Made by a program: the position numbers and the translations under genes. Below, piece after piece: positions 1 through 64,000 of a DNA stretch of 64,000 nt. Under the pieces are notes generated by a model, which saw nothing but the letters and a program-made list of their open reading frames with translations, ran no database searches and was not told the DNA's origin. Source of the stretch: Tepidiformaceae bacterium (GTDB lineage: Bacteria; Chloroflexota; Dehalococcoidia; Tepidiformales; Tepidiformaceae); the NCBI GenBank assembly GCA_958295975.1, contig OY282446.1, positions 2,023,289 through 2,087,288 of the forward strand, in the 5' to 3' direction. Numbering within the stretch: the stretch's first letter is position 1; each line of letters starts with the position of its first letter.

Positions 1-859
1 GCGGTATGTTCCGTGGCGGGACTAGGGATTTCTCTGCCCACTTGTCATAAACGAAGTCAAAAAAACCATCGATTGGACGCAAGGTGGACCGAACTATCTC
101 ATAAAGTTCTCGCCCCGCTACAGTAAAGAGAGCGTTGTTCACATCCATATTTTTCTGTTCTTTCAGATCAATTTCAACGACTTTCCCAAAATAATCAGCA
201 CGTATAGTCCTACTAGACGGCTGTATAATGAATCCAGCAACACCGTTATATCGGAGAATCCCAATGTCTTCAAGGTGCTTTATTGTGAGAAAATCAATTC
301 CTTGATTGTGATAAATTGGGTTCGTATTAATGTCTGAAGAATCAATAACAGGGATCTTCATAGAGTTGATCACCCAGACATACCTACAGACACTAGCGAA
401 CAATTCTGCTTCTCCTTTCCCAAGATCCTCCATGATATTGACTGTCTTTCTCGAGAAAGATCCGGGGTGGTTTGCTTCGCCAGCGAGGATGCGCGCCCAC
501 AGGTCCTGCATCTCTTCATCAGAGATCAGCCGTGCTTTCTCAAAGAAATTGATGATCCAGTCCTGCTCCATTTCGTGGGGCGAAGCGTTGTCTTGATCAA
601 GATGGGGAACGGATTTATCAAGAATCAACTCCATGTTCCTCTGGCGCGTCATTTCTTCGATATTGGCACGATAACGCGCTCTCTCATGCAGGCTTTGCAC
701 ATCGATTTCAGTCTGAGCACGAATGAGGCTAACATCAGCCTCAGCCTTCGCGTTCCGGCGCATTTGCCACGGTCGGAGCAGTCCTCCCACAGCATCCGAC
801 GCGCGCTTGGCCAAAACGGCTGCGGGCATGCCTGCGCCCAACGCCACCAGTTCTTCCAC
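1..859 (-). CDS. DUF2806-family protein, C-terminal end cut off by window edge
   Basis: The minus strand is open from about 925 to the left edge. The translation contains features I recognise from the DUF2806 family: an N-terminal segment ending SDAVGGLLRPWQMRR, a charged helix (AKAEADVSLIRAQTEID), then LWARILAGEANHPGSFSRKT, and near the edge PIDGFFDFVYDKWAEKS. No function is established for this family as far as I know. The start is uncertain. I chose GTG at 859 because GAGGGGG lies about ten bases upstream; TTG at 862 is the alternative. The segment 1-650 is strikingly AT-rich against a genome near 70 percent GC, which suggests recent acquisition. The gene is divergent from apgM. About 286 codons are visible and the family is usually little longer, so only the extreme C-terminus should be missing. 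Confidence 0.7.
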   Translation of the reverse strand, partial: MEELVALGAGMPAAVLAKRASDAVGGLLRPWQMRRNAKAEADVSLIRAQTEIDVQSLHERARYRANIEEMTRQRNMELILDKSVPHLDQDNASPHEMEQDWIINFFEKARLISDEEMQDLWARILAGEANHPGSFSRKTVNIMEDLGKGEAELFASVCRYVWVINSMKIPVIDSSDINTNPIYHNQGIDFLTIKHLEDIGILRYNGVAGFIIQPSSRTIRADYFGKVVEIDLKEQKNMDVNNALFTVAGRELYEIVRSTLRPIDGFFDFVYDKWAEKSLVPPRNIP

Positions 860-952
860 CAAGGGCTGGCCCCCTCGCTTAGACGAATCGCTAACGCTAA
901 GGACTCTACCACGGCGGCAGGATACCGTCGCGCCCCTACGCGCCCCGCGCCG

Positions 953-958
953 TATCAT
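953..958 (+). promoter_or_regulatory. -10 box of apgM (TATCAT)
   Basis: TATCAT lies seven bases before the GTG start of apgM, so transcription would begin at or next to the start codon (leaderless mRNA). No convincing -35 is visible. Confidence 0.5.
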
Positions 959-965
959 CACGGGC

Positions 966-2168
966 GTGGACCTCGAACTGGCCGCGCGCCTCAGCCAGCC
1001 CGCCGATACGAAGGTCGTGCTGTGCGTGCTCGACGGGCTCGGCGGGCTCGAGCGTCCGGAGACGGAGCGCAGCGAGCTCGACCAGTCCAACACGCCCAAC
1101 CTCGACCGCCTCACGGAGACCTCGGACGTGGGGCTGACCGTGCCCGTGGGGATGGGCATCACGCCCGGCAGCGGCCCCGGCCACCTCGCGCTCTTCGGCT
1201 ACGACCCCTACCGCCACGACGTGGGGCGGGGGGTGCTGGAGGCGACGGGCATCGATTTCGCGCTGGGCCCCGACGACGTGGCCGCGCGCGGCAACTTCTG
1301 CACGCTCGACGCGGACGGGAACATCGTCGACCGGCGCGCGGGGCGCATCGCCAGCGAGCGTTCGGCGGCGCTGGTGGAGCGCCTGCGCGGCATCGCGGTG
1401 GACGGCGCGGAGCTGTTCGTGGAGCCCGTGCGCGAGCACCGCTTCGTGCTGGTGCTGCGCGCGCCCGGGCTGGGCGCGGCGGTGAGCGAGACGGACCCGC
1501 AGCGCGAGGGCGTGCCGCCGCTGCCCGCGCGCGGGGCCGACGAAGCGGGCGAGCGCACGGCGGCGCTGGTCAACGGCTTCGCGGCGCAGGCGGGCGCGCT
1601 GCTGGCGGGCGAAGCCGAAGCCAGCGGCCTCACGCTGCGCGGCTTCGCGAAGGTTCCGGCGCTGCCGCAGCTGGAGGACGTGTGGGGGCTGCGCGCCGCC
1701 GCGCTGGCGGTCTACCCGATGTACCGCGGGCTGGCGAAGCTGGCGGGGATGCGGGCGCTGGCCTGTCCGGGGGGCATGGAGCAGCAGCTGGCCGTGGCGC
1801 GCGAGCGCTGGGACGAGTTCGACTACTTCTTCATCCACTACAAGGCGACGGACGCGGCGGGCGAGGACGGCGATTTCGCGGCGAAGGTGCGCGCGCTGGA
1901 GGCGTTCGACGCGCACGTGCCGGACGTGGTGGCGCTGGGCGCGGACGTGCTCATGGTGGCGGGGGACCACTCGACGCCCGCGCTCATGGCCGCGCATTCG
2001 TGGCATCCCGTGCCCTTCCTGCTGCACTCGCGCCACGCGCGCGGCGGCACGGTCCAGCACTTCACCGAGCGCGAGTGCCTGGCGGGCAGCCTCGGCGTGT
2101 TCCCCGCCGTGGAGGTCATGCCGCTGGCCATGGCCCACGCCGGGCGGCTGCGGAAATACGGGGCCTGA
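966..2168 (+). CDS. apgM: 2,3-bisphosphoglycerate-independent phosphoglycerate mutase, archaeal type
   Basis: It interconverts 3- and 2-phosphoglycerate in glycolysis and gluconeogenesis in the cytoplasm. The 400-residue length fits the archaeal-type (ApgM) family of the alkaline phosphatase superfamily, not the longer GpmI. Visible marks are the metal-binding LDGLGG near residue 23, TPNLDRL near 43, ITPGSGPGHLALFGYDP in the 60s-70s carrying the phospho-acceptor serine, and the C-terminal metal motif GDHSTP followed by HSWHPVPF. Open frame continues upstream to 723, but homologues begin near the chosen GTG, which also sits seven bases after a TATCAT box. It is the first gene of an apgM-tpiA-miaA operon; only ten bases separate it from tpiA. 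Confidence 0.93.
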   Translation: MDLELAARLSQPADTKVVLCVLDGLGGLERPETERSELDQSNTPNLDRLTETSDVGLTVPVGMGITPGSGPGHLALFGYDPYRHDVGRGVLEATGIDFALGPDDVAARGNFCTLDADGNIVDRRAGRIASERSAALVERLRGIAVDGAELFVEPVREHRFVLVLRAPGLGAAVSETDPQREGVPPLPARGADEAGERTAALVNGFAAQAGALLAGEAEASGLTLRGFAKVPALPQLEDVWGLRAAALAVYPMYRGLAKLAGMRALACPGGMEQQLAVARERWDEFDYFFIHYKATDAAGEDGDFAAKVRALEAFDAHVPDVVALGADVLMVAGDHSTPALMAAHSWHPVPFLLHSRHARGGTVQHFTERECLAGSLGVFPAVEVMPLAMAHAGRLRKYGA

Positions 2169-2178
2169 GGAGCGCGCG

Positions 2179-2922
2179 ATGCGGCGTCCGTTCATCGCCG
2201 GAAACTGGAAGCTGAACACGACCGAGGCGGAGGCGTCGGCGCTGGCGCTGGCGGTGGCGGAGGCGACCGCGGGCGCGCCCTGCGACGTGGCCGTCTGCCC
2301 GCCCTTCCCCCACCTTGCGGTCGTGCGAGAGGCCGTGCGCGGCAGCGGCGTGGCCGTGGGCGCGCAGGACGTGTACTGGGAGGAAGCGGGCGCGCACACG
2401 GGCGAGGTGAGCGTGGCCACGCTGGCCTCCTACTGCCGCTACGTGATCGTGGGGCACAGCGAGCGCCGCGCCCGCTTCGGCGATACGGATGAGCTGGTGA
2501 ACCGCAAGGCCGCCGCCGTGCTCGCCTCGCCGCTCGACCCCATCGTGGCCGTGGGCGAGACGCTGGCCGAACGCGAGGCGGGCGAGACCGGGGCCGTGCT
2601 CGGGCGGCAGGTGCGGCGTGGGCTGGCGGGGCTGCCCCTGGATGCCCGCCTGACCGTCGCCTACGAGCCCGTCTGGGCCATCGGCACGGGGCGCACGGCC
2701 ACGCCGGAGACGGCTGGCGAGGCCTGCGCGCGCATCCGCGCCCTGCTGCGCGAGCTGGCGGGCGCCGCCGCCGACGGCATCCGCATCCAGTACGGCGGCA
2801 GCGTCACGCCCGACAACGCCGCCGAGCTGCTGGCGCAGCCGGACATCGACGGCGCGCTGGTGGGCGGGGCCTCCCTCGACGCCGCGCGCTTCGCCGCCAT
2901 CGTGGCCGCCGCCGTTGCCTGA
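2179..2922 (+). CDS. tpiA: Triose-phosphate isomerase
   Basis: It converts dihydroxyacetone phosphate to glyceraldehyde 3-phosphate. The 247-residue protein is full length for the TIM-barrel family. The three catalytic positions are visible: Lys11 in GNWKLN, His in VGHSERR near residue 93, and Glu in AYEPVWAIGTG near 162. The phosphate-gripping IQYGGSV segment and the C-terminal ALVGGASL are present. ATG follows a GAGGAG ribosome binding site. It overlaps the start of miaA by eight bases, which points to translational coupling. Confidence 0.97.
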   Translation: MRRPFIAGNWKLNTTEAEASALALAVAEATAGAPCDVAVCPPFPHLAVVREAVRGSGVAVGAQDVYWEEAGAHTGEVSVATLASYCRYVIVGHSERRARFGDTDELVNRKAAAVLASPLDPIVAVGETLAEREAGETGAVLGRQVRRGLAGLPLDARLTVAYEPVWAIGTGRTATPETAGEACARIRALLRELAGAAADGIRIQYGGSVTPDNAAELLAQPDIDGALVGGASLDAARFAAIVAAAVA

Positions 2923-3832
2923 TCCCGCGCGGCGGCTCGTCGCCGTGGTCGGGCCCACCGCCGCCGGCAAGTCCGAAACCGCCCTGGCCCTCGCGGAGCG
3001 CTTCGGCGGCGAGATCGTGAACGCCGACAGCCGCCAGGTCTACCGCGGCATGGACGCGGGCACGGCCAAGCCCCCGCGCGCGGCGCGCGCGCGGCTGCCC
3101 CATCATCTCTACGACATCGTGGACCCCGCGGAGCCCTACAGCCTCGCCCTCTACCGGCGCGACGCCCTCGCTGCCTGCGAGGGCGTCTGGGCGCGGGGCC
3201 GCGCGCCCTGGCTCGTCGGCGGCACGGGACAGTACGTGTGGGCGCTGCTGGAGGGCTGGCGCGTGCCCGACGTGGCCCCGCGGCCAGCGCTCCGCGCCGA
3301 GCTGCGGGCGCTGGCCGTGCGCGAGGGCGTGGAGGCGCTGCACGCGCGTCTGCGCGCGGTCGATCCGGAGGGCGCGGAGCGCATCGACGCGCGCAACGTG
3401 CGCCGCGTCGTGCGCGCCATCGAGGTGCGGCAGGCGACGGGCGAGCCGATCGGCGTGCGGCAGACGAAGGGCGATCCGGGCTTCGCCTGGCTGGCGCTGG
3501 GCGTGGACCGCGAGCGCGATCAGCTGATCTGGCGCATCAACCGGCGCACGGAGGCGATGTTCGCGGGCGGGCTGGTGGAGGAGACGCGCGCGCTGCTCGA
3601 CGGCGGCCTGCCACCCGACGCCTCCGCCCTGTCCTCGATCGGCTACGCCGAGGCCGTGCGCGAGCTGCGCGGCGAGATCACGCGGGAGAAGGCGATCGAG
3701 CTGACCAAGCGCGCCACGAAGCGGCTGGCGCGCCGCCAGCGCCAGTGGTTCCGCCGCCAGGACCCGCGCATCGTCTGGGCCGATGGCCCCGAAGCCGCCG
3801 CCGGAGCCGTCGCGCCCTTCCTGAGCGGCTAG
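2915..3832 (+). CDS. miaA: tRNA dimethylallyltransferase
   Basis: It transfers a dimethylallyl group to N6 of A37 in tRNAs reading UNN codons. The P-loop GPTAAGKS is at residues 14-21, followed by EIVNADSRQVYRGMDAGTAKP, the substrate-binding LPHHLYDIVDP and GGTGQYVWAL. The C-terminal region ends with TKRATKRLARRQRQWFR, typical of MiaA. At 305 residues the length is normal. I take the rare TTG at 2915 as start because it gives the expected N-terminus and overlaps the end of tpiA. Its TAG stop shares the palindrome CTAG (3829-3832) with the stop of the convergent toxin gene. Confidence 0.95.
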   Translation: MPDPARRLVAVVGPTAAGKSETALALAERFGGEIVNADSRQVYRGMDAGTAKPPRAARARLPHHLYDIVDPAEPYSLALYRRDALAACEGVWARGRAPWLVGGTGQYVWALLEGWRVPDVAPRPALRAELRALAVREGVEALHARLRAVDPEGAERIDARNVRRVVRAIEVRQATGEPIGVRQTKGDPGFAWLALGVDRERDQLIWRINRRTEAMFAGGLVEETRALLDGGLPPDASALSSIGYAEAVRELRGEITREKAIELTKRATKRLARRQRQWFRRQDPRIVWADGPEAAAGAVAPFLSG

Positions 3833-4272
3833 CGCCGTCGCCGGGGCGTTGGCCCGGCGTGGGGGAGGAGTTCGAGCGCCTTCACGTGGCGGGGCTGGAG
3901 CAGTCCGAAGTGGCGGTGGTCGAGCGTCGCGAGTTTCGGTTCGCGGAGCCGCTCCACGATGCTCAGCACCGCCGCGTCCACAAAGCCGACGTTTGCATCG
4001 GCGTAGCGTTCGCAGATGGTGGCGATCCGCTCGTAGTCGTCGTACTGCAACTCTTCGATGGAGTAGGCGCCTGCGGTGATGTCGTCGAGCAGGTGAATCA
4101 TGCCATCGGGGCGCTTGCGCCGGGTGAGGAGGTAGTCCACTTCGACGAGCACCGGCGCGGGAATGACAAGACGCTCCCGCGTGGCTTGCAGGAGCGTCCT
4201 GGCTGATTGGTGGTGGGCGTCCCGCCGGTCGAGCGCGGCGTACAGCGGCCCCGTATCAAGGACTAGTGCCAA
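3829..4272 (-). CDS. PIN-domain ribonuclease toxin (VapC-like)
   Basis: This is a 147-residue PIN-domain protein, the fold of VapC endoribonuclease toxins. The acidic active-site set is visible: Asp6 in VLDTGPL, Glu44 in LVEVDYLL, Asp99 in VGFVDAAVLS and Asp118 in ATLDHRHF. The likely start is TTG at 4272; it lies inside the 3' end of the upstream 60-codon gene (10-base overlap), the usual antitoxin-toxin arrangement. Its stop codon overlaps that of convergent miaA. The cleavage target cannot be read from the sequence. I am sure of the PIN fold and fairly sure of toxin function from the pairing. Confidence 0.85.
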   Translation of the reverse strand: MALVLDTGPLYAALDRRDAHHQSARTLLQATRERLVIPAPVLVEVDYLLTRRKRPDGMIHLLDDITAGAYSIEELQYDDYERIATICERYADANVGFVDAAVLSIVERLREPKLATLDHRHFGLLQPRHVKALELLPHAGPTPRRRR

Positions 4273-4445
4273 GAAGGGAGTTCCTTCAGCGCTTCCAGCA
4301 TGTCGCTCGCCAGTTCGGAGGTGTTGGAGGTTCCGGAGTCGATGCTCCCGATGCTGCGCGGCTTCGTCCGCATGGGCGCATCCGGCGCGCTGTCGCTCAG
4401 CCGCTGCACTCGGGGAGCGCGATCCTGCTCCCACATCGTCGCCAT
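4263..4445 (-). CDS. Probable antitoxin of the VapC-like pair
   Basis: A 60-residue protein with a clear ATG and a GGGAGG ribosome binding site eight bases upstream. It overlaps the toxin start by ten bases. The sequence is hydrophilic, with a repeated Ser-Gly stretch (RSIGSIDSGTSNTSE) and a C-terminal amphipathic segment (ELASDMLEALKELPSW) that could be the toxin-binding tail. I do not recognise an AbrB, ribbon-helix-helix or Phd DNA-binding domain in the N-terminal half. The antitoxin assignment rests on size, order and overlap, not on homology. Confidence 0.65.
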   Translation of the reverse strand: MATMWEQDRAPRVQRLSDSAPDAPMRTKPRSIGSIDSGTSNTSELASDMLEALKELPSWH

Positions 4446-4587
4446 GGTGTCCTCCCGCGCCCATCAGTGAGGGCTGTGCCCATTCTGGAGGCAACCGCTC
4501 CCCGTCGTCAACACACGTGTCCGTCTTCGGGCACTGGGCGCTCCGTCGCCACAGGGTAGCACGGGATGCGGGCGCGCCGTGCCCGTG

Positions 4588-4593
4588 TACACT
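4588..4593 (+). promoter_or_regulatory. -10 box of dapF (TACACT)
   Basis: TACACT ends six bases before the dapF ATG, predicting a leaderless transcript. There is no purine-rich ribosome binding site between the two. The same stretch (4446-4599) separates dapF from the divergent toxin-antitoxin operon. Confidence 0.55.
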
Positions 4594-4599
4594 CGCGCC

Positions 4600-5499
4600 A
4601 TGCGCGTCACGAAGATGCACGGGCTCGGCAACGACTATGTGTTCGCGCGCGCCGACGGCGACGAGCGCGACTGGTCCGGCCTTGCCCGCCGCGTGAGCGA
4701 CCGCCACTTCGGCGTCGGGAGCGATGGCCTCATCCTCGCCCTGCCCTCGCGCGTGGCCGACCTGCGCATGCGCATGTTCAACGCCGACGGCTCCGAGGCG
4801 GAGATGTGCGGGAACGGCATCCGCTGCCTTGCCCGCTACGCCGTCGAGGAGGGCATGGTGGCGCCCGACGCCGACGCCGTCGCCATCGAGACGCTGGCGG
4901 GCGTGCTTACGCTCGAGCTGTTCCGCGAGGACGGGGCCGTCACCGCCGCGCGCGTGGACATGGGGCCGCCGAACTTCGATCCCGCCTCCCTGCCCGCCGC
5001 CGTCGATGGCCCCGGCCCGGTCGTCGACCTGCCCCTCGAAGTGGACGGCGTCGCCCTGCGCCTCACGCTCGTGAGCATGGGCAATCCGCACGCCATCCAC
5101 TGGATCGGGGACGACGTGGACGCCTTCCCGCTCGAGCGCATCGGCCCGCTCGTCGAGCGCCATCCGCTCTTCCCCAACCGCGTCAACTTCCAGGTCGTGC
5201 GCGTGCTGGACCGCGGGCACGTGCGCCATCGCGTGTGGGAGCGCGGCACGGGGCTCACGCTGGCCTCGGGCACCAGCGCGTCCGCCGTCTGCGCCGCCGG
5301 GCGCCTCACGGGCCGCACGGACGGCGCCATCGTCGATTCCCTGCCCGGCGGCGACCTCGAACTCGCCTGGGACGGCGAGGGCTCCGTGTTCATGACCGGC
5401 CCCGCCACGCGCGTCTTCGATGCCGACTGGCACGAAGCGCGGGTTCGCACGCCCGCGCGCGCTCCCGTAGACTCCGCCCCATCGGGAGGGACGCCATGA
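4600..5499 (+). CDS. dapF: Diaminopimelate epimerase, with second catalytic Cys replaced by Ser
   Basis: It is expected to interconvert LL- and meso-diaminopimelate for lysine and peptidoglycan synthesis. At 299 residues the length is normal. The N-terminus KMHGLGNDYVF, MFNADGSEAEMCGNGIRC (first catalytic Cys70) and the second-domain segment WERGTGLTLASGTSASAV are all recognisable. The second catalytic Cys normally sits in an A-C-G-[TS]-G motif; here codon 223 (5266-5268) is TCG, Ser. A Cys at 231 is eight residues further on. The enzyme may still work, as Ser/Cys variants exist in the wider fold, or its activity may have changed. ATG 4600 is chosen from the promoter spacing and homologue N-termini. 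Its TGA overlaps the next ATG (ATGA). Confidence 0.9.
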   Translation: MRVTKMHGLGNDYVFARADGDERDWSGLARRVSDRHFGVGSDGLILALPSRVADLRMRMFNADGSEAEMCGNGIRCLARYAVEEGMVAPDADAVAIETLAGVLTLELFREDGAVTAARVDMGPPNFDPASLPAAVDGPGPVVDLPLEVDGVALRLTLVSMGNPHAIHWIGDDVDAFPLERIGPLVERHPLFPNRVNFQVVRVLDRGHVRHRVWERGTGLTLASGTSASAVCAAGRLTGRTDGAIVDSLPGGDLELAWDGEGSVFMTGPATRVFDADWHEARVRTPARAPVDSAPSGGTP

Positions 5500-7454
5500 C
5501 CGCACGCTGGACCCTGACCGCCATCGCCGCCGCGCTGGGCGTGGCGCTGGCCGCATCCGCGGCGCTCGCGCAGCAGACGGGCGGCGTCGCCGATGCCGAC
5601 GGCGACGGTCTCATCGAAGTCTCCTCCCTCGAACAGCTCGACGCCATCCGCTGGGACCTCAATGGCGACGGCGTGGCGGACGACGCGGCCAACGACTCCT
5701 GCCACGCCGCCGCGTTCGACGGGCCCCCGGGCTGTCCCAATGGCGGCTGCAGGGGCTACGAGCTGACGCGGAGCCTCGATTTCCGCGATCCCGCCAGCTA
5801 CGCCTCCGGCGCGGTGAACGCGGCGTGGACGGCGGACGCGGGCTGGGCGCCGATCGGCAGCCACCGCAATCCCTTCACGGGGACGTTCGAAGGCAACGGC
5901 GAGACCATCGCCAACCTCTTCATCGACCGTCCCGACCAGCGCTACGTGGGCCTGTTCGGCGAAGTCGCCGGGACCGTTCGCGGGCTCGGCGTGGTGAACG
6001 CGCGCGTGAACGCCGAGGATACGGCGGGCGGGCTGGCCGGAGCGAACAGCGGCATGGTCGCCGACAGCTACAGCACGGGCGCGGTCTCCAGCTTCAGGGA
6101 TTCCGGCGGGCTGGTAGGGTCGAACTACGGGGACGTCGTGCGCGCTTCCTCGGCGGCCTCCGCGGTCGCGGTCAACGTGGTCGGCGGGCTGGTCGGCATC
6201 AACTACGGTGCCATCGCCGACAGCTCCGCCACCGGCAAGGCGACCGGGCGCGGGCGCGTGGTCGGCGGGCTGGTCGGCATCAACTTCGGCGAGATCGGCG
6301 GCAGCTACACCACGGGCCAGGCGGCGGCCAGCGACGTCGTCGGCGGGATCACCGGCCTCAACCAGGGCCTGATCAGCGGGAGCTACACCACCGGCCTGGT
6401 GTCGGCGAAGGGGGACGACGCCGGCGGGCTCGCGGGCATTAACTACGACACCATCCGCGGAAGCTTCAGCATCGCCCGCGTGTCCGGCCAGCATCGCATC
6501 GGCGGCCTCGCCGGGATGAACCGCGTCTCCGGCGCGATCAGCGGCAGCTACGCCACGGGGCGCGTCTCCGGCATCGTCGGCGTTGGCGGGCTGGCTGGCT
6601 GGAGCATCGGGTCCATTGACACGAGCTACGCCACCGGCGACGTGTTGGCGACGGAGAGCGACGTTGGCGGGCTGGTCGGGCGCAACGGCGGCGCCATTCG
6701 CGTCAGCTACGCCACCGGCGACATCACCGCCAGCCACCGCGTGGGCGGGCTGGTCGGCTACAGCAACGGCGACGGCGAAATTCGCGACGCCTACGCCGCC
6801 GGTACCGTCTCCGGGCAATTCGAGGCGGGCGGGCTGGTCGGCTGGAACGCCGGCGACATCGGCGCCAGCTACGCCACGGGCGTGGTGACCAGCATCCGCG
6901 ACACGGGCGGGCTGGTCGGCGAGAACGAGGCGAGCGGCGCCATCACGAACAGCTACTGGGACGTCGAAACGTCCGGCCTCGCCGTGGGCGTGGCCTATGG
7001 CGACCCCCAGGGCGCCCAGGGCAAGACGACCTCCACGCTGCAGACGCCCCCTCCCGCCGACGTCGCGTGCGCCGACGTCTTCCCGCCTCCCGCCGAATGC
7101 ACCTTCGTCAGCTGGGACGGCGACGTCTGGGACTTCGGCGACGGCAGCCAGTATCCGGCGCTGAAGGCGGACCTCGACGGCGACGGCGTGGCATCGGCGG
7201 GGGAGTTCGGCGCGCAGCCGGGGACGGTCGCCCAGCGGCTTTCCACGCCCTCGCTGGAGATCGCCCGCCTGCTCAGCGGCATCGCCCGGTCGCTCGACGT
7301 CGACGGGGCCGTGGCGCGCGCCCACATGGCGCGGGCCGCCTGCCGGAATGCGATCGACGCCCTGTCGGACGTGCGGCCGGCCAGCGACGGGGCGCGGCGC
7401 GGCGCCGTGGCCCTCATCCGGCTCTGCATCGACATCGACCGCTCCTCGCGCTAG
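5496..7454 (+). CDS. Secreted GLUG-repeat protein
   Basis: A 652-residue exported protein. A Sec signal peptide occupies residues 1-26 (LTAIAAALGVALAASAALA before QQ). Next comes a short acidic D-x-D-G-D-G-L-I-E-V segment of calcium-binding type, then about a dozen GLUG units of 25-30 residues between roughly residues 165 and 490. Each carries a variant of VGGLVG-x-N-x-G followed by SYATG. A SYWDVETSG segment follows and closes the array, as in other GLUG proteins. The C-terminal 150 residues are of unknown type. GLUG domains are found in secreted or adhesive proteins, and no enzymatic activity is implied. It starts within the dapF stop codon (ATGA), an unlikely functional partner, and may simply be read through. 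Confidence 0.85.
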   Translation: MTARWTLTAIAAALGVALAASAALAQQTGGVADADGDGLIEVSSLEQLDAIRWDLNGDGVADDAANDSCHAAAFDGPPGCPNGGCRGYELTRSLDFRDPASYASGAVNAAWTADAGWAPIGSHRNPFTGTFEGNGETIANLFIDRPDQRYVGLFGEVAGTVRGLGVVNARVNAEDTAGGLAGANSGMVADSYSTGAVSSFRDSGGLVGSNYGDVVRASSAASAVAVNVVGGLVGINYGAIADSSATGKATGRGRVVGGLVGINFGEIGGSYTTGQAAASDVVGGITGLNQGLISGSYTTGLVSAKGDDAGGLAGINYDTIRGSFSIARVSGQHRIGGLAGMNRVSGAISGSYATGRVSGIVGVGGLAGWSIGSIDTSYATGDVLATESDVGGLVGRNGGAIRVSYATGDITASHRVGGLVGYSNGDGEIRDAYAAGTVSGQFEAGGLVGWNAGDIGASYATGVVTSIRDTGGLVGENEASGAITNSYWDVETSGLAVGVAYGDPQGAQGKTTSTLQTPPPADVACADVFPPPAECTFVSWDGDVWDFGDGSQYPALKADLDGDGVASAGEFGAQPGTVAQRLSTPSLEIARLLSGIARSLDVDGAVARAHMARAACRNAIDALSDVRPASDGARRGAVALIRLCIDIDRSSR

Positions 7455-7474
7455 CGCCGCTCCCCGCGCTCGCG

Positions 7475-7480
7475 TATCGT
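7475..7480 (+). promoter_or_regulatory. -10 box of the Rieske oxygenase gene (TATCGT)
   Basis: TATCGT lies 39 bases upstream of the ATG at 7520. A CTGGAG ribosome binding site is at about 7509-7514, so this transcript has a conventional leader. Confidence 0.4.
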
Positions 7481-7519
7481 GGACGCATCACCCGCGCGCC
7501 GTCGCGCCTGGAGCCGCCA

Positions 7520-8797
7520 ATGGTCATCGAAACCGGCTACACCACCCCCACGGAGAAGGCCCACGAGCCCGTCCTCGGCACGGAGCTCATCCCCAAGGAG
7601 CGCTACACCTCCGAGGAGTACATGCGCCTCGAGTGGGAGCGCATGTGGACCAAGGTCTGGAACATGGCTGGGCGTGAGTCCGACATTCCCAACGTGGGCG
7701 ACTACTTCACCACCGAGCTGGGGCCGGAGTCGTTCCTGATCGTGCGCGAGGCCCCGGACAAGGTGCGCGCCTTCTACAACGTCTGCCCCCACCGCGGGAA
7801 CCAGATCCGCAACGCGGGCATGGGCCACGCCGAGTCCTTCCAGTGCGCCTACCACTTCTTCGAGTTCAACCTGGACGGCTCCAAGAAGTTCGTGCCGGAC
7901 GAGGACACCTTCACGCAGGGGGTGCCGCAGGAGACGGCGTTGGTGGAGGTGCCCTGCGACACGTGGGGCGGGTTCGTGTGGTTCAACATGAACCCCGACG
8001 CCGAACCCCTGCTGGAGTTCCTGGGCGTCGTCGCCGGACACCTCGCGCCCTACCACTTCGAGGACTACGCCATCGCGCAGGACATGACGATCGAGTGGGA
8101 CTGCAACTGGAAGGCCTCGGTGGACGCCTTCAACGAGGTCTACCACGTGCAGGGCATCCATCCGCAGCTGCTGGAGTCGCTGGACGACATCCACGTGCAG
8201 ATCGACCTGTACGAGCGGCACAACCGCTACCTCGTGCCCTTCGGGCTGGTCAGCCCGCGCTACCCGAACCAGACGGAGGTGACGCAGCCGCTGCGCGAGT
8301 TCCTGCGCGGCGCGGGCGTCGATCCCGACTCGTTCACGGGGAGCATGGGGGATGTGCGCCCGGCCATGCAGCGGGCCGTGCGCGCCAGCGCCGAGGCGCA
8401 GGGCCTGGACGTCTCCGGCCTCAACGACGACCAGATGTCGGACGACTACCACTACTACCTGTTCCCTAACCTCACCTTCAACATCACGGCCCTCGGCTTC
8501 GGGTTCTTCCGGCAGCGCCCGCACCCGACCGACCCGAACAAGATGTACTTCGACCTGCAGGGCTACGTGCGCGTGCCCGAGGGCGCGGAGCCGCCGCCGC
8601 GGCCCGTGCACAGCCAGCACCGGCACGGCGAAATCTCCATCGGGCTGGTCATGGACCAGGACTCCTACAACCTGCCGCGCGTGCAGAAGGGGATGAACTC
8701 CCGCTCCTACAAGGGGCTGCTCATCAACTACCGCGAGCGGCGCATCCGCCACATGCACCAGACCCTCGACGACTACCTCGAGGGTTCCGACCGCTAG
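7520..8797 (+). CDS. Rieske non-heme iron oxygenase, catalytic (alpha) subunit
   Basis: A 425-residue ring-hydroxylating-type oxygenase. The Rieske 2Fe-2S cluster ligands are Cys89 and His91 (CPHRG) and Cys109 and His112 (CAYH). The mononuclear iron site is in D-x3-E-x2-H-x4-H form: Glu206, His209 and His214 in FNEVYHVQGIHP, with the third ligand expected from a later Asp. It would use electrons from a separate reductase or ferredoxin to hydroxylate or demethylate an organic substrate. No beta subunit or reductase gene is adjacent. The substrate cannot be inferred. It is monocistronic: its own promoter lies upstream and a strong hairpin follows the stop. Confidence 0.9.
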   Translation: MVIETGYTTPTEKAHEPVLGTELIPKERYTSEEYMRLEWERMWTKVWNMAGRESDIPNVGDYFTTELGPESFLIVREAPDKVRAFYNVCPHRGNQIRNAGMGHAESFQCAYHFFEFNLDGSKKFVPDEDTFTQGVPQETALVEVPCDTWGGFVWFNMNPDAEPLLEFLGVVAGHLAPYHFEDYAIAQDMTIEWDCNWKASVDAFNEVYHVQGIHPQLLESLDDIHVQIDLYERHNRYLVPFGLVSPRYPNQTEVTQPLREFLRGAGVDPDSFTGSMGDVRPAMQRAVRASAEAQGLDVSGLNDDQMSDDYHYYLFPNLTFNITALGFGFFRQRPHPTDPNKMYFDLQGYVRVPEGAEPPPRPVHSQHRHGEISIGLVMDQDSYNLPRVQKGMNSRSYKGLLINYRERRIRHMHQTLDDYLEGSDR

Positions 8798-8818
8798 CCC
8801 CGCTCACGGCGAGCCTTT

Positions 8819-8848
8819 CGTGGCCGGACCCGCGCGGGTCCGGCCACG
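8819..8848 (+). terminator. Perfect 30-base palindrome after the Rieske gene
   Basis: The 30 bases form a perfect inverted repeat of GTGGCCGGACCCGC with its complement, 21 bases after the stop codon. The RNA would fold into a very stable hairpin. There is no T-run, only TTCGTT after it, so it is either a weak intrinsic terminator or an mRNA 3'-end stabiliser. Confidence 0.55.
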
Positions 8849-8874
8849 TTCGTTCGCGCGCCTCGCGGAGGCGG

Positions 8875-8880
8875 TATCGT
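8875..8880 (+). promoter_or_regulatory. -10 box (TATCGT) of the 109-residue hypothetical gene
   Basis: TATCGT ends six bases before the ATG at 8887, another leaderless-type arrangement. Confidence 0.5.
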
Positions 8881-8886
8881 TCCCGC

Positions 8887-9216
8887 ATGGCGGCGGGTTC
8901 GTTCGACCGCGAGACCGAGGCCACGCTCGCCCAGCTGACGCGCTTCCTGCCCGGGGGCGAGCGTCCGGCGGCGCGCGAGGCGGCCGTCTACGCCATCCTC
9001 ATGACGGAGTCCGATCTGTCGCCGGGGAGCGCGACGGTGGCGGCCTGGTGCTACGAGTACGCGAGCGAGGGCATCCCCTGGCGGCAGTGGCCGGATCTGG
9101 TGGCCGCGCGCGCCCTGGCCCCGGACGCGGCTGGCTCGCCCGCGGCGCGCACCCACGCCCGCGCGCGCCGCGATTCCCTCGCGCAGGGCCTCACGGACAA
9201 GGGCGAGATTCCGTGA
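8887..9216 (+). CDS. Small hypothetical protein, 109 residues
   Basis: I recognise no family. The protein is soluble and mostly helical in appearance. It has a central segment AWCYEYASEGIPWRQWPDL rich in Trp and a basic Ala-Arg C-terminus (HARARRDSLAQGL). Codon use is GC-rich like the neighbours. The gene is supported as real by a -10 box six bases before its ATG and by its tidy fit: it starts after a hairpin and ends 11 bases before the convergent glycosyltransferase stop. Confidence 0.6.
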   Translation: MAAGSFDRETEATLAQLTRFLPGGERPAAREAAVYAILMTESDLSPGSATVAAWCYEYASEGIPWRQWPDLVAARALAPDAAGSPAARTHARARRDSLAQGLTDKGEIP

Positions 9217-9227
9217 CGGCGGGTGGG

Positions 9228-11486
9228 TTACTCGGCGAAGGAGAACTTCTTGCTCCAGGTTTCCCGGTAGCCCTCCCCGGTTCCGTAGAACTGGCCAGTG
9301 CGGATGCTGGCGATGGCGAAATCGGGGAGGGGAACGCGCCGGATGCAGAGGAGGGGGTCGTATCCTGGTCCCTCCCGGAAATTGAAATTGAGGTTGTCGA
9401 ACCCGTACTGCTTTCTGGATTCGGGAAGATCGTCCTGTTCCGCAGGAAAGACATGAAGGAAAAAACGCAGAACCCTCTCGAATGCATCACATGATTCCCG
9501 CACGTAGAGCAGTGTGTTTCCATGAAAAGAGACGATGGCCTCCGGATCTCCCGCCACAACAACGTCGTATATTTGGTCATCAGGAGGAATATTGGTTTCG
9601 GCATCCCAGATTATTTCATCCCCGTTGAATTGTCCGGTGCGGATTCTTGCGACAGGATAGTCGGGAAGGGAGATGCTTCGGATGCAATGACCGGGAACAT
9701 AATTCAGGCCGCTTCGGAAATCAAAATGCCATCTCTCAATCCCTTGTTGCCTTTTCGATGCGGGCAAGTCATCCGCAGACATCGGAGTGATATCCAAAAA
9801 AAACATCGGAAGAAAATCATCTTCTTCACAAGATTCTTTATGATAGATCAGCGTAGATCCCGAACGGAAAATGTTGAAGCGGGATCGCAAGATTGGCATG
9901 CCTTGAGGTTCGAAAATTCTGAACACGATTCCATCGGAGAATACCTCGACGATCTCCATTTCGGTCATCTCCTGAACATCATTGATGTTGTAGTCAGCAA
10001 AAAATTCTACTTCAGAAGAGTAGAGAAGATGCGACCCGTCTCGGGCATGATCTATCTGATTCATCAGTTGATCGTAAGAATTGGGAATTCCAAAATAACC
10101 AGATGTCTGGCCAGTATGGAAGTAAACGACCACGTCAGGGAAGTTTCCGTAAACTTCTCTGTCACGAATCTCATTGATGAAATCCAGAACTTCGGATTCA
10201 GCGTATGTTCCTTCCTGATAGCTCTCTTGGTTACCTTGAAAATTAACGTGCATTATTTCAGTGACAGAAAGGTATATATTGTAACAAGTCCATCCGGATA
10301 GTAGTAGCATCGCAACATAGGCATGAGGAGATATACTACGTGAATTGAATCTAGAATTAAACTTTTTTTGGAAACGACAATAGAATTCATCGGACAAAAC
10401 AAGAACGACCAAGAGTAGTGGTATATACATAGGAAGAAGGTGACGTTCCGATACACCGTGGTACGTATTCCCTCCAAACATTGCAAGAACATGAAGAAGG
10501 TAAAACAGTAGCGGGAATATCGCGAGCGGATAGATCGGGTACCATTCATTCTTCTCTTCTTCAGACCGGTGCAACCAGACGATCCCGATGCAAACTGATA
10601 GCACCAGGATGATCCCCAGAATCACTCGCGCCGTTTCAGCGACGACTGACTCCTGCATGAAAATCCCTATCCACCCACCAAGATAAAAGGCAGTCCTCGC
10701 CAGAATATCCAGCAGGGAATAGTCAACCGATTGGCTGTTGGTGGTGACGGATCCCAGGGCGATGGTATTGCGCACGAGGTACAGGACGAGCGGCAGGCTG
10801 GCAATCAGCCCGTACCCGATGGTTCGCCTTACTTTCCCGGTGAGGGGGGTGTCGCGCTGAGCGAGCAGCATGAGAGCGACCGTGATCACGACGGCAATGC
10901 CCATGTAACGGGTCAGCCAGGCGAGCGCTGTAAAGACCGCGGCCCAGAGCAGCGTCGAACGTCTGGGTTCGCGCAAAAAGGCGCTGGTCCGGGTGAGCGC
11001 GAGGGTTGTGAACAGGATGAAGGGCGCTTCACTCATCGCCCATGAGGCGATCCACGCGAGGGGAAGCGCCAGCGCGAGCGCCAAACACCCCCAAATGCGG
11101 AGGAAACGCAGGCGGAGATGCTGATGCAGCCAGTGTCCCGCGACAAGGACCGTCAGTCCGAAGCAGACGGCATTGAGGGGACCGGCCACGTCCTGGGGGT
11201 CGAACACGCCGAGACTGCTCGCGGCGAGCAGCATGGGGAAGAACGGAGGCCAGAACTCGTAGAGACTGCTCTGATGGGCGACATCCTTGTTCCAGTAGTG
11301 AATGAGGCCATCCCCATCCAGCAGTCCCCGGGCCGCGCCGAGGTAATCGGCCGAATCCCAGTGCAGCGCGGGGCCGTAGGTGATTTGGCGCGCCAGCACG
11401 AGCCCCATGGCGAGAAGGGCGATGGCGATCAGGAACAGGGTGAAGCGGTCGGGGCGGATGCGGGCGAGGCGTGCGTTCATGGACAC
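9228..11486 (-). CDS. Membrane glycosyltransferase (GT39/ArnT-like) with duplicated C-terminal domain
   Basis: This is a 752-residue polytopic membrane protein. The first membrane segment (residues 15-33) is followed by a loop with LHWDSADYLGAARGLL (Asp44, Asp47), the place where GT-C enzymes such as protein mannosyltransferases and ArnT carry catalytic acids. About ten further hydrophobic segments follow to about residue 400. The C-terminal 350 residues are soluble and probably face outwards. They end in two copies of a 90-residue domain (about 539-628 and 652-741) that I align by eye at 37 of 82 identical positions, including ESC, DDLP, CIR and IRTGQF. It probably transfers a sugar from a polyprenyl-phosphate donor. 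The first third of the gene is GC-rich and the rest clearly AT-rich. Confidence 0.75.
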   Translation of the reverse strand: MSMNARLARIRPDRFTLFLIAIALLAMGLVLARQITYGPALHWDSADYLGAARGLLDGDGLIHYWNKDVAHQSSLYEFWPPFFPMLLAASSLGVFDPQDVAGPLNAVCFGLTVLVAGHWLHQHLRLRFLRIWGCLALALALPLAWIASWAMSEAPFILFTTLALTRTSAFLREPRRSTLLWAAVFTALAWLTRYMGIAVVITVALMLLAQRDTPLTGKVRRTIGYGLIASLPLVLYLVRNTIALGSVTTNSQSVDYSLLDILARTAFYLGGWIGIFMQESVVAETARVILGIILVLSVCIGIVWLHRSEEEKNEWYPIYPLAIFPLLFYLLHVLAMFGGNTYHGVSERHLLPMYIPLLLVVLVLSDEFYCRFQKKFNSRFNSRSISPHAYVAMLLLSGWTCYNIYLSVTEIMHVNFQGNQESYQEGTYAESEVLDFINEIRDREVYGNFPDVVVYFHTGQTSGYFGIPNSYDQLMNQIDHARDGSHLLYSSEVEFFADYNINDVQEMTEMEIVEVFSDGIVFRIFEPQGMPILRSRFNIFRSGSTLIYHKESCEEDDFLPMFFLDITPMSADDLPASKRQQGIERWHFDFRSGLNYVPGHCIRSISLPDYPVARIRTGQFNGDEIIWDAETNIPPDDQIYDVVVAGDPEAIVSFHGNTLLYVRESCDAFERVLRFFLHVFPAEQDDLPESRKQYGFDNLNFNFREGPGYDPLLCIRRVPLPDFAIASIRTGQFYGTGEGYRETWSKKFSFAE

Positions 11487-11530
11487 GGGTCGGCGGCGCT
11501 CATGGTAGCGGGTTCGCGCCGTGCGGGCCC

Positions 11531-12715
11531 TCAGCGGCGGCGGGCGGCGGCGCGATCGACCTCGCCCGGCGGCGCGATGCCCGCGTCGCTGAAGGCCTTG
11601 TCCACCGCCGCGCGGCTCACCTTCGCATCCGGCGTCGCCGCCACCCAGTCGCGGCTGCGGCGCTTCGCCTCCAGCTGGCCGCGGAAGTGGGGGATGACGT
11701 AGCGGGAGAACAGCTCATAGCTGTGCACCGTGCGCTCCCACGTGGTCCATTCGTGGGCGCGCGCGAGGAAGCCGCCGAAGCCGCCCGTCATGGCCAGCAG
11801 GCGCTCAATGGCGGCGATGGCGTCGTCGGGGGTACCCACGATCACGGCGCCGCCCTCCATGCCCGCCTCCAGCGTGGCCGCCTCCGGCTCGACGCCCGAT
11901 CCGAGGGTCTCGCCGAAGTAGTGGACCAGCTCGTGCTCGTAGCCCGCGCGGGCCTCGCGCACGGCCTGCTCGCGCGATTCGGCCAGGTGGAAGGGCACGC
12001 CCAGCCGCCATTGCCCGCGCGAGACCGCGTGGCCCGCCTCGTGCGCGGCCTCCGCGTACCACTCCCAGGTGTTCGCCAGGGCGCGCCCGCTGGCCTCGCT
12101 CAGGCCGCCGAAGGAGACCATGTCCACGCCGTGGCGTCCCGCCGCCTGCGCGCCCGCGGGCGATCCGGCGGCGGCCACGGCCACGGGCGGGTGGGGATGC
12201 GTGTAGGGCGCGATCTGCAGGCTCGCCCCGCGCAGCCGGAACCAGTCCGTCTCGCGCGTCACCGTCTCGCCGCGGAAGAGGGCCATGATGGCGTCGAGCG
12301 CCTCGTTCATCATGCGGCGCTGGTCGAGCGGCTCGATGCCGAGCATGACGGCGTCGGAGCTGAGCGCGCCGGGCCCCACGCCGAGGATGGCGCGGCCCCG
12401 CGTCATGTGGTCCAGCTGCACGAAGCGGTCGGCCACGATGAGCGGGTGGTGGTAGGGCAGGCTGAGCACGCCCGAGGCCAGCCGCAGCCGCTTCGTGCGC
12501 TGCGCCGCCGCCACGATGAACAGCTCGGGCGAGGCGATCGTCTCCCAGCCCGCGCTGTGGTGCTCGCCGATCCAGGCCTCGTCGAAATCGAAGCGCTCCA
12601 GCTGCTCCAGCAGCTCGAGGTCGCGGTCGAACGCGGTCGTCGGGTTCTCCTCGAGCCGGTGGAACGGCCCCAGGAAGATGCCGAACCCCATGCGCGCCGG
12701 GCGCCAGACTGCCAT
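11531..12715 (-). CDS. Luciferase-like flavin-dependent monooxygenase (LLM class)
   Basis: A 394-residue TIM-barrel protein of the bacterial luciferase family, which uses FMNH2 (or F420) to oxidise organic compounds. Marks include FDEAWIGEHHSAGWETIASPE, the usual EHH-containing strand-2 segment (residues about 46-66), RGRAILGVGPG near 107 and the C-terminal GTPDDAIAAIERL. These enzymes need an external flavin reductase, and none lies nearby. The substrate is unknown; this family is expanded in SAR202-type Chloroflexota, where it is linked to degradation of recalcitrant organic matter. I chose ATG 12715, since TATGAT lies eight bases before it; ATG 12691 (MGFGIFL) is a second possibility. Confidence 0.88.
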   Translation of the reverse strand: MAVWRPARMGFGIFLGPFHRLEENPTTAFDRDLELLEQLERFDFDEAWIGEHHSAGWETIASPELFIVAAAQRTKRLRLASGVLSLPYHHPLIVADRFVQLDHMTRGRAILGVGPGALSSDAVMLGIEPLDQRRMMNEALDAIMALFRGETVTRETDWFRLRGASLQIAPYTHPHPPVAVAAAGSPAGAQAAGRHGVDMVSFGGLSEASGRALANTWEWYAEAAHEAGHAVSRGQWRLGVPFHLAESREQAVREARAGYEHELVHYFGETLGSGVEPEAATLEAGMEGGAVIVGTPDDAIAAIERLLAMTGGFGGFLARAHEWTTWERTVHSYELFSRYVIPHFRGQLEAKRRSRDWVAATPDAKVSRAAVDKAFSDAGIAPPGEVDRAAARRR

Positions 12716-12723
12716 GCGGGCGC

Positions 12724-12748
12724 ATCATACAGCCCCATGCGGTAAGAT
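12724..12748. promoter_or_regulatory. Divergent -10 boxes: TATGAT (minus) and TAAGAT (plus)
   Basis: TATGAT on the minus strand (12729-12724) lies eight bases before the luciferase-like ATG. TAAGAT on the plus strand (12743-12748) lies five bases before GTG 12754. The whole intergenic region is 38 bases, so both promoters must overlap in their upstream parts. Confidence 0.45.
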
Positions 12749-12753
12749 GGCTC

Positions 12754-13626
12754 GTGCCGATGAGCGACTACATCCCTCTCAGCGAGCGTGAGAAGCCGGA
12801 ATCGGAACGGGCTGGCCCGTTCGAAGGCGTGCCGCCGTGGCTCCGCTCGTCGATTGCGGCATGGGTCAAGAGTCAGCTGCAATTTAGATTGCGGTGGAGC
12901 GATGATGCTGTTCAGGCAGTCGAGCGCAATGTCCGAATTGTTCCGCCTTTGGTCAAAAGGAGGCATCCTCTTGTTAATCAGTTTTTCCACGAAGGTGATG
13001 ATCTTATTACACGGATTTCCGATCAGGAAAATAAAGAAATGTCCTTGGATGTTCTGGATTTTTTGGTCAGGGTCACATATCCCAATGATCAGGAGAAATT
13101 GAACTCTATTCTTTATGAAGGTGGTTCTGTCTGGAGCGTTGGGACTACCGTTAGTGGAGAGGCTGGTTTGACGCGAAGAGTGGAGGCTTCGTTCCAAGCC
13201 GCAGCGGACCAAGCGATGGCTGGTGATGCCCAGCACCATCGATATCTGCAGAAAGCATGGAGGGCGGCATATGGGCGCAACCCGCAGCCCGATACAGCGT
13301 ACCGTGATGCTGTGCGCGCTGTTGAAGCGGCGGCGATTCCGGTTGTGTGCCCTTCCAAGTCTCGTCCGACGCTTGGACTAGTGATTGCAGAACTCCGGGA
13401 TCGTCCCGATCAGTTTGCGACTCGCCTGAATCCGTCGCCGTCCTTGGATTCGATAGATGCGGTGCGTCAGATGCTCAGTCTCCTCTGGAAGTCCCAGTGG
13501 GATCGGCACGGAGTCGACGACGACGTTCCGCTCACCGTCTCTCAAGAGGAGGCGGAGGACGCGCTCGCCCTCGCGGTGACGCTCGTGCGCTGGTTCGATA
13601 CCGGTGCCGTCTATCGGCGCGATTAG
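12754..13626 (+). CDS. Hypothetical protein, possible HEPN/abortive-infection-like C-terminal domain
   Basis: A 290-residue soluble protein with no signal peptide. The C-terminal half has a pattern I associate with hypothetical proteins of abortive-infection (AbiJ-like) type. It runs KAWRAAYGRNPQPDTAYRDA, a VEAAAIPVV helix, TLGLVIAELRDRPDQ, then LLWKSQWDRHG, and ends AEDALALAVTLVRWF. An RNase role is speculation; a clear R-x4-6-H HEPN motif is not evident to me. The middle third is AT-richer than its surroundings. Starts are GTG 12754 or ATG 12760. Its TAG overlaps the TAA of the convergent gene by four bases (TTAG 13623-13626). Confidence 0.6.
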   Translation: MPMSDYIPLSEREKPESERAGPFEGVPPWLRSSIAAWVKSQLQFRLRWSDDAVQAVERNVRIVPPLVKRRHPLVNQFFHEGDDLITRISDQENKEMSLDVLDFLVRVTYPNDQEKLNSILYEGGSVWSVGTTVSGEAGLTRRVEASFQAAADQAMAGDAQHHRYLQKAWRAAYGRNPQPDTAYRDAVRAVEAAAIPVVCPSKSRPTLGLVIAELRDRPDQFATRLNPSPSLDSIDAVRQMLSLLWKSQWDRHGVDDDVPLTVSQEEAEDALALAVTLVRWFDTGAVYRRD

Positions 13627-14783
13627 CCGCCGCCCTTGCCCGTGAGGCCGTAGCGCGGGTAGGGGCCGAAGGCGGCGCACTCGTAGTGGGCCGTGCCCGT
13701 CTGATCGCCGCTCGTGAGCCGCACGAAGCTCTGCGCCAGCACCGTCGGATACTCCCGTTCCTCGCCCGTGGCGCGGTCGATGATCTTCACGGGGTGGGTG
13801 CAGTCCCAGACCTCGCCCTCCTCGTGGTAGTCGCCGCGGTAGACGCCCTGCCCGAGGCGGTCGTTGAAGCCGCCGAAGTAGCCGCCGCCCTGGCAGTAGA
13901 CCCAGCCCATGTCCTCGATGCCGAACTCGCGGCGCACGCCCTCGGCGTCGGCGACGCGCACGGTTCCCCCGCGCAGGCGGCTGGTGCCCTCGTAGAACTC
14001 GAGGTCGTGCGTCACCTCCGTCACCGGCACCTTGCGGTCGGCGTGCAGGATTTCGCCCGTCATGGGGTTCCAGGAGCCGTCCATGTTGGCGATGGCGCCG
14101 GACCACTGCACGCCGTCGGGGTCCTCCACGAACTCGAAGAAGCCGGAGTGGTCGGGCATGGTGTAGAGCACCCAGTTGCGAAGGCCGGAGGGGCGGCGCA
14201 CCTGCGGCGGGGGCGCGCCGTGCAGGGGCGGACCGCCACGCCCGCGCAGGATGCCCCACGAATGGTTGCGGAAGACGCCGGAGCGCTCCGGCGTCAGCTC
14301 GAAGCGCTTGCCCGCCACCTCGATCCAGCCTTCCGCGCGGCCCGGCACCTCGTAGGTGAGCCGCTCCAGCAGCAGCCAGCCGTCGATGCGGTTGGCGCTG
14401 AGGGGGCCGAAGTAGGGCGTCCCCGCCGTGTGGCAGACGATGTCGCAGGCGATGCCGTACTGGTTGGGCTCCAGCACCAGCCGGATCTTCTCCAGCGGCT
14501 CCAGCAGCTCCACGCGCAGGGGGCCGGCGCGGTATTTGAAATCGGGCCGCAGCCGCCGCGAGACGCGGATGTTGTGCTGCATGCCCTCGTGCCGGATGCA
14601 CACGAACCCGTCCAGCACGTCCGTGTTCTGGTAGAGCCGCACCGTCGACACCAGCGACACGTCGCCGTCCATGTCGCACAGGCAGATGTAGTGCCCGTCG
14701 TTCCAGTGCTTGTCCGAGGTGTGGACGGCGGCGAACGTCTCCGCCGTCTGGTGGAAGGGGTACTCGTCGGCTTTGGTCAGCAT
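13623..14783 (-). CDS. CrtC/AttH-like beta-barrel protein of unknown function
   Basis: The 386-residue protein has two lipocalin-like halves of the type seen in hydroxyneurosporene synthase (CrtC)/AttH and DUF7064 proteins. Features include DKHWNDGHYICLCDMDGD at the N-terminus, SGVFRNHSWGILRGRGG in the middle (an H-S-W-G motif typical of these hydrophobic-ligand barrels), and paired Trp/Tyr/Gly-rich strands in the second half. Members tend to sit beside terpenoid, steroid or acyl-CoA catabolism genes; here it follows an enoyl-CoA hydratase gene by ten bases in the same operon. The ligand or reaction is unknown. Family placement is from remembered patterns, not from a search. Confidence 0.6.
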   Translation of the reverse strand: MLTKADEYPFHQTAETFAAVHTSDKHWNDGHYICLCDMDGDVSLVSTVRLYQNTDVLDGFVCIRHEGMQHNIRVSRRLRPDFKYRAGPLRVELLEPLEKIRLVLEPNQYGIACDIVCHTAGTPYFGPLSANRIDGWLLLERLTYEVPGRAEGWIEVAGKRFELTPERSGVFRNHSWGILRGRGGPPLHGAPPPQVRRPSGLRNWVLYTMPDHSGFFEFVEDPDGVQWSGAIANMDGSWNPMTGEILHADRKVPVTEVTHDLEFYEGTSRLRGGTVRVADAEGVRREFGIEDMGWVYCQGGGYFGGFNDRLGQGVYRGDYHEEGEVWDCTHPVKIIDRATGEEREYPTVLAQSFVRLTSGDQTGTAHYECAAFGPYPRYGLTGKGGG

Positions 14784-14793
14784 CTGGCGCGCC

Positions 14794-15657
14794 TCAGCGG
14801 GCGGCGGCGGGCTGGCCGCGTCCGGGAATGGAGGCGGCGCCCTCGCCCGTGTAGAGCGGCATGCCGCTCTCGTTCACCTCGCGCCAGTGCGTGTGGGCGA
14901 GCGTGTGCATGATGAACACCGCCTGCTGCGCGTTCCACAGCCCCTGTGCGTCCTGCGACTGGTTCACCGCCTCCTTCGTGATCTTCAGCCCGAACGACGG
15001 CTTCTCCGCGATCTTCCGCGCCAGCTCCTCCACGTAGCCGCGCAACTCCGCGCGCGGCACCACCTCGTTCACCATGCCCGCCTCGTAGGCCCGCCGCGCG
15101 CTCACCCAGTCGCCCGTGTAGAGCATCTGGCGGGCAAGGCGGTGGCCGAACTCCCACGGATGGGCGAAGTACTCCACGCCGGGGATGCCCCAGCCCACCA
15201 CGAGGTCGCGGAATTCGGCGTCGTCGGAGGCGATGATGATGTCGCACACCCAGGCGAGCATGAGACCCCCGGCGATGGTCTTGCCCTGCACCTCGGCGAT
15301 CATGGGCTTGGGCAGGCTGCGCCAGCGGCGGCACATCTGCAGGTAGATCTCCTCCTCGCCCGCCATGGCCCCCTCCGCGCCGGGCGCGTCGAAGTTGGCC
15401 CAGGTGCCGACCGGCTTGAAGTCGGCGCGCGTGGCCCCCGTGCCGCCGCGCATGTCGTGGCCGGAGTTGAAGTGCGGGCCCGCCCCCGACAGGATGATGA
15501 CCTTCACGGCGTCGTCCCGGTTGGCGTGGTCGAAGGCGTCGTTCAGGTCGTAGGTGAGCTGCAGGTCCTGGGCGTTGCGCGCCTCCGGACGGTTCATCTC
15601 CACGCGCACGATCCCGGGCGTGAGATGCTCGTAGCGCACGGTCTTGAACTCGGGCAT
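14794..15657 (-). CDS. Enoyl-CoA hydratase/isomerase (crotonase) family protein
   Basis: The 287-residue crotonase-fold protein starts at ATG 15657 after a strong AGGAGG six bases upstream. The first oxyanion-hole segment is FNSGHDMRGG and the second is KTIAGGLMLAWVCDIIIASDD. The catalytic-glutamate region reads VGWGIPGVEYFAHPWE, with Glu placed a few residues later than in canonical hydratases, so hydratase activity should not be assumed. The C-terminus carries a long HTHWREVNESG segment. It is the first gene of a two-gene operon with the CrtC-like protein. A role in breakdown of a cyclic or isoprenoid acid is plausible but inferred. Confidence 0.85.
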   Translation of the reverse strand: MPEFKTVRYEHLTPGIVRVEMNRPEARNAQDLQLTYDLNDAFDHANRDDAVKVIILSGAGPHFNSGHDMRGGTGATRADFKPVGTWANFDAPGAEGAMAGEEEIYLQMCRRWRSLPKPMIAEVQGKTIAGGLMLAWVCDIIIASDDAEFRDLVVGWGIPGVEYFAHPWEFGHRLARQMLYTGDWVSARRAYEAGMVNEVVPRAELRGYVEELARKIAEKPSFGLKITKEAVNQSQDAQGLWNAQQAVFIMHTLAHTHWREVNESGMPLYTGEGAASIPGRGQPAAAR

Positions 15658-15686
15658 GGGGAACCTCCTCGGTCGTGCCGTGAATC

Positions 15687-16742
15687 TTAGGGGACCGGCG
15701 CGTTCGCCGCGCGCGCGCCCGCGGCCCAGGCCACGCGCTCGTCGATGTGCCGTTCGAGCCCGTATTCGACGGGAACGAAGCCGTTGGCCGTCCAGAACGG
15801 CTCGCCGCTGTGGTTGGCGGTGAGCACGTGCAGGGTGCAGCGCTCGTGGCCCGTCTCGCGCGCCCAGGCCATGCCCCGGTCGAGCAGCGCCCGCCCCACG
15901 CCGCCGTCCTGCGCCTCCGGCTCCACCACGCCCATGAACAGGTAGGCGTTCCGCCCGGCGCTGACATGGGGCGGCGCCAGACCCCGTTCGAGGAAGCTCG
16001 TCAGCCCCACCGGGCGCTCCCCGCGCCAAGCCACGAAATGGGGGTTGTCCCCATCCTCCAGCAGGGAAACGAGGAAGCGGCGCGCGAGGGCGTCGTCCTC
16101 CGGCAGCGCGGGCCAGTACTGGAACATGGGCGAGGCGAGGTGGTGACGACCCAGCGCGCGCGCCAGCCCGACCAGCGCGTCCACGTCCTCGCTGCCGGCG
16201 GCGCGAATCCCGACGTCCCCGGCCGCGGCGTCCGCCACCGGCCCGACGCCCTCGCGCACGGCCAGGCTGACGTGCCGCCCGAAGCCGAGGTTGAACCATG
16301 CCTCCTGCAGGCGCGCGTCGCCCGCGATCACGTTCACGGCGTGGTGGAAGTAGCCGGTCGCCGTCCAGCCCGCCGCCAGTTCGCGGTAGAGCAGGCGGCA
16401 GACGGCTGCGGCGTCGCATCCGCGCGCGACGGCGTGGTCGCGCGCGCCGATGCGAGCCGAGCGCGGATGGGACAGCTGCGCCAGGTAGCGGTCGGGCGCG
16501 GGCGCCGTCGCGCGCTCGCCGATGGCGAAGCCCGCCAGCTCGCCCCCGTCCAGCGCGACCGCGCCGTCCGCGCGCTCGTGGCCGAGCCGGCGCGCGAGCA
16601 TGGCGCGCGCCTCCGCGGGCCGCTCCAGCGCCTCCACCAGCACGGGATGGCGCTCGCGGTCGCGCCGGTGCGTCTCCGCCAGCAGCGCGGCCGCGGCGTC
16701 GAGGTCGCCGCGTTCGAAGGCGCGCACGCTCAGCCGGGGCAT
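15687..16742 (-). CDS. Tandem GNAT-family N-acetyltransferase
   Basis: A 351-residue protein made of two GNAT-like halves. The second half (about 180-350) is the better preserved. It has DVDALVGLARALGRHH, the core strand LFMGVVEPEAQDGGVGRALL with a Q/R-x-x-G-x-G/A-like acetyl-CoA loop, and a C-terminal HSGEPFWTANGFVPVEYGL typical of the fold end. The first half is degenerate (AGFAIGERATAP, then WFNLGFGRHV). The acceptor substrate is unknown. ATG 16742 is preceded by TAGTAT with a six-base gap and no ribosome binding site. It is followed 29 bases later by the enoyl-CoA hydratase gene on the same strand, so the three minus-strand genes may be co-transcribed. Confidence 0.8.
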   Translation of the reverse strand: MPRLSVRAFERGDLDAAAALLAETHRRDRERHPVLVEALERPAEARAMLARRLGHERADGAVALDGGELAGFAIGERATAPAPDRYLAQLSHPRSARIGARDHAVARGCDAAAVCRLLYRELAAGWTATGYFHHAVNVIAGDARLQEAWFNLGFGRHVSLAVREGVGPVADAAAGDVGIRAAGSEDVDALVGLARALGRHHLASPMFQYWPALPEDDALARRFLVSLLEDGDNPHFVAWRGERPVGLTSFLERGLAPPHVSAGRNAYLFMGVVEPEAQDGGVGRALLDRGMAWARETGHERCTLHVLTANHSGEPFWTANGFVPVEYGLERHIDERVAWAAGARAANAPVP

Positions 16743-16748
16743 GGCGCG

Positions 16749-16754
16749 ATACTA
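16749..16754 (-). promoter_or_regulatory. -10 box of the GNAT gene (TAGTAT)
   Basis: TAGTAT on the minus strand ends six bases before the ATG at 16742, a leaderless-type arrangement. Confidence 0.5.
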
Positions 16755-16803
16755 CGCCCCGCGCGCCCGCTTTCGCGTAGGCTGGCGCGCGAGGAGGCGC
16801 GAC

Positions 16804-17562
16804 ATGGACCTGGGACTGCGCGGGCGCAAGGCGATCATCCTGGGGGCCAGCCGCGGCATCGGGCGCTACACCGCCGCCGCGCTGGCGGCGGAGGGGGCCA
16901 GCCTCGCCATCTGCGGGCGCGGCGCGGAGGCCCTCGCGCGCGCCCGCGACGAGCTGGCGGCCGAATTCGGCGGCCTCGTCCACGCCGCGCCCGCGGACCT
17001 CGCCGACCCCGACGCCACGCGCGCCTTCGTGGCGGGCGCGGTCGAGGCGCTCGGCGGCCTCGACATCCTCATCCACAACGCCACCGGCCAGTCGGGGCAG
17101 GACGCCGAGGGCTGGCGCAACACCTTCGACGTGGACGTGATGGCCGCGGTCCACGCGGTCGAGGCCGCGCGCGAGGCGCTGGAGGCCAGCGACGCCGCCA
17201 GCGTCGTCTTCATCGGCTCCACCGCCAGCAAGCAGTGGTTCGGGCGCTGGTCGTCCTACGGCCCCCTGAAGGGCGCGATGCGCGTGCTGGCCAACGAGCT
17301 GGGGCAGGCGCTCGGGCGCAAGGGCGTGCGCGTGAACGCCCTCTCGCCCGGGGCCACGCTCTTCCCCGGCGGCGGCTGGGAGCGCACGCGCGAGGCCAAC
17401 CCCGAATTCTTCCGCGGCGTCGAGCGCAGCATCCCCTTCGGGCGGCTGGGCAGCGGCGAGGAGGTGGCGCGCGTCATCGCCTTCGTGGCCAGCCCCGCCG
17501 CCAGCTGGATCAACGCCACGCACATCGTGGTGGACGGCGGCCAGGGCAAGTTCGTGGATTAG
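16804..17562 (+). CDS. Short-chain dehydrogenase/reductase
   Basis: A classical 252-residue SDR. The NAD(P)-binding GASRGIGRY is at about residues 14-22, HNATGQ stands in for the NNAG motif, the catalytic Ser is in FIGSTAS near 139, and the Tyr/Lys pair is in SYGPLKGAM (Y-x3-K). The C-terminal VVDGGQGKFVD is of the usual form. ATG follows GGAGG by seven bases, a conventional ribosome binding site. The substrate is unknown. It is monocistronic and faces the exporter gene across a repeat-rich intergenic region. Confidence 0.92.
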   Translation: MDLGLRGRKAIILGASRGIGRYTAAALAAEGASLAICGRGAEALARARDELAAEFGGLVHAAPADLADPDATRAFVAGAVEALGGLDILIHNATGQSGQDAEGWRNTFDVDVMAAVHAVEAAREALEASDAASVVFIGSTASKQWFGRWSSYGPLKGAMRVLANELGQALGRKGVRVNALSPGATLFPGGGWERTREANPEFFRGVERSIPFGRLGSGEEVARVIAFVASPAASWINATHIVVDGGQGKFVD

Positions 17563-17668
17563 CGGTGGCCGGTGCCGGTGGCCGGTGGCCGGTGGCCGGT
17601 GGTTGGTGATCGGTGGTTGGTGGCCGGTGGGCAGTGAACCGACCACCGCTCACCGGCCACCGGCACCG
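17563..17668. repeat. GGTGGCC tandem repeats and long inverted repeat between convergent genes
   Basis: From about 17563 to 17631 the plus strand is built of diverged copies of the heptamer GGTGGCC. An 18-base arm at 17570-17587 (CGGTGCCGGTGGCCGGTG) is exactly complementary to 17651-17668. Transcripts from either side could form a hairpin with an 18 bp stem and a 63-base loop. It lies between a plus-strand SDR and a minus-strand exporter gene and overlaps the last codons of the exporter. It could serve as a bidirectional terminator or be a slippage-prone satellite. Confidence 0.7.
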
Positions 17669-19071
17669 CGCATCGTGGGCGCGGCCTCGCGGTCGCGGAT
17701 GAGGAGCGCGGCCAGCACCCCCAGCGCGATCAGCACCGCCGTGGCCACGAACGTTTCGCCGAAGGCGCTCACGGAGGCGGCGGCGTCGATGGGAAGAGGG
17801 CCGAGCTCCGCCCCGCGCGCGGCCAGACGGCTCGTGAGCACGGTGGCGATGATGGCCACGCCGAAGCTCTGCGCCACCTGCCGCGTGGCGTTGAAGACCG
17901 CCGTCGCGCGCCCCGTGCGCGCCATGCTGATGGTGGCGAAGGCCGCCGTCTGCAGCGGGATCAGCATCAGCCCGAAGCCCATGCCCCGCGCGAACATGGC
18001 CAGCCGTATCCACCACAGCTCCGTGTCGAGGTCGAGGAAGACGAGCGGCAGGGTGGTGAGGCTGGCGATGGTCAGCCCCACGGCTACCAGCCGCCGTGGC
18101 CCCACCAGCGGATAGATGCGCGCCAGCACGGGCGCGACGGCCATCACGCCCACCGCCTGGGGGAAGGTGACGAGGCCTGATTGCAGCGGGCTCAGCCCGC
18201 GCTCCAGCTGCAGGAAGAGGGGCAGCGCGAAGAGCGTGGCGGAGAAGCCCATGAAGGCCATGCTCTGCGTCAGGTTGGCCAGCGCGAACATGCGGTTGAG
18301 GAAGAGGCGCACGTCGATGAGCGGCTCGGCGCGGGCGCGCTCCACCACGGCGAAGGCCGCCAGCAGGAGCAGCCCGCCGCCGCCGAAGCCGAGCACGCGC
18401 GCGTCGCCGAAGCCGCGGGACCCCGCTTCCGCCAGCCCGTAGAGCAGGATGGCCAGCCCGCCCGACGCCAGCGCCAGCCCGGGCAGGTCGAGTCTCCCGG
18501 GGCGATCCTCGCGCTGCTCGCGCAGGAAGATGGCGGCCAGCAGGATGCCGGCCACGCCCACGGGCGCGTTCACGAGGAAGATCCACTGCCACGAGAGGAA
18601 ATCGAGGATGATGCCGCCCAGCAGCGGACCGCTGGCGGGGGCGAAGGTGGTGGGCACCACGAGGATGCCCGCCGCGCGCGCCCGCTCCGGCTGGGGGAAG
18701 GCGCGGAAGACCATCGTCTGCGCCACGGGCATGAGCAGCCCGCCGCCCACGCCCTGCACCGCGCGGAAGAGGATCAGGCTCTCGATGTTCCAGGCCGCCG
18801 CGCACAGGATCGATCCCGCCGTGAACAGCCCCAGCGCGATCAGGAAGAGCCGCTTCGTGCCGAAGCGATCGCCCGCCCAGCCGCTCACGGGGATGGCCAC
18901 GGCCACGCTCAGCAGGTAGACCGTGACGACCCACTGCACCTCCTGCGTGGAGGCCCCCAGCTCCTCCGTGAGCACGGGCACGGCCACGTTCACGATCGTG
19001 AGATCGAGCAGGTTCATGAACATGCCGAAGACGCTGATGAGGGCGACGACGTACTTGTACTCGAGGCGCAT
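17650..19071 (-). CDS. MFS multidrug exporter, DHA2 (14-segment) type
   Basis: A 473-residue integral membrane protein of the EmrB/QacA (DHA2) group. It begins YKYVVALISVFGMFMNLLDLTIV, carrying the group's D-x-T-I-V motif in the first segment. GWAGDRFGTKRLFL is the motif A loop between segments 2 and 3, and SWQWIFLVNAPVG is the motif at the start of segment 6. Fourteen hydrophobic stretches can be counted. It uses the proton gradient to export amphipathic compounds. ATG 19071 is used; GTG 19080, overlapping the preceding stop as GTGA, is an equally possible start. It follows an SRPBCC gene on the same strand. Confidence 0.9.
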   Translation of the reverse strand: MRLEYKYVVALISVFGMFMNLLDLTIVNVAVPVLTEELGASTQEVQWVVTVYLLSVAVAIPVSGWAGDRFGTKRLFLIALGLFTAGSILCAAAWNIESLILFRAVQGVGGGLLMPVAQTMVFRAFPQPERARAAGILVVPTTFAPASGPLLGGIILDFLSWQWIFLVNAPVGVAGILLAAIFLREQREDRPGRLDLPGLALASGGLAILLYGLAEAGSRGFGDARVLGFGGGGLLLLAAFAVVERARAEPLIDVRLFLNRMFALANLTQSMAFMGFSATLFALPLFLQLERGLSPLQSGLVTFPQAVGVMAVAPVLARIYPLVGPRRLVAVGLTIASLTTLPLVFLDLDTELWWIRLAMFARGMGFGLMLIPLQTAAFATISMARTGRATAVFNATRQVAQSFGVAIIATVLTSRLAARGAELGPLPIDAAASVSAFGETFVATAVLIALGVLAALLIRDREAAPTMRGAGGR

Positions 19072-19076
19072 CCCGT

Positions 19077-19550
19077 TCACGGCTGGCGCGGCGGCTCGCC
19101 CTCCGCCCCGCCCCCGAGGTCGCGCGCCAGCCCTTCCAGCAGCTGGCGGATGAGCAGGCGCACGGCGCCCCCGATGAAGCGCCCGCCCAGCCGCGTGAGC
19201 GCGCCGTGCACGGTGAGGTCGCCGCGGTAGCGCAGGATCGCCCCCTCCCCGTCCTCGCCGTCGAGCAGGCTGATGGCGCCCTGGCCCATGGCCGTGCCCT
19301 CCGCCGCCGCGCCGGAGAGGCGCAGGTGGTAGGACTCGCGCCCGACCACGTGGCTCACGCGCGCCAGCCCGCGGAAGCGCCCCCAGAAGCCGCGCACCTC
19401 GATGAAGGCGATCAGCTCCCAGGCGTCCTCGTCGATGCGCTCCAGCGACTCGATGGCGGGCTGGGCGGCGCGCAGCGCGGCGGGGTCGAACAGCGCCTCC
19501 CAGAGGGCGTCGCGCGAGGCCGCGAACCGGTGCTCCCCGTCGATCTCCAA
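19077..19550 (-). CDS. SRPBCC (CoxG-like) domain protein
   Basis: A 157-residue protein of the START/SRPBCC hydrophobic-ligand superfamily. It begins GEHRFAASRDALWEALFDPAALRAAQP, the typical CoxG opening in which a strand is followed by helix and the D-P-x-x-L turn. Further on are WELIAFIEVRGFWGRF, repeated beta strands and a long C-terminal helix (GRFIGGAVRLLIRQLLEGL). I chose TTG 19550 because it falls where homologues begin; the open frame continues to 19709 but would overlap the divergent dehydrogenase promoter. It lies directly upstream of the exporter, so co-transcription is likely. Confidence 0.75.
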   Translation of the reverse strand: MEIDGEHRFAASRDALWEALFDPAALRAAQPAIESLERIDEDAWELIAFIEVRGFWGRFRGLARVSHVVGRESYHLRLSGAAAEGTAMGQGAISLLDGEDGEGAILRYRGDLTVHGALTRLGGRFIGGAVRLLIRQLLEGLARDLGGGAEGEPPRQP

Positions 19551-19615
19551 CCGCTGGCCGCTTTCCGCGCGCCCGGGGCGCGCCCGCGCCCATGCTACCG
19601 CGCCGCGCGCTCCGG

Positions 19616-19621
19616 TATGAT
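19616..19621 (+). promoter_or_regulatory. -10 box of the malate/lactate-type dehydrogenase gene (TATGAT)
   Basis: A perfect-looking TATGAT lies eight bases before ATG 19630, with no ribosome binding site in between. Confidence 0.55.
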
Positions 19622-19629
19622 GCGCCCCC

Positions 19630-20712
19630 ATGCTCGACCGTTTCCGCGTGCCCGACGACATCGCCGTGCGCGTCCCGCCGGAGACCATGAAGGCCGCCGT
19701 GACGCGCATCTTCGAGGCGCTCGGTTCGCCCCCGGCGGACGCCGACCGCTGCGCCGAGACGCTCCTCTACGCCGACCGCCGCGGCATCGACTCGCACGGC
19801 GTGAGCAACATGATGCGCGCCTACGTGGCGGGCATCCGCGGGGGCGCCATCAACCCCGCGCCGGAGTGGCGCGTGATCCGCGAGGCCGAGGCCGTGGCCA
19901 CCATCGACAGCGACGCCGGGCTGGGCCTCACGGTCGGCCCGCAGGCCATGGACCTGGCCATCGAAAAGGCGCGCCGTTGCGGCGTGGGGGCGGTGGCCGT
20001 CACCAACGGGCGCCACTTCGGGGCCGCCGCCTTCCACGCCCACCGCGCCGTGCCCCACGGCATGATCGGCATCGCCACCACCGTGGGCGGGCGGCAGGTG
20101 GCCCCCACGCACGGCTCCAGGGCGATGATCGGGCTGAACCCGCTGGGCGTGGCCGTGCCCGCGCGCGAGGAGCCGCCCTTCGTGTTCGACGCCTCCATGA
20201 GTTCCGTGGCGGGCAACAAGATCCGCCTCGCGCGGCGGCTGGGCGCGAGCGTGCTCCCCGGCTGGATCGCCGAGCGCGACGGCACGCCCATCATGGAGGA
20301 GCGCCCCGTGCCCGACGAGTTCCTCATGCTGCCCGTGGGCGGCACGCGCGAAATCGGCTCGCACAAGGGCTACAGCCTCGCCCTCATGGTGGACGTGCTC
20401 AGCGGCGTGCTGGCGGGCACGGGCCCGGGCATCGCCCCCCGCCAGGGCGTCGGCCACCACTTCCTCGCCTACCGCATCGACGCCTTCACCGACCTTGAGA
20501 CCTTCCGCGACGACATGGACCAGTACCTGCGCGCCCTGCGCGAGTGCGAGCCCGCGCCCGGCGCGGAGCGCGTGCGCTACGCGGGCCTGCTCGCGCACGA
20601 GACGGAGCTGGAGCGCGCCGCGCGCGGCATTCCCTACCACCCCGAGGTCGTCGACTGGTTCCACGAAATCCTCGCCGAACTCTCCCTGCCCGACGAGCTG
20701 CCCGCGGCCTGA
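19630..20712 (+). CDS. Malate/L-lactate/ureidoglycolate dehydrogenase family (Ldh2) oxidoreductase
   Basis: A 360-residue NAD(P)-dependent 2-hydroxyacid dehydrogenase of the Ldh2 fold, unrelated to Rossmann MDH/LDH. Recognisable are RRGIDSHGVSNM near residue 50, DSDAGLGLTVGPQAM near 96, VTNGRHFGAAAFHA near 125, THGSRAMIGLNPLGVAVPA near 160 and SHKGYSLALMVDVLSGVLAG near 245. The family reduces or oxidises malate, lactate, ureidoglycolate, sulfolactate and similar substrates, and the specific one cannot be read here. It has a leaderless-type promoter and is followed by an SDR gene with its own promoter. Confidence 0.9.
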   Translation: MLDRFRVPDDIAVRVPPETMKAAVTRIFEALGSPPADADRCAETLLYADRRGIDSHGVSNMMRAYVAGIRGGAINPAPEWRVIREAEAVATIDSDAGLGLTVGPQAMDLAIEKARRCGVGAVAVTNGRHFGAAAFHAHRAVPHGMIGIATTVGGRQVAPTHGSRAMIGLNPLGVAVPAREEPPFVFDASMSSVAGNKIRLARRLGASVLPGWIAERDGTPIMEERPVPDEFLMLPVGGTREIGSHKGYSLALMVDVLSGVLAGTGPGIAPRQGVGHHFLAYRIDAFTDLETFRDDMDQYLRALRECEPAPGAERVRYAGLLAHETELERAARGIPYHPEVVDWFHEILAELSLPDELPAA

Positions 20713-20732
20713 CCGCCGCGGGCGCGAACCGC

Positions 20733-20738
20733 TAGAAT
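20733..20738 (+). promoter_or_regulatory. -10 box of the second SDR gene (TAGAAT)
   Basis: TAGAAT is 25 bases before ATG 20764, with a strong AAGGAGG ribosome binding site at 20751-20757. This is a conventional leader, in contrast to the preceding gene. Confidence 0.5.
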
Positions 20739-20763
20739 CCCCACCGTCCGAAGGAGGCCCGCC

Positions 20764-21549
20764 ATGGAGATTTCGGGAAAGGTCGCGCTCGTCACGGGGG
20801 CGTCGTCCGGCATCGGGCGCGCCACCGCCGTCGCGCTCGCCGCCGAGGGCGCGACGGTGGCCGTCGCCGACATCGACCGCGCGGGCGGCGAGGAGACCGT
20901 GCGCGCCATCGCCGGGGCGGATGGCCGCGCCTCCTTCTTCGAGGCCGACGTGGCCACGCCCGCCGGCATCGCCGCGCTCTTCGCCTCCGTGGAGGCGGCC
21001 TTCGGCGGCATCGACATCGTGCACAACAACGCGGGCATCATGACCGGCGACGCGCCCGGCTGGCCCGACGCGGGCATCGAGAAGATTCACCTCGTCGTCG
21101 GCGTGAACGTGGCGGGCGTGATGATGGGCACGCGCGCCGCCGTGCACGCCCTTCGCAAGCGCGGCGGCGGGGCCGTCGTCAACACCGCCTCCGTGGCGGC
21201 GTTCGGCCCCATGCCCTTCGACCCCATCTACGCCGCCACCAAGGCGGCGGTGCTGAGCTTCACGCAGTCGTGCGCCATGCTCGCCGAAACCGAGAACGTG
21301 CGCGTCAACGCCGTGCTGCCCGGCATCGTCGATACGCCCATCATCGCCAAGACGGGCGACGGCGTGACCCCGGCGGCGTGGCTGCGGCCCGCGCTGGAGG
21401 TCGCCGTCATGCTGCGCCCCGAGGACATCGCCGAATCCGTGCTCGATTTCGTGCGCGACGACTCGCGTGCGGGCCAGGCCGAGCTGGTGGCCAGCGACGG
21501 CGTCGCCGAGGGCCTGCCGGAGGGCGTCACCCTGCGCGCCCTCGCCTGA
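20764..21549 (+). CDS. Short-chain dehydrogenase/reductase
   Basis: A 261-residue classical SDR. VTGASSGIGRA (residues 10-20) binds NAD(P), DIVHNNAGIM is the NNAG motif, the catalytic Ser is in VNTASVAAF, and Tyr/Lys are in YAATKAAV. The C-terminal half has the PGIVDTPI segment common to the family. A strong ribosome binding site precedes the ATG. The substrate is unknown; with the adjacent Ldh2-type enzyme and the upstream oxygenases it fits an oxidative catabolic neighbourhood, which is inference from context only. Confidence 0.92.
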   Translation: MEISGKVALVTGASSGIGRATAVALAAEGATVAVADIDRAGGEETVRAIAGADGRASFFEADVATPAGIAALFASVEAAFGGIDIVHNNAGIMTGDAPGWPDAGIEKIHLVVGVNVAGVMMGTRAAVHALRKRGGGAVVNTASVAAFGPMPFDPIYAATKAAVLSFTQSCAMLAETENVRVNAVLPGIVDTPIIAKTGDGVTPAAWLRPALEVAVMLRPEDIAESVLDFVRDDSRAGQAELVASDGVAEGLPEGVTLRALA

Positions 21550-21572
21550 CCGCGCATCCGCCGGAGAAACGG

Positions 21573-21600
21573 AAGGGGCGTTCCGATGGGGACGCCCCTT
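21573..21600. terminator. Bidirectional hairpin between SDR and oppF
   Basis: AAGGGGCGT (21573-21581) and ACGCCCCTT (21592-21600) form a nine-base-pair stem with a ten-base loop. It is centred between two convergent genes (stops at 21549 and 21625), and the A and T ends give a short T-tract on either strand. This is the most convincing intrinsic terminator in the window. Confidence 0.65.
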
Positions 21601-21624
21601 CGCGTTGTGGTCGCGCCCGCGCCC

Positions 21625-23647
<2,023 letters not shown>

Positions 23648-23713
23648 GACGCCCCCTTCCTTAACTCGCTCGTTTTGCCCCCGCGCCCTCTCGGACGCGC
23701 CTCCCCGTGGCCG

Positions 23714-23795
23714 TGGGGAAGGGGAGGTTCGAACTCCCACGCCTTGCGGCACATGATCCTAAATCATGCTCGTCTGCCAGTTCCGACACTTCCCC
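23714..23795 (-). tRNA. tRNA-Leu, anticodon TAG
   Basis: Minus-strand cloverleaf: acceptor GGGGAAG pairs with CTTCCCC. The anticodon stem CATGA/TCATG holds a loop with TAG, followed by a long variable arm (GTGCCGCAAGGCG) as expected for Leu. The T-arm is GGGAG-TTCGAAC-CTCCC. The discriminator base is A and CCA is not encoded. It lies 45 bases after tRNA-Lys on the same strand. Confidence 0.93.
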
Positions 23796-23840
23796 CGATC
23801 GCGGACCGGCGGGCGCGCCCGACCGGCCAGACCCTTCGAG

Positions 23841-23916
23841 TGGTGAGCCGCGAAGGACTCGAACCTTCAACCTAGTGATTAAGAGTCACTTGCTCTGCCA
23901 ATTGAGCTAGCGGCCC
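23841..23916 (-). tRNA. tRNA-Lys, anticodon CTT
   Basis: Minus-strand cloverleaf: acceptor GGGCCGC/GCGGCTC, D-arm GCTCAATTGGCAGAGC, and an anticodon stem AGTGA/TCACT around CT-CTT-AA. The T-arm is GAAGG-TTCGAGT-CCTTC. The 3' CCA is encoded at 23843-23841. It is likely transcribed from the TATACT box just upstream, together with tRNA-Leu. Confidence 0.94.
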
Positions 23917-23930
23917 TCGAGGTCGGGCGC

Positions 23931-23936
23931 AGTATA
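23931..23936 (-). promoter_or_regulatory. -10 box of the tRNA-Lys/tRNA-Leu unit (TATACT)
   Basis: TATACT on the minus strand is 14 bases upstream of the tRNA-Lys 5' end. A TTGCGC or TGTTGC candidate -35 lies 15-17 bases further upstream. Confidence 0.5.
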
Positions 23937-23978
23937 CCGAATCGCGCGCGCGCGCAACAGCAAGCCCCCGATCTTCCC

Positions 23979-24605
23979 TCAGACCGCCGCGCGCAGCAGG
24001 CCGATGACCTCGTCCACGGTGGCCTCGCGCCAGCCCGCCCAGGTCGGGCTCGTGCGCTGCCACTCCAGGTAGCGCTCGCGCCCTTCCGCGCGGGCCGCCG
24101 CGATCTCCTCCTCGCTCGGCTCGTGGCCGAGGCGGCGGGCGATGGCCTCCGGGCGCATGTCGCCCAGCACCTCCCGCACCTGCGACAGCTGCTCGTTGGC
24201 CAGCGCCGGGCGCTCGATGAAGTGGCAGAGCTCGGCGTGGTCGCGGTCGTAGAAGACGAGCACGGGGATCGACTCGAACTCGCCGTCCTTCAGGTACTCG
24301 GCGATCATGTCCTTGTTCCGGTCCCGCTCGAAGACGCGCATCTCGATGCCGAGCGCCTCGGCGATGCGCGCCGCCACCGGCATCCCGCGGTAGACGTCGG
24401 GGCACCAGTCCTCGCCGATGACGGCCACGTGCTCGGGGCCGCCGGGGCGGGCGGCCAGCTCCTCCAGGGCGGCGCGCTGCTCCGCGCTGATGGTCAGGCT
24501 CTCGTAGTTGTCGTCGAACTGCTCGCGGTTGCTGACGCCCCCGTCGAGGTACTCGCGGTAGGTCTTGCCCGCGGCGAACCGCTCGCGCGTGATGACGCTG
24601 GCCAT
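23979..24605 (-). CDS. Thioredoxin-family protein with single active-site cysteine (WCPD)
   Basis: A 208-residue cytoplasmic protein. The core (about 60-150) has a thioredoxin fold: VAVIGEDWCPDVYRGMPV with Cys in the first CxxC position and no second Cys (C-P-D-V). Next comes MRVFERDRNKDMIAEYL and the cis-proline region FESIPVLVFYD. The C-terminal 60 residues are helical and charged. The single Cys suggests a monothiol reductase, bacilliredoxin-like or thiol-transfer role rather than disulfide reduction. ATG 24605 follows GGGAGG. It is the second gene after mazG on this strand. Confidence 0.82.
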   Translation of the reverse strand: MASVITRERFAAGKTYREYLDGGVSNREQFDDNYESLTISAEQRAALEELAARPGGPEHVAVIGEDWCPDVYRGMPVAARIAEALGIEMRVFERDRNKDMIAEYLKDGEFESIPVLVFYDRDHAELCHFIERPALANEQLSQVREVLGDMRPEAIARRLGHEPSEEEIAAARAEGRERYLEWQRTSPTWAGWREATVDEVIGLLRAAV

Positions 24606-24625
24606 GCGGCCTCCCCTCTCCGTGC

Positions 24626-24642
24626 CGGCGCTGGAAGCGCCG
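24626..24642 (-). terminator. Small hairpin between mazG and the thioredoxin-like gene
   Basis: CGGCGCT-GGA-AGCGCCG forms a seven-base-pair stem with a three-base loop. It lies about 30 bases after the mazG stop and 21 bases before the next start. No T-run follows, so it may attenuate or stabilise rather than terminate. Confidence 0.35.
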
Positions 24643-24672
24643 TCCCCTCAGCCTATCGGCGGGCGGCGTGCG

Positions 24673-25485
24673 CTACAACCCGCGCCCCGCCTCCTTCGCG
24701 CGATCCCACAGCCGGTTGAGGGCCGGCAGGTCGAGCGCCTCGAGTTCGCGCCCTCCGGCGGCGGCTTCCCGCTCCATGTGCGTGAAGCGCTGGCGGAACT
24801 TGGCGTTGGCGCGGCGCAGCGCCTGCTCGCCGTCCACGCCCAGCCGCTGCGCGATGTTGGCGGCCACGAAGAGCACGTCGCCGAATTCGTCCTCGCGCTC
24901 CTCGTCCGTTTCGGCGCGCGCGAACTCGCCGATCTCCTCCGCGAGTTTGTCGAGCGGGCCCTCCACGTCGGGCCAGTCGAGGCCCGCGCGGCGGGCGCGC
25001 CCCTGCAGCGTCTGCGATTCGGCCAGCGCGGGCAGGGTGGCGGGCACGCCCGCGAGCCGCGAGCGGTCGGGGCGCTCGCGCCGCTTCAGCGCCTCCCAGC
25101 CGGCGCGCACCTCCTCCGCCGTCTCCGCCGCGCCATCGGCGAAGACGTGGGGATGGCGCGCCACCAGCTTGGCGGCGATGCCCGCGATCACGTCGCCCAG
25201 CGTGAACTCGCCCTGGCGCTCGGCCACGGCGGCGTGCATGAGCACCTGCAGGAGCACGTCCCCCAGTTCCTCGGCGATGGCGTTCGCCCCGCCCGCGTCG
25301 ATCGCCTCCAGCAGCTCGTACGTCTCCTCCAGCAGGTGCGGGCGCAGCGAGGCGTGCGTCTGCTCGCGGTCCCAGGGGCAGCCGTCGGGCGCGTGCAGGC
25401 GGCGCACGATCGCCTCCAGCGCCGCGAAGCTGGCGAGGTCCTCCGGCGGGGGCGCGCCCTGCGGCCCGGTCCGTGGCGTCTCCAC
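24673..25485 (-). CDS. mazG: Nucleoside triphosphate pyrophosphohydrolase
   Basis: The 270-residue protein carries two MazG domains, the E. coli-like arrangement. It hydrolyses (d)NTPs to NMP and pyrophosphate and so removes aberrant nucleotides. Domain 1 starts LHAPDGCPWDREQTHASL and holds the E-E-x-x-E metal site in LLEETYELLEAID with AIAEELGDVLLQ. Domain 2 has DKLAEEIGEFARAE with EFGDVLFVAANIAQ. GTG 25485 is chosen: TAGACT lies seven bases upstream and the open frame further upstream would run into divergent argH. It is followed by the thioredoxin-like gene. Confidence 0.93.
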   Translation of the reverse strand: METPRTGPQGAPPPEDLASFAALEAIVRRLHAPDGCPWDREQTHASLRPHLLEETYELLEAIDAGGANAIAEELGDVLLQVLMHAAVAERQGEFTLGDVIAGIAAKLVARHPHVFADGAAETAEEVRAGWEALKRRERPDRSRLAGVPATLPALAESQTLQGRARRAGLDWPDVEGPLDKLAEEIGEFARAETDEEREDEFGDVLFVAANIAQRLGVDGEQALRRANAKFRQRFTHMEREAAAGGRELEALDLPALNRLWDRAKEAGRGL

Positions 25486-25492
25486 GGCGCGC

Positions 25493-25516
25493 AGTCTACG
25501 CGGCGCGTGGGAGAAT
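25493..25516. promoter_or_regulatory. Divergent -10 boxes of mazG (TAGACT) and argH (GAGAAT)
   Basis: TAGACT on the minus strand (25498-25493) lies seven bases before the mazG GTG. GAGAAT on the plus strand (25511-25516) lies six bases before the argH ATG. The two starts are 37 bases apart, so the promoters face away from a shared core with no room for leaders. Confidence 0.5.
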
Positions 25517-25522
25517 GGCCCC

Positions 25523-26893
<1,371 letters not shown>

Positions 26894-26964
26894 GCCGCGA
26901 GGAATGATGCCGGCGGAGATGGCGCTGGCGTAGGCGTCGCGCCTTCGCGGCGAGTGCGCGGGCG

Positions 26965-27486
26965 TTACCGCTGGCGGCGCACGAGGCCCGGCGCTTCCGC
27001 GGGGACGTCGCCGTTGGCGGGCGGCGCGAGGCCGGGGACGGACGCGGACGGCTTCTCCCGCGCGCACCAGGGACAGGCGCTCCAGGCGTAGTCCAGCGGA
27101 CGCCCGCAGCCCGGGCACGGGTCCTTCAGCTGCGTCAGGCAGGAGGGGCAGACGAGGTAGTCGTCGCGCACGCGCAGGCGGCAGGTGGGACAGGCCTTCT
27201 GGTCCTCGAGGTCCTGCAGGATGGCCTCTTCCTCAAGGGTGCGCTCGTACAGTTCGGTGAGCGTCTGGCGGGGGCGCAGGATGAGGTAGACCCAGTAGCC
27301 TGGCAGGAAGAAGGCGAGGGCCAGCACCACGGCCACGATCTGCATGATGGGGTCGCGCGTGCGCTGGCGGATGTCGCGGTAGACCCAGAAGATGAGGGCC
27401 ACCCAGATGACGGCGAGGTAGACGGCCAGCACGGTGACGACGAGGCGCAGGGTTTCTTCCCACGAACCGCCGGGCCAGTCGAACAT
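26965..27486 (-). CDS. Membrane protein with double zinc ribbon
   Basis: A 173-residue protein. Two membrane helices (about 13-35 and 46-69) precede a charged stretch (YERTLEEEAILQDLEDQ). Next are two Cys4-type zinc ribbons, CPTCRLRV...CPSC and CPGCGRPL...CPWC, together 100-145. This layout is common in small uncharacterised Chloroflexota membrane proteins. A TAGGAT box (27546-27541, minus) lies about 55 bases before the ATG. The 70-base stretch between its stop and argH holds only a weak GC hairpin. Function is unknown; the ribbons suggest protein or nucleic acid contact on the cytoplasmic side. Confidence 0.8.
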   Translation of the reverse strand: MFDWPGGSWEETLRLVVTVLAVYLAVIWVALIFWVYRDIRQRTRDPIMQIVAVVLALAFFLPGYWVYLILRPRQTLTELYERTLEEEAILQDLEDQKACPTCRLRVRDDYLVCPSCLTQLKDPCPGCGRPLDYAWSACPWCAREKPSASVPGLAPPANGDVPAEAPGLVRRQR

Positions 27487-27622
27487 GCGCGGCTCCCGCT
27501 TTCCGGGCCGCGCCAGCCGCGCGGCCTCCCCGCGCCGTCCATCCTACACCATCCGCCCGCGGGCGCGCGAGGAAACGGCGCAGGCGGGTGATCCGTTTCG
27601 CGCGCGTGCGGGCGGGCTGGCG

Positions 27623-27628
27623 TACGAT
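27623..27628 (+). promoter_or_regulatory. -10 box of pcrA (TACGAT)
   Basis: TACGAT ends seven bases before GTG 27636, another leaderless-type start. The ATG at 27627 overlaps the box and is therefore a less likely start. Confidence 0.5.
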
Positions 27629-27635
27629 GGGCGGC

Positions 27636-29828
27636 GTGACGAACGCCCCGCCCCCGCCGCCCGGCGACGGCCTCAACCCGCAGCAGCGCGCCGCCATCGA
27701 GCATCCGGCGGGGGCGCAGCTGATCGTGGCGGGGCCGGGCAGCGGCAAGACGCGCGTCATCGCCCACCGCATCGCGTGGCTGGTGGAGGAGCGGGGCGTC
27801 ATCCCCTGGCGCATCCTCGCCGTCACCTTCACGAACCGCGCGGCGCGGGAGATGCGCGAGCGCGCGGGGGCGCTGCTGGGCGAGCGCGCGGCGGACCTGC
27901 ACCTCGGCACCTTCCATTCCATGTGCGCGCGCTGGCTGCGCATCCACGGCGAGGCCATCGGCCTCTCGCCCGACTACGTGATCTACGACGACGCGGACCA
28001 GCAGACGCTGATGAAGCGCGTGCTGGAGGAGCTGCGCGTCGATCCGCGCCGCTACCCGCCGCGCTCCGTGCTGAACGCGATCTCGCGCGCGAAGAGCGAG
28101 CTGCGCGGCCCGGAGTCGCTCGAAGGGCGCTCGGGCAGCTACTTCGAGGAGGTGGTGGCGCGCGCCTTCCCCCGCTACCGCGACGCGCTGCGGGCCGCGT
28201 CCGCGCTCGATTTCGACGACCTGCTGGCGGAGACGGTGCGCCTCTTCCGCGAGTCGGAGGAGGCGCTGGAGCGGCGCGCGGGGCAGTACCTGCATGTGCT
28301 CGTGGACGAGTTCCAGGACACGAATCCGGCGCAGTACGCGCTCACGCGGCAGCTGGCGTCCGTGCACGGCAACGTCTGCGTGGTGGGCGACCCCGACCAG
28401 AGCATCTACTCGTGGCGGGCGGCGGACGCGCGCAACACGCGCCACTTCCTGCGCGATTTCCCCGAAGCAGAGACGCACCTGCTGGAGCAGAACTACCGCT
28501 CGACGCAGCCCATCCTCGACGCCGCCAGCGCCGTCATCGCCAACAACGCGAGCCACATCGAGCGCGACCTCTGGAGCGAGCGCCGCGCGGGCCGCGCGCT
28601 CACCGCGCACGAGGCCTGGAACGACGAGGCCGAGGGCGAGTTCGTGGCGCGCGAGACGGGGCGGCTGACGGCGGCGGGCCGCGCGCGCGGCGAGATCGCC
28701 GTGCTCTACCGCACGAACGCGCAGTCGCGCCCCATCGAGGACGCGCTCGTGCGGCATCGCATCCCCTACCGCCTCATCGGCGGCGTGCGCTTCTACCAGC
28801 GGCGCGAGATCAAGGACCTCGTGGCCTACCTGCGGCTGACGCACAACCGCCTCGACGAGGCCAGCCTGCTGCGCGTCATCAACGTGCCCGCGCGCGGCAT
28901 CGGCGACGTCACGGTGGCGCGGCTGGCGGAGTACGCGGCTGAGACCGGGCTGGCCCTCTGGGACGCCTGCGAGGCGGCGGCGCGGGGCGAACCGGTGGCG
29001 GGCGTGGGCGCGCGTTCCGCCGCCGCCGTGCGCCGCTTCGTGGCCGCCATCGAGGCCATGCGCGCCGAACGCGAGCGCCCCCTCGCCGAGCTGCTCGACC
29101 TCGTGCTGCTCGAAAGCGGCTACGTCGAATACCTGCGCGACCGCGAGGAGGGGGCGGAGGAGCGCGAGGAGAACGTGCTCCAGCTGCGCTCCGTGATGGC
29201 GCAGTACGAGGACACCACCGGCGGCGGCGCGGGCGACCTCGCCAGCTTCCTGCAGGACGTGGCGCTGGTGGCCGACGTGGACGAGCTGGAGGGCGGCGGC
29301 GAGGCGATCACGCTGATCACGCTGCATGCGGCCAAGGGGCTGGAGTTCCCCGTCGTCTTCCTCACGGGCATGGAGGAGGGCGTGCTGCCGCACATCCGCT
29401 CGTTCGACGATCCGCGGCAGATGGAGGAGGAGCGCCGCCTCGCCTACGTGGGCATCACGCGCGCGGGGGACGCGGTCTACCTGACGCGCGCGCACCGGCG
29501 CTACCTCGGCGGGCGGCCGCTGGCCAATCCGCCCTCGCGCTTCCTCGCCGAGATCCCCGACCACCTGCTCCAGCCCTGGCGGCACGGCGCCGACCGGGGG
29601 GTGCGCGCGGCGGCGCCCGAAGCCGAGCCGGCGCCCGCCGGTCCCGTGGCCGTCGCCGCCGTCGATGCGCGCTGGAAGGCGGGCGAGCGCGTGGCCCACG
29701 CCACCTTCGGCGAGGGCGTGGTCGTGAGCTGCCAGGAACGGCGCGGCGACGTGGAGGTGGTGGTGGCCTTCGAGCGCGCGGGCGTGAAGCGCCTGCTGCA
29801 GAGCCTCGCCCCGCTGAAACGCGCGTAG
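27636..29828 (+). CDS. pcrA: ATP-dependent 3'-5' DNA helicase, UvrD/PcrA family
   Basis: A 730-residue superfamily 1 helicase acting in nucleotide excision repair and replication restart. Motif I is AGPGSGKTR (Lys38), motif Ia ILAVTFTNRAAREM, motif II LVDEFQDTN near 230, motif III GDPDQSIYSWRAAD, motif IV LEQNYRST, motif V TLHAAKGLEFPVVFL and motif VI EEERRLAYVGITRA. The C-terminal 55 residues (WKAGERVAHATFGEGVVVS) form the Tudor-like domain that binds RNA polymerase in PcrA. All motifs are intact. Confidence 0.96.
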   Translation: MTNAPPPPPGDGLNPQQRAAIEHPAGAQLIVAGPGSGKTRVIAHRIAWLVEERGVIPWRILAVTFTNRAAREMRERAGALLGERAADLHLGTFHSMCARWLRIHGEAIGLSPDYVIYDDADQQTLMKRVLEELRVDPRRYPPRSVLNAISRAKSELRGPESLEGRSGSYFEEVVARAFPRYRDALRAASALDFDDLLAETVRLFRESEEALERRAGQYLHVLVDEFQDTNPAQYALTRQLASVHGNVCVVGDPDQSIYSWRAADARNTRHFLRDFPEAETHLLEQNYRSTQPILDAASAVIANNASHIERDLWSERRAGRALTAHEAWNDEAEGEFVARETGRLTAAGRARGEIAVLYRTNAQSRPIEDALVRHRIPYRLIGGVRFYQRREIKDLVAYLRLTHNRLDEASLLRVINVPARGIGDVTVARLAEYAAETGLALWDACEAAARGEPVAGVGARSAAAVRRFVAAIEAMRAERERPLAELLDLVLLESGYVEYLRDREEGAEEREENVLQLRSVMAQYEDTTGGGAGDLASFLQDVALVADVDELEGGGEAITLITLHAAKGLEFPVVFLTGMEEGVLPHIRSFDDPRQMEEERRLAYVGITRAGDAVYLTRAHRRYLGGRPLANPPSRFLAEIPDHLLQPWRHGADRGVRAAAPEAEPAPAGPVAVAAVDARWKAGERVAHATFGEGVVVSCQERRGDVEVVVAFERAGVKRLLQSLAPLKRA

Positions 29829-29834
29829 GCCCTG

Positions 29835-30314
29835 CTATTCCGCCGGGCGCTTCGGCACCATCACCTTGCGCGTGAAGGTGAGCACGGTTTCGTCGCGCTG
29901 GTTGTAGCCGCGCGTCTCCACCGTGACGATGCCGCGGTCGGGCCGCGAGCGCGATTCCGCCTTGTCCGTCACCGTCGTCTCCGCGTACACGGTGTCGCCG
30001 TGGAAGGTGGGGGCCGTGTGCCGCAGCGACTCGACCTCAAGGTTGGCGATGGCCTTCCCCGAAATCTCCGTGACGGTCATGCCGAAGACGATGGAGTAGA
30101 CCAGCGTGCCCACCACCACGTTGCGCCCGAACTGCGTCTCCTCTTCGGCGTAGCGCGCGTCGATGTGCAGGGGATGGTGGTTCATGGTCTGCATGCAGTG
30201 AAGCACGTCGTCGTACTCGGTGATGGTGCGTCCGGGCCAGTGGCGGAAGACGTCGCCGACCGCGAACTCCTCGTAGTAGCGTCCGAAGGACTGGCGCCCG
30301 TCGTGGATGGTCAT
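29835..30314 (-). CDS. MaoC-like hotdog dehydratase
   Basis: A 159-residue single hotdog-fold protein of the (R)-specific enoyl-CoA hydratase/MaoC group. The hydratase-2 elements are RTITEYDDVLHCMQTMNHHPLH (the catalytic D-x4-H has become DD...N-H-H-P-L-H), FGRNVVVGTLVYSIVFGMTV and FHGDTVYAETTV. It is close to single-domain mesaconyl-CoA or itaconyl-CoA-type hydratases. It is the last gene of an operon with an acyl-CoA dehydrogenase and a crotonyl-CoA reductase-like enzyme; the upstream stop overlaps its GAGGGGG ribosome binding site. Confidence 0.88.
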   Translation of the reverse strand: MTIHDGRQSFGRYYEEFAVGDVFRHWPGRTITEYDDVLHCMQTMNHHPLHIDARYAEEETQFGRNVVVGTLVYSIVFGMTVTEISGKAIANLEVESLRHTAPTFHGDTVYAETTVTDKAESRSRPDRGIVTVETRGYNQRDETVLTFTRKVMVPKRPAE

Positions 30315-30321
30315 GGCCCCC

Positions 30322-31494
30322 TCAGATGGCGTGGTCGCGCAGCAGGGCGCGCGCGATCACGATCTTCTGGATGTCGCTCGTGCCCTCGGCGATGACCATG
30401 ACGGGGGCGTCGCGGTAGTAGCGTTCGAGCGGCAGCTCCGTGCTGTAGCCCACGCCGCCGTGCAGGCGCAGCGCCTCCAGCACCACCTCCTGGCAGACCT
30501 CGGTGGCGAACAGCTTGGCCATGCCCGCGTCGAGGTCGGAGCGTTCGCCGCCGTCCTTGCGGCGGGCGGCGTCGAAGGTGAGCAGGCGGGCGGCGCGGAT
30601 TTTGGTGGCCATCTCCGCCAGCCGGATCTGCTGCGCCTGGTGCTGGGCGATGGGCTTGCCGAAGGCCACGCGCCGCTGCGCGTAGGCGATGGAGTCGTCG
30701 AAGGCGGCCTGGGCCACGCCCACGCCGCGCGCGGCCACGTTGATGCGCCCCACCTCGAGGGCGCTCATCACGTGCCGGAAGCCGCGGCCCTCCTCCCCGC
30801 CGAGCAGGTTGCCCGCGGGCACGCGCGCGTCCTCGAAGGCCAGCTCCGTGGTCTCCACGCCCTTGTAGCCCAGCTTCTCCAGCTTGCGCCCCACGGAGAA
30901 GCCCTCCGCGCCGGGCTCGACGAGGAAGGCGCTGATGCCGCGGTGGGCGGGCTCCGCCTCGGGGTCCGTCTTGGTGAGCACGAGGTAGACGCCCGCGCGC
31001 TGGCCGTTCGTGACCCACATCTTCTGGCCGTTGACGACGTAGTCGTCGCCGTCGCGCACGGCCCGCGTGCGGATGGCCTGCGCGTCGGAGCCCGCGTCCG
31101 GCTCGGTGATGCTGAGGGCGGCGCGAATGTCCGGCTCGACCATGCGCGGCAGGAAGCGCGCCTTCTGCTCCTCCGTGCCGTAGGCGTCGATGGCGTAGCC
31201 CACGAGCACGTGCGTGTTGAGCACGCCGGCGAGGCTCATCCAGCCGCGCGCCAGCTCGATGCACACGCCCGCGTAGCACTCGAAGCCGAGGTCGAGGCCG
31301 CCGTAGGCCTCCGGCACCTTGATGGCGAAGAGGCCCATGCCGGCCATGCCCGCCACCAGCGCCTCGGGGAACTCGTCGGCGTGCTCGTACTCGCTGGCCG
31401 TGGGGCGCACCTCGCGGTCCACCCAGACGCCCACGCTGGCGACGATCTCGCGGGCCACGGGATCGAGGATGTCGGTGGCGAAGTCGCGTGCCAT
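30322..31494 (-). CDS. Acyl-CoA dehydrogenase
   Basis: A 390-residue FAD enzyme that introduces an alpha-beta double bond into an acyl-CoA. Typical segments are ALSITEPDAGSDAQAIRTRA (substrate/FAD), WVTNGQRAGVYLVLTKT, ALEVGRINVAARGVGVAQAAF, RVAFGKPIAQHQAQQIRLAEM and LRLHGGVGYSTELPLERYYRD. The catalytic-base position in the C-terminal PVMVIAEGTSDIQKIVIAR holds Glu, as in short/medium-chain enzymes. The family's usual length is matched. It sits eight bases after the reductase-like gene. The acyl chain is unknown; methylsuccinyl-CoA dehydrogenases of the ethylmalonyl pathway are longer, so that role is not supported. Confidence 0.92.
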   Translation of the reverse strand: MARDFATDILDPVAREIVASVGVWVDREVRPTASEYEHADEFPEALVAGMAGMGLFAIKVPEAYGGLDLGFECYAGVCIELARGWMSLAGVLNTHVLVGYAIDAYGTEEQKARFLPRMVEPDIRAALSITEPDAGSDAQAIRTRAVRDGDDYVVNGQKMWVTNGQRAGVYLVLTKTDPEAEPAHRGISAFLVEPGAEGFSVGRKLEKLGYKGVETTELAFEDARVPAGNLLGGEEGRGFRHVMSALEVGRINVAARGVGVAQAAFDDSIAYAQRRVAFGKPIAQHQAQQIRLAEMATKIRAARLLTFDAARRKDGGERSDLDAGMAKLFATEVCQEVVLEALRLHGGVGYSTELPLERYYRDAPVMVIAEGTSDIQKIVIARALLRDHAI

Positions 31495-31502
31495 GCGCGG
31501 GG

Positions 31503-32756
31503 CTAGCGGCGTCCCTGGCCCTCGGCGGTGGCGCCGACGAGGATGGCCATGTTGCCGTCGGGATGGCGGTTCTCGAACATGAGCTGGTGGCACGCGCCCG
31601 TCTCCGCGAAGGGGAAGACGCGCGAGAGGCAGGGGTCGATCCCGCCCGCGCGCACGAGGTCGTTGAAGGCCCCGGCCTCGCCGTCGTTGGCGAAATGCGA
31701 GCCCTGGAAGCGCTTCTGCCGCATCCACAGGTAGCGCAGGTCGACGTCGGCGTTGTAGCCGGTGGTGCCCGCGCAGATGACGACCATGCCGCCCGTGTCG
31801 CAGACGAACACGGAGGTGGGGAGCGTGTCCTCGCCGGGGTGCTCGAAGACGATGCGGGGGTTGCGGCGCTCGCCGAGCGCGTCCCAGATGGCCTTGCCGA
31901 AGGCGCGCGCGCCCTTCTGGAACTCGCCCATGCCCGCCTGGTCCTCCCAGCCGGGCAGGCGGCCCCAGTGCGAGAAGCGCTTGCGGTTGATGTAGCCCGC
32001 GGCCCCCAGCTTCATGCAGAACTCGCCCTTGGCGTCGCTGGAGACGACGGCGACGGGCCGGGCCCCCTCGAGCGCGGCCAGCTGGATGGCCATGGAGCCG
32101 AGGCCGCCCGCGCCGCCCCACACGAGCACGGCGTCGCCCTCGCGCACCGCGTGCGGCGCCCAGGAGTGCAGCATGCGGTAGGCGGTGGCGCCCACGAGCG
32201 TGGGGGCGGCGGCCTCCTCCCAGGAGAGGTGCGGGGCCTTGGGCATGCACTGGTGCGCCTGCGCGCGCGTGAACTGCGCGAACGAGCCCCAGTTCGTCTC
32301 GTAGCCCCAGATGCGGAAGGACGGGTCGAACATGGGGTCCCCGCCCGCGGTCACGCCGGGCGCGTGCACGTCCCAGGAGCCGCAGTGGATGACGACCTCG
32401 TCGCCCACGCGCACGTTGGTCACGTTCTCGCCCACGGCGTAGACGATGCCGGAGGCGTCGGAGCCGCCGATGTGGAAGTCCTCGGCCTCGCCCGCCTTCT
32501 GGCGGCTGGCGATGACGTCGATGGGCAGGCCGCGCCCGGCCCACACGTTGTTGTAGTTGACGCCCGCGGCCATGACGTAGACGAGGGCGTCGTCGGGGCG
32601 GAGCGGGGGCACGGGGACCGTCTCGGGCGCGAACGCCTGTTGCGGCTCGCCGAAACGGGACTGGCGGATGAGCTGCGCATGCATCAGGCGCGGCACGACG
32701 CCCGGCGGCGGCGCCTCGCCAAGGGGGTAGAGCTCCGGGTCGCTCTCGCTGGTCAT
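31503..32756 (-). CDS. ccr: Crotonyl-CoA carboxylase/reductase-like medium-chain dehydrogenase
   Basis: The 417-residue zinc-free MDR-superfamily protein belongs to the Ccr family, which reduces (and can reductively carboxylate) enoyl-CoAs with NADPH. Family marks are [56 protein letters not shown], the nucleotide-binding [16 protein letters not shown], and [16 protein letters not shown] near the end. The length matches Ccr and exceeds simple quinone reductases. Whether the CO2-anchoring residues are kept needs an alignment. ATG 32756 has AAGGGA upstream and a TACGCT box (32779-32774) 17 bases before it. It leads the three-gene operon with acyl-CoA dehydrogenase and MaoC. Confidence 0.85.
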
Positions 32757-32837
32757 GCGGTCCCTTGCGCGGGAGCGTAGCCCCAATCCCGCGAACGCGC
32801 CAGCGCGGGCGGCGTTGGCCCGTCAGCAGTCCGGCTT

Positions 32838-32850
32838 CCCGCAACGCGGG
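32838..32850 (-). terminator. Short GC hairpin after serS
   Basis: CCCGC-AAC-GCGGG forms a five-base-pair stem eight bases beyond the serS stop. There is no T-run. It lies in the 102-base gap between the serS operon and the ccr operon, both on the minus strand. Confidence 0.3.
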
Positions 32851-32858
32851 CGGCCCCG

Positions 32859-34142
32859 TCAGGCGGGCGGCGGCTCCGGCTCGAGGCGCTCGCGCCCGCC
32901 CAGGTAGGGGCGCAGCACGGCGGGCACGGCGATGGACCCGTCCGCCTGCTGGTAGTGCTCGACGATGGCGATGAGCGTGCGCGGCGCGCCCAGCCCGGAG
33001 CCGTTAAGCAGGTGGGGGAAGCGCGCCCCCGCGCCCGCCTCCGGCCGGTAGCGCACGTTCGCGCGGCGCGCCTGGAAGTCGCGCGTGTTCGAGACCGAGC
33101 TCACCTCCAGCCACTCCTCCGCGCCCGGCGCCCACAGCTCCACGTCGAACCCCGTGGCGGCCTTGAAATCGAGGTCGCCCGAACAGAGCCGGAGCACGCG
33201 GTAGGGGATCTCCAGCGCCGCGGCGAGGGCGCAGGCGCGCGCCAGCAGGGCCTCCAGCTCGGCCCCGCTCTCCTCCGGCTCGCAGTAGACGAACAGCTCG
33301 ACCTTCTCGAACTGGTGCACGCGTTTGATGCCGCGCGTGTCGCGCCCCGCGCTCATCTTCTCGCGGCGGAAGCAGGGCGTGTGCGCCACCAGCCGCTGGG
33401 GCAGCGCCCCCGGCGGCAGCAGCTCCCCGCGGTAGAGGTTGGCGAACGGCGCCTCCGCCGTGGGCGCGAACAGGTAGTCCTCTTCCTCGTCGCGGTAGAG
33501 GTTCTCGCGGAATTTGGGCAGATGGCCGGAGGCGCGGAACGACTCCTCCGTGAGCATGTAGGGCAGATAGTGCTCGACGAAGCCGGCCTCGACGTGGGCG
33601 TCGATCATCCACTGGATCATGGCGCGATGGAGGCGCGCGAGGCCTCCCCGAAGCACGAAGAAGCGCGATCCCGCCATGCGCGCGCCGCGGGCCAGGTCGA
33701 GCCCGCCCAGCCGCTCGCCCAGTTCCCAGTGGGGCAGGGGCGCGAAGCCGAACGCGCGCCGCTCGCCTGCCTCGCGCACGACCACGTTGCCCGATTCGTC
33801 CGCGCCCCGCGGCGTGTCCGGGTCGACCACGTTGGGCACTTCGAGCAGGCGCTCGTCGAGGGCGCTCGCGGCCTCGCGCAGGCGCTCCTCAAGGCCGCCG
33901 ATGCGCTCGCCCAGCGCGCGCGCGGCCTCGATCCGGCGGGCGCGTTCGGCGGCGTCCTTCGTCGCGCCGATGGCCTTGCTGGCGGCGTTGCGTTCGGCGC
34001 GCAGATCCTCCACCTCGCGCAGGAGGGCGCCCCGCCGCGCGGCCAGCTCCACGATCTCGTCCAGCGGCGCGTCTGCCCCGCGCGCGGCGAGGTCGGCGCG
34101 GACCCGTTCGAGGTTGTCGCGGATGAAGGCGGCGCTGAGCAC
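32859..34142 (-). CDS. serS: Seryl-tRNA synthetase
   Basis: It charges tRNA-Ser (and tRNA-Sec). The 427-residue class II synthetase begins with the long antiparallel coiled-coil arm (about 28-105, ALLREVEDLRAERNAASKAI) that grips the tRNA-Ser variable arm. The catalytic domain follows: TAEAPFANLYRGE (serine-binding TXE loop), motif 2 FRREKMSAGRDTRGIKRVHQFEKVE and motif 3 HLLNGSGLGAPRTLIAIVEHYQ. GTG 34142 starts two bases after the Nudix stop, so translation is coupled. It is the last gene of greA-lysS-Nudix-serS. Confidence 0.97.
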   Translation of the reverse strand: MLSAAFIRDNLERVRADLAARGADAPLDEIVELAARRGALLREVEDLRAERNAASKAIGATKDAAERARRIEAARALGERIGGLEERLREAASALDERLLEVPNVVDPDTPRGADESGNVVVREAGERRAFGFAPLPHWELGERLGGLDLARGARMAGSRFFVLRGGLARLHRAMIQWMIDAHVEAGFVEHYLPYMLTEESFRASGHLPKFRENLYRDEEEDYLFAPTAEAPFANLYRGELLPPGALPQRLVAHTPCFRREKMSAGRDTRGIKRVHQFEKVELFVYCEPEESGAELEALLARACALAAALEIPYRVLRLCSGDLDFKAATGFDVELWAPGAEEWLEVSSVSNTRDFQARRANVRYRPEAGAGARFPHLLNGSGLGAPRTLIAIVEHYQQADGSIAVPAVLRPYLGGRERLEPEPPPA

Positions 34143-34144
34143 GG

Positions 34145-34645
34145 CTACTCCGGGGCCGCGGCCGTGAGCGCCCGCACTCCGAGCAGCCGCACATCGCCGG
34201 CGACGGCCACGAGCGTACCATCGGGCGCGGGCAGGGCCAACGCGCCCGCCAGCGTGCGCGCGTCCACCCAGCGGTGGGGCCCGTGCGGGATGGGCGCGTC
34301 GAACGCCACCGGCGCCGTCGCGCGCGTGAAGTAAACGTGGTCGATGTGCTGGTGGAAGGGCTGATCGTCGCGCACGATGTCCTCGATCAGAATGACGGCG
34401 GGCGGGGGCAGCACCTCCGGACCGTCGCAGGCGGGCAGGTCGGGCGGCGCGATCACGGCCACCTCCAGCCCCGCCTCCTCCAGCGCCTCGCGGAGGGCGG
34501 TCTGCACGGGATCCTCGTTCGGCTCGCTGTGGCCCCCGGGCGGCAGCCACATGCGCAGCTTCGCGTGCCAGAGCAGGAGCGTGCGCCCCGCCGCCGTGAC
34601 GTAGGCCGTGCCCGTGTGGTGCCGCTCCAGCGGCTCAGCGGCCAT
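34145..34645 (-). CDS. Nudix hydrolase
   Basis: A 166-residue protein with a canonical Nudix box: GGHSEPNEDPVQTALREALE with EEAGL following matches G-x5-E-x7-R-E-U-x-E-E-x-G-U (residues about 38-60). The box is preceded by LLLWHAKLRMWLPPGG. It hydrolyses a nucleoside diphosphate linked to another group; the substrate is not shown. It overlaps lysS by 11 bases and ends two bases before serS. Its placement between two synthetase genes suggests a link to by-products of aminoacylation such as diadenosine polyphosphates, an inference from position only. Confidence 0.9.
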   Translation of the reverse strand: MAAEPLERHHTGTAYVTAAGRTLLLWHAKLRMWLPPGGHSEPNEDPVQTALREALEEAGLEVAVIAPPDLPACDGPEVLPPPAVILIEDIVRDDQPFHQHIDHVYFTRATAPVAFDAPIPHGPHRWVDARTLAGALALPAPDGTLVAVAGDVRLLGVRALTAAAPE

Positions 34646-36149
34646 CGCGCGCCCGGCGGTGCTGGGGGAAGAGGATGACCTCGCGGATGCTCGTCTGGCC
34701 CGTGAGCAGCATGACCAGGCGGTCGATGCCGAGCCCCAGCCCGCCCGCAGGCGGCATCCCGTGTTCGAGCGCCAGCAGGAAATCCTCGTCGGCGAGCTCG
34801 ACCTCCTCGTCGCCCGCCGCGCGCAGCGCCCGCTGCGCCTCGAAGCGCTCGCGCTGGTCCACCGGATCGTTCAGCTCCGAATAGGCGTTGGCGATCTCGA
34901 AGCCCCCGACGAAGGCCTCGAAGCGCTCCACCAGCCCGGGCGCGTCCGCCTTGCGCTTGGCCAGCGGCGACAGCTCGACGGGGTAGTCCAGCAGGAAGGT
35001 GGGCTGGATCAGGTGCGGCTCCGCCAGCTGGCTCACGGCCACGTCGATCAGCTTCGCGCGGCTGGCGGCGGCGGGCGCGTCGAGGCCGCGGCGGCGCAGC
35101 TCCGCGCGCAGCGCCTCCGTATCGCCGAAGGCGTCGAGGTCGAAGTCGCCGTACTCGCGCAGGGCCTCGTGGAAGGTGATCCGCCGCCAGGGCGGGCGCA
35201 GGTCGATGTCGTGGTCGCCGAACCGCACCGACGTCGATCCCGCCGTCTCCGCGGCCACGCCGCCGACCAGTTCCTCCACGAGCGCCGCCATGTCGCCGTA
35301 GTCGGCGTAGGCCTGGTAGAGCTCGAGCATGGTGAATTCGGGGTTGTGGCGCTGGCTGAAGCCCTCGTTGCGGAAGATGCGCCCGACCTCGTAGACGCGC
35401 TCGAAGCCGCCCACCAGCAGCCGCTTCAGGTGCAGCTCGAGGCTGACGCGCAGGTAGCGGTCCTCGCCCAGCTCGCGCGAATGCGTGCGGAAGGGGCGCG
35501 CGGCGGCCCCGCCCGCCTCCTCCTGCAGCACGGGCGTCTCCACTTCGAGGAAGCCGCGCGCGTCGAGCTCGTGGCGCACGGCGGCCACGATGCGGCTGCG
35601 CGCGCGGAAGGTTTCGCGCGTGGTCTCGTTGGCGAGCAGGTCGAGGTAGCGGCGGCGCTGGCGCTGTTCCACGTCGGCGAGGCCGTGGAACTTCTCCGGC
35701 GGCGGGCGCAGGGCCTTCGCGATCAGCCGCCACGCGGTGGCCGCCACGGTCGGCTCGCCCGTGCGCGTGCGCATAGGGGCGCCCTCCACGGCCGCGAAGT
35801 CGCCGAGGTCGAGCAGCTGCAGGCGCTCGTACGCCTCCGCGCCGAGGGCGTCGCGCCGCAGCAGCGCCTGCAGGCGGCCCGCGCCGTCGCGCAGGTCGAG
35901 AAAGCTGGCGCGGCCCATGCCCCGCCGCGCCGTCACGCGCCCGGCCACGGTCACGGACGGGAGCGCGGGGTCCGTCGCGCCGTCCGCCGCCTCCAGCAGG
36001 GCGCGCACGGCGGCGGTGGTGTGCGTGCGCGCGACGCGGGCGGGGTAGGGGTCGAGCCCGTCGCGGCGCAGCGCCTCCGCGCGCTCGACGCGCCGGGCGC
36101 GCAGGCGCTCGCCAGCCGTGGCCCCGGGGCGCTCCGGCTCCTCGCTCAT
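34635..36149 (-). CDS. lysS: Lysyl-tRNA synthetase, class II
   Basis: It charges tRNA-Lys. The 504-residue protein has an N-terminal OB-fold anticodon domain (about 65-150, VTVAGRVTARRGMGRASFLDL) and a class IIb catalytic domain. Motif 1 surrounds FLEVETPVLQ, motif 2 is GRIFRNEGFSQRHNPEFTML, and motif 3 is GLGLGIDRLVMLLTGQTSIR. Length is normal. It lies 28 bases after greA, and its end overlaps the Nudix gene by 11 bases. A lysine tRNA gene (CTT) is elsewhere in the window at 23841. Confidence 0.97.
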   Translation of the reverse strand: MSEEPERPGATAGERLRARRVERAEALRRDGLDPYPARVARTHTTAAVRALLEAADGATDPALPSVTVAGRVTARRGMGRASFLDLRDGAGRLQALLRRDALGAEAYERLQLLDLGDFAAVEGAPMRTRTGEPTVAATAWRLIAKALRPPPEKFHGLADVEQRQRRRYLDLLANETTRETFRARSRIVAAVRHELDARGFLEVETPVLQEEAGGAAARPFRTHSRELGEDRYLRVSLELHLKRLLVGGFERVYEVGRIFRNEGFSQRHNPEFTMLELYQAYADYGDMAALVEELVGGVAAETAGSTSVRFGDHDIDLRPPWRRITFHEALREYGDFDLDAFGDTEALRAELRRRGLDAPAAASRAKLIDVAVSQLAEPHLIQPTFLLDYPVELSPLAKRKADAPGLVERFEAFVGGFEIANAYSELNDPVDQRERFEAQRALRAAGDEEVELADEDFLLALEHGMPPAGGLGLGIDRLVMLLTGQTSIREVILFPQHRRARDGR

Positions 36150-36177
36150 CGCTCCCTCTCGTCCGCTGGCCCGCGCC

Positions 36178-36645
36178 TCAGTCGATTTCGAGCACCTTCA
36201 CGGTGATGACGCCGCGCGGCGCCTCGAACGCGAATTCGTCGCCGCGCGCGCGTCCGAGCAGGGCGGCGCCGAGCGGCGATTCGTTGGAGATGAGGCCCTC
36301 GGCGGCGTTGGCCTCGGGCGTGCCCACGATCTGGTAATGGCGCGTCTTGCCATCCTGGCGGACCTTCACGCCGCTGCCCACGACCACGCGCGAGGCGTGG
36401 TGGGCGCCCTCCTCGTCGATGGTCACGGCCCGCCGCAGCACGTCCTCGGTTTCGAGGATCTTGCCCTCGAGCAGGCTCTGCTCCTGCTTGGCGTCGTCGT
36501 ACTCGGCGTCGTTCTGGCTGGTGCCCAGCCCGCGCGCCTCGTGGATGTGGTCGGCCACGGTCCGGCGTTCCGCCTTCAGCCGCTCCAGCTCCTCGCGGAG
36601 GCGGTCGACGCCCTCTTTCGTCATGGGAACGGGATCGTGCGGCAT
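36178..36645 (-). CDS. greA: Transcription elongation factor GreA
   Basis: It stimulates cleavage of backtracked RNA by RNA polymerase. The 155-residue protein has the N-terminal coiled coil (MTKEGVDRLREELERLKAERR to about residue 75) with the acidic tip (SQNDAEYDDAKQEQ), then the C-terminal FKBP-like domain ending EFAFEAPRGVITVKVLEI. ATG 36645 is chosen from homologues; MTKEG seven residues later would also be possible. It heads the greA-lysS-Nudix-serS operon, transcribed from the TATACT box at 36704-36699. Confidence 0.95.
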   Translation of the reverse strand: MPHDPVPMTKEGVDRLREELERLKAERRTVADHIHEARGLGTSQNDAEYDDAKQEQSLLEGKILETEDVLRRAVTIDEEGAHHASRVVVGSGVKVRQDGKTRHYQIVGTPEANAAEGLISNESPLGAALLGRARGDEFAFEAPRGVITVKVLEID

Positions 36646-36698
36646 GGCCCGTCGCTTTCGCGGGGGCGGTCCCGAAGCGGGCCGCCCGCCGAAGCGCC

Positions 36699-36761
36699 AG
36701 TATAGCGCACGCGCGCGGGGCCGCCCCGCGTCTGGCGGTAGCGCGCCCGCGGGAGAATAAT
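36699..36761. promoter_or_regulatory. Divergent -10 boxes: greA (TATACT, minus) and GH18-like gene (AATAAT, plus)
   Basis: TATACT on the minus strand (36704-36699) would give greA a leader of about 45 bases. AATAAT on the plus strand (36756-36761) ends seven bases before ATG 36769, so that transcript would be leaderless. Confidence 0.5.
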
Positions 36762-36768
36762 CGGGGCG

Positions 36769-38457
36769 ATGTCGCTCGCCTTTCCCCGCCGCCGCTGGCC
36801 GGGCTCCCGCTCGGGGCTGGCCGGCGGCGTGCGGCGCGGCGGACGCCCGCCCGTCGCGCGCCTCGGCCTGCTCGCGTTCATCGCCGTGGCGGCGGCGGCG
36901 CTGATCGCCATCGTCGTGCTGCTCTTCGCGGGCGGCTCCGGCGGCTGCGACGAGGCCTACTGCGAGACGGTGGCGGGGGCGGTCGCCGTGCCCGACGGCT
37001 TCGAGGCGCTGAGCGCGGTCTTCGAACGCAACCCCGACGCCGATCCCTTGCCCGATGGCTTCGAGCTGCGCATCACGATCCCGCTGGCCGCGCCCGCGCC
37101 CGACGCGCGCGGCCTGCGCTTCTTCCGCCACGAGGGGGCGGGCGGCGGCTGGGAAGCGGCGGCGGGCGCGGCCCTGGACGAGGCGGGCGCGCGCGCCTCG
37201 GGCGTGTTCGCCGATCCGCCGCCCTACCTGGCGGTGCTGCGGCGCCTGGGCGGCGCGCGGCAGCTGGCCGTCACCCTGCCGCAGGGCGCGACGCTCCATG
37301 CGGCCGCCGCGCGGCTCGCCACCATCGCGCACACGCTCGATTTCACGCCCGCCGCCGATGGCGCGCTCGACGGCGCGCGCAGCGCGCGTCCCGCCGGGCT
37401 GAACGCGGAGGCGGCGCACTACCCGACCATCTCCGCGTCCGCCGCCATCGACGGGACGGTGGCCAACGTGGACGCCATCCTGGCCACCGACGTGGCGCGC
37501 ACGAACCACGTGCGTCGCATCGTGGAGCGCGTGCTGGCGGACCGGCTGGACGGCATCGCCATCGCCTACCACGACCTGCGCGCCAACCAGCGCACCTCCT
37601 TCACGCTCTTCGCGCTGGAGCTGGCGGAGGAGCTGCACGCCGAGGGCAAGACGCTGACGCTGACGCTGCCCGCGCCCGTGGTGGGGGCCGGGCGCATCGA
37701 CGAGGGGGCCTACGACTGGGCCGCCCTCGGCGGGGCCGCCGACTACCTCGCCTTGGCCCCGGTGCGCGACCAGAGCGCCTTCCGGCTGCGGATGCCCGAG
37801 ATACTCGAGCACCTCGCCGCCGCCGTCGATCCGGAGCGGCTGCTGCTCACGCTCACGCCCTACGCCTCGGAGAAATCAGCGGAGGGGCTGCGCACGCTCA
37901 CGCTGACCGAGGCCATGACCATCGCCAGCCAGCTGGGCGTGCGCAGCGAGAGCGTGACGGCGGGCGCGTCCATCCGCATCGTGGCCGTCAACATCGACCG
38001 CGACGAGGGGCTGAGCGGCCTGCGCTGGCAGCCGGAGACGGCCACCGTGGCCTTCACCTACAAGCTCGACGGGGGCCGCACGGTGTGGATCGAGAACGCC
38101 TACAGCGCCGCCTTCAAGCTGGAGTTCGTGAGCGCCTGGGGCCTCGGCGGGCTGGCCGTGGAGGACGCCAGCGACAACGCCTTCCTGGGCGACATCTGGG
38201 GCGCGATCGAGCCGTTCCTCGACACCGGCCAGCCCGTCCTGCGCCGCCCCGCCCCCACCGACCTGTTGCCCGACTGGCGCGTGACGGCGGGCGAGCTGGT
38301 GGGCGGCGACCGCGGCATCGTCACCTGGCAGGCCCCGCCCGAGGCGGGAACGTACCGCGTGACCCTGAGCCTCAGCGACGGGGTCGAGCGCTTCGAGAAC
38401 CACATCACGCTCGTGCTGCCGCCGCCGGAGCGCGAAACCGCGTCGCGGTCGCCCTGA
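36769..38457 (+). CDS. Membrane-anchored GH18-like protein with degenerate active site
   Basis: The 562-residue protein has a basic N-terminus, one membrane segment (about 31-54, LLAFIAVAAAALIAIVVLLFAGG) and a large outer domain. Residues about 225-490 resemble the spore-germination/YaaH branch of GH18: repeated TIM-barrel strands, FALELAEELHAEGKTLTLTLP, then VWIENAYSAAFKLEFVSAWGLGGLAV near the end. The strand-4 catalytic motif D-G-x-x-x-D-x-E is replaced by DGIAIAYHDL (about 261-270), lacking the second Asp and the Glu. It is therefore probably a non-catalytic glycan binder. A beta-sandwich-like C-terminal 80 residues (GTYRVTLSLSDG) follows. The next gene, rsmD, starts one base after its stop. 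Confidence 0.7.
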   Translation: MSLAFPRRRWPGSRSGLAGGVRRGGRPPVARLGLLAFIAVAAAALIAIVVLLFAGGSGGCDEAYCETVAGAVAVPDGFEALSAVFERNPDADPLPDGFELRITIPLAAPAPDARGLRFFRHEGAGGGWEAAAGAALDEAGARASGVFADPPPYLAVLRRLGGARQLAVTLPQGATLHAAAARLATIAHTLDFTPAADGALDGARSARPAGLNAEAAHYPTISASAAIDGTVANVDAILATDVARTNHVRRIVERVLADRLDGIAIAYHDLRANQRTSFTLFALELAEELHAEGKTLTLTLPAPVVGAGRIDEGAYDWAALGGAADYLALAPVRDQSAFRLRMPEILEHLAAAVDPERLLLTLTPYASEKSAEGLRTLTLTEAMTIASQLGVRSESVTAGASIRIVAVNIDRDEGLSGLRWQPETATVAFTYKLDGGRTVWIENAYSAAFKLEFVSAWGLGGLAVEDASDNAFLGDIWGAIEPFLDTGQPVLRRPAPTDLLPDWRVTAGELVGGDRGIVTWQAPPEAGTYRVTLSLSDGVERFENHITLVLPPPERETASRSP

Positions 38458-38458
38458 G

Positions 38459-39019
38459 GTGCGGCCCGCGCGCGTGCGCGTGAGCGGCGGCGAGCTGCGC
38501 GGCTTCCAGCTGGCCGAGCCCGGCGGCGCGCGCCTGCGCCCCACCAGCGCGCTCGTGCGCGAGGCCGTCTTCAACGCGCTCGGCGTGCGCGTGGAGGGCG
38601 CGGCGGCGCTCGATCTGTTCGCGGGCACGGGCGCGCTCGGCGTGGAGGCGCTCAGCCGCGGGGCCGCGCGCGCCGTGTTCGTGGAGAACCACCGCGGGGC
38701 CGCGCGCGCCATCGTGCAGAGCCTCGCGCGCGCGGGGCTGGCCGAACGCGGGACCGTCGTGCGGGGTGCGCTGCCGGGGGCGCTGGCCTCGCTGGAGGGC
38801 CCCTTCGACCTGATCTTCCTCGACCCGCCGTACGATTCGGAGCGGGCCGCGCCCACGCTCGCCGGAGCCGCGCCCCTGCTGGCGGCGGGGGGCGCCATCG
38901 TCCATGAGCACCGAAGCCGCTACAATCCGCCGGAACGCCCGCCCGGCCTCGCCCTCACGGGCCGCCGGGTCTACGGCGATACCGCCGTGGCGTTCTACGA
39001 GCCGCTGGAGGTGGCATGA
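38459..39019 (+). CDS. rsmD: 16S rRNA (guanine966-N2)-methyltransferase
   Basis: It methylates G966 of 16S rRNA using S-adenosylmethionine. The 186-residue length is typical. Visible are RVSGGELRGFQL, RPTSALVREAVFNAL, the AdoMet-binding DLFAGTGALGVEALSRGA (about 52-69) and the catalytic DLIFLDPPYDS (about 118-128). GTG 38459 starts one base after the upstream stop. Its TGA overlaps coaD (ATGA); rsmD-coaD adjacency is widespread in bacteria. Confidence 0.95.
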   Translation: MRPARVRVSGGELRGFQLAEPGGARLRPTSALVREAVFNALGVRVEGAAALDLFAGTGALGVEALSRGAARAVFVENHRGAARAIVQSLARAGLAERGTVVRGALPGALASLEGPFDLIFLDPPYDSERAAPTLAGAAPLLAAGGAIVHEHRSRYNPPERPPGLALTGRRVYGDTAVAFYEPLEVA

Positions 39020-39501
39020 GGACCGCGATCTTCCCGGGCGCGTTCGACCCCGTCACCAACGGGCACCTCGATCTGGTGCGGCGCATGGCCTGCCTCTTCG
39101 ACCGCGTCATCGTGGCCGTCATCAGCGGGCGCGAGAAGAGCGCCATGTTCACGCGCGAGGAGCGCATCGAGCTCTTCCGCGAGGCGGTCACCGGTCTGCC
39201 CAACGTGGAGGTGGAGCTGCTGCGGGGGCTGACGGTGGAGTTCGCGAAGGAGCACGGCGCGGTCGCCATCGTGCGCGGCATCCGCGGCGGCGGCGACTTC
39301 GAGTACGAGTTCGACATGGCCCTCATGAACCACAAGATGGCCCCCAACATCGAATCCGTGTACCTGATGACGAACCACGAGTACATCTACGTGAGCGCGA
39401 GCCGCGTGCGCGAGGTTTCGCGCTTGGGCTACGACGTGGCCGACCTGGTGCCGCCGCACGCGCGCGCCGCCATCCGCGCCAAGCTCGGGCTCGACGGCTA
39501 G
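39016..39501 (+). CDS. coaD: Phosphopantetheine adenylyltransferase
   Basis: It makes dephospho-CoA from 4'-phosphopantetheine and ATP, the penultimate step of coenzyme A synthesis. The 161-residue protein has AIFPGAFDPVTNGHLDLV (nucleotidyl transferase H-x-G-H variant T-N-G-H), VRGIRGGGDFEYEFDMALMN and the adenylate loop YIYVSASRVREVSRLG (S-S/A-S-x-V-R). ATG overlaps the rsmD stop by four bases. Confidence 0.97.
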   Translation: MRTAIFPGAFDPVTNGHLDLVRRMACLFDRVIVAVISGREKSAMFTREERIELFREAVTGLPNVEVELLRGLTVEFAKEHGAVAIVRGIRGGGDFEYEFDMALMNHKMAPNIESVYLMTNHEYIYVSASRVREVSRLGYDVADLVPPHARAAIRAKLGLDG

Positions 39502-39521
39502 CCGCGAACGGGGGCGCGCCG

Positions 39522-40034
39522 ATGGACCTGCTCGAACTCGTGGCCCGGCTGGAGGAGATGGTCGTGCAGGCGCGGCGGCTGCCGGTGGGCGGCAACCTCG
39601 TGGTCGACCGCCGCGTCATGCTCGACCTCGTGGACCAGATCCGGCTGGCCGTGCCCGATGCCGTGCGCCAGGCGGCGCAGGTGCTGGAGCAGCGCGAGCA
39701 GCTGCTGCGCGACGCCAAGGAGCACGGGCAGGCGCTCATCGACGAGGCCGAGCGCCGCCGCCGCGAGCTGGTCGGCGAGTCCGCCGTCGTGCGCGAGGCG
39801 GAGCAGCGCAAGCAGGCCATCATCATGGACGCCGAGGCGCGCGCGCGGCAGACCGTGGCCGACGCGGACGCCACCGCCGCCGCCCACCTGAGCGAGGCCG
39901 CGCTGGCCGCCGGCAGCCAGCTGGAGGACGCCGACCGCTACGCCCTCTCCGTGCTCGATCGGCTGCGGACGGACATCGGCGGGGTGCTGGAGGCGCTCGA
40001 CCGCAGCGCCGAGAGCCTGCGCGAGTCGCGCTAG
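39522..40034 (+). CDS. Coiled-coil protein of unknown function downstream of coaD
   Basis: A 170-residue soluble protein. The first 50 residues (LLELVARLEEMVVQARRLPVGGNLVVDRRVMLDLVDQIR) form a short conserved-looking domain. A long charged helix (about 55-130) carries alternating Ala, Glu, Arg and Gln, resembling subunits with DivIVA- or ATP-synthase-b-like coiled coils, and a final helix ends the protein. I know of similar genes beside coaD in Chloroflexota but not of a function. The gene lies 20 bases after coaD in the same operon. Its TAG shares CTAG (40031-40034) with the stop of convergent ytxJ. Confidence 0.75.
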   Translation: MDLLELVARLEEMVVQARRLPVGGNLVVDRRVMLDLVDQIRLAVPDAVRQAAQVLEQREQLLRDAKEHGQALIDEAERRRRELVGESAVVREAEQRKQAIIMDAEARARQTVADADATAAAHLSEAALAAGSQLEDADRYALSVLDRLRTDIGGVLEALDRSAESLRESR

Positions 40035-40363
40035 CGGGCGGCCAGCGCCCGCCCCACGGCCTCGCGCGTGATGGCGCCGTGCGAGGCCGCCCAGCGGGCG
40101 CGGGCGTCGCGCAGGACGATGACCTGCGGCGATTCGTGCTTCACGCCCGTGCGCGCCTCGATGGCGGCGGTCAGCTCGCGGCCCGCGGTCACGTCGACGA
40201 GCGCGACCTCGCCCTCCACCAGCGCCATCTCCTCATACGCGCGCCCGGAGATGGGGCACCATTCGTCGTGCAGGAAGAGGGCGACGGGCCCCTCGCGCGA
40301 GCGCTCGAAGCAGGCGTCGAGGTCGGCCGGGGCGGCCACGTTGCGGAAATCCCTCGCGCCCAC
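40031..40363 (-). CDS. ytxJ: YtxJ-like monothiol thioredoxin-fold protein (DUF2847)
   Basis: A 110-residue protein of the family annotated as bacillithiol-system redox protein YtxJ. The single Cys is in DEWCPISGRAYEE, matching the family's C-P-I-S. The cis-proline region is GVKHESPQVIVLRD, and the family's characteristic W-x-A-S-H segment appears as RWAASHGAIT. It probably reduces or carries mixed disulfides with a low-molecular-weight thiol; whether this organism makes bacillithiol is not shown. It starts two bases after the upstream coiled-coil gene on the same strand, and its stop overlaps the convergent gene's. Confidence 0.82.
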   Translation of the reverse strand: MGARDFRNVAAPADLDACFERSREGPVALFLHDEWCPISGRAYEEMALVEGEVALVDVTAGRELTAAIEARTGVKHESPQVIVLRDARARWAASHGAITREAVGRALAAR

Positions 40364-40365
40364 GG

Positions 40366-40917
40366 CTAGAGCGCCGCGAGGATGACGCCGGTGGCGATGC
40401 CGATGGCGGCGAGCAGCAGCGTCGCCGTGCTGGCGATGGCCACGCCCAGCCGCACGGTCATGCGCTGCTCAAGGACCGCCATGTCGGTGGCGACGTCCTT
40501 GCGAAGGGCGGCCATTTCGGTGGTGAAGTCCTTGCGGAGGGCGGCCGTTTCGGTGGTGAAGTCCTTGCGGAGGGCGGCCGTTTCGGTGGTGAAGTCCTTG
40601 CGCATGGCGGCCATATCGGCGGCGAAGTCCTTGCGCATGGCGGCCATATCGGCGCGCATGGCGGCCATATCGGCGGCAACCTCCTGGCGGAAGGCTCCGA
40701 TCTCGCTGGCCGTCTCCTTGCGGACGGCACTGAACTCGCTGGCCATGTCCTTGCGAAGGAGGGCGATGTCGCCCTTGAGGAGGGCGATGTCGTCCTTCGT
40801 GGCGAGGTTCGCGCCGATGTCCTCGGCGAAGGCGTTGACGAGCGCGTCCGCCTGCTTCTCCGCGAAGCCCGCGTCCCGCAGACGGCGGGAGGCCTTGAGC
40901 GTGTCGAACGCCACCAT
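40366..40917 (-). CDS. DUF1640-like coiled-coil membrane protein with 11-residue repeats
   Basis: A 183-residue protein resembling the DUF1640/CCDC90 group. The head domain (1-45, DTLKASRRLRDAGFAEKQAD and the following ALVNAFAEDI) is followed by a long helical stalk (45-150) and a C-terminal membrane helix (VAIASTATLLLAAIGIATGVI). The stalk is made of hendecad units such as FTTETAALRKD, encoded by near-identical 33-base DNA repeats. Hendecads make right-handed coiled coils, so the protein is probably a trimeric or tetrameric rod fixed to the inner membrane. ATG 40917 has TACGAT six bases upstream. Role unknown. Confidence 0.8.
   Translation of the reverse strand: MVAFDTLKASRRLRDAGFAEKQADALVNAFAEDIGANLATKDDIALLKGDIALLRKDMASEFSAVRKETASEIGAFRQEVAADMAAMRADMAAMRKDFAADMAAMRKDFTTETAALRKDFTTETAALRKDFTTEMAALRKDVATDMAVLEQRMTVRLGVAIASTATLLLAAIGIATGVILAAL
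40495..40680. repeat. In-frame 33-base tandem repeats within the coiled-coil gene
   Basis: The units 40528-40560 and 40561-40593 are identical; 40495-40527 and 40594-40626 differ at a few positions. Shorter 15-18-base derivatives continue to about 40680. Each unit encodes one 11-residue hendecad, so unit gain or loss keeps the frame and changes rod length. Confidence 0.9.
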
Positions 40918-40923
40918 GCGCGG

Positions 40924-40929
40924 ATCGTA
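40924..40929 (-). promoter_or_regulatory. -10 box of the coiled-coil membrane protein gene (TACGAT)
   Basis: TACGAT on the minus strand ends six bases before ATG 40917 and lies in the 49-base gap after the thioesterase gene. Confidence 0.5.
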
Positions 40930-40966
40930 CGCGCCGCCCGACGGCGCCGCAACGAGCGCCGCGCCG

Positions 40967-41377
40967 TCAGCGCCTGCGCGCGATGGCGTAGGTGGCGCGC
41001 GCCGTGGCCGCCAGCTCCCCGGCCTCGTCGCGCACGTCGATGGCCGTGAAGACGACGCTGCGGCCCGCGCGCAGCACGCGCGCCTCCGCCCGCGCCTCCC
41101 CGCGCACGACCCGCAGGTACGACACGTTCAGGTCGGTGGTGGCGTGGCCCGCCCAGCTCTCGTCGGCGGGATCGCGCAGCGTGGCCACGGCCGCGCCCGA
41201 GGCCGCGTCGATGAGCGAGGCGATGGCCCCGCCGTGCATCACGTCCGCGCGGCGCGTGCCCAGCTCGGGGCGCATGGGCAGGCGCGCCACCGCCCGCCCC
41301 CGTTCGGCCTCCGCCAGCTCGATGCCGAGCAGCGTCCAGTAGGGGACCGCGTCCAGCGCCTCGCTCGCGGCGTCCAT
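40967..41377 (-). CDS. PaaI-type hotdog thioesterase
   Basis: A 136-residue hotdog-fold acyl-CoA thioesterase of the PaaI/YbdB group. The active-site segment is VMHGGAIASLIDAASGAAV (H-G-G with a following Asp), after the opening YWTLLGIELAEAERGRAVARL. The C-terminal strands LNVSYLRVVRGEARAEARVL are typical. It releases CoA from short or aromatic acyl-CoAs; the true substrate is unknown. A DHNA-CoA thioesterase (MenI) also has this fold, and the window's men operon lacks menI, so this gene is a candidate. That is inference. The TATAGC box lies six bases upstream of the ATG. Confidence 0.87.
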   Translation of the reverse strand: MDAASEALDAVPYWTLLGIELAEAERGRAVARLPMRPELGTRRADVMHGGAIASLIDAASGAAVATLRDPADESWAGHATTDLNVSYLRVVRGEARAEARVLRAGRSVVFTAIDVRDEAGELAATARATYAIARRR

Positions 41378-41383
41378 CGCCCC

Positions 41384-41391
41384 GCTATACT
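41384..41391. promoter_or_regulatory. Overlapping divergent -10 boxes sharing GCTATACT
   Basis: Read on the minus strand, 41389-41384 is TATAGC, six bases before the thioesterase ATG. Read on the plus strand, 41386-41391 is TATACT, giving the phosphotriesterase gene a leader of about 30 bases with GGAGG at 41415-41419. The two boxes share four bases. Confidence 0.5.
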
Positions 41392-41427
41392 GCCGTCCGC
41401 CGGCGAACCGGTCACGGAGGCGGGCCC

Positions 41428-42372
41428 ATGGTTGCGATTCCCACGGCGGCGGGCGCCGTCGACCACGCCGATCTCGGCGCCACGCTCATGCACGAGCACG
41501 TGTTCATCCGCTCGCCGGGCGTCTTCGAAGCCTGGCCCGAGCTGTGGAACCGCGAGGCCGAGGTCGACCACGCCGTTGAGCGCCTGCGCGAGCTGAAGGC
41601 GGCGGGCATCGACACCATCGTCGATCTGACCACCATCGACCTCGGGCGCGACGCCGCCATGGTGGCCGAGGTGGCGCGCCGGGTCGACCTCAACGTCGTC
41701 ATGTGCACGGGCGTCTGGCGGCAGCCCCCCAACCTCTTCCAGCGGCTGGAGAGCGACGACATCGCCGACCTGTTCGCGCGCGACATCGAGCGGGGGATCG
41801 AGGGCAGCGGCGTGCGCGCGGGCGTGATCAAGCTGGCCACGCAGCCCACGGTGGACGCCGTGAACGAGAAGATGCTGCGCGCCGGGGCCCGCGCCCATCG
41901 CCGCACGGGCGTCCCCATCAGCACGCACAGCGACGTCACCACCGAATCCGGCCTCGCCCAGCAGGACGTCTTCGAAAGCGAGGGCGTGGACCTGTCGCGC
42001 GTCGTCATCGGCCACTCCGGCGACAGCGCCGACACGGACTACCTGCGCCGCATCATGGACCGCGGCAGCCTCATCGGCATGGACCGCTTCGGCATCGACC
42101 GCACCCTGGACACGGAGGGGCGCGTGGCCACCATCGCCGCGCTCTGCGGCATGGGCTACGCGGAGGGCATGGTCCTCTCGCACGACGCCAACTGCTTCAT
42201 GGACACCCTGCCGCGCGAGACGCGGCGCGAGACGATGCCGAACTGGCACTACCTGCACATCAGCCGCGACGTGCTGCCGGCCCTGCGCGCGCGGGGCGTG
42301 ACGGAGGGCCAGATCGAGGCGATGCTGACGGGGAATCCGCGGCGCTTCTTCGCGCGCAGCGGCCCGTACTAG
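41428..42372 (+). CDS. Phosphotriesterase-family metal-dependent hydrolase
   Basis: A 314-residue amidohydrolase-superfamily TIM barrel. Metal ligands are in MHEHVF (H-x-H near residue 21), the bridging Lys in GVIKLA near 134, His in ISTHSDV near 170 and VVIGHSGDS near 198, and Asp in LSHDANCF near 252. All the expected ligands are present. Members hydrolyse lactones, phosphotriesters or related esters; most such enzymes in environmental bacteria are lactonases. The gene is monocistronic, and its stop overlaps that of fmdB within CTAG 42369-42372. Confidence 0.9.
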   Translation: MVAIPTAAGAVDHADLGATLMHEHVFIRSPGVFEAWPELWNREAEVDHAVERLRELKAAGIDTIVDLTTIDLGRDAAMVAEVARRVDLNVVMCTGVWRQPPNLFQRLESDDIADLFARDIERGIEGSGVRAGVIKLATQPTVDAVNEKMLRAGARAHRRTGVPISTHSDVTTESGLAQQDVFESEGVDLSRVVIGHSGDSADTDYLRRIMDRGSLIGMDRFGIDRTLDTEGRVATIAALCGMGYAEGMVLSHDANCFMDTLPRETRRETMPNWHYLHISRDVLPALRARGVTEGQIEAMLTGNPRRFFARSGPY

Positions 42373-42650
42373 AAGTCGTCGTCGAAGTCCCCGCCCATGT
42401 CGAGGCCGCCCATGCCGCCCATCCCGCCCATGCCGGACATGTCCGGCATGTCCCCGCCGCCCATGTCGCCGAGGTCGTCGAAGCCGCCGCCGCCGGAGGT
42501 GGCGCCCACGCCGATGATGGCCGCGCCGAAGATGCGGTGGGCCCGCTTGCCGTCGTCGGGGCAGCGCGCGCCCTGGCCCGCCTTGCTGACGGGGCGCGTG
42601 CGATCGAACGTCTTTCCGCAGGACGGGCAACGGAATTCGTAGACGGGCAT
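42369..42650 (-). CDS. FmdB-family zinc-ribbon protein
   Basis: A 93-residue protein. The first 40 residues are the FmdB/CxxC_CxxC_SSSS zinc ribbon: PVYEFRCPSCGKTFD with CPDDGKRAHRIF, where the second pair is reduced to C-P-D-D, so one metal ligand is missing. The rest is a Gly-Met-Asp-rich tail (repeats of GGMGGM and DMGGDFDD) typical of these proteins. Function is unknown, though a putative regulatory or metal-related role has been proposed for the family. Promoter TACCAT (42692-42687, minus) and GAGGAG precede the ATG. Confidence 0.85.
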   Translation of the reverse strand: MPVYEFRCPSCGKTFDRTRPVSKAGQGARCPDDGKRAHRIFGAAIIGVGATSGGGGFDDLGDMGGGDMPDMSGMGGMGGMGGLDMGGDFDDDF

Positions 42651-42738
42651 GGGGACCGGCTCCTCTCGCTGCGTGCGATGGGGCGAATGGTAGCACAGGC
42701 GGAGGCCCGCGCCGCGTGCGGAAGCGCCGTCCGCGCGC

Positions 42739-42744
42739 TACCAT
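42739..42744 (+). promoter_or_regulatory. -10 box of tRNA-Arg (TACCAT)
   Basis: TACCAT ends ten bases before the 5' end of the tRNA gene. Confidence 0.4.
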
Positions 42745-42754
42745 CGTTCCGCGA

Positions 42755-42829
42755 GCCCCCGTAGCTCAGTGGAAAGAGTGTCGGCCTCCGGAGCCGAAGG
42801 CAGAGGTTCGAGTCCTCTCGGGGGTACCA
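42755..42829 (+). tRNA. tRNA-Arg, anticodon CCG
   Basis: Cloverleaf with acceptor GCCCCCG/CGGGGGT (one G-U pair), D-arm GCTCAGTGGAAAGAGT and anticodon stem TCGGC/GCCGA enclosing CT-CCG-GA. The T-arm is CAGAG-GTTCGAG-TCCTCT, the discriminator is A, and CCA is encoded at 42827-42829. Coding sequence that looks like a gene fragment begins two bases later. Confidence 0.93.
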
Positions 42830-42830
42830 C

Positions 42831-42956
42831 GCCAACGGCGGGGACGGCATGGGCACGGACATCGACTGTCTCGCCATCGGCGACTGCTTCCTGCGGAAGG
42901 AGGAGCAGGACCCGTCGCTCCGCACCGACCACGCGAACGCCTTCGAGCCGGATTGA
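42831..42956 (+). pseudogene. C-terminal remnant of a carbamoyltransferase (NodU/CmcH type), 35-codon frame
   Basis: ATG 42849 to TGA 42956 encodes a 35-residue peptide beginning MGTDIDCLAIGDCFLRKEEQ and ending NAFEPD. From memory this matches the extreme C-terminus of NodU/CmcH carbamoyltransferases, where a Phe-Met-(R/G)-T-E-x-D-x-L-x-(I/L)-G segment is followed by a Lys-Glu-x-Gln tail. Nothing of the other roughly 550 residues remains: upstream in frame are only six codons before the tRNA-Arg gene. The TGA overlaps the deacetylase ATG (TGATG), so it may still be translated and couple to that gene. Alternative reading: a genuine small leader ORF. Confidence 0.5.
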
Positions 42957-43972
42957 TGGACGGGGACGCGAACGCGAGCCGCACGCCCTTCATCGTCACG
43001 GTCGACGTTGAGGGGGACGACGCGTGGTCGCGGCCCGCGCGCACGACCACGCGCAACGCGGCCTTCCTGCCGCGCTTCCAGCGGCTGCTCGAGCGGCACG
43101 GGTTGCGGGCCACCTGGCTGGTGGAGCACGCCATGGCGCAGTCGCCCGCCTTCCGCGAGTTCGGGCGCGATCTGCTGGCGCGCGGCGCGGGCGAGATCGG
43201 CATGCACCTCCACGCCTGGGAGACGCCGCCGCTCACTCCCCTGACCGCCGACGATCGCCGCCGCCAGCCCTACCTCACGGAGTACCCGGACGACGTGATG
43301 CGGGCCAAAATCGAGCGCCACACGGGCCTGCTGGAGGAGACCTTCGGCACGGCCATGGTGAGCCATCGCGGCGGGCGTTTCGCCTTCGACGAACGCTACG
43401 CCCGCATGCTGATCGAGCGCGGCTACCGCGTCGATTGCTCGGTCACGCCCCACGTCGACTGGCGCGGCACACCGGGCGGGCTGGGCGGCGGCCCCGACCA
43501 TTCGCGCCTGCCGGAGACGCCCTGGTGGATCGACCCCGACGACCTCACGCGCGCGGGCGGCTCGCCCCTGCTGGAGGCGCCGGTGACCATCGCCAGCCAG
43601 TGGCCGCGCTGGCCGGGGGGTCCCCGTGGCGGCGGGCGCTGGCCCCTGCCCTGGCGCGCGCTCAACCGCGTCTTCCCCGACATCGTCTGGCTGGGCCCCC
43701 AGCGGCGCACGCTGGGGCGCTGGGCGCCGCGGGTCGTGCGCGGGGCGGCCCGCGCGGGCCGCTCGCACCTGGAGTTCTTCATCCATTCCTCCGAGCTGAT
43801 GCCGGGCGGCAGCCCGCGCTTCCGCGACGAGGCCGCGATCGAGGAGCTCTACGCGGGGCTGGACGCGCTCTTCGCCGTCGCCGCGCGCCATTGCCGCCCC
43901 ATGACGCTGGCGGAGTTCCGCGACTGGTACGCGCGGGTTTCGCCGCCGGAGGATGCCGGTGGCGGGGCCTGA
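42956..43972 (+). CDS. Polysaccharide deacetylase-like protein
   Basis: A 338-residue NodB-homology protein of the WalW/exopolysaccharide type. The first metal/catalytic segment is FIVTVDVEGDDAW (Asp pair near residue 17), the metal-binding pair is GEIGMHLHAW (H-x-H near 83), and RGGRFAFDE follows near 135. These deacetylases remove acetyl groups from N-acetyl sugars of surface polysaccharides. Its ATG overlaps the stop of the preceding remnant. The FFIHSSELMPGGSPRF segment near the end is typical of the glycan-cluster subgroup. No other polysaccharide gene remains beside it. Confidence 0.85.
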   Translation: MDGDANASRTPFIVTVDVEGDDAWSRPARTTTRNAAFLPRFQRLLERHGLRATWLVEHAMAQSPAFREFGRDLLARGAGEIGMHLHAWETPPLTPLTADDRRRQPYLTEYPDDVMRAKIERHTGLLEETFGTAMVSHRGGRFAFDERYARMLIERGYRVDCSVTPHVDWRGTPGGLGGGPDHSRLPETPWWIDPDDLTRAGGSPLLEAPVTIASQWPRWPGGPRGGGRWPLPWRALNRVFPDIVWLGPQRRTLGRWAPRVVRGAARAGRSHLEFFIHSSELMPGGSPRFRDEAAIEELYAGLDALFAVAARHCRPMTLAEFRDWYARVSPPEDAGGGA

Positions 43973-43985
43973 CGCGCGACGGGCG

Positions 43986-43991
43986 TATACT
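43986..43991 (+). promoter_or_regulatory. -10 box of the men operon (TATACT)
   Basis: TATACT lies 12 bases before GTG 44004 and 87 bases before GTG 44079, both in frame with menF. It is the only clear promoter before the operon. Confidence 0.5.
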
Positions 43992-44078
43992 GCGCGCGGA
44001 GCGGTGAGCGGCCGCACAGCGGACCGTTCGCGCCGGACCTATCGTCGGAGCGATGACGCGCATGGTGGGCCGCCTCGC

Positions 44079-45494
44079 GTGACCGGGATCGAGACCGCCG
44101 GGCCTCCGGCGGCCAGCGCCGCCTCCGCCTCCGCGCTCGACCTGGCGGACGAGCTGCTGCGCCTGCGCGCGGACGCGGGCGGCGCGGGGCTGGCCAGCGT
44201 GGCCCTGCCCCCCGCCCTGCTCGGCGGCGCGGCGCGCTGGAGCGGGCGCCAGCTGCGGGCCGCCGCCGCCGTCTCCTGGGAACGCCCGGCGGAGGGCGTG
44301 GGCCTGTTCGGGTTCGGGCGCGCGCTCGACCTCGCGTCCGCCGCGGGCGCGCCGCTGGGGGCGGCGGCGACCGCCCTGCGCGAGGCCGCCGACGGCCTGC
44401 GCGCGGGGGCCGTCGAGCGGCTGGCGCGTCCCCGCTTCTTCGGCGGCGCGCGCTTCGACGCCAGCGCCCCCCGCCGCGATCCCGTCTGGGAGGATTTCGG
44501 CGCCTGGCGCTTCGTCCTGCCCGAGATCCTGCTGGCGGCGCGTGGGGACGAGCGGTTCGCCTCGCTCACGCTCGCCGTGCGCCCGGGCCAGACGCGCGAG
44601 GAGGTGGCCGGAGTCGTGAACGCCGCCGTGGCGCGGCTGGCGACGCCGCTCCCTTCCGCGCCCCCCGCCGCGCGCGCGGAGTCCGGCGGTCCCGACGCCG
44701 TGCGCTGGCGGCGGGCCGTGCGGCGCGCGCTCGCCGAGATCGAGGCGGGGCGCTACCGCAAGGCGGTGCTCGCCCTGCGCGTGCGCTGCGCGGCGGACGC
44801 GCCCCACGACGCGGCGGCGGCGCTCACGGCCCTCGCCGCGCGCTACGGGGAGTGCTTCGTGTTCGGCTACCGGCTGGGCGAGGCGAGCTGGATCGGCGCC
44901 AGCCCCGAGCTGCTCGTCTCGCTGGAGCGCGGCCGTCTGCGCGCCTCCAGCCTGGCGGGCACGCGCGCGCGCGCCGCGGACGAGGCCGAGGACGCGCGCC
45001 TCGCGGGCGAGCTGCTGGCCAGCGGCAAGGAGCGCGCTGAGCACGATCTGGTGGCGCGGGCCACGCGCGCCGCGCTCGCGCCCCTCTGCCGCGAACTCTC
45101 CGCGCCGCCCGCGCCCGGTCTCCTGCGCATGGCTGGCATCCAGCACCTGCACACGCCCCTCGAGGGGAGCGCCGCGCCCGGCGTGGACGCCCTCGACGCG
45201 CTGCTGGCCATGCATCCCACGCCCGCCGTGGGGGGCTGGCCGCGCGAACCCGCGCTGGAGGCCATCGCCCGCATCGAGGGCATGGACCGCGGCTGGTACG
45301 CGGGGCCGATCGGCTGGATCGACATGCAGGGGGATGGCGAGTTCGCGGTGGCCCTGCGCTCCGCCCTCGTGCGCGGGCGCGAGGCCTTCCTCTACGCGGG
45401 CGCGGGCATCGTCGAGGGCTCCGACCCCGACCGCGAGCTGGCCGAGGCCGAACTGAAGCTGCGGCCCCTGCTCGACGCCCTGCGCGGGACGTGA
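44079..45494 (+). CDS. menF: Menaquinone-specific isochorismate synthase
   Basis: It converts chorismate to isochorismate, the first step of menaquinone synthesis. The 471-residue chorismate-binding enzyme shows the conserved C-terminal catalytic half: EIEAGRYRKAVLALRV, GASPELLVSLERGRLRASSL, LAGTRARAADEAE, the metal-binding KERAEHDLV, HPTPAVGGWPREPAL and EGMDRGWYAGPIGWID. The start is uncertain: GTG 44079 avoids a low-complexity basic leader, while GTG 44004 lies close behind the -10 box. Its stop overlaps menD by four bases (GTGA). The MenF assignment over EntC rests on the operon. Confidence 0.93.
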   Translation: MTGIETAGPPAASAASASALDLADELLRLRADAGGAGLASVALPPALLGGAARWSGRQLRAAAAVSWERPAEGVGLFGFGRALDLASAAGAPLGAAATALREAADGLRAGAVERLARPRFFGGARFDASAPRRDPVWEDFGAWRFVLPEILLAARGDERFASLTLAVRPGQTREEVAGVVNAAVARLATPLPSAPPAARAESGGPDAVRWRRAVRRALAEIEAGRYRKAVLALRVRCAADAPHDAAAALTALAARYGECFVFGYRLGEASWIGASPELLVSLERGRLRASSLAGTRARAADEAEDARLAGELLASGKERAEHDLVARATRAALAPLCRELSAPPAPGLLRMAGIQHLHTPLEGSAAPGVDALDALLAMHPTPAVGGWPREPALEAIARIEGMDRGWYAGPIGWIDMQGDGEFAVALRSALVRGREAFLYAGAGIVEGSDPDRELAEAELKLRPLLDALRGT

Positions 45495-47224
45495 GCGCGC
45501 GCGCCGCCGCCAACACCGCCGCCGCGCGCGCCTTCGTGGACGGACTCGCGCGCGCGGGCGTACGCCACGCCTGCGTGACGCCGGGGTCGCGCTCCACGCC
45601 GCTCACGGTGGCGCTGGCCGAGCAGTCCGCCATCCGCCCGTGGCTCCACCTCGACGAGCGCGCGTCCGCCTTCTTCGCGCTGGGGCTGGCGCGGGGGGAG
45701 GGCGCGCCGGTGGCGCTCGTCTGCACCTCCGGCACGGCGGCGGTCAACTTCCACCCCGCCGCCGTCGAGGCCGACCTCTCGCGCGTGCCCCTCGTGATCT
45801 GCACCGCCGACCGGCCCCCGCGGCTGCGGAACGTGGGCGCGCCCCAGACCATCGACCAGCCGGGGCTGTACGGCGCGGTCGCGCGCATGGCCCGCGACCT
45901 GCCCGCGCCGGGCGAGGAGGACGCGCCGCCCGCCCTGTTCGCCGAGGCCGCGCGCCGGGCCGTCGGGGCCGCGCTGGGACCGCTGCCCGGTCCGGTCCAC
46001 CTCAACCTGCCCTTCGAGGAACCGCTCATCGCCGCGCCCGCCGACCATCCCGCCCCGGCGCCGTCCCCACGCGCCGCCGCGCCGCCCGTCGCGCCGCCGG
46101 CTCCGCCCGACGCGGGGGAGCTGGCGGCGGCGGCGGACGCGCTGGCGCGTGCCGAACGCCCGCTCGTCGTGGCCGGGCCGGAGAGCGGCGGGGCGCCCGC
46201 CGACGCGCTGGCCGGGCTGGCCCGCGCGCTGGGCGCGCCCCTGCTGGCCGATCCGCTCAGCGGGCTGCGCACGGGCGCGCACGACCGCTCGCGGGTGGTC
46301 GATGCGTACGACGCGCTGTTGCGGGACGCGGGCGCGGCGGCGTTGCGGCCCGATTGCGTGCTGCGCTTTGGCGCGGCCCCCACCTCGCGCGCGCTCAACG
46401 GCTTCCTGGCGGCGGCGCGGGACGCCAGCCACGTGCTCTGCGACCTGCCCGGCTCCTTCCGCGACCCCAACGGCGTGACCACGCACCGGCTGACGGGGGA
46501 CGCGCGCTCCACCGCCGCGGCGCTGCACGAGTCCCTGACGCGCGCACCGGCGTCTGCCGCCTGGCTGGCGGACTGGCGCGACCGCGACGCCCGCGCGCGC
46601 CGCGCCCTCGACGAATTCGCGCGTTCCGCGGACGAGCCCTTCGAGGGCCGCGCCGTCGTCGAGCTGCAGCGCGCCCTGCCCGCGGGGGGCGCGCTGCTCG
46701 TGGGCAACAGCATGCCCGTGCGCGACGCGGACGCCTTTCTGGCGAGCGACGCGAAGCCGCTCACGGTGGCCGCCAACCGCGGGGCCAACGGCATCGACGG
46801 CGTCCTCTCCGCGGCGCTGGGCCACGCCGCCGCGGGGCGCGGCCCGACGGCCCTGCTCATCGGCGACCTCTCCCTCGTGCACGACCTCAACGGCCTCTGG
46901 GCGGGAACGCGCCACGGGCTCGACCTCGCCGTCGTGCTCGTCAACAACGGCGGCGGCGGCATCTTCCACTACCTGCCGCAGGCCGCGCACGGGCAGGTCT
47001 TCGAGGAATGGTTCGGGACGCCGAGCGGGGTCGATTTCGCCGCCGCCGCGCGCGCCTTCGGGGCGGAGCACCGCCCGCTGGCGGACTGGTCGGAGCTGGA
47101 CGCGGCCCTGGCCGAGGGAGGCGTGCGCGTGCTCGAATTCCGCACGGACCGCGCCCGCAACCGCGAACTCCACGAACGCGCGTGGCGCGCCGCCACGCGC
47201 GCCGCCTGGGGTGCTGAGCCATGA
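45491..47224 (+). CDS. menD: 2-succinyl-5-enolpyruvyl-6-hydroxy-3-cyclohexene-1-carboxylate synthase
   Basis: This 577-residue thiamine-diphosphate enzyme condenses isochorismate with 2-oxoglutarate. The N-terminus [17 protein letters not shown] is MenD-typical, with the catalytic Glu segment [17 protein letters not shown] and [14 protein letters not shown]. The ThDP-binding C-terminal motif is [14 protein letters not shown] followed by [16 protein letters not shown]. The start is GTG in GTGA overlap with menF, and its stop overlaps menH (ATGA). A Pro/Ala-rich linker at about 180-205 separates the first two domains. Confidence 0.97.
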
Positions 47225-48045
47225 CGCGCGTGCCCCTCGACGGCGGCTTCGCCCTGAACGTGGAGCGCGCCGGAAGCGGTCCGCCGCTTGCGCTGATCCA
47301 CGGCTTCACCGGTTCGGCGGCGGGCTGGGGGCCGCTGCCGGAGCTGCTCGCCGCGCGCTTCACCGTGCTCGCCGTCGACGTGGTCGGGCACGGGGCCTCG
47401 GACAAGCCCCGCGACGCGGCGCGCTACGCCATCGACCGCGCCGCGCGCGACGCGGTGGACGCGCTCGCGCGGCTGGGCGCGCCGCGCGCCTCGTGGCTGG
47501 GCTACTCGATGGGCGGACGGCTGGCGTTGTTCATGGCCGCGCGGGAACCGCACGCGGTCGAACGGCTCGCGCTCATCGGGGCCTCGCCCGGCATCGCCGA
47601 TCCGGTCGGGCGCGAGGCCCGCCGCGCCTCCGACGCGGCCCTCGCCGACCGCATCGAGCGCGAGGGCGTGCCCGCCTTCGTGGACCATTGGGAAACGCTG
47701 CCGCTGTTCACCAGCCAGACGCGCCTGTCCGTGGGGATGCGCCGCGCCATCCGCCGCGGGCGGCTGGCCAACGACGCCGCGGGGCTGGCCAACAGCCTGC
47801 GCGGCATGGGCGCGGGCGCGCAGCCCCCGCTCCACGGCGAACTCGGCGGCGTGCGCGCGCCCGCGCTGCTGCTGGCGGGCGCGGAGGACGCGAAGTACGC
47901 GGCCCTCGCGGCGGAGATGGCGGCGGCCATGCCGTCGGCGCGGGCGCGGCTCGTTCCCGGCGCGGGCCATGCCGCGCATCTCGAGAACGCGGCATACTGC
48001 GCGCGCATCATCACCGCCTTCCTGCGGGAGGGCACGGGAGCATGA
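47221..48045 (+). CDS. menH: SHCHC synthase-type alpha/beta hydrolase
   Basis: A 274-residue alpha/beta hydrolase. The oxyanion segment is [10 protein letters not shown] near residue 26, the nucleophile Ser is in GYSMGGR near 93 and the catalytic His in [10 protein letters not shown] near 252. Position between menD and menB, overlapping both by four bases, supports the role of removing pyruvate from SEPHCHC to give SHCHC. Similar hydrolases are hard to tell apart by sequence alone. Confidence 0.9.
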
Positions 48046-48875
48046 CCATGGCGGTCTCGTGGCGGGCGGAAGGCGACTACCGCGACATTCTCTACGGCAA
48101 GGCCGAGGGCATGGCCCGCATCAGCATCAACCGTCCCGAAGTGCACAACGCCTTCCGGCCCGAAACCGTGGCCGAGCTGATCGACGCCTTCTCGCGGGCG
48201 CGGGAGGCCCCCGACGTGGGCGTGGTGCTCTTCACGGGCGAGGGCGGGCGCGCCTTCTGCTCCGGCGGCGACCAGCGCGTGCGCGGCCACGGCGGCTACG
48301 TGGGCGAGGACGACGTGGCCCGCATCAACGTGACCGACCTGCACAAGCTGATCCGCTCCATCCCCGTGCCCGTCGTCGCGCTGGTGGCGGGCTGGGCCAT
48401 CGGCGGCGGGCACGTGCTGCACGTGCTCTGCGACCTCACGATCGCGGCGGAGAACGCGCGCTTCGGCCAGACCGGCCCGCGCGTGGGCTCCTTCGACGGC
48501 GGCTTCGGCGCGGCCCAGCTGGCGCGGCTGGTGGGGCAGAAGAAGGCGCGCGAAATCTGGTACCTCTGCCGCCAGTACGACGCCCGCGAGGCGCTGGAGA
48601 TGGGGCTGGTGAACGCCGTCGTGCCCCTCGACCGGCTGGAGGAGGAGGGCGTGGCCTGGGGCCGCGAGATGCTGCGCCACAGCCCCCTCGCCCTGCGCCT
48701 CATGAAGTCGTCCTTCAACGCCGAACTGGACGGCATGGCGGGCATCACCGAGCTGGCGCACAACGCCACGCTGCTCTTCTACATGAGCGAGGAGGGCAAG
48801 GAGGGGCGCAACGCCTTCCTTGAGAAGCGCGAGCCCGCCTACTCCGACATGGAGCGCTTCCCGCGCCGCCCGTGA
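48042..48875 (+). CDS. menB: 1,4-dihydroxy-2-naphthoyl-CoA synthase
   Basis: The 277-residue crotonase-fold enzyme closes the naphthoate ring from o-succinylbenzoyl-CoA. MenB hallmarks are present: [11 protein letters not shown] for the first oxyanion hole, [18 protein letters not shown] for the second, and [17 protein letters not shown] with the MenB-specific S-F-D-G-G. These separate it from the other crotonase-fold gene at 14794. ATG 48042 overlaps menH (ATGA); ATG 48048 is also possible. Its end overlaps menC (GTGA). Confidence 0.96.
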
Positions 48876-50014
48876 GCCGCGCCGCCGCCCCCGTCGCACG
48901 CGTGCGCTGGCGGCCCTGGCGCATCCCCCTGCGCGCGCCCGTCGCCACCGCCGCCGGAACCATCGCCGCGCGCGAGGGCGTGGCCGTGCTCGTCGAGACC
49001 GCGGACGGCCACGCGGCGGCGGGCGAATCCGCGCCCCTGCCCGACGAGGGCCCGCCCGTCGCCGCCGTGCTGGCGCGGCTGGCCGCCGTCGCGCCCCAAG
49101 TCGCGGGCCGTTCGCCGCAGGAGGCGCGGGCCGCGCTGGCGCGCTGCGACGCGGGCGCGCCGTCCGCCGACGCTGGCCTGGAAACGGCGCTGGCCGGGGT
49201 GGCGGCGCGCGCCCGCGGCCTTCCGCTGGCGGCGTGGCTGGCGATGGAGGCGGGGCTGCCGCCGCCGGACGCCGCGCCCGTGCCCGTCAACGCCCTCATC
49301 GCCGCCGCCGATCCGCAGGAGGCCGCGCGGGAAGCGTCCGCCGCCGCCGCGCGCGGGTTCGCCACGTTCAAGCTCAAGGTCGGGCGCGACGTTGCGCGGG
49401 ACGGCGAGCGCCTGCGCGCCGTGCGGGCGGCCATCGGACGCGCCGCCGCCATTCGCATCGACGCCAACGGCGCCTGGGAGGAGGCCGGGGCGCTGGACGC
49501 GCTGGCGGCGCACGCGGCCCACGGCGTCGCCCTCTGCGAGCAGCCGGTCGCGCCCGGGCCGGACGCCCCCGCCCGCCTCGCGCGCGTGCGCCGCCGCAGC
49601 GCCATCCCCATCGCCGCCGACGAATCCTGCGCCACGCCCGCCGACGCGCGCGCCCTCGTCGCCGCCGGAGCGGTGGACGCCGTGGTGGTGAAGCCGCTGC
49701 GGACGGGGCTGGCGGGGGCGCTGGCGATACTCGCGGAGGCGCGCGCGCACGGGCTGCCCGGCATCCTCACGACCACCTTCGACAGCGGCCTCGGCACGGC
49801 CCTCGCGCTCCAGCTGGCGGCGCTCGCGCCGGAACCGCGCCCCGCCTGCGGGCTGGCCACGCTGGAGCTGCTGGAAGGCGACATAACTGTCGGCTGCCCC
49901 GTTCCGAAGGGGGGAGCGATGGCCGTGCCGGATGCCCCCGGCCTGGGCGTCGAAATCGATGAGGCCGCGCTCGACCGCCACGCCCTCGCGCCCTGGGCGG
50001 AGGCCGTGGCGTGA
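48872..50014 (+). CDS. menC: o-Succinylbenzoate synthase
   Basis: A 380-residue enolase-superfamily enzyme that dehydrates SHCHC. The acid/base lysines are in FKLKVG (K-x-K near residue 166) and VVVKPLRTG near 270; metal ligands are in [15 protein letters not shown] and AADESCAT. The full set is intact. GTG start in GTGA overlap with menB, and the stop overlaps menE likewise. The N-terminus is Ala/Arg-rich and starts within homologue limits. Confidence 0.94.
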
Positions 50015-51534
50015 GCGCCATGCTGCCCGACTGGCTCACGCACCGCGCGCGCTCGCTGCCGCGCGCGACGGCTCTCGCGAGCGGGCGGCGGCGGCTCGGC
50101 TACGCCGCCCTTCACGGCCACGCCGTGCGGCAGGCGCACGCGCTCATGGAGGCGGGGGCCGCGCCCGGCGAGCGCGTGGCCGTGATCGCGGGAACGTCGC
50201 CCGAGTTCGTGGCGGCCATGCACGCGGTCTCGCTCGCGGGGGCCGTCTTCGTCCCGCTCAACGTGCGCCTGACCGCGGGCGAGCTGGCCGAACAGCTCGG
50301 CAACGCCGATCCCGCGGTCGTGCTCTGCGACCGCGCGCGCGCGCCGCGCGCCGCCGAGGCCGCGGCGCTGGCGGGCCTGCCCGCGCCGCGCCGCCTGCCC
50401 CTGCCCCCGGCGTCGCGCGAGGGCGCGCTCGTGGAGGCCCACGACGCGGACGCCTGCCACAGCATCGTCCACACCTCGGGCACGGCGGGGCGCGCGAAGG
50501 GCGTCATGCTCACCTACGGGGGCCTGTGGGCGAGCGCCGCCGCCTCGGCCCTCAACCTCGGCCTCGATCCCGCCGACCGCTGGCTCGCCTGCCTGCCCCT
50601 CCACCACGTGGGCGGCCTCTCCATCCCCATCCGCGGCGCCATCTACGGGACCGCCGTCGAGCTGCACGCGGGCTTCGACGCCGCGGCCGTGAACGCCGCC
50701 CTGCGCGCGGGCGAGGTCACGCTGGTCTCGGTCGTGCCGACCATGCTGCGGCGGATGCTGGACGCCGACCGCGAGCCCTTCGGGGGCTCGGTGCGCGCGG
50801 CGCTCGTGGGCGGCGGCCCGGTCCCGCCCGCCCTGCTCGAGCGCGCCGCCGCGCGCGGCCTGCCCGTCATCCAGACCTACGGGCTGACCGAAGCGGCGAG
50901 CCAGGTGACCACGCTCTCGCCCGCGGAGGCGATGTCGCGGCTGGGCTCGGCGGGCCGCCCCCTGCTTTCGGCGGAGGTGCGCGTGGACGCGCCCGTGGGC
51001 GAGCCCGGCGAAATCCTCATCCGCGGGCCGTCCGTCACGCCCGGCTACTTCCGCGATCCCGAGGCCACCGCCGCCGCCATCCGCGACGGCTGGCTGCACA
51101 CCGCGGACCTCGGCGTCCTCGACGGGGACGGCTTCCTCACGGTGCTCGACCGGCGCGACGACGTCATCGTCACTGGCGGCGAGAACGTCTACCCCGCCGA
51201 GGTGGAGGCGGCGCTGCTGGCCGCGCCGGGCATCGAGGCCGCCGCCGTCGTGGGCCTGCCCGATGAGGAGTGGGGCCAGCGCGTCGTCGCCGCCGTCGTC
51301 TCGGCGGGGCCGGTCGACCGCGAACGGCTGGGGCCGCTCCTGCGGGGGCGACTGGCGGGCTACAAGCACCCCGCCGTGATCGAGCGCGTCGCCGCCATTC
51401 CGGCGACCGCGTCGGGCAAGACGCGGCGGCGGCTCGTGCGCGAGCTGCTGGCCGAACGGCTCGACGCCGCGAAACCGTCCAGTGGGTCGGGTACCATGCG
51501 TCGCATGCCGTTCGCGACAGAGGAGGGCGAATGA
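50011..51534 (+). CDS. menE: o-Succinylbenzoate-CoA ligase
   Basis: It activates o-succinylbenzoate to its CoA thioester using ATP. The 507-residue acyl-AMP ligase has the P-loop HTSGTAGRAKGVMLTY near residue 150, LPLHHVGGLSIPIRGA, QTYGLTEAASQV, the hinge LDRRDDVIVTGGENVYPAEVE and the catalytic C-terminal Lys in ATASGKTRRR. GTG 50011 overlaps menC, with ATG 50020 also possible. The last 20 residues (after ERLDAAK) extend beyond the usual end and run into the next gene's start (ATGA). Confidence 0.94.
   Translation: MSAMLPDWLTHRARSLPRATALASGRRRLGYAALHGHAVRQAHALMEAGAAPGERVAVIAGTSPEFVAAMHAVSLAGAVFVPLNVRLTAGELAEQLGNADPAVVLCDRARAPRAAEAAALAGLPAPRRLPLPPASREGALVEAHDADACHSIVHTSGTAGRAKGVMLTYGGLWASAAASALNLGLDPADRWLACLPLHHVGGLSIPIRGAIYGTAVELHAGFDAAAVNAALRAGEVTLVSVVPTMLRRMLDADREPFGGSVRAALVGGGPVPPALLERAAARGLPVIQTYGLTEAASQVTTLSPAEAMSRLGSAGRPLLSAEVRVDAPVGEPGEILIRGPSVTPGYFRDPEATAAAIRDGWLHTADLGVLDGDGFLTVLDRRDDVIVTGGENVYPAEVEAALLAAPGIEAAAVVGLPDEEWGQRVVAAVVSAGPVDRERLGPLLRGRLAGYKHPAVIERVAAIPATASGKTRRRLVRELLAERLDAAKPSSGSGTMRRMPFATEEGE
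51492..51497 (+). promoter_or_regulatory. Possible internal -10 box for the LRR gene (TACCAT)
   Basis: TACCAT lies inside the 3' end of menE, 33 bases before ATG 51531. A strong AGAGGAGGGCG ribosome binding site lies between, so the LRR gene may have its own promoter in addition to read-through from the men operon. Confidence 0.35.
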
Positions 51535-52616
51535 GGAACTGGCGGTGGCGTACCTGGGCCTCGGTGGCGCTGGTCGTTGCGCTGGCGGGCGTGACGGTGG
51601 GGCTGGGCGCGGCGGCGTGGGCCATCTGGAGCGGAGAGCCTCCGCTCGCGACGACGGACGAGACGCCAGACACGGCGACGACCCCGGCGACCGCTCTCCC
51701 GGCCAATCCGCCGACCTGTACGGAGACGACGCTGGGCCGCCCGCGCGCGACCGATGAGAGGCTGACCGCGGATTGCGACACGCTGCTGGCGATCAAACCC
51801 GTCCTGGCTGGCACGGCCAGCCTCAACTGGCGCGCGGAGACGCCGATCCAGGAGTGGGACGGCGTGATCGTCTCCTGGAGCGAGGAGATGCCGGTCGGGG
51901 AGCGGCCTGGCGCGGGCGTCTCCCGGGGTCGAGTCTTCGCGCTGTTCCTCTCCGAGCGGCAGATGACGGGGAGCATTCCAACGCAACTGGGGCGTCTGAC
52001 GGGCCTGGATGTGCTGGACCTGTCCCGGAACAGGCTGACGGGGAGCATTCCAACGCAACTGGGGCGCCTGAGCTCGCTGAGCTCGTTGAGCATTCACTCG
52101 AACCAGCTGTCTGGTTCGCTGCCGACGCAACTGGGAGGCCTCACGGCGCTGGAGAGCCTGCGGCTGTCCAACAACCGCCTGTCCGGCTCGTTGCCGACGC
52201 AACTGGGAGGGGCGACGGCGCTGCGGATTGTGAATCTTTTCGGCAACTCGCTGAGTGGGCTCATCCCCACGCAAGTGGGAAGTCTGACGGCGCTGGAGAG
52301 ACTGGACATAGGACATAACTCGCTGACAGGGACCATCCCGGCGCAAATGGGGAGTTTGACGAAGCTGACGCATCTGTACCTGTACGGCAACCGGTTGACG
52401 GGGAACATTCCGACGCAACTGGAGAAGTTGACGGTGCTGGAGGCGCTGCGGCTGGAGTACAACCGGCTGAACGGGAGCATTCCGTCGGGACTGGGGAAGT
52501 TGACGGCGCTGGAGACGCTGAAGCTGGCAGGTAATCCGCTCATCGGCTGCATTCCGAACGCACTGTGGGGAGTGACCGACAACGACCTTTCCGAGCTGCG
52601 TCTGGAAGATTGTTAG
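51531..52616 (+). CDS. Membrane-anchored plant-type leucine-rich-repeat protein
   Basis: A 361-residue protein. A basic N-terminus and one membrane helix (about 9-32, WASVALVVALAGVTVGLGAAAWAI) are followed by a Thr/Pro-rich linker. A Cys-capped N-terminal LRR cap comes next (TLLAIKPVLAG, LNWRAETPIQEWDGV), then about nine 24-residue repeats of the plant-specific form L-x-x-L-x-L-x-x-N-x-L-T-G-x-I-P-T-Q-L-G from about residue 140 to 345, and a Cys-containing end cap. It would be displayed outside the cell as a binding surface. Its ATG overlaps the menE stop. Repeats are nearly identical at DNA level (for example 51964-51994 and 52036-52066, 72 bases apart). Confidence 0.88.
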   Translation: MRNWRWRTWASVALVVALAGVTVGLGAAAWAIWSGEPPLATTDETPDTATTPATALPANPPTCTETTLGRPRATDERLTADCDTLLAIKPVLAGTASLNWRAETPIQEWDGVIVSWSEEMPVGERPGAGVSRGRVFALFLSERQMTGSIPTQLGRLTGLDVLDLSRNRLTGSIPTQLGRLSSLSSLSIHSNQLSGSLPTQLGGLTALESLRLSNNRLSGSLPTQLGGATALRIVNLFGNSLSGLIPTQVGSLTALERLDIGHNSLTGTIPAQMGSLTKLTHLYLYGNRLTGNIPTQLEKLTVLEALRLEYNRLNGSIPSGLGKLTALETLKLAGNPLIGCIPNALWGVTDNDLSELRLEDC

Positions 52617-52636
52617 GCGGCGCCACTGTCCGGTAT

Positions 52637-52660
52637 GGCGGCGACGGGCGTCCCGCCGCC
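52637..52660 (+). terminator. GC hairpin after the LRR gene
   Basis: GGCGGC and GCCGCC flank a partly paired core (GGG/CCC), 20 bases after the stop. It has no T-run. The rest of the 138-base gap to the next gene holds only the TACACT box at 52716-52721. Confidence 0.35.
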
Positions 52661-52754
52661 GCAGGCACGCCGTTGTCGATGTTCCGCTGCCGTTTCCGCA
52701 CCGTAACGGGCGGGCTACACTGGGGCGCGCGCCACTGCGCCCGCGAGGCTCCCC

Positions 52755-53261
52755 GTGACCGACGACGCCCTGCGCACGCTCCTCGACCGCCAGGCCATCA
52801 GCGACACCGTCATCCGCTACGCCACCGGCATCGACATGCGCGACTGGGAGGCCTACCGCTCCTGCTTCACGGACGAGGTGGAGATCGACTTCACCTCCTT
52901 CGGCGGGGGCGAGCCGGGCGTCATGCGGGCGGACGACTGGGTGGCGGGCGTGCGCGCGGGGCTGAGCGGGTTCGCCGCCACGCAGCACATCAGCGCCAAC
53001 CACGTCATCGACGTCGCGGGCGACGAGGCCACCTGCGTCTCCTACATGCAGGCCCAGCACTTCCTGCCCAACGACCGGGGCGACGCCACGCTCACGCTGG
53101 GCGGCTACTACACGAACGCGCTCGTGCGCGCGCCCGACGGCTGGCGCATCCGCCGCTGCCGCCTGACCGTCACCTGGACCACCGGCAACCGGCACGTCTT
53201 CGAGCTGGCGCGCGAGCGCTACGCCGCCATGCGGGCGGACGCGGACGGGGATCGGGGCTAA
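52755..53261 (+). CDS. SnoaL-like (NTF2-fold) protein
   Basis: A 168-residue SnoaL-4-type cone-shaped alpha+beta barrel protein. It begins LRTLLDRQAISDTVIRYATGIDMRDWEAYRSCF, typical of the family that includes scytalone-dehydratase and naphthalene-pathway relatives. NHVIDVAGDEATCVSYMQAQHF in the middle and GWRIRRCRLTVTWTTGN at the end are typical too. Function may be isomerase, dehydratase or ligand binding; the sequence does not say. GTG 52755 has TACACT 33 bases upstream and a weak GAGG. Its stop overlaps the convergent gene (CTAA 53258-53261). Confidence 0.85.
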   Translation: MTDDALRTLLDRQAISDTVIRYATGIDMRDWEAYRSCFTDEVEIDFTSFGGGEPGVMRADDWVAGVRAGLSGFAATQHISANHVIDVAGDEATCVSYMQAQHFLPNDRGDATLTLGGYYTNALVRAPDGWRIRRCRLTVTWTTGNRHVFELARERYAAMRADADGDRG

Positions 53262-54019
53262 TCCGCCCCGGGCAGCCGCTCGACCGCCTTCAGCGGCGGC
53301 CGTTCCGGATCGATGAGGTAGCGCAGCCGTGGCAGCGTGAGGTCGACCGTGGTGAGGGAGGCGGAGACGGGGTGGGCGGCGCGCGCCCCGGGCAGCCCCC
53401 AGGCGTCGGGGGCGAAGGCCGTCAGCCGCGGGCGTCCCCGCTGGGCGCGGTGGAAGACGTAGTCCGGATCGATCTGGACCAGCCGCGTCCGTTCGGCACC
53501 GTCGCGCTCCACGCGGGCGAGCGCGAGCGTGGCCAGGTACTGCACGTCCGCGCCCGTGATCGGCTGCGGGTCGATCAGCTCCCCCGCCAGCACGGGCGCG
53601 CCGTCCAGCGCGACCTCGCAGGCGGCGTGCGCGTAGCCCGCGCGCAGGGAGACGGCGGCCAGTTCGAGGGGGAAGCCCCAGCGCCCGCGCAGGGCGGCGA
53701 TGGCGGCGGGGGAATCGCAGGCGCCGCGCAGCAGCAGCCCGCGCGGACGCGCCCCCGCGCGGCATCCGACCCGCACCGTGGCCAGCGTGAACGGCCCCGC
53801 GTCGCTCTCCGGCGCGTGCGTCACGTTCACGAGCAGCGTGGGCGGGATGCTGGGATGGAGGGCGGGCGGCAGGAGGTCCGTGCGGCCCTCCCCGCCCAGC
53901 TCGAAGTGCAGCTGCAGGTGCAGCGCTCCGCGCAGCTCCCACGGCTCCGTGTCGAGGCTGGCGAGCAGGGGGGCGTCCGCCGCCGCGGCGGCGAGGTCGC
54001 GCGCGCCCGTGAGCGGCAT
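53258..54019 (-). CDS. Acetoacetate-decarboxylase-fold protein lacking the Schiff-base lysine
   Basis: A 253-residue protein of the ADC family: PPALHPSIPPTLLVNVTHAP, FTLATVRVGCRAGARPRGLLL, GACDSPAAIAALRGRWGFP, DPQPITGADVQYLATL and IDPDYVFHRAQRGRPRL are the usual conserved blocks. In true decarboxylases a Lys pair follows the G-[YF]-P segment; here it reads GFPLELAAV. The only Lys in the whole protein is near the C-terminus, so Schiff-base decarboxylation is not expected. Starts one base after the stop of the luciferase-like gene and is clearly co-transcribed with it. Confidence 0.82.
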   Translation of the reverse strand: MPLTGARDLAAAAADAPLLASLDTEPWELRGALHLQLHFELGGEGRTDLLPPALHPSIPPTLLVNVTHAPESDAGPFTLATVRVGCRAGARPRGLLLRGACDSPAAIAALRGRWGFPLELAAVSLRAGYAHAACEVALDGAPVLAGELIDPQPITGADVQYLATLALARVERDGAERTRLVQIDPDYVFHRAQRGRPRLTAFAPDAWGLPGARAAHPVSASLTTVDLTLPRLRYLIDPERPPLKAVERLPGAD

Positions 54020-54020
54020 C

Positions 54021-55139
54021 TCAGCCGCCCGCGGCGGACGCGGCGGCGCGCTCCGCCTCCGCGTGCGGTTCGGCGAAGCGGGGCATCACCTCCCTCGCGA
54101 AGAGGCGCATGGAGGCGAGCACCTCCTCCTGCGGGACCGTCTCCATCACGTTCAGGAGGAAGTTGATGCGGTCCACGCCCGCCTCTTCCCAGCGCCGCAC
54201 GGCCCGCGCCACGTGCTCCGGGTCGCCGACGGTGAGGCCCTCGGGCACGCGCCCCTCGGGCCCGCTCGACGACTCCCGCCGCAGCGCCTGCAGCAGCCCC
54301 GGCGTGTGATAGGAGGGCGTGGGGAAGGCCTGCCGCGTGGAGAGCGTCTGCTCCGCGAGGTAGTTGAAGGTGCCCGCCAGCAGCTGGCCCGTGCGCGCCC
54401 CCCGCTCCAGGTCCTCGTGGCAGTAGAGGAAACTGACGGTGTTCACCTGCTCGTTCACGAACTCGCCCACCGGGTCGCAGGACTGGATGCGCTTGCGGTA
54501 GGCCGCGATCTTCTTCGCCTGCTCGGCCACGCCGCCGAAGGAGAGGCCGAGGCTGCCGAGGCCGCGCTCGGCGGCGTCGATCTCCGTGCCCGGGCTGGTC
54601 ACGGCCACCCACATGGGCGGATGCGGCTTCTGGTAGGGCTTGGGCAGCACCGTGCGCTCCGGCATGGAGAAGGCGCGCCCCTCGTAGCCGAAGCGCTCGC
54701 GCGTCCACAGCTTCGGGATGACGCGCACGAACTCGTCCCAGGTCTTCTTCGTCTCGTCCGGGTTCGCGCCGAAGCCCCCCAGCTCCGTCCAGGTGGCCGA
54801 GCGCCCCGTGCCGAATTCGAGCCGCCCGCCGGACACGAGGTCGAGCACGGCGGCGCGTTCGGCGGCGCGGACGGGACTGTTGATCTCCGGCACGCAGGTG
54901 ACGATGCCGTGCCCCACGCGGATGCGTTCCGTCTGCATGGCCACGGCGGTCAGGAACACCTCCGGCGCGGAGCAGTGCGAGTACTCCTCGAGGAAGTGGT
55001 GCTCGACCGCCCACGCCTGGTCGAAGCCGAGCTCGTCCGCCAGTCGCGCCTGCTCGAGGCAGTTCTGGTAGACCGTGTATTCCGTCTCCGGACCCCAGGG
55101 CCGGGGCACCGAGATTTCGAAGAAGACGCCGAACTTCAC
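54021..55139 (-). CDS. Luciferase-like flavin-dependent monooxygenase (LLM class)
   Basis: A 372-residue member of the bacterial luciferase family, distinct from the one at 11531. Marks are MKFGVFFEI, FDQAWAVEHHFLEEYSHCSAPE, VGHGIVTCVPEINSPVRAAE, SGGRLEFGTGRSATWTELGGFG and PPMWVAVTSPGT. The GTG start has GGGAGC seven bases upstream. It forms a two-gene operon with the ADC-fold protein, spaced by one base, suggesting the two act on the same substrate. No flavin reductase is near. Confidence 0.9.
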   Translation of the reverse strand: MKFGVFFEISVPRPWGPETEYTVYQNCLEQARLADELGFDQAWAVEHHFLEEYSHCSAPEVFLTAVAMQTERIRVGHGIVTCVPEINSPVRAAERAAVLDLVSGGRLEFGTGRSATWTELGGFGANPDETKKTWDEFVRVIPKLWTRERFGYEGRAFSMPERTVLPKPYQKPHPPMWVAVTSPGTEIDAAERGLGSLGLSFGGVAEQAKKIAAYRKRIQSCDPVGEFVNEQVNTVSFLYCHEDLERGARTGQLLAGTFNYLAEQTLSTRQAFPTPSYHTPGLLQALRRESSSGPEGRVPEGLTVGDPEHVARAVRRWEEAGVDRINFLLNVMETVPQEEVLASMRLFAREVMPRFAEPHAEAERAAASAAGG

Positions 55140-55270
55140 GCGCCGCTCCCGCGGGGCGGGCCGCGCGCCCGCCGCTCGCCCCCATCGTGGCCGTCGCGGG
55201 CGCGTATGTCGAGCGCCGCGCCCGCCCGCGCCGCGTTGCCCGTTGCGGGTTCGCGCGCAAGGCTGGGGAC

Positions 55271-57046
55271 ATGCTCAAGGACGCCTTCGCGGGCGACCTC
55301 ACCGTCGCGGACGAGGGCCGCGTCGTGCGCCTCGCGGGCTGGGTCCACCGGCGGCGCGACCACGGCGGCCTCATCTTCCTCGACCTGCGCGATTCGCACG
55401 GCCTCGTGCAGGTGGTCGTCGATCCGGAGAACGCCACGGCGCACGCCGCCGCCCACCGCGTGCGCGCGGAATGGGTGATCGCGGTCGAGGGCGTGGTGCG
55501 CCGCCGCGCGCCGGAGACGGTGAACGCGGCCATGCCCACGGGCGAGGTCGAGGTCGCGCCGCAACGCGTGGAGGTGCTGAACGAGGCGCTCACGCCGCCC
55601 TTCGCCGTGAACGACGAGAGCGAGGTGGACGAGCTGGTGCGCCTGCGCCACCGCTACGTGGAGCTGCGCCGTCCCGGCGTGGCCGCGGTCATCCGCCTGC
55701 GCCACGAGGTGGTGCGCTTCATGCGCGGGTTCCTCTCGGCGCGGGGCTTCGCCGAGATCGAGACGCCCACGCTGATCAAGTCCACGCCCGAGGGGGCGCG
55801 CGACTTCCTCGTGCCCTCGCGCCTGCGGCGGGGGGAGTTCTTCGCCCTGCCGCAATCGCCCCAGATCCTGAAGGAGCTGCTCATGGTGGGCGGCTTCGAG
55901 CGCTACTTCCAGATGGCGCGCTGCTACCGCGACGAGGACACGCGCGCCAACCGCGTGGCCGAGCACACGCAGCTCGACCTGGAGATGAGCTTCGTCGAGG
56001 AAGCGGACGTGATGGCGCTCGTGGAGGAGCTGTTCACGGAGGTGGCGGAGCGCTTCGGCGGGGGCAGGCGCCTCGCGCGCACGCCCTTCCCCCGCTTCGA
56101 CTACGCCGACGCCCTGGCGCGCTACGGCACGGACCGCCCCGACCTGCGCTTCGGGCTGGAGTTCACGGACGTGGGCGAGGCCGTGCGTGATTCGGAGTTC
56201 CAGGTGTTCGCGCGGGCGCTGGCCGAAGGCGGCGTGGTGCGCGCCGTGCGCGTCCCCGGGCAGGCGGAGATGCCGCGCCGCGCCATCGACGCCCTCGTCG
56301 AAACGGCGCGCGGCGGCGGGGCCAGGGGTCTCGCCAACGTGGGCTTCCTCGCGGGCGGTGAGCTGCGCTCCCCCATCGCGCGCTTCCTCTCCGCGGAGGA
56401 GACGGCGCGGCTGCGCGCCCTCACGGGGGCGGCGGACGGCGACATGCTCTTCCTCGTCGCCGACCGCGCGGAGGTGGCGGCGGCCTCGCTCGCGCTCGTG
56501 CGCGCGGAGCTGGGGCGGCGGCTCGACCTGATCGACCGCGACGTCCTCTCCTTCGCCTGGGTCACGGGCTTTCCCCTGCTCGAATGGCGGCCCGAGGAGG
56601 GGCGCTGGGACGCGACGCACAACCCCTTCTGCGGCTTCGTCGAGGAGGACGCGCCCCTGCTCGAGCGCGACCCCGGGGCGGTCCGTTCGAAGCAGTACGA
56701 CCTCGTGCTGAACGGCGCGGAGATCGCGGGTGGCTCCGTCCGCATCCACCGCCGCGCCGCGCAGGAGCGGGTGTTCCGGCTGATGGGCTACGACGACGCG
56801 GAGATGCGGACGCGCTTCGGCGTGCTGCTCGACGCGCTGGAGTACGGCGCGCCGCCCATGGGGGGCATCGCCTCCGGCATCGACCGCGTGCTCATGGAGC
56901 TGACGGGCACGGACAACATCCGCGACGTGATCGCCTTCCCCAAGGCCTCCTCGGGCGGCGATCCGCTCATGGACGCGCCCCGGCCGGTGAGCGACGAACA
57001 GCTGGCGGAGCTGGGCCTGCGCCTCGCGCCGCCCGCTTCGGGGTAA
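55271..57046 (+). CDS. aspS: Aspartyl-tRNA synthetase
   Basis: The 591-residue bacterial-type AspRS has an N-terminal OB-fold (RLAGWVHRRRDHGGLIFLDLRD, about 20-100). The class IIb catalytic domain holds FAEIETPTLIKSTPEGARDF, the bacterial QSPQILKELLMVGG, motif 2 RCYRDEDTRANRVAEHTQLD and motif 3 GGIASGIDRVLMEL. The bacterial insertion (GAD) domain spans about 290-420. It may be discriminating or may also charge tRNA-Asn; this cannot be told here. ATG 55271 gives the expected N-terminus. Confidence 0.97.
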   Translation: MLKDAFAGDLTVADEGRVVRLAGWVHRRRDHGGLIFLDLRDSHGLVQVVVDPENATAHAAAHRVRAEWVIAVEGVVRRRAPETVNAAMPTGEVEVAPQRVEVLNEALTPPFAVNDESEVDELVRLRHRYVELRRPGVAAVIRLRHEVVRFMRGFLSARGFAEIETPTLIKSTPEGARDFLVPSRLRRGEFFALPQSPQILKELLMVGGFERYFQMARCYRDEDTRANRVAEHTQLDLEMSFVEEADVMALVEELFTEVAERFGGGRRLARTPFPRFDYADALARYGTDRPDLRFGLEFTDVGEAVRDSEFQVFARALAEGGVVRAVRVPGQAEMPRRAIDALVETARGGGARGLANVGFLAGGELRSPIARFLSAEETARLRALTGAADGDMLFLVADRAEVAAASLALVRAELGRRLDLIDRDVLSFAWVTGFPLLEWRPEEGRWDATHNPFCGFVEEDAPLLERDPGAVRSKQYDLVLNGAEIAGGSVRIHRRAAQERVFRLMGYDDAEMRTRFGVLLDALEYGAPPMGGIASGIDRVLMELTGTDNIRDVIAFPKASSGGDPLMDAPRPVSDEQLAELGLRLAPPASG

Positions 57047-57088
57047 AGGCCGCGGGCGCGGGCGCTGGAGCGCTCCCGCCGCCTGCTC

Positions 57089-57094
57089 TATCGT
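57089..57094 (+). promoter_or_regulatory. -10 box of the oppABC operon (TATCGT)
   Basis: TATCGT is 27 bases before ATG 57122, with a GGGAGGG ribosome binding site at 57112-57118. It follows the aspS stop by 42 bases. Confidence 0.45.
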
Positions 57095-57121
57095 CTACCG
57101 CATCGCGCGTCGGGAGGGACC

Positions 57122-58885
57122 ATGTCGAATCGCACGCTGGGGCTGATGATGGGCGGCGTCGTCCTGCTCATCGTGGCGGTGGCGATCGTGTTCGTGTTCG
57201 TGGTGGCCGGCGGCGACGGCGGCGACGACGACACCGCGCCCGTCTCGACCGACCCGACCGCCACGACTGACCCGACTGCCGTGACCGACCCGACGGAGAG
57301 TCCCGCGGGGGACGGCGACGCCGCCTCCACGCCCGCCGCCACGGAGGCGGCGCGCGGCGACGGCGAGCGCGTGAGCGGCATCTGCGGCGAGAACCGGCTC
57401 ATCACCTTCGGCAGTGACCCCGCCACCGTGCTCGACCCCATCCAGGTGGGCGACGCCGACACCGCCGTCTACGTGACCGAGATCTTCGGCGGCCTCGTCA
57501 CGCTCGACCTCGACCTGAACGTGCAGCCCGACATCGCCGAACGCTGGGAAGTGTCGGACGACGGCATGGTCTACACCTTCTTCCTGCGCGACGACGCGGT
57601 CTTCCACAACGGACGCCGCGTGACCGCCGAGGACTTCAAGTACAGCTTCGAGCGGGCCGCCGATCCGGCCAACTTCTCGCCCACGGCGCGCGACTACCTC
57701 GGCAACATCGCGGGCGTGCTGGACAAGCTGGGCGGCAGCGCGGACGAGGTGCGCGGCGTGCGCGTGATCGACGAGTCCACGCTCCGCATCGAACTGCTGC
57801 GGCCCATCAGCTACTTCCTGCAGGAGCTCACCTACACCGTGGCCTTCGTGGTGGACCGCGAGCAGGTGGAGGACGATCCGCGCGGCTGGACGCGTAACCC
57901 CGTGGGCACGGGGCCGTTCCGGCTGAAGTCGTGGCGGCCCCTGGAGGAGCTGGTGCTCGTGCCCCACGAGCGCTACCACCTGGGCCCGCCGAAGCTGGAC
58001 GAGGTGGTGTTCCAGCTGGGCGGCGGCTCGCTGCTCACGCGCTTCGAGAACGATGAGATTCACGTCAGCCCCGTGCCGGCCACCGAGCTGCCGGGCGTGC
58101 TCAGCGGGGAGAGCGACCTGAGCGACCTCTACCGGCCCGCGCCGCAGCTCTCCCTCTCCTACCTGGGCATGAACGTGAACGAGCCGCCCTTCGACGATCC
58201 CCTCGTGCGGCAGGCCTTCGCGCTGGCCATCAACCGCGAGGCCATCAACGAGGCGCTCTACTTCAACGCCTTCCTCGTGGCCGACGGCATCGTGCCGCCC
58301 ACCATGCCGGGCTACGCCGCGGACGTCAGCAGCTATCCGTACGATCCGGAGCGCGCGGCGGAGCTGCTGGCGCGCTCGCGCTACGCCGGGAACATGCCGC
58401 GCATCACCCTCACCTACAGCGGCAGCGGCGGCGATCCGCCCGATACCCTGCAGGCCTATCTGCAGCAGTGGCGGGACGCGCTCGGCGTGGAGGTCGAGCT
58501 CGAGGCCATCGAGTGGGCCGCCTACCTGCGCGAGCTGCGCCGCGGCACCATGCAGATGTACGGGGCGGGCTGGATCGCCGACTACCCCGATCCCGAGAAC
58601 TTCATCGGCAAGCTCTTCGGCGGCGACAGCGAGACCAACCACACCGGGTACGCGAGCGAGCGCGTGGACGCCCTCCTGCGCGAGGCGGCCATCCTGGGGG
58701 ACAACGAACGCCGCTACCAGCTCTACCGCGAGGCCGAGCAGATCGTCATCGACGACGCGCCCGTCATTCCCACCTTCTGGGGGATCGATCACTACCTCGT
58801 GCGCGACTGCGTGCTCAACTGGCCCGACGTGGGCACCATCGTGCCGAAGTACCGCCATATCGAGATCGACACCACGCGGGAGTAG
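57122..58885 (+). CDS. oppA: Peptide/nickel-type ABC transporter substrate-binding protein
   Basis: A 587-residue extracytoplasmic binding protein (SBP family 5). The N-terminus is a membrane helix (about 7-30, LMMGGVVLLIVAVAIVFVFVVAGG) with no lipobox Cys, so it is probably an uncleaved anchor. A Thr/Pro/Asp-rich linker (about 32-80) follows. The binding domain shows DIAERWEVSDDGMVYTFFLR, NGRRVTAEDFKYSFERA, NPVGTGPFRLKSW, LSYLGMNVNEPPFDDPLVRQ and IADYPDPENF. It delivers ligand to OppBC, which follow by four bases. Ligand may be peptides or other compounds. Confidence 0.92.
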   Translation: MSNRTLGLMMGGVVLLIVAVAIVFVFVVAGGDGGDDDTAPVSTDPTATTDPTAVTDPTESPAGDGDAASTPAATEAARGDGERVSGICGENRLITFGSDPATVLDPIQVGDADTAVYVTEIFGGLVTLDLDLNVQPDIAERWEVSDDGMVYTFFLRDDAVFHNGRRVTAEDFKYSFERAADPANFSPTARDYLGNIAGVLDKLGGSADEVRGVRVIDESTLRIELLRPISYFLQELTYTVAFVVDREQVEDDPRGWTRNPVGTGPFRLKSWRPLEELVLVPHERYHLGPPKLDEVVFQLGGGSLLTRFENDEIHVSPVPATELPGVLSGESDLSDLYRPAPQLSLSYLGMNVNEPPFDDPLVRQAFALAINREAINEALYFNAFLVADGIVPPTMPGYAADVSSYPYDPERAAELLARSRYAGNMPRITLTYSGSGGDPPDTLQAYLQQWRDALGVEVELEAIEWAAYLRELRRGTMQMYGAGWIADYPDPENFIGKLFGGDSETNHTGYASERVDALLREAAILGDNERRYQLYREAEQIVIDDAPVIPTFWGIDHYLVRDCVLNWPDVGTIVPKYRHIEIDTTRE

Positions 58886-58889
58886 CGGG

Positions 58890-59846
58890 GTGGGCCTGGG
58901 GCTCGCGGGCTACCTCGTCCGGCGGCTGCTGTGGGCCGTGCCCGTGCTGATCGCGGTCTCCATGCTGGTCTTCCTGGCGCTGCGTTTCACGCCCGGCGAT
59001 CCGGTCGATACGCTGCTCGGCAACCGCTACGACGAGGAGCTGGCGGCCCAGCTGCGGGCCAGGTACGGCTACGACCAGCCCATCCCCGTGCAGTACGTGA
59101 AGTACGTACAGAACCTCCTGCAGGGCGATTTGGGCGTTTCCACGAAGCATGTGGACTTTTCCGTGGCGGAGGTGATCCTTCCGAAGATTCGCGTCTCCGC
59201 CGCGATGGGGATCATGGCCGTGGTCGTCGGCTTCGGGCTTGGCATCCCGATCGGCGTCTTCGCCGCCCGCAGACGGGGTTCGTTCCTCGACCCGCTCACC
59301 ATCGGCTCCTGGCTCCTGCTCGACTCCATTCCCGTGTTCGTCGTGGTGCCCTGGGCGATGTGGCTCTTCGCGCTCACGCTTGGCTGGGTCAACCTCTCCT
59401 ACGGGGGCGTCTTCCACCCCAACATCATCCTGCCGGTGCTGCTCATCTCCCTGCCCGGGGTGGCGGGCGTGGCGCGGATCATGCGCGCCTCCATCATCCA
59501 GGTGATGGGGGAGGACTACCTCCGCACGGCGCGGGCCAAGGGACTGCGCGAGTGGACGGTCGTCACCCGCCACCTCATGCGCAACGCCCTGCTGCCCATG
59601 ATCACGGTCATCGGGCTGGCGTTGCCGGGCATCTTCGCGGGCGCGCTCTTCACCGAGCTGCTCTTCGGCATCCCGGGCGTTGGGCGCGAGTATCTCGAGG
59701 CCCTGCTGGCGCGCGACTACGACGTGGTGCTGGCGCTGGTGCTCTTCGGCTCGGCGCTCTTCGTGTTCGCCAACATCGCCGTCGACATGGCCTATGGCTT
59801 CATCGATCCGCGCGTGCGCGTGGGCGCGGCGCGGGAGACGGGCTAG
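58890..59846 (+). CDS. oppB: Peptide ABC transporter permease (OppB/DppB type)
   Basis: The 318-residue inner-membrane permease begins YLVRRLLWAVPVLIAVSMLVF, typical of OppB, with six membrane segments. A large external loop between the first two holds FTPGDPVDTLLG and YGYDQPIPVQYVKYVQNLLQGDLG. The cytoplasmic EAA coupling loop is EDYLRTARAKGLREWTVVTRH with LLFGIPGVGREYLEAL after it. GTG start, four bases after oppA. Forms the channel with OppC. Confidence 0.94.
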   Translation: MGLGLAGYLVRRLLWAVPVLIAVSMLVFLALRFTPGDPVDTLLGNRYDEELAAQLRARYGYDQPIPVQYVKYVQNLLQGDLGVSTKHVDFSVAEVILPKIRVSAAMGIMAVVVGFGLGIPIGVFAARRRGSFLDPLTIGSWLLLDSIPVFVVVPWAMWLFALTLGWVNLSYGGVFHPNIILPVLLISLPGVAGVARIMRASIIQVMGEDYLRTARAKGLREWTVVTRHLMRNALLPMITVIGLALPGIFAGALFTELLFGIPGVGREYLEALLARDYDVVLALVLFGSALFVFANIAVDMAYGFIDPRVRVGAARETG

Positions 59847-59848
59847 CG

Positions 59849-60823
59849 ATGGCGATGCGGGTTGATTCCATCGAGACGGGTGCCCTGGAGCAGGCCCGGC
59901 CCCGGCGGCTGCAGCTGCTCCGCCAGCTGGCGCGCAAGAAGATCGCCATCGTCGCCCTCGTCTGGATCGTGATCTTCTACGGGGCCGGGTTCTTCGCGCC
60001 CCTGGTCGCGCCCCACGATCCCAACCGCCAGGAGCTTTCGGTTGAGGCCCGCCTGCAGAGCCCCTCCGGCGAGCACCTGCTGGGCACCGACCGGCTGGGG
60101 CGCGACATCCTCTCGCGCGTCATCTACGCAGCCCGCACGACGATGCTGTTCACGCTCATCGTGACCCTTTCGGGCAGCCTGTTCGTGGGTCTGGGGCTGG
60201 GACTGCTGGCGGGCTACCGCGGCGGCTGGGTGGACGCCGCCATCATGCGCGTGGGCGAGGTGCTGGCCGGCATCCCCGGGCTGCTCATCATCCTCGCCAT
60301 CTCCGCCGCCTTCCGCCCCCGCATCAACGACGCCGCCTTCTGGCTCAAGGACAACTCCTTCCTGGGCGACGACGCGCGCCCCATCGTGTTTTTCCTCGTC
60401 ATCGTGGCGGCGACCATCCTCTTCAGCTGGGTTGGCTCCGCCCGCATCGTCCGCAGCCAGGTGCTGGCCATCCGCGAGCAGGAGTACGTGCTGGCGGCCG
60501 AGGCGCTGGGCGCCTCCACCTGGCGGCTGCTCCTGCGCCACGTGCTGCCGGGCGTGCTCCCCATCTTTCTCGTGGGCCTTTCCGGGGGCATGGCGGGCAT
60601 CGCCGGGACCGAGATGGCGCTGAGCTGGCTGGGACTGGGCGTCGATCCGTCCACGCCGAGTTTCGGCAGCCTCCTCTTCGAGGCGCGCGGCGTGCGCACC
60701 TTCCAGGAGTTCCCCCACCTGCTGCTGGGCGCGGGCATTCCCGTCGTCCTCTTCTTCTTCGCCTGGAACCTGTTGGGCGATGCGCTCGTCGATCTGGCGG
60801 AGCCGCGCACGCGCGGGCGCTGA
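59849..60823 (+). CDS. oppC: Peptide ABC transporter permease (OppC/DppC type)
   Basis: The 324-residue permease partner of OppB starts two bases after it. The N-terminal cytoplasmic tail and first segment (RKKIAIVALVWIVIFYGAGFFAPLVAPHDP) are OppC-like, then GEHLLGTDRLGRDILSRVIYAART. The EAA loop reads EQEYVLAAEALGASTWRLLLRHVLP. Between segments 3 and 4 there is an extra hydrophilic insertion (about 155-178, FRPRINDAAFWLKDNSFLGD) not found in the shortest OppC proteins. The partner ATPases in the window are 34 kb away. Confidence 0.93.
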   Translation: MAMRVDSIETGALEQARPRRLQLLRQLARKKIAIVALVWIVIFYGAGFFAPLVAPHDPNRQELSVEARLQSPSGEHLLGTDRLGRDILSRVIYAARTTMLFTLIVTLSGSLFVGLGLGLLAGYRGGWVDAAIMRVGEVLAGIPGLLIILAISAAFRPRINDAAFWLKDNSFLGDDARPIVFFLVIVAATILFSWVGSARIVRSQVLAIREQEYVLAAEALGASTWRLLLRHVLPGVLPIFLVGLSGGMAGIAGTEMALSWLGLGVDPSTPSFGSLLFEARGVRTFQEFPHLLLGAGIPVVLFFFAWNLLGDALVDLAEPRTRGR

Positions 60824-60851
60824 TGCGGGCCAGCGCAACGGCGGAATGCCG

Positions 60852-60857
60852 TATACT
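60852..60857 (+). promoter_or_regulatory. -10 box of the tig-clpP-clpX operon (TATACT)
   Basis: TATACT lies 24 bases before GTG 60882, with GGACGGAGG at 60862-60870 as ribosome binding site. It follows the oppC stop by 28 bases. Confidence 0.5.
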
Positions 60858-60881
60858 CGCGGGACGGAGGCGCGTCAGCCG

Positions 60882-62324
60882 GTGAAGGTCACGCTTGAAC
60901 GGCTCCCCGAGAGCCGCGTGCAGCTCGAGATCGAGGTGGAGCCCGACCGGCTGGAACGGTCGCTGGACGCCGCCTACAAGCGGCTCGTGCCGAAGCTGCG
61001 CGTCCCCGGCTTCCGCCCGGGCAAGGCCCCCCGCCCCGTCGTTGAGCGCATGCTGGGGCGCGAGGAGCTCATCCGCGAGGCGCTCGAGTCGCTGCTGCCC
61101 GACGTCTACCGCGAAGCCGTCGAGGGCGAGGACGTGGACGCCATCGCCCCGCCCGAGATCGAGGTGCTCGAAACCGAGCCCGTGCGCTTCAAGGCGACCG
61201 TGCCCGTGCGCCCCACGATCACGCTGGGCGACTACCGCGCCATCCGCCTCGACCCCGAAACGGTCGAGGTCACGGACGAGATGTTCGCCGAGCAGATGGC
61301 GCTCATCCGGCGGCGCTTCGCCACCATCGCCCCCGTCGAGCGCGGCGCGCAGTGGGGCGACATCCTCACGGCGGACATCATGGGCACGGTGGACGGCGCG
61401 CCCCTCGTGCAGGACGAGGACGTGGAGTTCCAGCTGAACGAGGGCCAGCGCCTGCTCTTGCCCGGCCTCGCCGAGGAGTTCCTGGGCATGGAGGCGGAGT
61501 CGGAGAAGGCGGTCGAGCTGCCCGTGCCCGACGATTTCCCCGGGCAGGCGCGCGGCGGGACCGCCTCCCTCACGCTCGCCCTGAAGGCGGTGAAGGAGGA
61601 GGAGCTGCCGGAGGAGGACGATGACCTCGCGCGGCAGGTGAACGCCGACGAATTCGAGACCATCGACCAGCTGCGCGAGCGCGTGCGCGCCGACCTGCTG
61701 GAGACGCTCCAGCGGCGCGCCGACGAGGCCTATCGCCTTCAGGCGGTGGACGAGCTGGTGGAGCGCTCCGGCGTCGAGTACCCGGCGGTGCTGCTCGACC
61801 GCGAGGTGGACGAGCTGATCCGCGAGACGCACGGGAGCGACGCGCGCGCCTTCCAGGCCCACCTCGCGCAGGTCGGCCAGACGCCCGCCGAGTTCCGCGA
61901 GTCGTACCGCGAGCCCGCCGCGCACCGCCTGCGCCGCTCGCTCGTGCTCAGCGAATTCGGCCAGGCCGAGGGCGTCGGCGTGAGCGAGGAAGAGGTGGCG
62001 GAGCGCCGCGAGGAGATGCTGAAGCCCCTCGGCGAGAACGCCGCCGCCATGCGCAACGTGTTCGAGAGCGAGCGCGGGGCGGCGGGCATCCGCCAGGACC
62101 TGCTGACGAACAAGACGCTGGACCGGCTGCGCGCCATCGCCGCCGGAGAGGTCGCCGATGATGGCGAAGCCGCCGATGACGCCGAGGCCGCGTCCGAACC
62201 CGTGGTGGCAGCCGACGCCGCCGATGACGCCGACGCTGGCGAGGCCGAACCCGCATCCGAACCCGCGGCAGACGCGGACGCCGCCCCCGAGCCCGAAGCA
62301 TCGAACGAGGAGCACGCCGAGTGA
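60882..62324 (+). CDS. tig: Trigger factor
   Basis: A ribosome-bound chaperone and peptidyl-prolyl isomerase. The 480-residue protein has the ribosome-binding N-domain ([22 protein letters not shown], then [18 protein letters not shown] with the ribosome-contact G-F-R-x-G-K at about 46-51). The FKBP-like domain (about 150-240, [17 protein letters not shown]) and the helical C-domain follow. The last 55 residues are a very acidic Asp/Glu/Ala tail rich in ADDAEA-type repeats, longer than in E. coli. GTG 60882 is chosen because homologues begin at VKVTLE. Its stop overlaps clpP (GTGA). Confidence 0.95.
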
Positions 62325-62947
62325 GCCAGCCCAGCGCCATCGTCCCCATGGTGGTCGAGACGGGGCCGCGTTCGGAGCGCGCCCTCGACATCTTCTCGCT
62401 GCTCCTGAAGGAGCGCATCATCTTCCTGGGCACGCCCATCGACGACCAGGTGGCGAACCTCATCGTGGCCCAGCTGCTCTTCCTGCAGCGCGAGGACCCG
62501 GAGCGCGACATCAGCCTCTACATCCACTCCCCCGGCGGCGTCATCCCGGCGGGGCTGGCCATCTACGACACGATGCAGCTGATCGAGCCCGCCGTCTCCA
62601 CCATCGCCGTGGGGCAGACGGCCTCCATGGCCTCGGTGCTGCTGGCGGCGGGCGCGAAGGGCAAGCGCTACGCCCTGCCCAACGCCACCGTGCACATGCA
62701 CCAGGCGCTGGGCGGCGCGCGCGGGCAGGCGCGCGACATCGAGATCGCCGCCCGCGAAATCCTTCGCAACAACGAGATCATCCGCGACATCATCTCCGCC
62801 CATACCGGCCAGGAAGTGGCCAGGGTGCAGGAGGACTTCGACCGCGACTTCTACCTCGACGCCGGGGGCGCACGCGACTACGGCTTCGTGGACGAGCTGC
62901 TGGAGCAGCAGCAGGGCGCCACGCCGGGCGCCGGCGCGGACGCCTGA
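62321..62947 (+). CDS. clpP: ATP-dependent Clp protease proteolytic subunit
   Basis: A 208-residue serine protease forming the tetradecameric Clp chamber. The catalytic Ser is in [14 protein letters not shown] near residue 101, His in VHMHQALGG near 126 and Asp in [16 protein letters not shown] near 175. The N-terminal [23 protein letters not shown] is typical. GTG start overlaps the tig stop. The tig-clpP-clpX order is the common bacterial one. Confidence 0.98.
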
Positions 62948-62948
62948 C

Positions 62949-64000
<1,052 letters not shown>

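Follow-up and report, generated by a model that had tools for sequence, protein, structure and literature searches.

The window analysed here spans 64,000 nucleotides. It corresponds to positions 2023289-2087288 of genome G000, a single contig of 2,401,284 bases with 96% completeness. The locus lies between a tRNA-Arg gene and the men operon for menaquinone (vitamin K), and comprises the following features, numbered by their position in the window.

41428..42372, + strand: phosphotriesterase-family gene, conserved upstream flank (Pfam PTE, E 8.2e-82; syntenic in 8/8 genus relatives)
42369..42650, - strand: zinc-ribbon gene, which we take to be FmdB-like, conserved upstream flank (Pfam Zn_ribbon_8; syntenic in 8/8 genus relatives; beside tRNA-Arg in G017)
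42755..42829, + strand: tRNA-Arg(CCG) with encoded CCA (ARAGORN; same gene and same upstream genes in 8/8 genus relatives)
42830..42848, + strand: spacer of 19 bases from the tRNA 3' end to the first carbamoyltransferase codon (read directly)
42849..42956, + strand: remnant of a NodU-type carbamoyltransferase gene, its last 35 codons and stop (blastp, tail-profile HMM, tails of L112, L113 and L138)
42956..43972, + strand: intact gene for a WalW-type deacetylase with a predicted CE4-like fold, 338 codons plus stop (relatives, structure model, fold search)
43973..43985, + strand: right junction, 13 bases if TATACT belongs to the men operon (TATACT position)
43986..43991, + strand: TATACT, a -10-like element recurring before menF in genus relatives, here 87 bases before menF
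44079..45494, + strand: first gene of the men operon and right neighbour of the insert, presumably menF (isochorismate synthase), a name given from family knowledge (tblastn, seven genus relatives and G017)

The 35-codon open reading frame begins 19 bases past the CCA of the tRNA-Arg, and the TGA that ends it shares its last base with the ATG at 42956 (TGATG). Both of these details had been given in the first-pass annotation and were confirmed by reading the sequence. From the end of the tRNA-Arg to the stop of the deacetylase, the insert measures 1,143 bases.

The likeness of the 35-residue translation to carbamoyltransferase tails was first noticed by eye. Comparison carbamoyltransferases were fetched from genomes of the family and the phylum via Pfam PF16861, and the 31 C-terminally complete ones among the 32 loci formed the tail set (L116 runs off its contig and was left out). 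By blastp, the 35-mer matched L112 at 54% identity over 35 residues, end to end to the last residue, and it matched L113 at 51% over 35 and L138 at 50% over 36 residues, both reaching the exact C-terminus (E 1e-10 to 5e-10 in this small set of 31 sequences). The stop-to-stop frames of L112, L113 and L138 are 688, 688 and 702 residues long, and the gene lengths of L113 and L138, taken from the first start listed, are 682 and 688 codons. An HMM built from the 31 tails, including these three, placed the 35-codon frame at the top of the 974 stop-to-stop frames of at least 20 residues in the window (E 1.2e-5; runner-up E 2), and the score of 22.8 bits was higher than that of any of 5000 shuffles (best shuffle 11.2). 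The claim that the frame resembles a carbamoyltransferase C-terminus is thereby upheld. The homology begins at the first codon of the frame, 42849, and the six in-frame residues before the first methionine (ANGGDG, in the 19-base spacer) do not align with full-length carbamoyltransferases. This places the point of truncation beside the tRNA 3' end, 19 bases off, as had been proposed.

Assignment to the NodU/CmcH-type carbamoyltransferases (PF02543 plus PF16861) calls for both a Carbam_trans_N and a Carbam_trans_C domain. Both are present in L142 and L144, loci that contain the L113 and L138 genes, and neither is found in the 35-mer, for which searches of Pfam, NCBIfam and PDB sequences gave no match. 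The Pfam C domain of L142 stops 18 residues short of the C-terminus, so that the 35-mer covers only about 17 positions of this domain and is missed by Pfam. Thus, the lack of profile similarity that had been named beforehand as an argument against the reading holds for Pfam and NCBIfam but not for the profile built from carbamoyltransferase tails. In L112, L113 and L138, all of which end in FEPD, the counterpart of the 35 codons is the very C-terminal end; both domains are gone here save for the positions of the C-terminal model just mentioned. As both domains are all but lost, no enzyme activity is expected of the remnant. Judged by sequence similarity, the 35 codons are the true C-terminus of a NodU-type carbamoyltransferase and represent a gene remnant rather than a member enzyme. 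The codon score of the frame (0.514) is below that of ten neighbours (0.566-0.718), but the frame is very short.

The rest of this carbamoyltransferase was not found in the genome. There was no Carbam_trans_C match in the whole genome at E 10, and for Carbam_trans_N only a sub-cut-off match of 12.9 bits; nor does the window genome hold a second copy of the 35-mer or of the deacetylase. The first-pass annotation had the partner gene lost or moved; these searches agree with a loss, and the gene did not turn up at another place. A stand-alone 35-codon gene was likewise not seen in relatives, since a search of the other 37 family genomes with the 35-mer returned two matches, in two genomes, with E-values of 0.21 and 0.46 that we take as chance.

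The downstream gene is open throughout and intact, as was claimed. An earlier contig scan with the single deacetylase sequence confirmed none of 37 pattern matches, and a profile scan of genome contigs with alignment A2 yielded 403 confirmed relatives, the best 80 of which were kept, some of them on short contigs. Alignments of the deacetylase show 46-48% identity with three relatives recorded under Enterobacter, Klebsiella and Proteus, and 47-56% with 27 sequences picked from the 80 kept contig loci. Alignment A3 comprises 28 of 31 rows (the window sequence and 30 chosen from the 80 loci, after removal of L249, which has a stop codon, L219 and L233), and all 28 share residues D17, E19, D21, H84, H86, R138, R141 and H277 (deacetylase numbering). 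Catalytic roles are presumed for these residues by analogy with the CE4 family.

The gene scores 17.0 bits with Pfam PF01522, below the cut-off of 23.1, and is below the cut-off in NCBIfam as well; none of the 27 relatives in A3 matches PF01522 at E 0.01. A PDB sequence search with the A3 profile gave seven matches (best E 0.0033) to parts of unrelated proteins, taken as chance. The structure model has a pLDDT of 88. In a fold search of the PDB, the five best hits were ArnD and four chains of putative deacetylases (E 1e-9 to 2e-8; TM-score, normalised to query length, 0.47-0.55), with GH57 enzymes and fructose-bisphosphate aldolases as weaker matches. According to the model, the protein has a CE4-like fold, though PF01522 falls below its cut-off; this is in line with the earlier naming as a polysaccharide deacetylase. 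By analogy with its family, the enzyme probably still modifies a surface glycan.

Only the window genome among the 38 of the family has the deacetylase, as no match was obtained in the 37 others. At the level of the phylum, 4 of 399 other genomes gave a match (two at 34-35% identity, two marginal), and searches of phages and viral contigs gave none. The three annotated copies from Enterobacter and Klebsiella that we viewed sit in LPS core clusters, and one of them is named WalW. The window gene resembles these WalW-type deacetylases in its identity to the three relatives and in the same conserved residues, whereas it is located between a tRNA gene and the men operon instead of among LPS core genes. 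The codon score of 0.618 is within the range of the ten neighbours, so that composition gives no hint of import.

The pairing of the two families is rare. A carbamoyltransferase was found in the locus of one of the 80 kept deacetylase relatives (the best of 403), namely L185 from Longimicrobiales. In that locus it stands directly downstream of the deacetylase, is a shorter protein and has a best match of 33% among seven queries. L185 is also the best-ranked deacetylase relative, and its deacetylase and the full carbamoyltransferase form a two-gene islet (5986-8751) whose neighbours, by eye, are tRNA-methylthiolation-type enzymes and a ComEC-like gene. A search of a collection of papers gave no publication joining carbamoyltransferase, polysaccharide deacetylase, tRNA and genomic island, and a search for WalW gave nothing relevant by title among the matches listed.

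Comparison with the genus relatives revealed a conserved left and a variable right side of the tRNA gene. Before the tRNA, all eight carry the same order: rsmD and coaD (names that we assume from family knowledge), two small genes, the phosphotriesterase-family gene, the zinc-ribbon gene and tRNA-Arg. After the tRNA, the gene content differs among them. The men genes lie far off in several genomes, with menD approximately 56, 81 and 32 kb downstream of the tRNA on the same contig in G035, G034 and G028, respectively. In G035 and G034 the gap consists of variable genes near the tRNA followed by a core block common to the relatives, and in G028 this block starts almost directly after the tRNA. 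From the sequences, we read the block as including argG, leuS and ribonucleotide reductase. Its ribonucleotide reductase end is at most 4 kb before menF in seven of the eight relatives; the contig of G029 begins inside menD.

In the window genome, the block of approximately 28 kb is situated in the same orientation at G000:C1:125718-153620, stops some 200 bases short of a tRNA-Arg(GCG)/Leu/Val cluster, and is 460-490 kb away from the tRNA-Arg(CCG)/menF junction if the contig is circular. Both placings of the block, that in the relatives (L090-L103) and that in the window genome, border tRNA genes. A separate stretch, matching G000:C1:2085663-2086193, is located directly before the rsmD-side block in G035, G034 and G028, and after the men genes in the window, which therefore has further synteny breaks (32874 and 62375). 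We also considered whether the 32-kb stretch that separates tRNA-Arg from menF in G028 could be an island excised here; this was ruled out because the synteny shows the core block to be kept in this genome at 125.7-153.6 kb and because the men tree points to adjacency of tRNA-Arg and menF as the older state.

The tree in question was inferred from MenF/D/H/B/C of 16 genomes, taken from the 22 taxa of the men table. It sets the seven block-bearing relatives apart from the window genome with support of 99.9/100 (SH-aLRT/ultrafast bootstrap), and the split holds at 100/99 when G017 is removed. A tree of MenD only (without L072, L073, L074 and L088, which have no anchor motif, and without the partial MenD of G029, G007 and G016) gave the same order with weaker support of 83/93 (ultrafast/SH-aLRT), with G017 on a long branch and of odd composition. 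G017, which belongs to another genus, has the tRNA-Arg, then 69 bases, then the likely menF start (GTG), that is, an empty junction.

With G017 as the sister, the sequence data are most simply explained if tRNA-Arg beside menF is the older state, and the two were probably neighbours in the ancestor. The older junction would then have been kept in G017 and in the window genome, and the block would have moved in between tRNA-Arg and menF in the others. This polarity draws on a single outgroup, since further genomes of other genera showed no tRNA-Arg/menF or block/men junctions: no menF or menD was found in the surroundings of tRNA-Arg in eight such genomes, and none of six block proteins was detected at E 1e-15 around the men clusters of 13 such genomes, two of which are cut short by contig ends.

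The tRNA-Arg(CCG) gene is the left border of the insert. On the right side, TATACT begins 13 bases after the deacetylase stop. The motif occurs within 140 bases upstream of menF in the window and in six of seven relatives, at distances of 14-122 bases, and in G035 it is found further upstream of menF in the alignment. Because its spacing to menF varies this much among genomes, the orthology of the motif is uncertain. Should TATACT belong to the men operon, the right border would be drawn as closely as the left one.

Based on the close junction in G017 and on the men tree, which places the window genome outside the seven relatives, the 1.14 kb are best read as a lineage-specific insertion at the older tRNA-Arg/menF junction that has been reduced to a remnant. 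The explanation that we favour, with moderate confidence, is the import of a carbamoyltransferase-deacetylase pair at this junction and a later deletion that left the tail and the deacetylase. A segment carrying the glycan-modifying pair, with the NodU-type carbamoyltransferase followed by the WalW-type deacetylase, would have entered between tRNA-Arg(CCG) and menF. A deletion with one end at most 19 bases from the tRNA 3' end would then have erased all sequence as far as the 36th-from-last carbamoyltransferase codon, leaving the deacetylase intact with its old stop-start overlap. A deletion next to the tRNA would explain why the first gene is truncated and the second intact, and it is the likely route, not seen directly. 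The larger segment itself is not seen, as no relative has a complete pair at tRNA-Arg/menF; the suggested comparison for a complete carbamoyltransferase upstream of the deacetylase found none in relatives, with Carbam_trans_C at E 1e-5 in 0 of 8 genus relatives.

These same absences, of any larger remnant and of a carbamoyltransferase C domain elsewhere in the genome or in the eight genus relatives, would also be expected if the 1.14-kb fragment had been inserted as it is from imported DNA, through illegitimate or homology-assisted recombination, so that a full carbamoyltransferase was never present. The end of the fragment would in that case have to fall by chance at the tRNA 3' end, and nothing else separates such an event from a deletion; we regard it as rather unlikely. 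A chimera of assembly or binning at the insert would account for its being unique to the window genome among those searched, yet the upstream flank matches that of the genus, G017 likewise has tRNA-Arg next to menF, and the codon usage of the deacetylase matches that of the neighbours, which makes an artefact very improbable.

The position at a tRNA 3' end raises the question of a tyrosine-integrase element that inserted there and was then excised or decayed to a stub, as the first-pass annotation had considered. The left border at the 3' end of the gene and the variable genes between the tRNA and the shared core block in G035 and G034 are in line with such an element, and in having genes absent from relatives directly after a tRNA 3' end the locus resembles the remnants of tRNA-associated genomic islands. 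Unlike in those, neither a repeat of the tRNA 3' end nor an integrase was found in the stretches examined. Only one perfect copy of the tRNA-Arg 3' end exists in the genome; two further matches have three mismatches each (153828, the end of tRNA-Arg(GCG), and 1940497, within a tRNA-length match). A direct repeat was not found at the other border, and 13 stretches from relatives contained none beyond the tRNA itself. None of 18 tRNA-proximal proteins in G035, G034, G029, G031, G030 and G032 is an integrase; three have no match at all and the others belong to ordinary families (histidine kinases, dienelactone hydrolase, aminotransferase). Of the two checks that had been proposed, the genome gave no second perfect tRNA 3' end, and the tRNA-proximal proteins of these six relatives gave no sign of an integrated element. 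An integrase-type insertion has no support and is quite improbable, and of the earlier proposal of deletion or excision it is the deletion that we retain.

The imported pair followed by deletion would leave a deacetylase gene that retains its old stop-start overlap, for which reason the tail may now be a short leader that couples deacetylase translation. The Shine-Dalgarno-like pairing is -3.3 kcal/mol at the deacetylase start and -7.0 at the 35-codon frame, with a median of -4.1 and a 5% quantile of -10.1 for the anti-Shine-Dalgarno pairing of random window stretches. Weak pairing at the deacetylase start and somewhat stronger pairing at the 35-codon frame would agree with translational coupling, though they come nowhere near proving it. 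A scan for consensus promoters and terminators in 42600-44150 found none, which says little because shuffles of this G+C-rich region also give about none (0.0 and 0.1), and read-through from the tRNA is therefore possible. One may picture a putative unit in which the deacetylase is transcribed from the tRNA-Arg promoter and its message freed by tRNA 3' processing, 19 bases ahead of the tail, with the tail as a coupling leader peptide. We consider this improbable; if it were true, expression of a surface-glycan enzyme would depend on a unit made up of a tRNA gene and a broken gene.

The locus is a well-delimited case of one gene of a coupled pair outliving the other beside a tRNA gene. Such leftovers of gene turnover are ordinary; this one leaves the knowledge of both the carbamoyltransferase and the deacetylase family unchanged, and it cautions that a tRNA flank alone is no proof of integrase activity.

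Some minor observations were made in the window. ARAGORN called three further tRNA genes of 96-97 bases that look false: a tRNA-Tyr(ATA) at 43952-44047, spanning the end of the deacetylase and the men leader, a tRNA-Gly at 44231-44327 inside menF, and a tRNA-Lys at 60935-61030. On the - strand, at 40366-40917, a CCDC90-like coiled-coil gene contains repeated units of the AAMRKDF/AALRKDF type, and the corresponding site, flanked by two conserved neighbours, contains no match in any of the eight genus relatives.
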